DNA of 31,085 nt from the IMG/VR virus record IMGVR_UViG_3300013101_000057, positions 1-31,085 of that record; one strand, given 5' to 3'. Source of the DNA: a virus. Both the position numbers and the translations under genes were made by a program. Below the pieces are notes generated by a model that was not told the origin of the DNA, did not search any database, and saw nothing but the letters and a program-made list of their open reading frames with translations. Each line of letters starts with the position of its first letter. The first letter of the stretch is position 1. Positions 1 to 31,085 of this stretch are shown here, piece by piece.

Positions 1-29
1 ATTCTTATATTTGATTATTTTATAGGAAT

Positions 30-56
30 AGAAGTTAGACTAACTAACTTCTTTTT
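30..56 (+). terminator. Rho-independent terminator of the gene upstream of the window
   Basis: A perfect 9-bp stem (30-38 with 44-52) with the loop ACTAA is followed directly by a run of T. This is the standard intrinsic terminator form. It would end a transcript entering from the left on the + strand. The rest of 57-147 is AT-rich and holds no gene that I can see; a start for the next transcript may lie there. Confidence 0.8.
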
Positions 57-147
57 ATATATGGCATTGGGAGTGGCAACTTTTTTTCTTGCTGATTTAG
101 CAAAACTTTTATTATTTCTGATTTTTGGCAAAAGAAAAGGTTAAAAA

Positions 148-384
148 ATGGATACTAGACCGAAAGTTGGAATGGTAGTGTGTTTAAATGATGAAGGTTT
201 AAAAACAATACAACTTACAACACAAAAAGAATTTGAAGCTTCTCGCAGAATGACAATAACTTGGGTAGGGTTTGAAAATATTACTTTTCCTGAAGAAACT
301 TGGGAAATTGAAGTAGATCAACCTTTAATTAATGAATTCTTGTTATTTAATTGGTCAGTGGATGAATTAAAAAATGACACATAA
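148..384 (+). CDS. Small phage protein of unknown function (78 aa)
   Basis: I do not recognise this gene. It is a short, mixed alpha/beta-looking protein, rather acidic at its C-terminus, with two Trp-containing segments (TWVGF near residue 38 and TWEIE near residue 51). It has no signal peptide, membrane segment or Cys cluster. The start is supported by AAAAGG-type purine sequence about 7 bases ahead of the ATG. It overlaps the next gene by 11 bases in another reading frame, the usual sign of a shared transcript. It follows the terminator at 30-56, so it is probably first in its transcript. Confidence 0.7.
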   Translation: MDTRPKVGMVVCLNDEGLKTIQLTTQKEFEASRRMTITWVGFENITFPEETWEIEVDQPLINEFLLFNWSVDELKNDT

Positions 385-703
385 AAAATTACCTTTAGTT
401 GCTAATACAATTTCTCCAGCATTTAGGGATGTTTTAAATATCGAAACAATTGAACACATAAAAAATAATAGCGATTGTCTCTTTCAAAGACTTCGAGTTT
501 ATTTTAAAAACGGATATTCTCTTAGCATAATTAAAGGACCTTATTCGTATGGAGGAAAACAAGACCTATTTGAAATTGCACCTTATGACAAAAAAGATTG
601 TATAAATGGTAGTGTACTTGGAATTAGCGGAAATGATATTTTAGGATATTGTTCTGTAGAACAAGTACGCTCATTTATTAAACAAATAGGAGAATTTAAA
701 TAG
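374..703 (+). CDS. Conserved phage hypothetical protein with NGYSLSIIKGPYSYGG motif (109 aa)
   Basis: The central part, residues about 40-109, holds a run resembling a family of small phage proteins: a Asn-Gly-Tyr turn, a strand, then SYGG, a Phe-Glu-Ile-Ala strand, a short variable loop and a C-terminal helix beginning GYCSVEQVRSFI. I recall this pattern from many phage genomes as a protein of unknown function; that is memory, not a search. It overlaps the previous gene by 11 bases. It ends with TAG, which shows that TAG is a stop in this genome. About 110 bases of non-coding sequence with a promoter-like site follow. Confidence 0.75.
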   Translation: MTHKKLPLVANTISPAFRDVLNIETIEHIKNNSDCLFQRLRVYFKNGYSLSIIKGPYSYGGKQDLFEIAPYDKKDCINGSVLGISGNDILGYCSVEQVRSFIKQIGEFK

Positions 704-735
704 ATAAAATTCTATAAAATAATCGTTGCATCTGT

Positions 736-752
736 AGGTATTATATGTTATA
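736..752 (+). promoter_or_regulatory. Promoter-like AGGTATT/TATATGTTATA element
   Basis: AGGTATTATATGTTATA lies about 65 bases before the start of the sigma-like gene. The string TATTATATGTTATA recurs exactly at 6129-6142 ahead of another transcription unit. AGGTATA or a close variant is found ahead of several other genes (1402, 6119, 19518, 22731). It resembles a -10 hexamer (TATANT) preceded by AGG. I see no clear -35 box. Treat it as a candidate promoter only. Confidence 0.4.
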
Positions 753-816
753 TTAATCCTATAGCTTTACCCATATTTATGACATCTAACAATATTAAAA
801 ATGAGGGGAGTGTAGT

Positions 817-1395
817 ATGTCTTATACTGAAAAATTTCCTTTTTCAGGTCCTATTGAAGGTTATGTTAAAAACTTTTTAAGAAAAAATCATTGGAGAGTT
901 CAGCACATTTTAGATTTTGAAGATTCTGTATCTGAAGCAAAGCTCACTTACGTTAGATTAATAAGAAGATTAGAAAAAAACGGACATGAAGTTGAAAACG
1001 CAAAACATTTCATGAGTTTGTTCAAAACTGCTTGGAGTCGATATTTTATCGATTTGTCAAATAAAGATACTAAAAAACTAGAGACACCTTTTGCAGAATT
1101 TGCTAATGAGGATAATGAAGATTGGTTATTAAATTCTGCATGGATGTCAGGATATTCTGTAAACACAGGTTACTTTGAAATTGTAATGAGACAAGCTCCA
1201 ACAGAAGTACAACAGGTTTTAAATCTGTTATTGAATACTCCAAAAGAAGTATTGGATATTGCAGCACTTAGTTGGTCAACTTCCGGAAGAGATACAACTA
1301 TTTTAGGTAACGCTTTTTTATGTAAGATGTTAGGATATGACTCTTCCAAAACAAATCTTGTATCTAAAGTTAAACTGTATCTTACTACAGAGTAA
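817..1395 (+). CDS. Possible sigma-70-like transcription factor of phage (192 aa)
   Basis: A 192-residue protein with a strong Shine-Dalgarno (GAGGGGAG) before its ATG. Residues about 20-90 form a pattern of helices with spaced acidic and aromatic residues (DFEDSVSEAKLTYVRLIRRLE, then a FMSLFKTAWSRYFIDLS helix). This recalls region 2 of small sigma factors, where an early helix is followed by a basic-aromatic DNA-binding helix. The C-terminal third, with a predicted helical hairpin, could be a region 4 counterpart. I know of similar sigma-like proteins in large phages, but the similarity is weak and read by eye. If right, it would direct RNA polymerase to phage promoters such as the AGGTATA-type sites listed here. 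It could equally be an unrelated helical protein. Confidence 0.4.
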   Translation: MSYTEKFPFSGPIEGYVKNFLRKNHWRVQHILDFEDSVSEAKLTYVRLIRRLEKNGHEVENAKHFMSLFKTAWSRYFIDLSNKDTKKLETPFAEFANEDNEDWLLNSAWMSGYSVNTGYFEIVMRQAPTEVQQVLNLLLNTPKEVLDIAALSWSTSGRDTTILGNAFLCKMLGYDSSKTNLVSKVKLYLTTE

Positions 1396-1401
1396 TATTT
1401 T

Positions 1402-1408
1402 AGGTATA
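1402..1408 (+). promoter_or_regulatory. Promoter-like AGGTATA element
   Basis: AGGTATAAG lies 36 bases before the next start codon, in the short gap after the sigma-like gene. It matches the motif seen at 6119, 19518 and 22731. A Shine-Dalgarno (TTAGGAGA) follows at about 1431-1438. Candidate promoter for the 1444 gene. Confidence 0.35.
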
Positions 1409-1443
1409 AGTACAAGCAATTACAATTCCTTTAGGAGAACTAC

Positions 1444-2004
1444 ATGAACACAACTGTTGAATCTTTAGTATCTATTACCAATGTCACCATGACTACACCT
1501 CCCGCACCTTTTTTAGATGCTATGGTTGCAGCAATTAACGAGCTTTCCGAAGAAGCTTGGAACAACCTTCCAGATGACGGAAAATCATGGTTTAACGAAG
1601 CAGCCAAAATTATTGAAAACACGGATGAAGGTATGGGATACACATTACCTTTAATACCAGGTATGGGTATGGAAGAAGAAGCACAACCTGAAAAGGAAGC
1701 ATCATCTGAACCTGAAAAGAATGAGGAAACACAACCTGAAAAGGAAACTATAGGCAAGGAAGAGAAAAAGGCTAAGAAACCTAAAAGAGAAGGACCTCCG
1801 GTTACACAACTTGCAAGAGAGATTTTTTGCAGCGATATCTCTATGACATTGGAAGAGCTTTTGACAAAGCTTGAAGAGAAAGGTATTGAAATTAAAAAAT
1901 CTACTGCACAGAATGTCTATCTCAATGCCCTACGTTCGTTTGAAACCGCTATAGAATTAGGCGAAGTTGAGAAAGCAGGAAAAGTTGTCTTAAAGGCGCA
2001 ATAA
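1444..2004 (+). CDS. Acidic-linker protein with small C-terminal helical domain (186 aa)
   Basis: I cannot name a family. Three parts can be seen. Residues 1-70 are a helical domain with a Trp-containing segment (EEAWNNLPDDGKSWFNEAA). Residues about 78-120 are a low-complexity linker of Glu, Lys and Pro in which QPEKE occurs twice. Residues about 121-186 are a compact helical domain starting VTQLAREIF, with spacing like a winged-helix or other small DNA-binding fold. A flexible charged linker between two domains fits a nucleoid-associated or transcription-related role, but this is inference. A strong terminator follows at 2027-2061, so the gene ends its transcript. The AGGAGA ribosome site upstream supports the start. 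Confidence 0.7.
   Translation: MNTTVESLVSITNVTMTTPPAPFLDAMVAAINELSEEAWNNLPDDGKSWFNEAAKIIENTDEGMGYTLPLIPGMGMEEEAQPEKEASSEPEKNEETQPEKETIGKEEKKAKKPKREGPPVTQLAREIFCSDISMTLEELLTKLEEKGIEIKKSTAQNVYLNALRSFETAIELGEVEKAGKVVLKAQ
1683..1746 (+). repeat. Imperfect internal repeat coding QPEKE linker
   Basis: The 16-mer ACAACCTGAAAAGGAA occurs at 1683-1698 and again at 1731-1746, with a partial copy (GAACCTGAAAAG) between them. It encodes the acidic Glu/Lys/Pro linker. Such short repeats usually expand by slippage. Confidence 0.7.
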
Positions 2005-2026
2005 CTTTAGTTTTTAAAAGAACAAG

Positions 2027-2061
2027 AAACCAGGAATATAAGGTTTTATTCCTGGTTTTTT
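2027..2061 (+). terminator. Strong Rho-independent terminator
   Basis: A perfect 12-bp stem (2027-2038 with 2047-2058) encloses an 8-base loop, and six T residues run through the end of the stem (2056-2061). It separates the acidic-linker gene from the parB transcript. No gene lies on the opposite strand, so a one-directional role is likely. Confidence 0.9.
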
Positions 2062-2096
2062 ATTGGCTTTAATATTAAGAACACTGTTGCGGAATT

Positions 2097-2137
2097 GCTA
2101 TATATAGCATATTATTTAGTTGTGCTGTATATATAGC
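2097..2137. promoter_or_regulatory. Pair of TATA palindromes ahead of parB-like gene
   Basis: GCTATATATAGC at 2097-2108 is a perfect 12-bp palindrome. GCTGTATATATAGC at 2124-2137 is a near-perfect 14-bp version. Both are followed by ATAT, so the two sites are also direct repeats with a spacing of about 27 bases. They lie 25-65 bases before the start of the ParB-like gene. They could be operators, a promoter with its own operator, or binding sites of the ParB-like protein. Function is inferred from position only. Confidence 0.5.
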
Positions 2138-2161
2138 ATATAACCAATAAAAGGACATGAC

Positions 2162-3085
2162 ATGACAACTCGCACAGTATCTACCACAAAAGATTCACTT
2201 ATGTACATCGCACTTGACAGGTTGCAGCCTAATCGGTATCAACCTCGTCAGGATTTTAATCAAAAAGCATTAGAAGAGTTAGCAGACTCCATCGACAAAA
2301 ATGGTCTTGCACAACCGATTGTGATTCGTGCTATTGAAGATGGTTCTGGAAAAGTGGATCACGAAATTATAGCTGGTGAGCGTCGTTGGAGAGCAACAGC
2401 ATGGCTTGAAAAATCTCGTATTGCTGCTATCTTGAAAAAAGAGGCAACTGATGAAAGTTCCATGCAATTGGCACTCATCGAAAACATCCAGCGTGAGGAT
2501 TTAAATCCTCTTGAGGAATCCCGGTCCATTAATCATTTTATGGATATAATGAAATTGACACAGGAACAGGCAGCAGACCGTCTTGGAAAAACTCGTGCTT
2601 ACATTTCCAATATTGTCAGAATCGACAAATTGACAGATCCTGTAAAAGAGATCGTGAAAGAAGGTGTTTTGACAAAGTGGCATGCCACTGTACTTGTAGG
2701 TGTTGCAGATAAGGACTTGCAACAAAATCTTGCTAAAAAAGCATCTGATGGAAAATGGACTGTAGACACTTTAAAGAAAAGAATTAAAGCTGCCATTCCT
2801 AAAGAAACAACTTCTGCAAAAGGAAAAGCACCTGCAAAAAAGAAGCCTGGACCTGTGACAGCAAATGTATTGTTGCTGGAAGCGCCTTCTTCAAAGGCTT
2901 TAAAGGAATTGATAGAACTCCTTGAAGGTGAAGGAGGTTGGGAAATTTGGGAAGGCAGAGATGCTTTGGAAATAGTAAATGTCAAGGATCCAGAAGCTGA
3001 AGAAGAAAAACCAAAAACAAATGTATCCAGACTTTCTTCTTTAAGGAAAAAGGCAGCAAAACGTAAAGAAGAGGCAGAGACTTAA
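2162..3085 (+). CDS. ParB/Spo0J-like DNA-binding protein (307 aa)
   Basis: The N-terminal ParB/sulfiredoxin-like domain (residues about 14-115) has the phosphate-binding GERRWR motif at 72-77 and the ENIQR motif at 107-111. In true ParB proteins these bind CTP and form the DNA clamp. A helix-turn-helix follows at about 131-152 (LTQEQAADRLGKTRAYIS). The C-terminal third is Lys-rich, with a GKAPAKKKPG linker at about 224, then a small domain and a basic coiled tail. No ParA gene is visible nearby. Phage ParB-like proteins without ParA may act in DNA organisation or gene control rather than partition. The two TATA palindromes just upstream are possible binding sites. A terminator follows at 3112. 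Confidence 0.9.
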   Translation: MTTRTVSTTKDSLMYIALDRLQPNRYQPRQDFNQKALEELADSIDKNGLAQPIVIRAIEDGSGKVDHEIIAGERRWRATAWLEKSRIAAILKKEATDESSMQLALIENIQREDLNPLEESRSINHFMDIMKLTQEQAADRLGKTRAYISNIVRIDKLTDPVKEIVKEGVLTKWHATVLVGVADKDLQQNLAKKASDGKWTVDTLKKRIKAAIPKETTSAKGKAPAKKKPGPVTANVLLLEAPSSKALKELIELLEGEGGWEIWEGRDALEIVNVKDPEAEEEKPKTNVSRLSSLRKKAAKRKEEAET

Positions 3086-3111
3086 GAAATAAAGAAACAC
3101 AGGTACAATTT

Positions 3112-3137
3112 AAGGGACAGGAATGTCCCTTTTATTT
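3112..3137 (+). terminator. Rho-independent terminator after parB-like gene
   Basis: An 8-bp stem AAGGGACA/TGTCCCTT (3112-3119 with 3124-3131), a GGAA tetraloop of GNRA type and a T-rich tail (TTATTTT) form an intrinsic terminator 26 bases after the parB stop. Confidence 0.85.
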
Positions 3138-3325
3138 TGAATATAATATACCATAGAAACCATGCAATATAAGACGGTTTAAGCATGATTTTTATTAAAG
3201 CTATACACTGCTATTACTTTACTATGAAATACTGACAAACCTTATTACAATGCGAGTAACCACACAATCCAATTGTATTGTATACTGCATTTTTTTAACT
3301 ATAGAATAATTAGGAGATGTTTAAA
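3138..3325 (+). promoter_or_regulatory. Intergenic control region before folE
   Basis: This 190-base stretch holds no gene that I can find on either strand. Near its right end, TGTATACTG (3279-3287) resembles an extended -10 box and lies 39 bases before the folE start. TATACT also occurs at 6122 and 16913 ahead of other genes. CAATTG with flanking ACAAT/ATTGT arms (about 3264-3281) makes an imperfect dyad overlapping the same place. A promoter with an operator is plausible. An AGGAG ribosome site follows at 3312-3316. Confidence 0.4.
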
Positions 3326-3922
3326 ATGAGTAAAAAAGAACTTATTAAAAATTACCGAAAAATGCTTGCATTCTTAGGAGAAGACCCAAAACGTGATGGA
3401 TTGATAGATACTCCCAAGAGAATAATAAAATCATTGGAAGAATTGACATGGGGATTAAGAACTCCAGAAAAAAAATTTTTACAATCTATGGCGAGAAAAT
3501 TTGATTACGCACACAATCAAATGATTTCTGTAAGAAACATTAGATTTGCTTCAGTTTGTGAACATCATTTTTTACCTTTTATAGGTTCAGCCACCCTCGC
3601 TTATATCCCTCGTACAAATAATGGAAAAGGGAAAATTATAGGTATTAGCAAACTTGCAAGAATTGTAGAATATTATGCTGCTAGACCTCAAGTACAAGAA
3701 CGTTTGACCACTCAAATTGCAGATGCTATAGAAACATTATTGCATCCTGTAGGGGTAGGAGTATGGATGGATGCTACTCATACTTGTATGTCTATAAGAG
3801 GAATTAAATCTGTAGATGCATCTACAGTGACTTCAGATTTAAGAGGAGCTATGATGGATGATTCTAAAACAAGAGAAGAATTTTTATCCTTAGCTAGAAG
3901 TAATACCTTCATTAGTAAATGA
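3326..3922 (+). CDS. folE: GTP cyclohydrolase I (198 aa)
   Basis: This enzyme turns GTP into 7,8-dihydroneopterin triphosphate, the first step of both folate and 7-deazaguanine (preQ0) synthesis. The length matches the family. The zinc site is visible: Cys78 and His81 in the SVCEHHFLPF motif, and Cys154 in the HTCMSIRG motif. The usual substrate-binding ISKLARIVEYYA and PQVQERLT segments are at about 107-128. The start at 3326 is chosen over 3317 because AGGAG at 3312-3316 abuts the earlier ATG but is spaced 9 bases from this one. The stop overlaps the next ATG (ATGA). A queD-like gene and a dpdA-like gene downstream suggest a role in making modified DNA bases rather than folate. Confidence 0.96.
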   Translation: MSKKELIKNYRKMLAFLGEDPKRDGLIDTPKRIIKSLEELTWGLRTPEKKFLQSMARKFDYAHNQMISVRNIRFASVCEHHFLPFIGSATLAYIPRTNNGKGKIIGISKLARIVEYYAARPQVQERLTTQIADAIETLLHPVGVGVWMDATHTCMSIRGIKSVDASTVTSDLRGAMMDDSKTREEFLSLARSNTFISK

Positions 3923-4197
3923 CTTACCCCTACAGATGTACAAGAAGGTGTTGTAGAATTAGAAAAGCTTTACCGAAACATGCCCACCAATATATTCGTG
4001 AACCTAAATGTAAAGCGTGTGGTGGAAACCTTTCTTTTGATGCTACTAAGAGAGCTAGAACTAAAAAAGATACTTGTAAATGTGATGGATATTGTCATCC
4101 ACATTACAAAGGAACAGAGCCATGGTGTATAGATGCAAAAATAGGACCTACAGAAAAAGATTTTGAGGAACGTTATTATGGGGTCACCTATAGGTGA
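3919..4197 (+). CDS. Cys-rich putative zinc-binding protein (92 aa)
   Basis: The protein has about ten cysteines: a CTRRCC cluster near the N-terminus, CKACGG at about residues 31-36, and a CKCDGYCHPH segment at about 53-62 followed by a Trp-Cys pair. Paired CxxC and CxC..C sets with nearby His suggest one or two bound zinc ions. I recall small Cys-rich proteins of this shape in many phages, but no function. It overlaps folE by ATGA and the HNH gene by 20 bases, so all three share a transcript. It may be a nucleic-acid-binding partner of the HNH nuclease next door; that is only a guess. Confidence 0.75.
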   Translation: MTYPYRCTRRCCRIRKALPKHAHQYIREPKCKACGGNLSFDATKRARTKKDTCKCDGYCHPHYKGTEPWCIDAKIGPTEKDFEERYYGVTYR

Positions 4198-4546
4198 AAC
4201 ATATCCTGAATGGTTAAAAAATTGGATATCTACAGGGTACAAACCTAGAGAATCAAGATACTATCATCAACTTTATGTTGCGCGTCCAAAATGGGCAAAT
4301 CAAACTAAGATACAATCAATTTACACACAATGTAAAAACCAAAGAAAGTTAGGTATAAATGTAGTAGTAGACCATATTATACCTTTGTGCAATCCTTATG
4401 TGTGTGGACTAATGTGCGAAGACAATTTACAAATTATTCCATACAAAGCTAATGAACTAAAATCAAATACTGTTTGGCCAGATTGTTGGAATGAACATCT
4501 TGAACTTCAATTAGAAGAACCTCATCAAATGTCTTTGGAAATTTAA
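4178..4546 (+). CDS. HNH endonuclease (122 aa)
   Basis: The core is a classical HNH motif: VVDHIIPLCNP at about residue 68 gives the Asp-His pair, and the EDNLQIIPYKANELKS segment supplies the Asn and the final Asn/Lys helix. HNH proteins of this size in phages are either free-standing homing endonucleases or packaging- or repair-linked nickases. The ATG at 4178 has GAGG at 4165-4168 with 9-base spacing, better than the TTG at 4163. It overlaps the Cys-rich gene by 20 bases and lies between folE and a glycosyltransferase gene, without interrupting either. A free-standing homing nuclease is the simplest reading. Confidence 0.85.
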   Translation: MGSPIGETYPEWLKNWISTGYKPRESRYYHQLYVARPKWANQTKIQSIYTQCKNQRKLGINVVVDHIIPLCNPYVCGLMCEDNLQIIPYKANELKSNTVWPDCWNEHLELQLEEPHQMSLEI

Positions 4547-4548
4547 AA

Positions 4549-5598
4549 ATGAAAACCATATATCTAGTACCAATTGAACCAATCGAAGAAAGATATTCTG
4601 AGCAATGGCTTACTTGGTTTAAAAAAGAACTTGTAGATAACAATATTTCTCATAGTGTAATTATCCCTCCAGTATCTTTGACAGGAAATAAAATAAAAAC
4701 AGGGGAATTTTTAGATGTTATCGGAACTAATTCTTACAAAGCTCAACAATTAGTAATTCTTTGTAAATTAATTTATGAAGGTATCATCTTAGATGATGAC
4801 ATAATTCTTTTTATGGATTATTGGTTTCCTGGCGTTGAGATGTTGCAGTACATAAGGGACGGTGCAAAAAAGAAATTTAAAATAGCAGGAATGCTACATG
4901 CAGGCACTTGGGACCCTTTTGATTTTTTATCAAGATCGAATATGACTTCTTGGGCTAGAAATATAGAAAATAGTTGGTTAAATTTTGCAGATGTTCTTTT
5001 TGTAGCAACCAATTTTCATAAAGAATTGATTTTAAATAGCAACCAAGTAAACCCTGACAAAATCAAAGTTACAGGATTTCCTATTTACAAAGATTTTTCA
5101 GATAATGTAGAAAAAGAAAGCGGACTTAAAACCATAAATGTTGTTTTTCCACATAGACTTGCACCTGAAAAACAACCAAATCTTTTTGATAAAATGTTAG
5201 ATACCTATGCTCCAGCATCTGGTTTTACAACAAGAAAAACTCAACAAGATTATACAACCAAAAAACAATATTATAGAACTTTATCTTTATCTAAAATTGC
5301 TATATCTTTTGCATTACAAGAAACTTGGGGAATTGCAATGCAAGAAGCTGTTTTATTAGGATGTATTCCTATTGTACCTGATCGTTTAGCATATTCTGAA
5401 ATGTATCCAGATGTATTTAAAATTGAGTCCAATGTCAATACACCTTCATCTGAAATGCATGATATGTATAAAAAAATTGAAATAATCTTTCACGATTTTG
5501 AGGACTATAAAGAAGAATTAAAATCATTACAAACAACTTTTCTTCTTAAAGGCAAAATCGCTATACCTAACATTTTAGGAGAATGCTTAACATTATGA
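4549..5598 (+). CDS. GT-B fold glycosyltransferase (349 aa)
   Basis: The protein has a GT-B (GT4/GT1-like) outline. The N-terminal Rossmann half runs to about residue 190, with IILFMDYWFPGVE near 85 and AGMLHAGTWDPFD near 109. The C-terminal half begins VVFPHRLAPEKQP near 200, a variant of the (F)xGRLxxEKG turn. The donor-binding part (SFALQETWGIAMQEAVLLGCIPIVPD) lies near 260-285, with the two acidic residues expected around the EX7E motif. Large phages use such enzymes to glycosylate DNA bases or surface structures. Its place between folE and the queD-like gene makes a DNA-base target plausible, though not shown. It overlaps the next gene by ATGA. Confidence 0.85.
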   Translation: MKTIYLVPIEPIEERYSEQWLTWFKKELVDNNISHSVIIPPVSLTGNKIKTGEFLDVIGTNSYKAQQLVILCKLIYEGIILDDDIILFMDYWFPGVEMLQYIRDGAKKKFKIAGMLHAGTWDPFDFLSRSNMTSWARNIENSWLNFADVLFVATNFHKELILNSNQVNPDKIKVTGFPIYKDFSDNVEKESGLKTINVVFPHRLAPEKQPNLFDKMLDTYAPASGFTTRKTQQDYTTKKQYYRTLSLSKIAISFALQETWGIAMQEAVLLGCIPIVPDRLAYSEMYPDVFKIESNVNTPSSEMHDMYKKIEIIFHDFEDYKEELKSLQTTFLLKGKIAIPNILGECLTL

Positions 5599-5807
5599 AT
5601 AGAAAGCATGCAGATGCATTATTCGATGTACTAATTCATCCCCTTTTTGAAAATACTAGAAAAGCGGTAAGTGGTACTTTATCAGCACAAGAATTGCATC
5701 AACTTACTGTAGAAGAAAAAACAATTGCTTTGTATCTATTAAAACTTGGAAGACTAATTCATGAATACAAACATAATCATAAATCTACGATTTGCAGCAA
5801 CTCATAA
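5595..5807 (+). CDS. Small helical protein of unknown function (70 aa)
   Basis: I do not recognise it. It is predicted to be almost wholly helical (HADALFDVLIHPLFE, then LSAQELHQLTVEEKTIALYLLKLGRL). The start at 5595 is chosen because AGGAGA at 5577-5582 is correctly placed for it but abuts the earlier ATG at 5583. The ATG overlaps the glycosyltransferase stop (ATGA). Its last 47 bases are also the beginning of the QueD-like gene in another frame, an unusually long overlap for this window. Confidence 0.65.
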   Translation: MNRKHADALFDVLIHPLFENTRKAVSGTLSAQELHQLTVEEKTIALYLLKLGRLIHEYKHNHKSTICSNS

Positions 5808-6102
5808 ATGGCCTGATATACCTTCAATTGAATCCCAATTTTATCTGAAATATTTACATCGCCATGTATTTCATATACAAATGAAATGGGATGTGTATCA
5901 TGATAATAGAGCTATAGAGTTTGTGGATATGAAAAACAAAGTAGAAAGATATCTCAAAGAAACCTATGGAGGTGGTAATGATACACCTTCCATAGGAGGA
6001 ATGTCTTGTGAAATGCTTTGTAAAGATTTGATGATCACATTTATGGCTAACTATGTCTGTGTAATGGAAGATGGAGAAAACGGAGCAGAAGTATTTGCAT
6101 AA
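5761..6102 (+). CDS. queD: QueD-like 6-carboxy-tetrahydropterin synthase (113 aa)
   Basis: The protein matches the short T-fold PTPS/QueD family (usual length about 115-120). FAATHKW near residue 11 carries the first zinc His, and the HRHVFHIQM segment near 34 carries the next two. RAIEFVDMK near 50 is the usual (V/I)xDF/xDxK strand, and SCEMLCKDL near 82 gives the Glu and Cys of the active-site region. QueD converts dihydroneopterin triphosphate, the FolE product, to 6-carboxytetrahydropterin on the way to preQ0. The start is fixed by GGAAG 7 bases upstream, although it lies 47 bases inside the preceding gene. With folE in the same transcript, a phage 7-deazaguanine pathway is likely. QueE and QueC are not seen in this window. 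Confidence 0.85.
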   Translation: MNTNIIINLRFAATHKWPDIPSIESQFYLKYLHRHVFHIQMKWDVYHDNRAIEFVDMKNKVERYLKETYGGGNDTPSIGGMSCEMLCKDLMITFMANYVCVMEDGENGAEVFA

Positions 6103-6118
6103 AAGTTGTGATTTGCTC

Positions 6119-6148
6119 AGGTATACTGTATTATATGTTATACATAAA
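6119..6148 (+). promoter_or_regulatory. Promoter-like AGGTATACT element
   Basis: AGGTATACT begins at 6119, followed at 6129-6142 by TATTATATGTTATA, an exact copy of the string at 739-752, then CATAAATA. It sits in the 66-base gap between the queD-like gene and the 6169 gene. The CATAAATA string recalls T4-type late promoters (TATAAATA), while TATACT is a good -10 box. I cannot tell which is used. Confidence 0.45.
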
Positions 6149-6168
6149 TAACATAGCACACATTCATA

Positions 6169-6915
6169 ATGAGAATAATTACTAAGTTTAAAGATTATTA
6201 TGACTCTGCAAGATGCTTTACTTTCTGTGAAGGAAGCGAAGCTGTGTACATTAGAAAAACAGAAACACAGAAAATAGATTTACCTAGAAATGCTTTATAT
6301 TGGTATCAAGCATATTCAGCAATAAGAAAGAAATCCTTCCCAACTTTAAAATTTGCTTTGATAGGTTTTTGTGGAAAGATTTATACGGTTTATACATACC
6401 AAATCGATATGTATGATAAACAATATTATCCTTATGATTTGGTTAATCCTCATAACTTATATTTCTACAATAAAAGAACTTTGTTAAAAGAACTTCTTTG
6501 TAATAATGAATTTAAAGCACAAAGAAAAGGATTTGTAAAAGTAGCTAAAAGATATCCAAAAAGTTTGGCTATAGGCGAAGAAACACTAATAAAAAGCCTA
6601 AAAGAATTAGATGCAGTAATAGCTAATTTTACACCTGAATTAGAAAAATGGTTTTTAAAATACAAAATACCTGTCTTTGTATTGCAGCAAGAAGACAATT
6701 GTAGAATCAGTGATTGGGAATTGATTCTTAATCCTAAATTAGAAGACTACAAATTCTATAAGCAGTTTGTTCCCACTATCGCATATCAAGAACTTGAAAT
6801 GTTTTTTAACTCTGTATTGGTGACCAAAGAAAATCCTATACAAATAACTGACAGTCTTGTTCTTTTACAAGCTAAAGGTTTTGACAAAAAGATATCCTTT
6901 CGACATAGGAAATAA
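6169..6915 (+). CDS. Conserved phage hypothetical protein (248 aa)
   Basis: It is a basic, aromatic-rich protein starting MRIITKFKDYYDSAR, with an IGFCGKIYTVYTYQID strand pair near 65 and the YDLVNPHNLYFY segment near 92. It ends in a Lys/Arg-rich tail (KGFDKKISFRHRK). The combination of the N-terminal KFKDYYD, the central GFCGKIY and the C-terminal KGFD(K)xSF(R) is one I recall from many large phages as a protein with no assigned role. I see no catalytic signature. It is well expressed in principle: a promoter-like site precedes it. It is followed one base later by the 6917 gene. Confidence 0.75.
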   Translation: MRIITKFKDYYDSARCFTFCEGSEAVYIRKTETQKIDLPRNALYWYQAYSAIRKKSFPTLKFALIGFCGKIYTVYTYQIDMYDKQYYPYDLVNPHNLYFYNKRTLLKELLCNNEFKAQRKGFVKVAKRYPKSLAIGEETLIKSLKELDAVIANFTPELEKWFLKYKIPVFVLQQEDNCRISDWELILNPKLEDYKFYKQFVPTIAYQELEMFFNSVLVTKENPIQITDSLVLLQAKGFDKKISFRHRK

Positions 6916-6916
6916 A

Positions 6917-7171
6917 ATGACTATTGAAACAATCCACATTTTGGATCACGAAATTTTCGTCTATGAAACATCTGGTTCTTATTTTGGATATCCTAAAGAT
7001 TTTGGGGATTGTATAGTTACAGAAATTGATGATCAAGTTAGATCTATAGTTTTTTCTAATGGAGTTACCGAAGTAAGAAATTACGTTACAACTCCAAAAG
7101 GTCCAAGAATATATAGAACATTAATAAATGAAAACGCCAAAACAGATCTTGTTATAGATGTGGATTGTTAA
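6917..7171 (+). CDS. Small beta-rich protein of unknown function (84 aa)
   Basis: I do not recognise it. It appears mostly beta: HILDHEIFVYETSGSYFGYP, then SIVFSNGVTEVRNYV, and an acidic tail ending in Cys. The ATG at 6917 is chosen because AGGAAA lies about 5 bases upstream and the previous gene stops at 6915. An upstream in-frame extension to 6857 would overlap the preceding gene by 59 bases and is less likely. Confidence 0.6.
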   Translation: MTIETIHILDHEIFVYETSGSYFGYPKDFGDCIVTEIDDQVRSIVFSNGVTEVRNYVTTPKGPRIYRTLINENAKTDLVIDVDC

Positions 7172-7172
7172 A

Positions 7173-7427
7173 ATGGAATATACTAATGTACCTCTTCTTA
7201 TAACTGTTTTAATTATCAGTATTATATTTATAAGAATAAATCTTGTAGGTATGCACCTACATAAAGCAATCAAAAAATATGGTAAAAGAAATATGGATTT
7301 AATTTGGGCTGGACAAGAAGATTTAATGTTTGATATTGAAAAATTAGATATATCATTATTTCAATATATCCGACTTGCGTTAATTTTTACAAAATGGACT
7401 TTTAAAGATTTTTTTCCTGACTTATAG
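7173..7427 (+). CDS. Small single-span membrane protein (84 aa)
   Basis: Residues about 6-24 (VPLLITVLIISIIFIRINL) form one hydrophobic segment close to the N-terminus. A basic stretch follows (HKAIKKYGKRN), then a C-terminal amphipathic region with a second, weaker hydrophobic part (SLFQYIRLALIFTKW). An inner-membrane protein is likely. The ATG at 7173 directly follows the previous stop (7171). Function unknown. Confidence 0.6.
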   Translation: MEYTNVPLLITVLIISIIFIRINLVGMHLHKAIKKYGKRNMDLIWAGQEDLMFDIEKLDISLFQYIRLALIFTKWTFKDFFPDL

Positions 7428-7435
7428 GCTTGAGA

Positions 7436-8584
7436 ATGTATACACAACTACCTACACTGTATGGTTACTCTTCGACAGGTAAATTAAAAGAATGGACAGT
7501 TGCAGCAAAACAAGAAACTCCTGACCATGCGTTATTGGTAACAATTCATGGGTATGTAAATGGGAAAAAACAACGTTCTGAAAAGAAAATTTTAGGTAAA
7601 AGTATAGGAAGAAGTAACGCTACCACTCATTTTGAACAATCTGTAAAAAATGCTACTTCCGTATGGAAAAAGAAATACGCTCAAAATTATAGAGAATCAG
7701 AAAAAGATTTATTTGATCTTCCTTTATTACCTATGCTTGCTTTGAAATATAAAGAAAGATCACATGACATTAGGTGGCCTGCTTTTGTACAACCGAAATT
7801 AAATGGGGTCCGTTGTACAGCCAAAAAATTAAAAGACGGCAGCATCTTATATTTATCTAAAACAGGTAAAAAATGGAAAACTTTAGATTATATGTCTGAC
7901 TATGTATCTACTATGTTAGATGTAGGAGAAGAAATAGATGCAGAAGTTTATAACCCTGATCTGACATTCCAAGAAATTACTAAAAGAGTGAAAAGAGTAA
8001 AATCCTCTAGAGCAGATATACAAAAAGATCCTTTACAACTTCATATTTTTGACATCATACAAAAAGATGTGCCGTTTGAAGAACGTAACCATGTATTAAC
8101 TGAACGTTACATGCACCATCTTGTACATGGACTACAAGAACAACAAAACTCACCATTGGTACTTGTACAAACAGAGCAAGTACAAACAGAAGCAGACTTT
8201 CTAAGATACCATACTTTGTTCACTTCCCAAAGATATGAAGGGACAATGATCCGTAATGCAAATGGACTTTATATTCCAGATTATAGATCAGCAGATTTAC
8301 AAAAATATAAAGACTTCCAAGATGACGAATTTGAAATCACTGGTGGGCATGAAGGAGAAGGAAGAGACGAAAATACAGTAGTTTTTGAGTGCATCACAAA
8401 GGAAGGAAAACATTTCGATGCAAGACCTAAAGGTTCCTGGGAAAGAAGACATTTGTATTATGTAGAATTACCTAATTTAATAGGTGAGATGCTTACTGTA
8501 AGATTTCAAAACTATAGTGACGATGGTAAACCTATTTTCCCTGTTGGAACTTCAGTCGAATGTGCTATTAGGGATTATGAATAA
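7436..8584 (+). CDS. ATP-dependent DNA ligase with N-terminal WGR-like domain (382 aa)
   Basis: The ligase seals nicks using ATP through a lysine-AMP intermediate. The N-terminal 90 residues, with LYGYSSTGKLKEWTV, HGYVNGKKQ and GKSIGRSN, match the WGR-like domain often found ahead of phage ligases. The nucleotidyl-transferase motif I is QPKLNGVR with Lys121. The usual KxDGxR has Asn here in place of Asp, a known but less common variant. Motif III (DAEVYNP), motif IIIa (LHIFDII), motif IV (YEGTMIRN) and motif V (LQKYK) follow in order, and the last 80 residues fit the OB domain. The ATG at 7436 is favoured over the TTG at 7430 because TAGG lies 7 bases ahead of it. It fits with the replisome genes downstream. 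Confidence 0.93.
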   Translation: MYTQLPTLYGYSSTGKLKEWTVAAKQETPDHALLVTIHGYVNGKKQRSEKKILGKSIGRSNATTHFEQSVKNATSVWKKKYAQNYRESEKDLFDLPLLPMLALKYKERSHDIRWPAFVQPKLNGVRCTAKKLKDGSILYLSKTGKKWKTLDYMSDYVSTMLDVGEEIDAEVYNPDLTFQEITKRVKRVKSSRADIQKDPLQLHIFDIIQKDVPFEERNHVLTERYMHHLVHGLQEQQNSPLVLVQTEQVQTEADFLRYHTLFTSQRYEGTMIRNANGLYIPDYRSADLQKYKDFQDDEFEITGGHEGEGRDENTVVFECITKEGKHFDARPKGSWERRHLYYVELPNLIGEMLTVRFQNYSDDGKPIFPVGTSVECAIRDYE

Positions 8585-8588
8585 ATAA

Positions 8589-8687
8589 TTAATTAATTAA
8601 TTTTGTATTTTGTAAATCTTCTTTCGTAGCATGATTAGCAATCCATCCATAACATGTAGGTGCTCTTTCTTTTTGAAAATATTGCAA
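8589..8687 (-). pseudogene. Possible antisense gene remnant (32 codons)
   Basis: In the 139-base gap between the ligase and the 8724 gene, the - strand has a TTG-initiated open frame with a protein-like composition (segments QKERAPTCYGWIANHA and TKEDLQN). It is preceded in frame by a stop, and ends at TTAATTAATTAA. No start codon other than TTG and no clear ribosome site are present. It may be the end of a decayed gene once oriented against its neighbours. The +strand of the same gap shows no gene. Confidence 0.2.
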
Positions 8688-8723
8688 TTAGAAACTATGA
8701 CTTGAAATACGGAGTTATGAATA

Positions 8724-9005
8724 ATGACTAAAGTTACGATGTATATGTGTGACCTCTGCGAAGAAGTTTACCAGACTTTATCAGATCAATTAAATTGTGA
8801 AGCATCCCATACATTTAAAGAAGATTTAGAAATTGTAGCTGCTGGCTATAGAAATTCAAATGATTATGATGGATATGGATATCCTAAAAAAATACTCATA
8901 GAAAATAAAAAGAAAAGTGGATCAGCAGCCGAGTATCTTCTATTTAAAGAAGGCTCAGTAGAAGATTTTGAACCTTATCGTAAAGGTGTGGAGATTATAG
9001 AATGA
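8724..9005 (+). CDS. Small putative zinc-finger protein (93 aa)
   Basis: The N-terminus has a CDLCEEVY knuckle (Cys9, Cys12) followed by a LNCEASH segment that supplies a third Cys and a His about 13 residues on. This is a CxxC...C...H set that could bind one zinc. The remainder is acidic, with a DYDGYGYPKKI loop and an EPYRKGVEIIE tail. I do not recognise a family. It overlaps the next gene by ATGA. Confidence 0.65.
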   Translation: MTKVTMYMCDLCEEVYQTLSDQLNCEASHTFKEDLEIVAAGYRNSNDYDGYGYPKKILIENKKKSGSAAEYLLFKEGSVEDFEPYRKGVEIIE

Positions 9006-9232
9006 CTTTAATTCTTTTAGAAGAAAAAGAAAGATTACATTTTAGAGATTATTTATTACAAGAATTAGAAACTGAAACAAAATTATTAGAACAAACAAAA
9101 CTTTTAGGATCTTCTATGGAAGGGTTTGCAAAAGTTATTGAAGATAAAATTATTGCATACAAGATAGTTACCCGTACTCTTCAAACTACAGAAGAAATTC
9201 TTATCCAAACAATGGACAAGGATAAAAAATAA
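9002..9232 (+). CDS. Small helical, possibly coiled-coil protein (76 aa)
   Basis: Nearly the whole protein is a run of Leu/Ile/Glu/Lys heptad-like helix (EEKERLHFRDYLLQELETETKLLEQ...). It ends in a basic DKDKK tail. No function can be assigned. The ATGA overlap with the zinc-finger gene shows translational coupling. Confidence 0.6.
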   Translation: MTLILLEEKERLHFRDYLLQELETETKLLEQTKLLGSSMEGFAKVIEDKIIAYKIVTRTLQTTEEILIQTMDKDKK

Positions 9233-9262
9233 TAACACAATTTTACAGGTTATTATTCTTGA
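9228..9262 (+). terminator. Possible weak terminator
   Basis: AATAATAAC (9228-9236) pairs perfectly with GTTATTATT (9249-9257), a 9-bp AT-rich stem that overlaps the preceding stop codon. CTTGATTTTT follows. The stem is weak, so this is a tentative call. Confidence 0.3.
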
Positions 9263-9321
9263 TTTTTAAATAAAAAGAACTACAATAGTGCCATAATTTA
9301 AATTTCAGAGCAGTTAATCAA

Positions 9322-9525
9322 ATGAGTATGTATCTTAAAAGTAACAAAGCCATACCTACCTTACATGCTTCATTTAATGAGGAAGAAGCTAGGTATGTGT
9401 GTAATGTACTAGGAAACTATTGCTTTAAAACAGAATCTTGGCCTGTAATGCACACAATTAGGGACAAGAGACTTGACAAAGCGATGCGTAGAGGTAGACT
9501 TTGGATTGCAAAAAATCATAAATAA
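9322..9525 (+). CDS. Small basic protein of unknown function (67 aa)
   Basis: I do not recognise it. It has a helical centre (NEEEARYVCNVLGNYCF) and a strongly basic C-terminal half (RDKRLDKAMRRGRLW) that could contact nucleic acid. A gap of 90 bases with a possible weak terminator precedes it, and the radical SAM gene follows 15 bases later. Confidence 0.55.
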   Translation: MSMYLKSNKAIPTLHASFNEEEARYVCNVLGNYCFKTESWPVMHTIRDKRLDKAMRRGRLWIAKNHK

Positions 9526-9540
9526 TATGGATAAATAACT

Positions 9541-10521
9541 ATGCCTTTTGTGCCTTTTACTGAAAAAATAACTATTTCTGGACCTTCTAATAATCCAACT
9601 ATTCCAGAGATTTATCAAATCGAAATAGCAGAACGCTGTAATTTTCATTGTGATTTTTGTCAGACAGGTGAATTTGGTGGCAAATCTAAGAAAGATCCTT
9701 TTATCCATCTTGATCTTTTAAATACGATCATAGAAAGAGATTTAGGAGGTTCTTACTTTATAGAGTTGCAACATAGAGGAGAACCTCTTTTAAATAAGCA
9801 TCTAAGTCAGATTATTGACAATCTTAAACCTTATGTATTCTTAGGTTTGTCAACTAATGGTTCTTTAATACACACTCAGTTGGAAGCCTTGCTTAAATTA
9901 GATTTTGTAACTATAAGCATAGACGCCTCAAATAAAACAACATATGAAGCGATACGGAAAGGCGGAAATTGGGAAACTCTTTTAAACAACATAGATCTCT
10001 TACTTTTAGCAAAAGGTTCTAATCCTTATCCTTCTATTGATTTGCAACTTGTCAATATAGATGGATATGCTTGCGATACACAAGGTGTAAAAAATATAGC
10101 AAAAATAAATGGTTGGGATGTTAGAGTAAGAGAATTGCAGGATTGTTTTCCTGAATTAAATAATCCTGACAAATACAGAGTAGAAAATAATGAACTGTGT
10201 TTAAATCCTTGGACCTCTGTCTCGATCCATAAAAATGGAAATGTCGTACCTTGTTGCAGAGTATGGGATACAGAATGGGTGTATGGTAATTTATATGATG
10301 AAAGTTTAGAAGATATTTGGAAAGGACAAAAAGTAGCTGAATTTCAACAATTGCACAGAGACGGTACAAATTTGCCATTCTTTTGCAGAAGTTGCTTTAG
10401 CAGGTCTCCTTCTTATTTACATCTTAACTTGTATCAAAATGCTGTTAATGATATGATACGTCGAGGCGCAACAGACCGCATAATCCAAGTACAAGCCAAA
10501 TCTAACAAAAACACAGGATAA
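9541..10521 (+). CDS. Radical SAM/SPASM-domain protein (326 aa)
   Basis: The radical SAM cluster motif CNFHCDFC (Cys33, Cys37, Cys40) binds the 4Fe-4S cluster that cleaves S-adenosylmethionine. A RGEPLLNKHL segment (GGE-like motif) and STNG follow, as in the family barrel. The C-terminal part from Cys220 (CLNPW) has the paired Cys238-Cys239 and the closing CRSC (Cys282, Cys285), which fits a SPASM or twitch auxiliary cluster domain. SPASM enzymes usually modify peptides, but some act on other substrates. It is not a normal QueE, which lacks SPASM. It sits close to the DpdA-like gene, so a step in base modification is possible but unproven. The start is supported only by position; the upstream gap is 15 bases. 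Confidence 0.85.
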   Translation: MPFVPFTEKITISGPSNNPTIPEIYQIEIAERCNFHCDFCQTGEFGGKSKKDPFIHLDLLNTIIERDLGGSYFIELQHRGEPLLNKHLSQIIDNLKPYVFLGLSTNGSLIHTQLEALLKLDFVTISIDASNKTTYEAIRKGGNWETLLNNIDLLLLAKGSNPYPSIDLQLVNIDGYACDTQGVKNIAKINGWDVRVRELQDCFPELNNPDKYRVENNELCLNPWTSVSIHKNGNVVPCCRVWDTEWVYGNLYDESLEDIWKGQKVAEFQQLHRDGTNLPFFCRSCFSRSPSYLHLNLYQNAVNDMIRRGATDRIIQVQAKSNKNTG

Positions 10522-10526
10522 ATATT

Positions 10527-10727
10527 GTGGATGACAACTGTAAAGAAATTAAGGAAGAAATCCTGTAAGATTTACAAAAAGCCATAGTACTTGTAGGTGG
10601 TAAATTTTATAGACGCCACGAACTTTTGATGATGTCATTAGAACAAATATTAGATTTATTTGTTCCTAATAGTATCAATATAATGTTTACAGTTAAACCT
10701 AAAGCTATTAAAAAACCTACATGTTAA
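10527..10727 (+). pseudogene. Small gene interrupted by an in-frame TAA
   Basis: A GTG start with AGGA 8 bases ahead opens a frame of 13 codons that stops at TAA 10566-10568. The same frame then stays open for 52 more codons to TAA 10725. The downstream part looks like real protein (VGGKFYRRHELLMM, then SLEQILDLFVPN). It resembles small phage proteins I recall with a GKFYxRHEL pattern. Either a point mutation has broken the gene, or the stop is read through, or an internal ATG (10629 or 10632) starts a shorter protein. The end overlaps the next gene's ATG by 7 bases, as for a normal gene here. Confidence 0.5.
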
Positions 10728-10903
10728 TAAAACCTACTGTTTGTCCTTTTTATGAATACTATGAAAAATTTCATGCAAATTGGCAATGTGCAGATCTTCA
10801 TGTTTGTAAAAATTCAAATAATAAATTAAGAAATTGTCTTTTTTATGACAAATCCTATTTAACAATAGACTGCCATTTTTTAATCAAAGATCAAATACCT
10901 TAA
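10721..10903 (+). CDS. Small Cys-rich protein (60 aa)
   Basis: There are five cysteines in 60 residues (CPFYEYYE, WQCADLHVC, RNCLFYD, DCHFL), in a spacing like a small disulphide or zinc module. It starts inside the end of the interrupted gene and its stop is followed at once by the DpdA-like ATG at 10904, so translational coupling with that enzyme is likely. Function unknown. Confidence 0.6.
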   Translation: MLIKPTVCPFYEYYEKFHANWQCADLHVCKNSNNKLRNCLFYDKSYLTIDCHFLIKDQIP

Positions 10904-12208
10904 ATGACTGCTCCTTTACATTTAAAAGATTTCCGCATCTCTTTGGATTCAGGTGCTCACTCTTGGTACGTACAAATAGCTATGGGAGGACAAGCTACTA
11001 TACAAAAGAGAGCTAGTGTCGAACATACTTATGCTGAATCTCCAGAATTCAAAAAATACTTAGATGGATATATTCAGTTCTGTTTAGAACATGGCCATAA
11101 ATATGATTTTTATGTCACATTAGATATTATCGGTGATCCGAAACGTTCCTGGGACATAACAGAATACATAGAGTCTTTTGGTTTAAATCCTATGCCTGTC
11201 TATCATTTTGGAGAAGATCCTTCTTGGTTTAAAAAGATGATAGATAAATATGGATATATCGGTATAGGTGGACTAGGACAAGATGTCACAAAAGAAAAAT
11301 ACATTCCTTTTGCTGACAGAACTTTTAAATATATTTGCGATGCCAAAGGAACTCCTTGTGTAGCAACTCATGGTTTTGCTATGGCAAGTCCTCATCTTGT
11401 AAAACGTTATCCATGGTACACTTGTGATGCAAGTACATGGACTGCTCTTTCAAGAAATGGTACAGTGTACATTCCTAAACCTTTAATGAAAAAAGGACAT
11501 GTACATGATTTTAATTATTTAGTACCTCCATTATCTTTACCTGTAACAGTAAGACGAAAAAGCCATACTAACCATTTAAATCATAAAGGCGCACTATATA
11601 ACGAAGTGCTAGAAAAATACTTCGGTATGTACGGATACGATTTTCAATCAGTTAGTGACCATTACAATACAAGAGATGTACTAAATATAAAATTCTTTAA
11701 GAATATGGAATTGGCAGCAAAAAAACTGTACGCAGAACAATTTCAATACGAACGAGGAGCAAACATTTTACTTGCAGGTACTCCAAGCGGTGCATCTACT
11801 AATTTAAATCTTGTAATAGACTTATTAGATGAATTGAAAGAGCCCCAAACAAATTGGTTAGGTTCATATTATTACCAACGTCACAATAATAATTTATTAG
11901 CCATAAAAGAAAAATGTATGGCTGGAGAAGATTTATACACTCTTAAAAAGAAAATTAAACCTAGAAGGAAAAAAGTAGAACCTATTAAAAGAAGAAAACT
12001 TAAAATTAAAAATTCACCTCCTATAGTTCATATAGATTTGGCAAAAAAAGATTCAGATGTAACTAAGATTGCACTTTGGAACAAAGGTGTTATATACGAT
12101 ATTACTAAGAAAGTTTTATTTGACAGTGCAATGGGAGAATTGAAACAAACTTTTTTTCCTGATTCAAAAAAAATGTCTCTTTTAGTGGACGGAGTAGAAT
12201 ATAAGTGA
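10904..12208 (+). CDS. DpdA-like DNA guanine transglycosylase (TGT family, 434 aa)
   Basis: DpdA enzymes, distant relatives of tRNA-guanine transglycosylase, exchange guanine in DNA for a 7-deazaguanine such as preQ0. The first 300 residues carry the pattern seen in phage members: SLDSGAHSWY at 13-22, LDIIGDP at 73-79 (with an Asp in the position of a catalytic Asp), IGGLG at 121-125, HGFAM at 156-160, and CDASTW at 174-179, close to the VDSTSW of related phage proteins. The last 100 residues include a very basic stretch (KKKIKPRRKKVEPIKRRK) suited to DNA binding. FolE and the QueD-like enzyme upstream would supply its precursor. The assignment is by motif recall, not by search. Confidence 0.72.
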   Translation: MTAPLHLKDFRISLDSGAHSWYVQIAMGGQATIQKRASVEHTYAESPEFKKYLDGYIQFCLEHGHKYDFYVTLDIIGDPKRSWDITEYIESFGLNPMPVYHFGEDPSWFKKMIDKYGYIGIGGLGQDVTKEKYIPFADRTFKYICDAKGTPCVATHGFAMASPHLVKRYPWYTCDASTWTALSRNGTVYIPKPLMKKGHVHDFNYLVPPLSLPVTVRRKSHTNHLNHKGALYNEVLEKYFGMYGYDFQSVSDHYNTRDVLNIKFFKNMELAAKKLYAEQFQYERGANILLAGTPSGASTNLNLVIDLLDELKEPQTNWLGSYYYQRHNNNLLAIKEKCMAGEDLYTLKKKIKPRRKKVEPIKRRKLKIKNSPPIVHIDLAKKDSDVTKIALWNKGVIYDITKKVLFDSAMGELKQTFFPDSKKMSLLVDGVEYK

Positions 12209-12210
12209 AC

Positions 12211-12378
12211 ATGCACATGACCATTTTAGTCGATGGTAAAAAAGAAGAAAGAGAAATAGATAAAATGCTAAAAGACCCTGACACAGGTACGTATGTTCCA
12301 GTACCTGTACTAAAGAGAAACGAACAACTTATTTCTACTTCTGTTGGTTTATACATCATAACAAAATTGGATTCTTAA
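12211..12378 (+). CDS. Short protein between dpdA-like and clamp genes (55 aa)
   Basis: An ATG at 12211 opens 55 codons ending one base before the sliding clamp ATG. The protein begins MHMTILVDGKKEERE, continues with a proline-valine loop (GTYVPVPVLKRN) and ends in a hydrophobic strand (VGLYIITKLDS). Tight fit between two genes and balanced composition support it as a real gene. A second ATG (12217) would give 53 residues. The upstream GTG at 12205 overlaps the previous stop. Function unknown. Confidence 0.6.
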   Translation: MHMTILVDGKKEEREIDKMLKDPDTGTYVPVPVLKRNEQLISTSVGLYIITKLDS

Positions 12379-12379
12379 A

Positions 12380-13486
12380 ATGAACAAACAAGATTTAATT
12401 GAAAAGCTGAACCACACAAAACCTTTTTTAATGAGTCAAGATTTTATTCCTATTTTAACTCATTTTTGTTTTGATGAAAAACATGTATCTGCTTACAATG
12501 ATGTTGCAGGTATTTCGATATCCATGGAAAGTGAGTTAAACTGTGCTGTGCCAGGACAACTTTTGCTCAAGATGCTAGGTACAATAGGAGCAGAAACAGT
12601 AAGAGTAGAAATGCCTACAGAAGGTACAATAAAATTAATTTCAGGTAAAACAAATGTAAAATTACCTGCGCTTTCTGCGGATGAGTTTGTATTTGAACTA
12701 CCAGATATTTCTGATGTTCCTACAGTGAGAATTCCAAAAGAATTTTTAATAGGACTTTCCAAATGCCTCGTTTCAGTTGGACAAGATCCTTCACATCCTG
12801 AACAAACAGGAGTTGCTTGGGCAATAGAAAAAGGAAAACTTTCTATTTATTCTACAAATAATAGATCCATTTCTAAATATTGTTTAGAACAAGAGGGAAT
12901 TGGATTTTTAGAAGATCAAGAAGAATTAAAAGTTATTATTCCTGCATTCTTTTGTGAAGAAGTAGTTGCTTTAGCTGATGTATATGCAGTCAATGATGAC
13001 TTCATAGATTTGTATGTCCAAGACATTACAAAAGGTAGCAAATTTGTAGTTGCTATTTTAGGAGCCCATGGATCCTGTAAAATTTTTACAAGATTAATAA
13101 ACGGCGAATTTATGGATTTTGAAGGAGTAATAGAAAGGATGCTAGATGGAGCAGATTCTGACTCCTTTGTAGATGCCCCTGAAGATTTAGCACCTACATT
13201 AGAACGCGCATCTTTATTATTGTCGATCACAGATAACAACACCTCCGAAATAAATGTAAAAGAAGATAAGGTTACGATACTATCTGAAAGCAGTTTTGGA
13301 AGAGCTTTGGACGTAGTTGAGTTCCCTAAACCTTTAGGAGATTTCAGATTTGATGTCGATCCTGTACTTGTGCAAAATGGATTTAAAGTTGCAAATAAAA
13401 TTGCACTTCTTCCAAAGTTAATTGTGCTTACTACAGATTCAAAAAATTTCACTCATCTTATTAGCCACTCTAATACAGGCTCCTAA
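12380..13486 (+). CDS. DNA polymerase sliding clamp, DnaN/beta-like (368 aa)
   Basis: The length (368) and the three-domain layout match a bacterial beta clamp, which forms a dimeric ring that tethers the polymerase to DNA. The typical start is a helix (DLIEKLNHTKPFL), and the ISGKTNVKLPALSADEF segment near 92 recalls the beta-clamp FxLPxxxxxxFP turn. Later, the IYSTNNRSISKY segment near 156 and the C-terminal strand (LPKLIVLTTDSKNFTHLI) fit domains two and three. The overall sequence is diverged. It lies immediately before the polymerase gene, one base from its stop, as expected. The C-terminus is NTGS and lacks the usual MPM(R/L)-like end. Confidence 0.8.
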   Translation: MNKQDLIEKLNHTKPFLMSQDFIPILTHFCFDEKHVSAYNDVAGISISMESELNCAVPGQLLLKMLGTIGAETVRVEMPTEGTIKLISGKTNVKLPALSADEFVFELPDISDVPTVRIPKEFLIGLSKCLVSVGQDPSHPEQTGVAWAIEKGKLSIYSTNNRSISKYCLEQEGIGFLEDQEELKVIIPAFFCEEVVALADVYAVNDDFIDLYVQDITKGSKFVVAILGAHGSCKIFTRLINGEFMDFEGVIERMLDGADSDSFVDAPEDLAPTLERASLLLSITDNNTSEINVKEDKVTILSESSFGRALDVVEFPKPLGDFRFDVDPVLVQNGFKVANKIALLPKLIVLTTDSKNFTHLISHSNTGS

Positions 13487-13487
13487 T

Positions 13488-16400
13488 ATGGGATTCTTTT
13501 TTACAGTTGAAAGTTCTTCTTCTAAAAAAGTTTCTAAAATTCCTTTACACACTGCAAAAGAATTAGAATGTAAAGTTTGTCCTAGGGCAAAAATCAAAAA
13601 TCAAAATCCTAAAATGGAACCTTCAGGAGTTCCTGATCCTTTAATTTATATTTTAAAAGGTCCTGTGGATGGAGAAGAAGACTTTGCAAATGAATTTTTT
13701 GCATCTGATGCAGGTACTTTTTTATTAAATCAATTTGGTAGTTCAGAATGGAGTAATGTTTTACGAATTAATTCTGTGCTTAGATGTGCAAGAGAAAAAG
13801 CCCCAACAGAAATAGAATTAATATGCTGTAGAAATAGTATTGAAAAAGATATTGCACTTTCAAAACCTGAAGTGATTGTAGCAGTAGGAGAGGATGCTTT
13901 AAAGTTTCTTGTACATGAAGGAGGCATTCAACGTTGGAGAGGTCGTTTTGTTCCTATAACGATAGCAGGACATGTTTGTTGGATGTATCCAGTTTTAGAT
14001 CCACAATGGATTTTTTCTAAACATAGATACAATCACAAATCACAGAAAAAAGATATAAAAACAGAATTTGATCATATTTTTATACATGATTTTAAACTTC
14101 TGCAATCCAATGTAGAGCGTGTACTCCTACCTAAACCTGAAATTCATACAACAGATTACTTAAAAGGTGTTAAATGGGTTGATGGGTCTAATGGAGCAAA
14201 AGATTTAGAAACCGTTATAAAATGGTTAGCAGAAGCTAAACACTGGGGACCTCACGCATTAGATATAGAAACAACGCATCTTCGACCCTATGAAGAAAAT
14301 ACTAAAATCTTAACCATGGCAATAGGTACGTATGAAAAAACGTATGCTTTTCCTATCCAATACCCAAAAGCTTGGACACCTCCACAATCTCTGTTAATAA
14401 CAAAGGCAATAAAAGAATATTTATTAGATTCAGATTTAAAAATTTGTCATAACACAAAATTTGAATTAGAATGGTTATCTGTCTTCTTTGGAGATGAAAT
14501 TCTTACAGATGGCAATTTTGATGACACAATGGCTGCTGCGTATTCTTTAGATGAAAGAAGAGGGATGCTTTCACTGGATCGTCAATGCTTCTTACATTTT
14601 GGATTTAATTTAAAAGATCTATCTAATATAGATAGAAGAAACATGTTGCAGTACCCTTTACCTAGAATTTTACCTTACAATGGATTAGATACAAAATGGA
14701 CTCATAAACTTTGGTTAAGCTTAATGGAAAGACTTAAAAAAGAACCAAAGCTTACCAAAGTACATAAAGGCTTAAAAAAAGCAGTGCCGACTCTTACAGG
14801 AGCTCAAAAAGTAGGAATTTGCGTAGATTATGAATTAAGAGACTCCTTTGAAAAAGATCTTACAGAACAAGCACAAGATTTTCTCAGTGAGATCAAAAAT
14901 CTTCCTGAAGTTAAAAAATATGAGAACCATCATGGTGCATTTAATCCTGATTCTCCTCATCATTTAATGAAACTTCTAAGGGACGTATTAGGATTAGATG
15001 AAGAATTAAGAAATAATGAAGGAAAATACAGCACAGGAGAACCTATACTTAAAGCTTTAAAAGGTGTAGATGTAGCACCTTTAATTTTAAAATATAGAGC
15101 TATATCTAAAAAGATGTCTACTTATATTACTCCTCTTGTAGAACATTGTTACCATTCTGATGGTAGATTACATACAAATTTTAATTTATACGAAACAGGT
15201 ACAGGTCGTCTTTGTGTAGCTAAAGGTACTCAGATCGAAGTTGTCAGAGACTTGAGTAAAAATCCTATAGGAATAAATGTAGAAGATGTAAAACTTGGAG
15301 ATTTAACCTATACTTTTGATGAAGATTTAAATCTCGTACTTAAAAAAGTCACTTGGGCAGGAAGTACAGGGCATAAAAAAGTAATAAGAATACATTGGAG
15401 AGGACTTGGAGGATGCCATACAGGTTATTTAGATGTAACGAAAAACCATCCCATCCGCTTAATAAATGGAGAATATAGAAGAGCAGATAAACTTAAACCT
15501 AATGATAGAGTTTTATCTATTACAAAATCAAAATTAAAAGGTAATTATAAAGGATCTACATTACCTAATAATCACATAATTACAAAAATTGAAAAACTAC
15601 CTGATGCAATGGAAGTGTTTGATTTAGGTGTAGAAGACACTCATAATTTTATAGCAAATGGGTTATGTGTTTCAAATTCTTCCAATGATCCGAACATGCA
15701 AAATTGGCCAAATAGAAAAGGCAGAGAAATAAGAAAATTAATTATTGCGTCTCTTGATAATTGGCTATTATCAGCAGACTATGGACAAATAGAAGCTAGA
15801 ATTTTAGGAGTGGCTTCTCAAGATCAAGTTTTTTGTGACGCTCTTTGGAATAATTATGATGTGCATATGGAATGGGCAGAAAAAATTGCTTATGCATATC
15901 CAACTATTGTAGGTGGAAGTCATAATTTAAATAACAAAGAAAAAATGAAAAAGTTTAGAAAAGATGTCAAAAATCAATGGGTGTTTCCTGCGTTTTATGG
16001 AGCAAGCATAGGTTCAATTTCTAAAGGTGTTGGGGTACCTTACGATATTACAAAAGCATTATTTAGAGAATTCTGGGCCACATTTAAAGGCGTTAAAAAA
16101 TGGCAAAAATGGCAAACAGATTTTTATAATAAACATGCCTATGTAGAAACATTGACAGGTAGAAGAAGGCATGGTCCATTAAGCTATAATGCTGCCGTAA
16201 ACGCACCGATTCAAGGAACTGCATCTGATATCTGTGTAAATGCTATGAATTATTTAGCAGAAGCAGGATTCCAAATAATTATGAACATACATGATGACAT
16301 AACTTCGTATGTAGAAGACGACAAATTGGAACCTGCAATAGAAGAAATAGCTGAAATTATGTGTATCACACCTTATGAATTAATCCCAAATATGAATGTA

Positions 16401-16523
16401 CCTATATCGGTAGAAATATCGGTAGGCAAAAATTGGTGTGATCAAGAAGAAGTTGGAGTTTTTACTTCTACTGAATTTATGCAAATAAATAGAACTTCAC
16501 ATGTTATAGAGGATTTTATATGA
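13488..16523 (+). CDS. Family A DNA polymerase with UDG-like N-terminus and an intein (1011 aa precursor)
   Basis: The replicative DNA polymerase of this phage. Residues about 20-215 look like a family 4 uracil-DNA glycosylase fold (CKVCPRAK, RINSVLRCAREKAP, VGEDALKFLV, WMYPVLDPQW), seen fused to polymerases in SPO1-like phages. The 3'-5' exonuclease follows: Asp259-x-Glu261 (DIET), CHNTKFELEW near 320, and Tyr397-x3-Asp401. The polymerase domain shows TGTGRL, then motif A around Asp764 (ADYGQIEAR), motif B (VKNQWVFPAFYG) and motif C with Asp936 (NIHDD). An intein of 155 residues (576-730) separates TGRL from SSNDPNMQNWP, so the spliced protein would have 856 residues. The ATG at 13488 is chosen over an extension to 13422, because it directly follows the clamp stop. 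The stop overlaps the next ATG. Confidence 0.95.
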   Translation: MGFFFTVESSSSKKVSKIPLHTAKELECKVCPRAKIKNQNPKMEPSGVPDPLIYILKGPVDGEEDFANEFFASDAGTFLLNQFGSSEWSNVLRINSVLRCAREKAPTEIELICCRNSIEKDIALSKPEVIVAVGEDALKFLVHEGGIQRWRGRFVPITIAGHVCWMYPVLDPQWIFSKHRYNHKSQKKDIKTEFDHIFIHDFKLLQSNVERVLLPKPEIHTTDYLKGVKWVDGSNGAKDLETVIKWLAEAKHWGPHALDIETTHLRPYEENTKILTMAIGTYEKTYAFPIQYPKAWTPPQSLLITKAIKEYLLDSDLKICHNTKFELEWLSVFFGDEILTDGNFDDTMAAAYSLDERRGMLSLDRQCFLHFGFNLKDLSNIDRRNMLQYPLPRILPYNGLDTKWTHKLWLSLMERLKKEPKLTKVHKGLKKAVPTLTGAQKVGICVDYELRDSFEKDLTEQAQDFLSEIKNLPEVKKYENHHGAFNPDSPHHLMKLLRDVLGLDEELRNNEGKYSTGEPILKALKGVDVAPLILKYRAISKKMSTYITPLVEHCYHSDGRLHTNFNLYETGTGRLCVAKGTQIEVVRDLSKNPIGINVEDVKLGDLTYTFDEDLNLVLKKVTWAGSTGHKKVIRIHWRGLGGCHTGYLDVTKNHPIRLINGEYRRADKLKPNDRVLSITKSKLKGNYKGSTLPNNHIITKIEKLPDAMEVFDLGVEDTHNFIANGLCVSNSSNDPNMQNWPNRKGREIRKLIIASLDNWLLSADYGQIEARILGVASQDQVFCDALWNNYDVHMEWAEKIAYAYPTIVGGSHNLNNKEKMKKFRKDVKNQWVFPAFYGASIGSISKGVGVPYDITKALFREFWATFKGVKKWQKWQTDFYNKHAYVETLTGRRRHGPLSYNAAVNAPIQGTASDICVNAMNYLAEAGFQIIMNIHDDITSYVEDDKLEPAIEEIAEIMCITPYELIPNMNVPISVEISVGKNWCDQEEVGVFTSTEFMQINRTSHVIEDFI
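15213..15677 (+). mobile_element. Mini-intein in the DNA polymerase (155 aa)
   Basis: This in-frame insert splices itself out of the polymerase. It begins with Cys1 (CVAKGTQIEV) and ends with VSN followed by Ser+1. Block A is present, block B is DVTKNHPIRL with the Thr-x-x-His pair, and block F is MEVFDLGVEDTHNFIANG. There are only about 30 residues between the two splicing halves and no LAGLIDADG or HNH endonuclease, so this is a mini-intein that can no longer home. The penultimate residue of the intein is Ser instead of the usual His, which could slow the C-terminal step. Removing it restores TGRLSSNDPN, a conserved polymerase run next to motif A. Confidence 0.93.
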
Positions 16524-16921
16524 AAGGTTGGATAGGTGTAGATTTAGACGGAACCCTTGCTGAAGATACTTTTTGGGTAAGTGAAGTGTACATTGGTGAT
16601 CCTATTCCTTTAATGGCTGAAAGAGTACGTACCTGGTTAAAAGAAGGTGTAGAGATACGTATTTTTACTGCTAGAGTTGATGGAGGTGCAGTTGCTATAG
16701 AAATGGGCAATGAAAAAGGAGAACGCTATAAAGATGTAGCTCGCATAGAAAAAGCTATTCAAGATTGGACAGAACTTCATTTTGGAGTAAGACTGCCAGT
16801 TACAAATAAAAAAGATTATGGGATGATAGAATTATGGGATGATAGAGCTGTAAGAGTTATAAAAAATAAAGGTGTTTTATGTTGCGATCATTACTATACA
16901 CATCTAAAGGATATACTGTAA
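16520..16921 (+). CDS. HAD-superfamily phosphatase-like protein (133 aa)
   Basis: The first HAD motif VDLDGTLAED is at residues 7-16, with the nucleophile and acid Asp residues. IFTARVDG near 48-55 is motif II, and the YGMIELWDDRAVRVI segment near 100-114 is the acid-rich motif. Small phage HAD proteins of this shape are often nucleotide or polynucleotide 3'-phosphatases, or are of unknown substrate. It overlaps the polymerase stop by ATGA, so it is made along with the polymerase and may clean DNA 3' ends; that role is inferred. Confidence 0.85.
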   Translation: MKGWIGVDLDGTLAEDTFWVSEVYIGDPIPLMAERVRTWLKEGVEIRIFTARVDGGAVAIEMGNEKGERYKDVARIEKAIQDWTELHFGVRLPVTNKKDYGMIELWDDRAVRVIKNKGVLCCDHYYTHLKDIL

Positions 16922-16946
16922 AATAGTAGTATGTATAATATATAAC
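16908..16946 (+). promoter_or_regulatory. Promoter-like AT-rich element
   Basis: AGGATATACTG begins at 16908 inside the end of the HAD gene and TATAATATATAAC follows at about 16934. Both -10-like boxes (TATACT, TATAAT) match those found ahead of other transcription units. The next start is at 16969. I cannot say which box is active. Confidence 0.4.
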
Positions 16947-16968
16947 AACACTATCTAAAGGAACCTAT

Positions 16969-17325
16969 ATGCCACGCCCTGACTCACCTTTAAATAATAT
17001 TCCCACAAATCGACATTTCCAAGTAAGACCTCCTACATTTAAAACAGATGATGTAATAGGACGATTAAAAGTTATAAAATATGTAGGACGCCCGTTTCTT
17101 GGTGATACCGAAACAGTTGAGCACTCCTATCTAACTATTTGCACATGTGGAGAACTTAGAACAGTTACACAAGGATATTTAAAAACTAAAAGATCCAATC
17201 CTATGTGCAAATCTTGTGCTAAAAAGCACCAAAAAGAAATTGCTAAAAAATCTAAAAAACTAAATGAAGCTAAAAAATCTACATCTACATTAACTCCACA
17301 AGATGTAGCATCTCTGAAATGGTAA
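16969..17325 (+). CDS. Zinc-finger protein with IGRLKVI N-terminal motif (118 aa)
   Basis: Residues about 30-85 show an IGRLKVIKYVGR strand pair, then CTCGELRTV and CKSCAKKH, a CxC...CxxC zinc site. This unit is often found at the N-terminus of phage AP2/HNH-type homing proteins and DNA-binding proteins. Here it stands alone, followed by a Lys-rich tail. It may be the DNA-binding remnant of such a protein or a regulator in its own right. AAAGGAAC upstream supports the start. Confidence 0.65.
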   Translation: MPRPDSPLNNIPTNRHFQVRPPTFKTDDVIGRLKVIKYVGRPFLGDTETVEHSYLTICTCGELRTVTQGYLKTKRSNPMCKSCAKKHQKEIAKKSKKLNEAKKSTSTLTPQDVASLKW

Positions 17326-17329
17326 TAAT

Positions 17330-17563
17330 ATGACAATTCCTTTGGTTAAAGAATCAGATGATCTTAGAAAAGAATTTGGTATATTAGAACGATGCCATTT
17401 TTGTAAAATATCTACTCAATTTTGGCATGAAAATACAAATAATCCTGTGTGCCATTCTTGCGCAACTAAACATAAGGTAAAAGAATTACCTGACCATGGA
17501 CAAACGATAAGAGCAAATAAACGTAATCGTAGGTATAAATTAAACAGTAACAAAGGATCTTAA
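17330..17563 (+). CDS. Small zinc-knuckle protein (77 aa)
   Basis: CHFC near residue 22 and CHSC near residue 41 make a four-Cys zinc site with several nearby His. The tail is very basic (RANKRNRRYK). A nucleic-acid-binding role is plausible. It follows the 16969 zinc protein by four bases. No family recognised. Confidence 0.6.
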   Translation: MTIPLVKESDDLRKEFGILERCHFCKISTQFWHENTNNPVCHSCATKHKVKELPDHGQTIRANKRNRRYKLNSNKGS

Positions 17564-17564
17564 T

Positions 17565-17945
17565 ATGGAATGGGCAAATACAGCAATAAGTTGGTGGACT
17601 ACAGGTTTAATGGGACTTTTACTGTATTGGTTACCAATGGTAGGGTGTTTAATATTATATTCAATACGATCAGGAAAACAATACCAAAAAGATAAAACAT
17701 ATAGAGAAGAAGATCATGCTAATAATAAGGGAGAATATTGTTATTCCCCTACTCTTACAATAGGAACTCTTATAGGTAGATTTGTAGTATCTTTTATACC
17801 TGTAGCCAATTTGATTGCTTTGGCAGTAGATTTAGCACCTGGAGCTCTCAGAACATTTTTCAAATGGGTAGAAAAAACTTTTGATATTCCTTTAGTACCT
17901 AAATATAAAATTGAAAAGAAAATAATGGAAAAATCAGATGATTGA
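17565..17945 (+). CDS. Small membrane protein with two hydrophobic segments (126 aa)
   Basis: A first hydrophobic segment runs from about residue 14 to 33 (TGLMGLLLYWLPMVGCLILY). A second lies at about 68-90 (FVVSFIPVANLIALAVDL). Between them is a polar, acidic loop. The C-terminus is charged. Probably an inner-membrane protein of unknown role. It overlaps the clamp loader gene by 8 bases, so it belongs to the same transcript even though it has no evident tie to replication. Confidence 0.65.
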   Translation: MEWANTAISWWTTGLMGLLLYWLPMVGCLILYSIRSGKQYQKDKTYREEDHANNKGEYCYSPTLTIGTLIGRFVVSFIPVANLIALAVDLAPGALRTFFKWVEKTFDIPLVPKYKIEKKIMEKSDD

Positions 17946-18882
17946 TGATCTTCATATTCTTTATAGACCTCAAAACTTAGATGAAGTTATTGGACAAGAA
18001 CACATCACAGATTCTTTAAAACATTTAAAAGAAAAAGGAACTTGGCCACATGCTTATTTATTAACAGGTCCTTCAGGAACAGGAAAAACGACTTTATCTA
18101 GAATCATTGCAAATGAATTAAAATGTGAACCTGCTAATCTAATCGAAATTGATGCTGCTTCTAACAGTAGTGTTGAAGATGTCAGAGCTCTTACTGCCAC
18201 TTTAAATTACACAGGTTTTGGAAAAAATCCTACAAAGGTAATTATTATAGATGAGGTTCATGCTATCTCATCAAAAGCTTGGCAAGCGTTATTAAAACCT
18301 ATAGAAGAACCTCCAGAGCATGTATATTTCTGTCTTTGCACAACAGAAGAAGACAAAGTACCTAAAACAATTAAAACTCGTTGCCACCAATATAATTTTC
18401 GACTTGTGCCATATGAAATGCTTGCGGAACTTGTAGAAATTGTTGCGGAGGATAGCGATATAAAAATCACTTCAAAGATGGCTACTTTTATTGCACAAGA
18501 AGCAGAAGGTAGTCCTAGACAAGCTCTTACATTTCTTTCTAAAGCTTCCGGTGTCACATCTATGGACGGACTCCGTGACATTTTAGAATCCACAAATGAA
18601 AATGCTACTGTAATAGAACTTTGTAGAATGCTTACAGGCAAAGGACTTACTTGGAATAAAATTGTAAGAAATTTAAAAGAACTAGAAAATATGCCTGCAG
18701 AGTCTATTCGACTTACGGTATTAAATTACACAGCAAAGGCATTAGCCAACACAACAGATGTAAATAGAGCTTTAAAATTTTTAGCAATTATAGAAGCTTT
18801 TTCAGGGCATTGGAATCCTTCAGAAAAAAAGGCTCCTTTGTTATTAGCATTAGGTACCCTTATATTTGGAGATGAAGAATGA
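17938..18882 (+). CDS. DNA polymerase clamp loader ATPase, DnaX/RFC-like (314 aa)
   Basis: An AAA+ ATPase that opens the sliding clamp and loads it on DNA. The N-terminus has the typical YRPQNLDEVIGQEH start, Walker A GPSGTGKT at 44-51, Walker B with DEVH at 105-108, the sensor-1 Thr in LCTTEEDKVP, and sensor-2 region GSPRQALTFL. Length and layout suit a phage clamp loader large subunit. The canonical SRC arginine-finger motif is replaced by KTRCHQY. No separate small subunit is visible. It lies in the clamp, polymerase and SSB gene block, and overlaps both neighbours. Confidence 0.93.
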   Translation: MIDDLHILYRPQNLDEVIGQEHITDSLKHLKEKGTWPHAYLLTGPSGTGKTTLSRIIANELKCEPANLIEIDAASNSSVEDVRALTATLNYTGFGKNPTKVIIIDEVHAISSKAWQALLKPIEEPPEHVYFCLCTTEEDKVPKTIKTRCHQYNFRLVPYEMLAELVEIVAEDSDIKITSKMATFIAQEAEGSPRQALTFLSKASGVTSMDGLRDILESTNENATVIELCRMLTGKGLTWNKIVRNLKELENMPAESIRLTVLNYTAKALANTTDVNRALKFLAIIEAFSGHWNPSEKKAPLLLALGTLIFGDEE

Positions 18883-19388
18883 CCGAAGAACTTGAAATTT
18901 ATCAACAAAAACTTGCAATCAATAAATTCCAACTTGATGATGATATTGAAACTCAAGCTATTTATTTTTATGAGATCGCAGAAAAAACTGCTCAAGCTTT
19001 AGCCGAAAGAGACACCTTAAAAGCGACCTTTGCAGAAACTGAAGGCATGCTTTACTTAGAAATAAAGCATGAGTGTGCAGAAAATGGTACCAAAACTACA
19101 GAAACCATGTTGCATAATATGGTATTAGAAGCCCCTGCTTATCAACAAGCTAATCTTGATCTTTTGGAAGCTAAAGCGTATGCAGATAAATGGCTCGTTT
19201 TAAAAGAATCTTTCATCCAAAGAGGTTTTATGCTTAGAGAAATGGCAGGATTATACGTAGCAGGTTATTTTTCTGAATTTTCTGTAAAAGCTACACCTGA
19301 AACTGAAACAGTTCAATCTGAAACAAAAAGAGCGTCTATTAGTAGTAGAAGAAGGACTACAAAGAGACCTTTAAAGAAAGATGTTTGA
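18879..19388 (+). CDS. Possible UvsY-like recombination mediator (169 aa)
   Basis: The protein is a long helical one with acidic N-terminus, then a helix pair (DLLEAKAYADKWLVLKES, followed by IQRGFMLREMAGLYVAG) and a basic tail after about 140 (SSRRRTTKRPLKK). T4 UvsY has a comparable order, with a short N-terminal part and the (S/Q)RGF.(I/L)..M turn. UvsY loads the RecA-like UvsX onto SSB-coated DNA. Its place immediately before the gp32-like SSB and RecA genes fits such a role. The sequence resemblance is slight, so the name is tentative. It overlaps the clamp loader gene by ATGA. Confidence 0.4.
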   Translation: MTEELEIYQQKLAINKFQLDDDIETQAIYFYEIAEKTAQALAERDTLKATFAETEGMLYLEIKHECAENGTKTTETMLHNMVLEAPAYQQANLDLLEAKAYADKWLVLKESFIQRGFMLREMAGLYVAGYFSEFSVKATPETETVQSETKRASISSRRRTTKRPLKKDV

Positions 19389-19518
19389 TCTCGTAGTAAG
19401 TCTTTTAAGCAAAGGTCTGCTTGCATTACTATTCATTTATATAGCAATAAGAATAGGAACTGTTGCCTATTATCGTAGCAAAAAAGATGAAATGTTTCGC
19501 ACCCGCAAGGAAAAATAA
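19381..19518 (+). CDS. Very small single-span membrane protein (45 aa)
   Basis: An ATG at 19381 inside the end of the preceding gene opens 45 codons. The protein has one hydrophobic helix (LVVSLLSKGLLALLFIYIAI) followed by a basic tail ending RTRKEK, a positive-inside pattern for an inner-membrane peptide. AAAGAAAG lies just upstream as a weak ribosome site. Small membrane peptides of this kind are common in phages. Function unknown. Confidence 0.6.
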   Translation: MFDLVVSLLSKGLLALLFIYIAIRIGTVAYYRSKKDEMFRTRKEK

Positions 19519-19526
19519 GGTATAAT
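19518..19526 (+). promoter_or_regulatory. Promoter-like AGGTATAAT element before SSB gene
   Basis: AGGTATAAT is a perfect -10 box (TATAAT) with AGG ahead. It lies 53 bases before the SSB start and just at the stop of the small membrane protein. SSB is needed in large amounts, which suits its own promoter. Confidence 0.5.
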
Positions 19527-19578
19527 AATAGTACGCATAAGCACATTTGTTGCACCAGCGTATATAACTTGGAGAATT

Positions 19579-20631
19579 ATGATGGCAAGACGTAAATTTC
19601 AATACAAGAAACGTTCCTTTGATACAGCAAAAAAGCGGACAGAACAATCTTCCGGAACCAGAGACAACTACATAAGCGACGACGTTCAACTTTATAAACC
19701 TTCAGAAGGTGATAACCTTTTAAGAATTCTTCCCCCTACTTGGGACGAACCTACCCATTATGGATATGATATTTATGTCCATTATAATGTAGGTCCAGAC
19801 AATGCAGCATACCTTTGTTTAGATAAAATGAAGGGTGAGCCTTGTCCCATTTGTGAAGCTAGAAATTTAGCAGATCATGAAGGTGACAAGGATTACGCGA
19901 AAAAGCTCAGAGCTACCAAGCGCGTTTTATTCTATTTGATAGATCGTGACAAGGAAAAAGAAGGTGTGAAAGCCTGGGCAAGTCCATGGACTGTAGATAA
20001 GGACATCATGATCCAAGCTACAGATTCTCGTACTAGAGAATTCTTTCCTGTAGATGATCCTGAAGAGGGTTTTGACGTAACAATTAATCGTGCAGGTTCA
20101 GGCGAAAGAACTGAATACTCCGTCACTATTGCAAGACGTCCTTCATCTATTAAATTAGACGATATTGCATGGGATATTTTAGAGGATCATCCCATTCCTG
20201 AAACTTTAGTTTTTTATGACTATGATCACATAGTTGCAATCTTTGAAGGTAAATCTGCAGAAGCTGACTCTGACAAAGCTGACGGTTCAAAAGCTTCTGA
20301 ACCTCCTCCTGATCTCGATGTTTCCTATGAAGAGGTACAAGCTTTAAGCGGGGAAGCTTTAGATACCATTGTAGAAGAAGGTAAGTTGTCTCTCAACCCT
20401 GGAGACTTTGACACAGATCAAGACTTAGCAAATGCTATTTGTGATGAATTAGGTTTACAAAAACCTAAAGCTACAAGAAGTCGCAGAAGGTCTGAACCTG
20501 AAAAAGGTGAAAAAGTAACTGATCCAGAACCTGAGTCTGAGCCAGAACCTGAGTCTGAGCCTTCTTCCACAAAAAGCAATGTTCGCAGCCGTTTAGCTAA
20601 TTTGCGGAAAAAGCATCAGCAAGAAGATTAA
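19579..20631 (+). CDS. T4 gp32-like single-stranded DNA-binding protein (350 aa)
   Basis: The protein coats single-stranded DNA in replication and recombination. The N-terminal basic segment (ARRKFQYKKR) would give cooperative binding. The core from about 40 to 220 has LYKPSEGDNLLRILPP, a central zinc ribbon with CLDKMKGEPCPICEA near 82-96, and RDKEKEGVKAW. The acidic C-terminal tail (about 230-350) includes SEPEPESEPEPESEP, as needed to contact partner proteins. The layout (basic head, zinc-containing OB core, acidic tail) is that of gp32. GGAG upstream supports the start; a second ATG at 19582 is equally usable. A terminator-like hairpin follows. Confidence 0.9.
   Translation: MMARRKFQYKKRSFDTAKKRTEQSSGTRDNYISDDVQLYKPSEGDNLLRILPPTWDEPTHYGYDIYVHYNVGPDNAAYLCLDKMKGEPCPICEARNLADHEGDKDYAKKLRATKRVLFYLIDRDKEKEGVKAWASPWTVDKDIMIQATDSRTREFFPVDDPEEGFDVTINRAGSGERTEYSVTIARRPSSIKLDDIAWDILEDHPIPETLVFYDYDHIVAIFEGKSAEADSDKADGSKASEPPPDLDVSYEEVQALSGEALDTIVEEGKLSLNPGDFDTDQDLANAICDELGLQKPKATRSRRRSEPEKGEKVTDPEPESEPEPESEPSSTKSNVRSRLANLRKKHQQED
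20524..20559 (+). repeat. Tandem 18-bp repeat in SSB acidic tail
   Basis: The unit CCAGAACCTGAGTCTGAG occurs twice head to tail and codes for the Pro-Glu-Ser-Glu tail of the SSB. Exact copies suggest recent slippage expansion. A change in tail length is likely to vary between relatives. Confidence 0.85.
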
Positions 20632-20648
20632 ATACTACCCCTCCTGTT

Positions 20649-20679
20649 GCTGCCGGGGGTCATACTCGGCAGCCTTTTT
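20649..20679 (+). terminator. Terminator or attenuator between SSB and recA genes
   Basis: GCTGCCG (20649-20655) pairs with CGGCAGC (20667-20673), followed by CTTTTT. The 7-bp GC-rich stem with a T run is an intrinsic terminator. It would separate the strongly expressed SSB from recA, or pass part of the transcripts through. It explains why the in-frame extension of recA to 20647 is unlikely. Confidence 0.8.
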
Positions 20680-20691
20680 AAGGTTGTTTAC

Positions 20692-21741
20692 ATGACTGAA
20701 AGAGCTTCTATTACTCCCCGTACAGAAATTAAACCTAAAAATTCTTATTTTACTCAAATAGAAAAAGAGGGTATCGATTTCATACCTAGTGGCTGCACTC
20801 TTTTAGATTGTGTTCTTGGTGGAGGTTGGCCTTTAGGTCGTGTATCAAACATCGTAGGAGACAAAAGTTCAGGCAAGACACTTCTTGCAATAGAAGGATG
20901 TACAAATTTTCATTTTTTATATCCTAAAGGTAACATTATTTATTACGAAGCTGAATCCGCTTTTGACACAGACTACGCAGCCGCATTAGGTATGCCGGTA
21001 GATACAATAGATTTTGTAGGTACAGAAAATACAATTGAAGAATTGTACGAATTATTAGAAGACTTACTAGAAGATAAGACACTTATTAAACAACCTACTT
21101 TTTTTGTTGTAGATAGTTTAGATGGATTATCAGATAGAGCAGAACAAAAAAGAAAAATAGATGAAGGCACCTACGGTAGTAATAAAGCTAAAAAATTATC
21201 TGAAATGTTTAGAAGACTTATTTCTAAACTAGAAGAATGTAATGTCCATTTACAATTTATATCTCAATTAAGAGACAATATAGGAGCAATGATAGGTGCT
21301 AAACATAAACGTTCTGGTGGACGTGCCTTAGATTTTTATGCATCTCAAGTACTATGGTTAACAGAAATAAAGAAACATAAAAAAACCTCCAGAAAAATAC
21401 AAAGAGTAACAGGTATTCAGGTAAAGGCTGCTTGCAAGAAAAATAAAATTGGATTACCTTTTAGAGACTGTGAATTTCCTATCACATTTGGATATGGTGT
21501 AGATGATCTTGCTGCTCATATAGAATTTTTAAATAAAGTAGATGCTTTAGAAGATATACAAGACTTAATAGGATGGAATGGTAATAAATTAGATACTGCA
21601 AAACAAACGACTCTTATAAGAGGTATTAAAAGTAAATCTAACCAAGACCAACATCTTATAAGACAAGGTGTAAATAAAGAAATTAAAAAAATATGGAAAG
21701 AAATAGAACAAAATTTTATTCCCAAATCAAGTAAATATTAA
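20692..21741 (+). CDS. RecA/UvsX-like recombinase (349 aa)
   Basis: A strand-exchange ATPase that forms filaments on single-stranded DNA. The core shows PSGCTLLDCVLGGGWPLGR at about 32-50, Walker A GDKSSGKT at 56-63, a conserved Glu in IIYYEAESAFD, Walker B FFVVDSLDGL near 140, and a loop L2-like region with FISQLRDNIGAMIG and KHKRSGGRALDFYAS. The short N-terminus and length suit phage UvsX-like members. The ATG at 20692 has AAGG 8 bases upstream. The stop codon lies inside the 5' arm of the closing helix of the RNA element that follows. RuvC, SSB and Mre11-like genes nearby support a recombination role. Confidence 0.93.
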   Translation: MTERASITPRTEIKPKNSYFTQIEKEGIDFIPSGCTLLDCVLGGGWPLGRVSNIVGDKSSGKTLLAIEGCTNFHFLYPKGNIIYYEAESAFDTDYAAALGMPVDTIDFVGTENTIEELYELLEDLLEDKTLIKQPTFFVVDSLDGLSDRAEQKRKIDEGTYGSNKAKKLSEMFRRLISKLEECNVHLQFISQLRDNIGAMIGAKHKRSGGRALDFYASQVLWLTEIKKHKKTSRKIQRVTGIQVKAACKKNKIGLPFRDCEFPITFGYGVDDLAAHIEFLNKVDALEDIQDLIGWNGNKLDTAKQTTLIRGIKSKSNQDQHLIRQGVNKEIKKIWKEIEQNFIPKSSKY

Positions 21742-22026
21742 AAGTGATTTTAGGAGGTTGGCTTAGAGGCAGCAATCCTTTAAAGAGTGAGACGAAGACC
21801 TATCGCCGGTAGTTTAAGGAAGTGTGACTTGAGTACGGTTAAATACTTCTTTCTGATAGTCTAAAAGTGCAATACAACGCTATATCGCATTAATAGGTTA
21901 AAGGGTAGCACCCTTCACATCAGCTGAGATAGGAGTACTTTCGGTTAAGTATAGAGGCACCCCAGAAATGGTAAGGCTGAAATTCTCTTTGGCGTAGTAG
22001 CACACTATAATCACTTTTAATATTTA
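21732..22026 (+). ncRNA. Structured RNA resembling a miniature 23S rRNA (L11-binding hairpin plus PTC-like segments)
   Basis: A 287-base gap between recA and the 22029 gene has no open frame and is GC-richer (about 42% by hand count) than nearby genes. An 18-bp perfect helix (TAAATATTAAAAGTGATT, 21732-21749 with 22009-22026) closes it. At 21752-21788 the sequence, with GGTTGGCTTAGAGGCAGC and CCTTTAAAGAGTG, is nearly identical to helix 43 of bacterial 23S rRNA, the L11 and thiostrepton site. It folds as the AGGA/TCCT hairpin. Shorter matches to 23S domain V follow in order: AGACGAAGACC (21790), GGTAGTTT (21808), AGTGCAAT (21866), GGTTAAAGG (21896), TTCGGTTAAGTAT (21940). Other helices: 21780-21787 with 21985-21992, 21901-21906 with 21910-21915, and a pseudoknot-like 21821-21829 with 21999-22006. 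The second half of the L11 domain is absent. It is not a complete rRNA; function unknown. Confidence 0.75.
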
Positions 22027-22028
22027 TT

Positions 22029-22214
22029 ATGAATACTCAAGAAATAAAAGAATTATTTTCTATAACAGAAGTAATAACAATCATTACTTTTAGATCTAAA
22101 CCTTTTGTTAACATGACAGAAGACATGTGTAGAATTACAATAGATATGCCTATTAATTCTAAATTAAAACGCATTTTACAGGAAAAAAAGAATGGAACTT
22201 TACATAGGAATTGA
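22029..22214 (+). CDS. Small protein of unknown function (61 aa)
   Basis: It starts 3 bases after the RNA element ends and overlaps the RuvC-like gene by 23 bases. The sequence looks like a helix-strand-strand unit (TQEIKELFSITEVITIITF, then CRITIDMPINSKLKRIL) with a basic end. The start codon lies right beside the closing helix of the RNA, and no clear ribosome site is seen, so its translation could depend on RNA folding or processing. I do not recognise a family. Confidence 0.5.
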   Translation: MNTQEIKELFSITEVITIITFRSKPFVNMTEDMCRITIDMPINSKLKRILQEKKNGTLHRN

Positions 22215-22710
22215 TCCAGGAGCAAAAGGAGCTGTTTCTGCTGTTAATGGGAGAGGTCAATATGTGTCTTCAAAAGATATGCCTATTACTCCTAAAACAA
22301 CAGGTAAAGGTAACGAAACAAACGCTTACTTACTTGTTTCCGCTATAAAAGAAATAATATATGACTATGAAAGTACTGCTAGAGAGAAACTTGATTTTCT
22401 TGATATCCACATTGGGATAGAAGCTGTCAGTGCTATGCCAGGTCAAGGGGTAACAGGAATGTTTTCGTTCGGTAGGTCCTTAGGTGTTATTGAAGGTGTT
22501 ATTGCAGGACTAGGTTATCCAGTGACATTTTTTAGACCTAGAGCTTGGAAAAAAGTTCATGGATTAATAAGTAAAGATAAAGACCAAGCTAGAACTTTAG
22601 TTATAGGAAAATGGCCTGCATCTGCTCATTTCTTTAAACGAGTGAAAGACCAAGGCAGAGCGGATGCTGCATTAATAGCAGAAACTTTAAGGTTACAAAT
22701 ACAAGGATAA
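22192..22710 (+). CDS. RuvC-like Holliday junction resolvase (172 aa)
   Basis: RuvC cuts four-way DNA junctions. The RNase H-like fold shows YIGIDPGAKGA at residues 4-14 with the first catalytic Asp, a Glu in IGIEAVSAMPGQG near 80-92, and DQGRADAALIAETLRL near 150-165 with the last acidic pair (the Asp in RADA). The length is about the same as bacterial RuvC. The MPGQGV(T)GMFSFGRS loop is typical. Other recombination genes surround it. GGAAAAAAAG upstream serves as the ribosome site. Confidence 0.92.
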   Translation: MELYIGIDPGAKGAVSAVNGRGQYVSSKDMPITPKTTGKGNETNAYLLVSAIKEIIYDYESTAREKLDFLDIHIGIEAVSAMPGQGVTGMFSFGRSLGVIEGVIAGLGYPVTFFRPRAWKKVHGLISKDKDQARTLVIGKWPASAHFFKRVKDQGRADAALIAETLRLQIQG

Positions 22711-22730
22711 TTTCCTAATATAAAAATTAT

Positions 22731-22742
22731 AGGTATAGTTAC
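22731..22742 (+). promoter_or_regulatory. Promoter-like AGGTATAGT element
   Basis: AGGTATAGTTAC lies in the 67-base gap before the DUF932 gene, 41 bases ahead of the start codon. A small dyad (ATAATTT with AAATTAT, 22708-22714 and 22724-22730) lies directly upstream. It could be an operator or a weak terminator for the ruvC transcript. Confidence 0.4.
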
Positions 22743-22777
22743 ACTGCATAACAACATTTACTAACAGAGGAATCAAC

Positions 22778-23620
22778 ATGAATATAACAGCAGATGATCC
22801 TATCTGGACGCAAGACATTGAAGTGTTGCCAATGATCCAAGCTTTTCCTGCACTTGATACATTAGAAGAGTTTAATGAAAAGAATGTAGTTCTCACAAAA
22901 GACCATAAACGTCTTTTCAGTGTTGTTTCCCAAAAAGCAAAAATTCTGCATCATGTAGAAGCTGTCGAAATGATCGACAACGCTATTCAAGTGGCATACG
23001 GAGAACCTCCTAGAATTGAACTTGCTTCATATAAACAAGGTGCTCAAATTGCAGCAAGATTTAAATTACCTGAAGAACCTTTAATAGACTTAGGTAGTGG
23101 CGATATAAATACTTTTCATGTGTTGTTATACAATTCTTATGACAGGTCTATGCCTTTCAAATTGAGAGTTGGTGCCTATAGAGCAATTTGTGATAATGGC
23201 ATGGTATTAGGCAATGATATTGCATCTATTACAGGAAAAGATTTGTTGGATAGTTGGTCACCAGAAGGTGTTGCAACCAAAGTGTCAAAAATGATGGAAA
23301 AGTCTATCACTGTGTTCGACACATGGAAAAAATGGCAACAAATAGAACTTGCTTACTTAGATGCATTGGAAGCGATAGGTAATAAGTTACCTAAAAAGAT
23401 GGTAGGTGCAATAGAAGAAAGAGAAATGGAATTTCCAATGAGTATTTGGGATTATTACAATGTGTTGACCGCTTTTTCCACACATGAATCCAAAACTCAT
23501 AGAGCAAAAACATCTTTTGATGGTACGATCTCTAACATCTTTTACAGCAGAAAAAATCCTCTATACAAACTTTATTCTGAAGTAGGTATAGAAGACGTTC
23601 CCGAGCCGGAAGCTGCCTAA
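22778..23620 (+). CDS. DUF932-family phage protein (280 aa)
   Basis: The middle third matches the phage and plasmid DUF932 family: LYNSYDRSMPFKLRVGAYRAICDNGMVLG (about residues 113-143). This family is found widely beside recombination and replication genes, but its activity is not established. The rest is helical, with a Trp-rich segment (TWKKWQQIELAY) and an EREMEFPMSIWDYYNVLTAF segment. AGAGGAATC upstream gives a good ribosome site. The C-terminal end is acidic. A GC-rich hairpin follows. Confidence 0.85.
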   Translation: MNITADDPIWTQDIEVLPMIQAFPALDTLEEFNEKNVVLTKDHKRLFSVVSQKAKILHHVEAVEMIDNAIQVAYGEPPRIELASYKQGAQIAARFKLPEEPLIDLGSGDINTFHVLLYNSYDRSMPFKLRVGAYRAICDNGMVLGNDIASITGKDLLDSWSPEGVATKVSKMMEKSITVFDTWKKWQQIELAYLDALEAIGNKLPKKMVGAIEEREMEFPMSIWDYYNVLTAFSTHESKTHRAKTSFDGTISNIFYSRKNPLYKLYSEVGIEDVPEPEAA

Positions 23621-23623
23621 CAA

Positions 23624-23657
23624 AGGATCAGGGGGCAGCAATGCCCCCATATAAATT
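23624..23657 (+). promoter_or_regulatory. Hairpin that may bring a distant ribosome site to the next start
   Basis: AGGA (23624-23627) is followed by a strong hairpin: GGGGGCA (23631-23637), loop GCAA, TGCCCCC (23642-23648). Then ATATAAATT leads to the ATG at 23658. The base run directly before the ATG has no ribosome site. If the hairpin folds out, AGGA would lie about 12 bases from the ATG. T4 gene 25 and gene 38 use such looped-out structures, so the same may apply here. No T run follows the stem, so it is not a standard terminator. Confidence 0.55.
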
Positions 23658-24677
23658 ATGCCTGAAGCTTTTATTATAAGTGATTTGCATCTTACTGAAT
23701 CTCTTTACGACGAATATAAATGGTCAGTTTTTAACTGGGCAAGGACAGAAATTCAAAAAAGGAAATTAGGGGATCTTTTTATATTAGGGGATCTGTTTGA
23801 TAAAAAAGATCGACATGGAGCTGAATTAATAAACAGACTTGTCAAAGAAATTAGTAAATGTGCAGAACTTGTACCTGTAACAATTTTAAAAGGCAACCAC
23901 GATTATTTAAAACCTGAACATCCTTATTTAGAATTATTAGATACGATACAAAATGTTTTCTTTATAAAAGAATCTTCATATTTAGAAGATATGGATGGAT
24001 GGTGGTTACCTCATGCTAAAGATCCTGAAGAAGAATGGAAAGACCTTGATCTTATAAATTGCAATCTAATTTTTATGCATCAAAGTGTATTAGGATCTGT
24101 TGTTTCTAATTACCACGAAATGAAATCCGGTTTAAGTCCGAGCTTTTTTAAGGGCACTAAAGCTAAGATATTCTCAGGGGATATACACGTACCCCAAGAC
24201 ATTAAGATCCCTAATGCTATGCCCCTGACATACATCGGAACGCCCTATCCTGTTGCTTTCGGAGACACATATAAACCCAGAGGACTTATTTTAGATTTTG
24301 ACACATTGAATTTTACAGAAGTTACAATGGATTCTTTGCAAAAATTATCTATTACAATAAATGAACCAGAGCAATTAGCTGATTATGAGATGTATGAAGG
24401 AGACCAACTTAAAGTTACCGTAGTATTAGAGGCTTCGGAACTCAGTAATTGGTCAGAGTATAAAGAAGAAATTAAAAAAGCCTGTAAAGAAAACAATTTA
24501 GTGCTAAGAGATTTAAAAATGAAAAAGAAAGAAACTCTTAGTAGAATTGAAAGAGCAGCAGGTCAAAAATCTAATAAATTTGCACAAATGAGTCCTACAG
24601 AGATAATAAAAAAATTCAGTGCATTGGAAAAACTTGATCCTGAAATAGAAAAAGAAGGTTTGGAATTATTACAATGA
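23658..24677 (+). CDS. Mre11/SbcD-like metallophosphoesterase nuclease (339 aa)
   Basis: The calcineurin-like phosphoesterase motifs are in order: SDLH (Asp9, His11), GDLFD at 44-48, GNHD at 79-82, FMHQS near 141 and GDIHVPQ near 175, where family members usually have GHxH. With its ATPase partner (SbcC/Rad50; gp46 in T4) this nuclease trims DNA ends for recombination. The partner is not in this window. The C-terminal third, after about residue 230, is the capping and coiled-helix region that would touch the partner. It overlaps the next gene by ATGA. The start has only the looped-out ribosome site described for 23624-23657. Confidence 0.9.
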   Translation: MPEAFIISDLHLTESLYDEYKWSVFNWARTEIQKRKLGDLFILGDLFDKKDRHGAELINRLVKEISKCAELVPVTILKGNHDYLKPEHPYLELLDTIQNVFFIKESSYLEDMDGWWLPHAKDPEEEWKDLDLINCNLIFMHQSVLGSVVSNYHEMKSGLSPSFFKGTKAKIFSGDIHVPQDIKIPNAMPLTYIGTPYPVAFGDTYKPRGLILDFDTLNFTEVTMDSLQKLSITINEPEQLADYEMYEGDQLKVTVVLEASELSNWSEYKEEIKKACKENNLVLRDLKMKKKETLSRIERAAGQKSNKFAQMSPTEIIKKFSALEKLDPEIEKEGLELLQ

Positions 24678-24856
24678 GTTTAAGTTGGGAAAAAATTGAT
24701 GACTACATTTTCAGAACTAAAATTCCTGGAGGTTGGCTTGTAAAAATGCAACAAGTAAAAAGTACATTTGGGCCAAGAGGAGAACATCAGATTGAACTAA
24801 CTGCTGGGTCCATAACTTTTGTTCCAGACTCCACTAATACATGGTACATTAAATAA
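24674..24856 (+). CDS. Small beta-rich protein of unknown function (60 aa)
   Basis: It looks all-beta with several aromatics (SWEKIDDYIFRTKIPGGWLVKM, then IELTAGSITFVPD and TWYIK). Its position, joined by overlap to the Mre11-like and exonuclease genes, suggests some role in DNA end handling, but no motif shows it. Not recognised. Confidence 0.6.
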   Translation: MSLSWEKIDDYIFRTKIPGGWLVKMQQVKSTFGPRGEHQIELTAGSITFVPDSTNTWYIK

Positions 24857-25704
24857 TGGATACGGTACTCTTAGTAGATTATAGCAATACTTTAATCAGA
24901 TCTATAAGTGTAAATAAACATCTATGGGGACCTAATGGAGAATTTACAGGAGGAGTGTACGGTGTATTTACCCAACTTATGCTATCCTTTCGTACCTTTA
25001 AACCTACACACGTTTTAATATGTGCAGACTCAAAACCTTATCTTAGAGAGAAAGAATTTCCTGGGTACAAAGGAGATCGTAAAAAATACGCGGATGATGA
25101 TTTTGATTTTTATAAATGCCTAAAACAAAGCACAGAACTTTTAGACGAATTATTTGGTCTCCTAGGAATTCCTACATGGTCTATTGCAGGATTAGAGGCA
25201 GATGATTTAATTGCAAGTGCTGTTCAGAGTCTTGAATACACTACTTGTGTACTTAAATCTAATGATACGGATTTAAATCAATTATTAAGTTATTCAGGTG
25301 TTGTAATTAATAAGAAAAGTAAATTTGCCACTAGGTTAGATGCATATGGACCAGATGAGTTTAAAACTGAATTTCCTAAAATCTCACCTAGCGATTGGGT
25401 AGAATACACTGCTATGGTAGGTACACATAATGGAGTACCTGGTATTAAAGGAATTGGACCTGCAACAGCAGCCAAATATTTAAATAATGAAGAGTTGTAT
25501 GAAGAATTTAAATCATATCATATCCAGGCCTTGAATAAAAAATGGGATTTAATCAAGCTTCCTTTTCCTTTATATGGCAAATCTATACGTATACCTACTC
25601 CAAAGAGACCTTCTAGTAATTACAGGCAATTATTAGGGTTTTTAGATACTCTTGGTATAACTTTTACAAATAAAATGAGAGAGACATTAGAGGATTTTAA
25701 TTAA
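24856..25704 (+). CDS. 5'-3' exonuclease / flap endonuclease (282 aa)
   Basis: This FEN-like enzyme (T4 RNase H / Pol I 5' nuclease type) removes RNA primers and 5' flaps. Acidic metal ligands are visible: VDYSN (Asp8), ADSKPYLREKEFPGYKGDRKK near 56-76 with the arginine and lysine of the arch, GLEADDLIA near 112, and KSNDTDLNQLL near 136. The helix-three-turn-helix DNA-binding motif is GVPGIKGIGPATAAKYL near 194-210. It works with the ligase and polymerase in lagging-strand joining. It overlaps the helicase gene by one base. Confidence 0.92.
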   Translation: MDTVLLVDYSNTLIRSISVNKHLWGPNGEFTGGVYGVFTQLMLSFRTFKPTHVLICADSKPYLREKEFPGYKGDRKKYADDDFDFYKCLKQSTELLDELFGLLGIPTWSIAGLEADDLIASAVQSLEYTTCVLKSNDTDLNQLLSYSGVVINKKSKFATRLDAYGPDEFKTEFPKISPSDWVEYTAMVGTHNGVPGIKGIGPATAAKYLNNEELYEEFKSYHIQALNKKWDLIKLPFPLYGKSIRIPTPKRPSSNYRQLLGFLDTLGITFTNKMRETLEDFN

Positions 25705-27170
25705 TGTCGGATGTAATTTCAGGAGCGCTCCAAGAAAACATCTTGGTACTCCTTTGTTTTGATGATGAAACTGCACCTTTAATAATCAATTCTGTCAATA
25801 TAGGTTTATTTGAAAGTGAACCTTATAAAGAAATAGCCAAACAAGCTGTAGAATATTATGCTCAATTTAAAGAAACTCCTAAAGATCATCTAGGAGATTT
25901 ATTAGAAGAGCAATTAAACGACGAAAAAGATTCTCGCAAAGCAGATTTATATAAAAAAATACTTATAAACCTGTATGAATTTAAAGATAACATTAATACC
26001 AAATATGTTATATCGAAGATAACAGAATTTGTTAGACAGCAACGTTTAAAATCTGCAATCGTAGATGCTACTACACAAGTAAAAGAAGGTAATTTAGATA
26101 ACGCAGAAAATATCTTAAATAAATCCCTTAAATCTACATTAGATGTTTTTGATCCTGGCATAAGATTTACTGATACTAAAAGAAGTTTAGGATTTTTTGA
26201 TAATTTAACTCCTGCATATTCTACAGGAATTAAACCTTTAGATATTGTAGGATTTGGACCTGCTCCTGGTGAATTGTTAATTATGTTAGCAAGTGCAAAC
26301 CGGGGGAAAACATGGGGGCTAGTCCACCTAGGAAAATTTTGTGCATTACAAAGATTGAAAGTTTTACATGTGTCCTTAGAAATGTCAGAAGAAAAAATGG
26401 CACAAAGATATGTGCAAAATTTTTACTCTTATGGAAAAAGAAAATCTGAAGCACAATATATGAATTTTACTGCTGATGAAATGGGACGTTTCGTTAGCAT
26501 GGACCCTGTTCAAATTGAAAGACCTTCTTTGTTTAAATTAGGAATACAAGGAAAAATAGAACAAAAACTCTTACACATGGAACATAGATTAAAACTTTGG
26601 ATTAAAAGATTTCCTACAGGAGCTTTAACCATACAAGGGCTAGAAGCATATTTAGATGCAATGGATAGGTTCCATCATTTTCAACCTGATGTACTTATAG
26701 TTGACTACGCAGATTTAATGAAACTTAATTCTATGAATTTACGTATAGATACAGGAAACCTTTACAAAGATTTAAGACGTATTTGTGTAGAAAGAAACTT
26801 AGCAGGAATAACAGCATCTCAAAGTAATAGATTAGGTGAGGATGCAAAAATTATTTCATTAAAACATTTAGCTGAAGATTATTCTAAGGCTGCTATAGCA
26901 GATAATATATTGGCTTATTGTCAAACTTCCCAAGAGCTCAAATTAGGATTAGCTAGATTATTTATTGCTAAAGCTAGAGACGAAGAAAGGGAACAAACAA
27001 TTTTAATATCGCAATGTTATAGAATAGGTCAATTTTGCATGAACGCAATACCTATGCAAAGCAGATACTGGGATAATTTGGAAATAATGTCAAATAGATT
27101 GGATTCTAATGTTCTAATACCTGAAACTGCTGAACCTCAACAACTCAGAAGAAGACTGCAACGGAGATAA
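25704..27170 (+). CDS. DnaB-like replicative DNA helicase (488 aa)
   Basis: The C-terminal RecA-fold ATPase domain begins near residue 175 (GIKPLDIVGFGPAPGELLIML). The Walker A motif is ASANRGKT with Lys202, an atypical version that has Ala in place of the first Gly. VLHVSLEMSEEKMAQRY is the H1a-like segment, DVLIVDYADLMK is Walker B, and GITASQSNR is sensor H3. This order is that of the DnaB/gp41 family. The first 150 residues form a helical domain. The C-terminus is basic (LRRRLQRR). It would ring the lagging strand at the fork. A primase is not seen in the window. The start overlaps the previous stop by one base. Confidence 0.9.
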   Translation: MSDVISGALQENILVLLCFDDETAPLIINSVNIGLFESEPYKEIAKQAVEYYAQFKETPKDHLGDLLEEQLNDEKDSRKADLYKKILINLYEFKDNINTKYVISKITEFVRQQRLKSAIVDATTQVKEGNLDNAENILNKSLKSTLDVFDPGIRFTDTKRSLGFFDNLTPAYSTGIKPLDIVGFGPAPGELLIMLASANRGKTWGLVHLGKFCALQRLKVLHVSLEMSEEKMAQRYVQNFYSYGKRKSEAQYMNFTADEMGRFVSMDPVQIERPSLFKLGIQGKIEQKLLHMEHRLKLWIKRFPTGALTIQGLEAYLDAMDRFHHFQPDVLIVDYADLMKLNSMNLRIDTGNLYKDLRRICVERNLAGITASQSNRLGEDAKIISLKHLAEDYSKAAIADNILAYCQTSQELKLGLARLFIAKARDEEREQTILISQCYRIGQFCMNAIPMQSRYWDNLEIMSNRLDSNVLIPETAEPQQLRRRLQRR

Positions 27171-27174
27171 ACTA

Positions 27175-27423
27175 ATGGCACATTCAAAAACAACTTTACC
27201 TGAAACTAAAAAAGCATCACTTAAAATTAATGTAGGACTTACAAAAGGTTTAAAAGCAAAATTTGAATTTCTTAGACTAGATGTAGAATATGGATTTACT
27301 TTTGACGAAGAAAACTTGGATACTGCGTATGTAAAAATATCAGATACAATAACGGATCTTTTAGAATGTGAAGCTCAAAAGTATAAAGAGCTTGACGAAC
27401 AAGGTGCATTTAATGTTAGGTAA
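27175..27423 (+). CDS. Small protein of unknown function (82 aa)
   Basis: It has a basic N-terminus (HSKTTLPETKKASLKINV) and an acidic, helical C-terminal half (ISDTITDLLECEAQKYKELDEQ). I recall phage proteins ending in a DLLECEA-type helix, but no function. It follows the helicase stop by four bases, in the same transcript. Confidence 0.6.
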   Translation: MAHSKTTLPETKKASLKINVGLTKGLKAKFEFLRLDVEYGFTFDEENLDTAYVKISDTITDLLECEAQKYKELDEQGAFNVR

Positions 27424-27429
27424 GGTATA

Positions 27430-27765
27430 ATGGTCAATTTAAAATTTCATAGTTCTTTAGAAAAACTTCCTGAACACGGCCAATCAATTGCTTACATAGA
27501 ACTAGCATCTGGAGGTTTTGATAGTGAAGATTTGCTTTTAAAAGAAACAACAGTAGAGCACATGTGGGAAGAAATTGATCCTTCTGATGGGTATCCTACA
27601 GGGACAACTGTTGTATACGATCCTAAAAACCCTGAACCTTATGATGATGCAGATCATTTAAGAAAAAGAATTCTATTAGGAGAAACAACTCCTAAAAAAT
27701 ATCTATGGTTACCAACAGAAGAATTGTTTAATCAATTTGACGCTATTTTTCCTGATGATATCTAA
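27430..27765 (+). CDS. Small acidic protein of unknown function (111 aa)
   Basis: It is acidic and looks alpha/beta, with EKLPEHGQSIAYIEL near 11 and KKYLWLPTEELFNQF near the end. The starting pattern (a strand after PxxGQ) recalls small phage proteins with a W-x-P-x-x-E-L ending, of unknown role. AAGGTATAATG provides the ribosome site. It overlaps the SNF2-like gene by 11 bases. Confidence 0.6.
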   Translation: MVNLKFHSSLEKLPEHGQSIAYIELASGGFDSEDLLLKETTVEHMWEEIDPSDGYPTGTTVVYDPKNPEPYDDADHLRKRILLGETTPKKYLWLPTEELFNQFDAIFPDDI

Positions 27766-30406
27766 AAAAGCTGTAGAAGAATTTAAAAACAGAAAATTAG
27801 AATCATTTGACTGGATTAAAAAAGCCTCTGTAAAAGAACTTGAGGAAGCAATAGCTTCTCTACCTGCCCAAGTAAGACTTAAAAACAAATTCTACAAACA
27901 TCAAAAAGCATCTTTTTATGTTGGTGCTTGTCTTGATGAGTTCTCATATTTTTTGGATATGGGCACAGGTAAAGCGCAACCTTTGGATGCATTAATAATG
28001 ACTCCTAAAGGTTATAAACAAATGGGAGATTTAAAAATAGGGGATGTAATAAGTCATCCTATCCAACATACTTCTAAAATTATTGCTATCCATCCTCAAA
28101 AAGAACGAGCCGTTTATAAAGTAACTTTTGGAGATAATTCATTTACTGAATGTTGTGAAAATCATTTATGGGCAATTAATACAGCACAAAGAAATAGAAA
28201 AAATCTGCCTTATAGAACTAAAGCTTTAAAGGATTTTAAAGATGATTTAACAGATAATGGTTATTTGCACAATCGAAAACATTTCATCCCTATCACTCAA
28301 TCTTTAAATTTAGAACAGTACGAACACACACTTAAAAGTTTACATCCTTATGTGTTAGGCGTTTTATTAGGTGATGGAAGTTTATCTAATAATGGAGCAA
28401 GTTTTACATCTACTGATCCTGAACTTGCAGAAAAAGTAAGATCATTTTTACCTATAGGTGTAACTTTAGTACATCCAGAGAATTCTTTATTATACAGAAT
28501 AAGATCAAAACAAGGGAATCTAAGCCAACAAAATCATACTAATTTTGTGTTGCTAGCCATAAGAAAATTAAAACTTAATGGCACAACTTCTCATACAAAA
28601 TTTGTTCCTAAATCATATTTATACACATCTATACAAAATAGATTAGAAATATTACGTGGATTAATAGATACAGATGGGTATGTAAGTAATGGAGGAGAAA
28701 TAATTTACACTTCCGCATCTAAACAACTTGCTACAGATGTTCAATTTATAGCACAATCATTAGGATGTACCGCAAGATTTAAACAAACTACATATTCAGG
28801 AAAAATAGAAAAATACAAAGGTAATATTTATTACGATATAACAATAAGAACATCTTTTGGATTAGATATTTGTACACTTCCTAGAAAATTAAATAGATTA
28901 AAAAATAAAAAATATGGATCTTGTAGATCAATTAAATCTGTGGAATTTATAGGATATAAATTTGCACAATGTATTACAATAGATAAACCAGATGGTTTAT
29001 ATCTAACAAATGATTTTATAGTCACACATAATTCTCTAATCTCGTTAGCCTTAATTTTATATAGACAAAAACTTTTCCAAATTCAAAGAGCTTTAATTAT
29101 TGTTCCTAATGTTCTCAATTTAGAAGGTTGGGCAGAAGAAATACAAAAACAAACCAATCTTGAATTTAGGTTATTGTATGGAACTAAAGAAGAACGATTA
29201 TTTGAATTAGAACAAGAATCCGATATTTATATAATCAATTATGCCGGACTACAAACAGTTATGGCATCTTTACAAAAACAACATAACAAAAAACAAAAGA
29301 AAAGAGTTCCAGATACAAAATTAATCCGTAAATTCACTTCCAAATTTCAAATGGTTGTATTTGATGAAATTCATATTTGCAAAAATAAAGAAAGTTTAAT
29401 CTATAAACTTTGTAATCAAATCTCCAAAAATTGTACATACAGATTAGGGATGACAGGAACACCTTTTGGACGAAATCCTATTGATTTCTGGGCACAATTT
29501 TATTTAGTAGATAGAGGACTAACACTAGGTTCGACTTTAGGAATGTACAGAGCTGCATTTTTTGAGGAGTCTAAAAATATATGGGGAGGAAACGACTATT
29601 CCTTTAACAAAGAATCTGAACCTGCTCTACATAAAATGATTAAAAATCGTTCTTTAAGATATAAAGATTCCGAATGTGGTGATCTTCCTAGAAAAGTTTC
29701 TATCAATGTTCCTATAAGATTAGCACCAGATGCGTTAGAATATTATAAACAATTGGTAGAAGAATCTTACGAGACTTTAGATACACAAGATACAAGGATG
29801 AATTATTATGCTAAATTCCGTCAGATTTCTTCTGGATTTGTATACATAAAGGATGAGGAATTCGATACTAGAGTTGCATTAAGATTTTCTTACACAGAGA
29901 AATTAGATGCAATTGACATTGTATTAGATGAGATTCCTAAAACCTCTTCTCTTATAATTTTTCATGTGTTTACAGAATCAGGAGAACTTATTACAGAGCA
30001 TTTAAAAAAGAAAAAAATAAATTTTGCAGCCTTAAACTCTACTGCAAAAGCAGCAAAAACATCTGTTCAAAAAGAATATCAAAGATTTAAAAAAGAAAAA
30101 CAATGCAGAGTTGCAGTAGTCAATATAGCTTCAGGTTCAACAGGATTAAATTTACAAAAGGCAAATTATTCTATTTTTTATGAACCTACAGACAGACCTA
30201 TATGGCAAAGACAATCAGAAAAAAGAACCCACAGAGATGGTCAAACAAAACGTTGTTACAACTATTATTTCTATGTACCAAACACAGTGGAAGATCAAGT
30301 AAGAACTTTCTTAAAAGAGGGAAAATCCTTGTTTGATGCTTTGGTAGAAGGAAAGGAAGACATGCGTTCTATGATAGCAGGATTTAACAAATTAAAAAGT
30401 TCTTAG
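27755..30406 (+). CDS. SNF2-like DEAD/H helicase carrying an intein (883 aa precursor)
   Basis: The extein is a superfamily 2 helicase. FYKHQKASFYVGA near 45 is the Q-motif-like start. GTGK at 70-73 followed, after the intein, by SLISLAL forms Walker A. DEIH at 537 is motif II, GMTGTPFG is motif III, and LIIFHVFTESGE, VVNIASGSTGLNLQ and QRQSEKRTHRDGQ are motifs IV-VI of the SNF2 type (the RxxRxGQ box). Removal of the 353-residue intein (74-426) leaves a 530-residue enzyme. Phage members may remodel or unwind recombination intermediates like T4 UvsW. The ATG at 27755 overlaps the previous gene by 11 bases; an extension to 27737 lacks support. Confidence 0.92.
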   Translation: MISKKAVEEFKNRKLESFDWIKKASVKELEEAIASLPAQVRLKNKFYKHQKASFYVGACLDEFSYFLDMGTGKAQPLDALIMTPKGYKQMGDLKIGDVISHPIQHTSKIIAIHPQKERAVYKVTFGDNSFTECCENHLWAINTAQRNRKNLPYRTKALKDFKDDLTDNGYLHNRKHFIPITQSLNLEQYEHTLKSLHPYVLGVLLGDGSLSNNGASFTSTDPELAEKVRSFLPIGVTLVHPENSLLYRIRSKQGNLSQQNHTNFVLLAIRKLKLNGTTSHTKFVPKSYLYTSIQNRLEILRGLIDTDGYVSNGGEIIYTSASKQLATDVQFIAQSLGCTARFKQTTYSGKIEKYKGNIYYDITIRTSFGLDICTLPRKLNRLKNKKYGSCRSIKSVEFIGYKFAQCITIDKPDGLYLTNDFIVTHNSLISLALILYRQKLFQIQRALIIVPNVLNLEGWAEEIQKQTNLEFRLLYGTKEERLFELEQESDIYIINYAGLQTVMASLQKQHNKKQKKRVPDTKLIRKFTSKFQMVVFDEIHICKNKESLIYKLCNQISKNCTYRLGMTGTPFGRNPIDFWAQFYLVDRGLTLGSTLGMYRAAFFEESKNIWGGNDYSFNKESEPALHKMIKNRSLRYKDSECGDLPRKVSINVPIRLAPDALEYYKQLVEESYETLDTQDTRMNYYAKFRQISSGFVYIKDEEFDTRVALRFSYTEKLDAIDIVLDEIPKTSSLIIFHVFTESGELITEHLKKKKINFAALNSTAKAAKTSVQKEYQRFKKEKQCRVAVVNIASGSTGLNLQKANYSIFYEPTDRPIWQRQSEKRTHRDGQTKRCYNYYFYVPNTVEDQVRTFLKEGKSLFDALVEGKEDMRSMIAGFNKLKSS
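27974..29032 (+). mobile_element. Class 3 intein with LAGLIDADG homing endonuclease (353 aa)
   Basis: The in-frame element interrupts the Walker A motif between GTGK and Ser. It starts with Ala1 (AQPLDALIMTP), not Cys or Ser, and ends VTHN with Ser+1. Three residues that mark class 3 inteins are visible: Trp two places after the block B His (CCENHLW), Cys in block F (QCITID) and Thr in block G (VTHN). Class 3 inteins use the block F Cys as the first nucleophile. The endonuclease shows both LAGLIDADG motifs, VLGVLLGDGSL and ILRGLIDTDGY, apparently intact. It therefore can probably home. Removal restores the helicase P-loop GTGKS. Confidence 0.93.
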
Positions 30407-30473
30407 GTACATGTAGTTATTGCATATTGTATGCTATATAATATACATAACATAAAATAATGTGACAACCATT
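30405..30473 (+). promoter_or_regulatory. Promoter-like region before J-domain gene
   Basis: AGGTACATG at 30405-30413 and TATATAATATACATAAC at 30435-30451 lie in the 67-base gap after the helicase. TATAAT is a good -10 box and the string resembles those at 739, 6129 and 16934. No terminator is seen after the helicase. Confidence 0.35.
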
Positions 30474-31085
30474 ATGAATAATGTAGCAAAGTTTTCTTCC
30501 TCTCAAATATTGGCAATGACTAGGCCAGAACAGTTATTTAAACCTGTTGAAATGAAATCCCAACTCTTGACATTAAGAAAATGTTGGCATCCTGATTTTA
30601 ATGATTCCTTTAATGCAAAAGATGTGTTTCATAAGATAGAAACTTTATACAAACAAGCAAAAGAAAAAATAACAAATGATGCTTGGGGAGCAGCAGGTGC
30701 CATAGTATTCAAAGCTAATGATACTACTTTTAAATTTAGGTATCAAAAAGAACATCCAATAGATACGGGAACACTGTATATTGGAGAACAAAAAATAATT
30801 TTTCATACTAAACCTGATTATGAAGATTTAGCTGAATCTGCTTATATTTTATTAAGACAAATACTTGCAGGTACAGGAAAAACATTTGAAGGAAATAAAC
30901 ATTTTTTACCTAAATATATAGATGAATTTTCTACAGATACAGGTCATTACTTATTACTTCCTAAATCTAAATCTTTAATCTTATTAGATGATTTGTTAAC
31001 CGCTGTAAATGGAAAAATAAATCCAGATCAAGTTGCATGGATAATTAGCTCCATGTATAACTTTGCAACATTTTTAGAAACAAAA
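30474..31085 (+). CDS. J-domain-containing phage protein, partial (at least 204 aa)
   Basis: The frame runs from ATG at 30474 to the end of the window without a stop. Residues 29-66 contain a J-domain-like helix pair around WHPDF (LLTLRKCWHPDFNDSFNAKDVF, then IETLYKQAKEKI), so the signature His-Pro-Asp tripeptide needed to stimulate DnaK is present. The rest, with a TGTLYIGEQKIIFH strand pair and a DYEDLAESAYILLRQ helix, looks like the protein-kinase-like domain sometimes joined to J domains in large phages. No catalytic kinase residues can be confirmed from what is visible. The true end lies beyond the window. Confidence 0.7.
   Translation, partial: MNNVAKFSSSQILAMTRPEQLFKPVEMKSQLLTLRKCWHPDFNDSFNAKDVFHKIETLYKQAKEKITNDAWGAAGAIVFKANDTTFKFRYQKEHPIDTGTLYIGEQKIIFHTKPDYEDLAESAYILLRQILAGTGKTFEGNKHFLPKYIDEFSTDTGHYLLLPKSKSLILLDDLLTAVNGKINPDQVAWIISSMYNFATFLETK

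Follow-up and report, generated by a model that had tools for sequence, protein, structure and literature searches.

Why would a phage carry, between a recombinase gene and a short open reading frame, a sequence that resembles part of bacterial 23S rRNA? The locus lies in a viral stretch of 31,085 nucleotides (IMG/VR record IMGVR_UViG_3300013101_000057), all of which was analyzed and is called the window here. A first-pass annotation had pointed to a 37-base match (21752-21788) to the L11-binding hairpin of 23S rRNA. The match is real, and it is larger than was claimed.

A split ribosomal domain in the window

Both halves of the 23S GTPase-associated centre (GAC, helices H42-H44) are present in the window RNA. 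The 5′ half contains GGTTGGCTTAGAGGCAGC at 21756-21773 and CCTTTAAAGAGTG at 21777-21789. The annotation expected few differences from 23S, and the stretch from GGA to GUG indeed differs from the Rfam bacterial LSU consensus at two positions only, A1070G and C1076A. The other half, with the GUAAUA loop, had been reported missing; it is found about 200 nt downstream as TTTGGCGTAGTAGCACAC at 21988-22005, followed by a strand that closes H42 and is complementary to the sequence preceding the first half. The domain is not truncated, as had been thought, and its two halves are split by a 199-nt arm (Table 1).

A search with the Rfam bacterial LSU model, suggested earlier as a check, does return the locus: 21753-21804 aligns to model positions 1096-1145 of LSU_rRNA_bacteria with 14.8 bits (E = 0.016), far short of the gathering score, which is 50. 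Taken by itself this match is suggestive, a pointer and not decisive. The Rfam 15 scan of the window gave no family above its gathering threshold, and no LSU match outside the GAC. A covariance model of relatives, also proposed at the outset, gave a clearer answer. Built from 42 other members of the family described below, with the window excluded, it matches both halves, at 21744-21802 (E = 2e-7) and 21945-22014 (E = 1.5e-4); the rest of the 31 kb window gives no match on either strand. A chance match is ruled out by the independent retrieval of each half together with covariation.

Table 1. Features of the RNA and its neighboring genes (window positions)
Feature	Positions	Strand	Remarks
Whole RNA, GAC domain plus inserted arm	21739-22019	+	about 281 nt, intergenic
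Closing stem, 5′ strand	21739-21753	+	equivalent of H42, extended to 15 positions; one U-U mismatch
H43-like hairpin, L11/thiostrepton loop	21755-21779	+	Rfam LSU match, covariance model match, conservation
UUAAAGAGU linker and 5′ flank of H44	21780-21788	+	aligned to 23S 1082-1090; conservation
Inserted arm, type A	21789-21987	+	199 nt; sits between 23S positions 1090 and 1091
Base stem of arm	21789-21792 / 21984-21987	+	4 bp; covaries across 42 members
Type-A hairpin GGC-ACC-CCA(GAAA)UGG-UAAG-GCU, near 3′ end of arm	21956-21978	+	common to 33 members
GAC 3′ half UUUGGCGUAGUAGCACA, H44 loop (GUAAUA-type)	21988-22004	+	second covariance model match
Closing stem, 3′ strand	22005-22019	+	pairs with 21739-21753; nine pairs covary across members
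RecA/UvsX-like recombinase, upstream	20647-21741	+	PHROG 97, E 1.3e-57; Pfam RecA, E 7e-36
61-aa ORF, downstream	22029-22214	+	no assigned function; starts about 10 nt past the RNA
RuvC-like resolvase	22192-22710	+	after the 61-aa ORF; same order in L040

The nucleotides that identify the domain can be placed one by one. In the H43-like hairpin the equivalents of U1060, A1067 and C1072 are U21758, A21765 and C21770; in the linker and H44 flank A1088 is 21786 and U1090 is 21788; and the H44 loop (GCGUARYAGC, 21992-22001) has the equivalent of A1095 at 21996. An H42 stem joins the halves. The window RNA departs from the ribosomal domain in that the arm interrupts H44 and the 58-nt length, and in that it lies outside any 23S rRNA gene. 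The window copy also has a G-A mismatch at 1062-1076, common to about a dozen members.

No ORF of 60 aa or more appears inside the RNA on either strand in the ORF listing. The stop codon of the RecA-like ORF overlaps the first stem bases of the RNA, and the window has no tRNA array. Free folding of the RNA is not unusual relative to shuffled sequences (z = -0.60), and enforcing the conserved helices costs under 3 kcal/mol (-64.1 versus -66.9 kcal/mol for the free fold). Because free-energy folding alone gives no support, the case for a structured RNA rests on comparison.

A family of GAC RNAs

Each half was used alone to search IMG/VR. The 5′ half (22 bases) returned 44 stretches, 40 of which have a phage-type 3′ half within 480 nt, in every case with A, not U, at 23S position 1101. 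Of the four stretches that lack it, two are truncated at the stretch end. The 3′ half (18 bases) returned at least 120 stretches. Among the matches listed, 88 of 103 new viral cases away from an edge have the 5′ half by a simple pattern, and the remaining 15 have a recognisable, divergent 5′ half in the same place, which the covariance model confirms for those tested. Among 84,980 genomes of bacteria and archaea we counted 25 occurrences of the 3′ pattern, roughly half of which come with the 5′ half. One bacterial GAC RNA, in a Flintibacter isolate (L183), lies among phage genes.

We gathered at least 129 distinct members with a common architecture. They come from cultured and metagenomic phages, with a few on plasmids or in prophages, and many are metagenomic fragments. 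The cultured carriers include Pseudomonas phages pf16, Astolliot, Milchi and UNO-G1W1, Aeromonas phage 4_4572, Cronobacter phage GAP32, Serratia phage BF, and Xanthomonas phages XaC1 and XacN1, and blastn also lists Erwinia SNUABM phages and Pectobacterium phage CBB. Plasmid carriers are plasmid 1 of Aromatoleum EbN1 and a 910-kb Pseudomonas plasmid (CP136011; L053, L192). The latter has its GAC RNA inside a large tRNA array and possibly originates from a phage-like or mega-element. The model finds 36 of 37 member-carrying records at E <= 0.001. Viral and plasmid records hold one copy each (the two matches in one record are the two halves of its RNA); each of two bacterial genomes has two model matches, one perhaps from its own 23S.

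Some phage-listed records are annotated as 23S, and such contaminants were set aside. Paenibacillus phage Pd_22F (L051) was removed on finding continuous 23S sequence around its match. Short phage-listed records (OR845016, OR850018, OR847528 and similar) match where a 23S gene would be expected to, and they probably represent contaminating host 23S; OR845016 is judged so because both its length and the match position fit. L044 and L031, which are the same, are true GAC RNA members and not 23S.

The annotation's idea of a phage RNA that reproduces the domain with the L11 site and thiostrepton loop is supported, and the RNA is conserved in related and unrelated phages. It also knew of no phage RNA with the motif, and we likewise found none in Rfam 15 or in published descriptions within the open-access literature searched (subscription papers and preprints were outside its scope).

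Covariation and conserved nucleotides

In a gap-free alignment of 42 members, 93.2% of the cells at 25 proposed pairs are standard pairs. The covariation score is 0.570, compared with 0.139 in shuffled alignments (0 of 500 reach it) and at most 0.168 when partners are slid. The H42-like stem that joins the halves has nine covarying pairs, with 89.9% of cells paired, and both-side changes occur at every pair of this closing stem and of the arm base (four pairs). H43 shows compensatory changes at 1058-1080, and at 1064-1074, with divergent members included, the pair is C-G in 110, A-U in 8 and G-C in 2.

Although the helices covary, unpaired bases of the GAC hardly change. Across 116 members U1060 and C1072 are kept in all 116, A1095 in 115, A1069 and A1077 in 113 each, A1067 in 105 and A1088 in 95; the search pattern itself sets part of the counts for 3′ columns, which overstate conservation there. 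The set from the 5′-only search, free of this 3′ bias, has the same pattern of conservation. Comparison among members thus shows the family to be a structured RNA with a GAC fold, a closing stem and a changeable inserted arm.

The inserted arm

The arm is hypervariable, ranges from about 55 to 370 nt across members and falls into types. Type A, found in 33 members including the window, recurs in unrelated phages. It ends in a hairpin, CACC-CC(GNRA-like)GG-UAAGG, with a covarying base; a pair at columns 190-211 of the type-A alignment A3 appears as GC, UA and CG, and blastn of the arm also supports the type. We found no group I or group II intron in the arm with Rfam at E up to 10 (21700-22060).

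Phage contig L040 is the most direct comparison for the window. Gene order is the same, and the RecA, 61-aa ORF and resolvase proteins are 73%, 80% and 72% identical, with the DNA 76-81% identical. The two RNAs are nearly identical over their first 48 nt and roughly their last 40 nt, but their arms are unrelated and of different types. The GAC has therefore been kept while the arm was exchanged.

A few arms contain a hairpin like the sarcin-ricin loop, which in the ribosome is the other half of the factor-binding site. It is seen in L009 and L031 (= L044) and more weakly in L126 and L152, or about 4 of roughly 120 members, and is absent from the window. One copy has the exact AGUACGAGAGGA and another has it with one mismatch, and the base pairs of the stem differ between copies. 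Matches with three mismatches are as frequent in shuffled arms (10 seen, 9.05 expected), so that only copies with no mismatch or one, and their homologues, were counted. A targeted scan for this hairpin gave no further GAC RNA and returned four other stretches that are without one. An Rfam search of the four loci of this type found LSU support only for L009. The loop is a feature of a small lineage, not a general one. Since it is rare and the sarcin-ricin motif is a recurrent RNA module, we regard its presence in this arm lineage as suggestive only.

Genomic context

Half of the members (64 of 128) have a tRNA within 300 nt, compared with 32 expected if positions are drawn at random within those loci. 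Where a tRNA lies within 1 kb, the nearest one shares the strand of the RNA in 73 of 73 cases. GAC RNAs often lie inside tRNA arrays. No neighboring protein family recurs (the largest cluster covers 4-5 of 129 loci), which argues that the RNA is not the leader of one gene. An L11 gene is absent from all 35 carriers searched, and the same search was positive in 14 of 14 control genomes. If the GAC binds L11, it must be that of the host. Vibrio phage MAR10 is one of the closest cultured relatives as judged by RecA; its next gene begins about 20 nt after RecA, which leaves no room there for a GAC RNA.

Several loci have other features of note. Genes for tmRNA occur near the GAC RNA in phage tRNA arrays at L016 (1864-2208), L029 (2637-3012), L042 (10752-11098) and L152 (4052-4411). 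The array of phage contig L044 (IMGVR_UViG_3300032205_000001) has 19 tRNAs, the GAC RNA and, at 1914-1957 (-), a match to bacterial small signal recognition particle RNA (40.7 bits, gathering 40). A group I intron (70 bits) is found in the tRNA array of L126 upstream of the GAC RNA (2941-3164, +). Three carriers have a partial match to the L12 C-terminal domain, over the Pfam cut-off and covering profile positions of about 8-38: UNO-G1W1 (PP551948, 96300-96383) and the records of L017 and L012. In UNO-G1W1 and Milchi, the hypothetical proteins called on the strand opposite the GAC RNA (L055, 3069-3176, -; L058, 3028-3159, -) are probably annotation artefacts. In the Flintibacter locus L183, a gene about 1.2 kb downstream of the GAC RNA (2522-4714, +) encodes an RNA ligase with polynucleotide kinase-like and phosphatase-like regions.

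Predicted function

The best reading, to which we give about an even chance, is that the RNA acts in trans and captures host L11, with or without the L10/L12 stalk. It would be transcribed together with neighboring genes or tRNAs, fold, and be trimmed to the closing stem. During infection the GAC part may then draw host uL11, and perhaps the uL10/bL12 stalk with it, off 23S rRNA or compete with 23S rRNA for it. The arm would be presented to add a second, variable function, and its placement in H44 would leave the outer stem of the GAC unbroken. The likely outcome for host ribosomes would be an altered use of translation factors or RelA. From sequence we infer transcription, L11 binding and an effect on translation or RelA. 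In the RelA complex A1067 is stacked on the elbow of the tRNA, and thiostrepton inhibits the activation of RelA by deacylated A-site tRNA (PMC5829649).

The sequence features are compatible with such an L11 or stalk decoy, because the GAC nucleotides are kept, carriers are without L11 and no adjacent target gene is conserved. We count against it that 23S U1101 is always A, that the window has the 1062-1076 mismatch, that the window is without a tRNA array and that the window RNA folds no better than its shuffled versions. The insertion in the H44 stem could also alter the tertiary fold that L11 recognises.

It is unlikely, but worth weighing, that the RNA binds translational GTPases (EF-G, IF2, EF-Tu, RF3) or the tRNA elbow directly, as a portable docking site for factors, with L11 secondary. 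Isolated sarcin-ricin RNA binds EF-G and IF2 with micromolar affinity (PMC5829649). The enrichment of the RNA near tRNAs and the lineage with a sarcin-ricin-like hairpin in its arm would fit this, but that hairpin is confined to so few members, could have arisen independently and is not in the window.

We consider it improbable that the GAC is a mere stable clamp that presents an active arm, with L11 binding irrelevant. The arm is large and its families recur in unrelated phages, as type A does in 33 members. However, a stable clamp need not keep the L11 and thiostrepton nucleotides, yet bases that the helices do not need are nearly invariant while those helices covary; and it is the arm that is swapped and the GAC that stays.

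There is a slim chance that the RNA is a decoy substrate for host defence enzymes or toxins that hit or modify the ribosomal GTPase centre. Its frequent place in tRNA arrays could be read this way, as could some neighbors: the RNA ligase beside it in the Flintibacter phage locus L183, a 2′-5′ RNA ligase beside the copy in XacN1 and a peptidyl-tRNA hydrolase beside that in XaC1. Such RNA-processing and repair neighbors do not recur across members, though, and a decoy has no need of a large variable arm. To our knowledge, the enzymes that attack the GTPase-centre region target the sarcin-ricin loop rather than the GAC, which also weighs against this explanation.

We give very little weight to a leader acting in cis, to a 23S gene relic or to a self-splicing intron in an rRNA fragment: the window RNA does lie between co-directional genes, about 10 nt before the ORF at 22029, but the genes that follow vary from phage to phage, the rest of 23S is absent, the arm has no group I or II match at E up to 10, and selection is visible as covariation. 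An autoregulatory leader of a ribosomal protein was rejected, as no ribosomal protein gene follows and none of the 35 carriers has L11.

The family would be a widespread class of phage RNA modelled on a functional domain of the ribosome's large subunit, and we know of no precedent for this. The class is absent from Rfam 15, and it suggests that phages imitate a working part of the host ribosome. The biochemistry of L11 and thiostrepton has been worked out for decades, and the RNA would offer a direct, testable handle on how a phage might, with no protein involved, take over translation or blunt the stringent response. An exchangeable arm suggests an evolutionary arms race. More tentatively, the RNA may be a modular machine, in which a portable GAC, joined in one lineage by the sarcin-ricin-like loop, docks host L11 and the L10/L12 stalk and bears an exchangeable effector arm, the whole serving to reprogram factor recruitment or the stringent response in infected cells; we hold this whole proposal to be possible and rather doubtful.

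Comparison with known systems

T4 RNAs C and D are, like the GAC RNA, small phage RNAs by tRNA genes, and the T4 ones are stable. They are not members, having no GAC and no covariance model match; the 3′ end of rnaC resembles a tRNA T-arm, and the sole model match in T4 (11.6 bits, E 0.067) lies inside the homing endonuclease gene segB. GOLLD, ROOL and OLE are also structured non-coding RNAs of bacteria and phages, and GOLLD, like some GAC RNAs, is found near tRNAs. The GAC RNA differs in being much smaller and in containing an rRNA domain, and its only Rfam match is to an LSU fragment. Leaders of ribosomal proteins, such as the L10 leader, are RNAs outside the ribosome that imitate the rRNA site of a protein; the GAC RNA, unlike them, is not attached to a ribosomal protein gene.

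The closest likeness is to the 23S GAC (H42-H44, E. coli 1051-1108). Both have an H42-like stem, the H43 hairpin and the H44 loop in the same order, and both have U1060, A1067, C1072, A1088 and A1095. The phage RNA differs from it in having an extended and variable H42 and an A in place of U at 1101, paired with U1090. It also stands alone, with no other rRNA around it, and holds an arm of 55-370 nt between positions 1090 and 1091.
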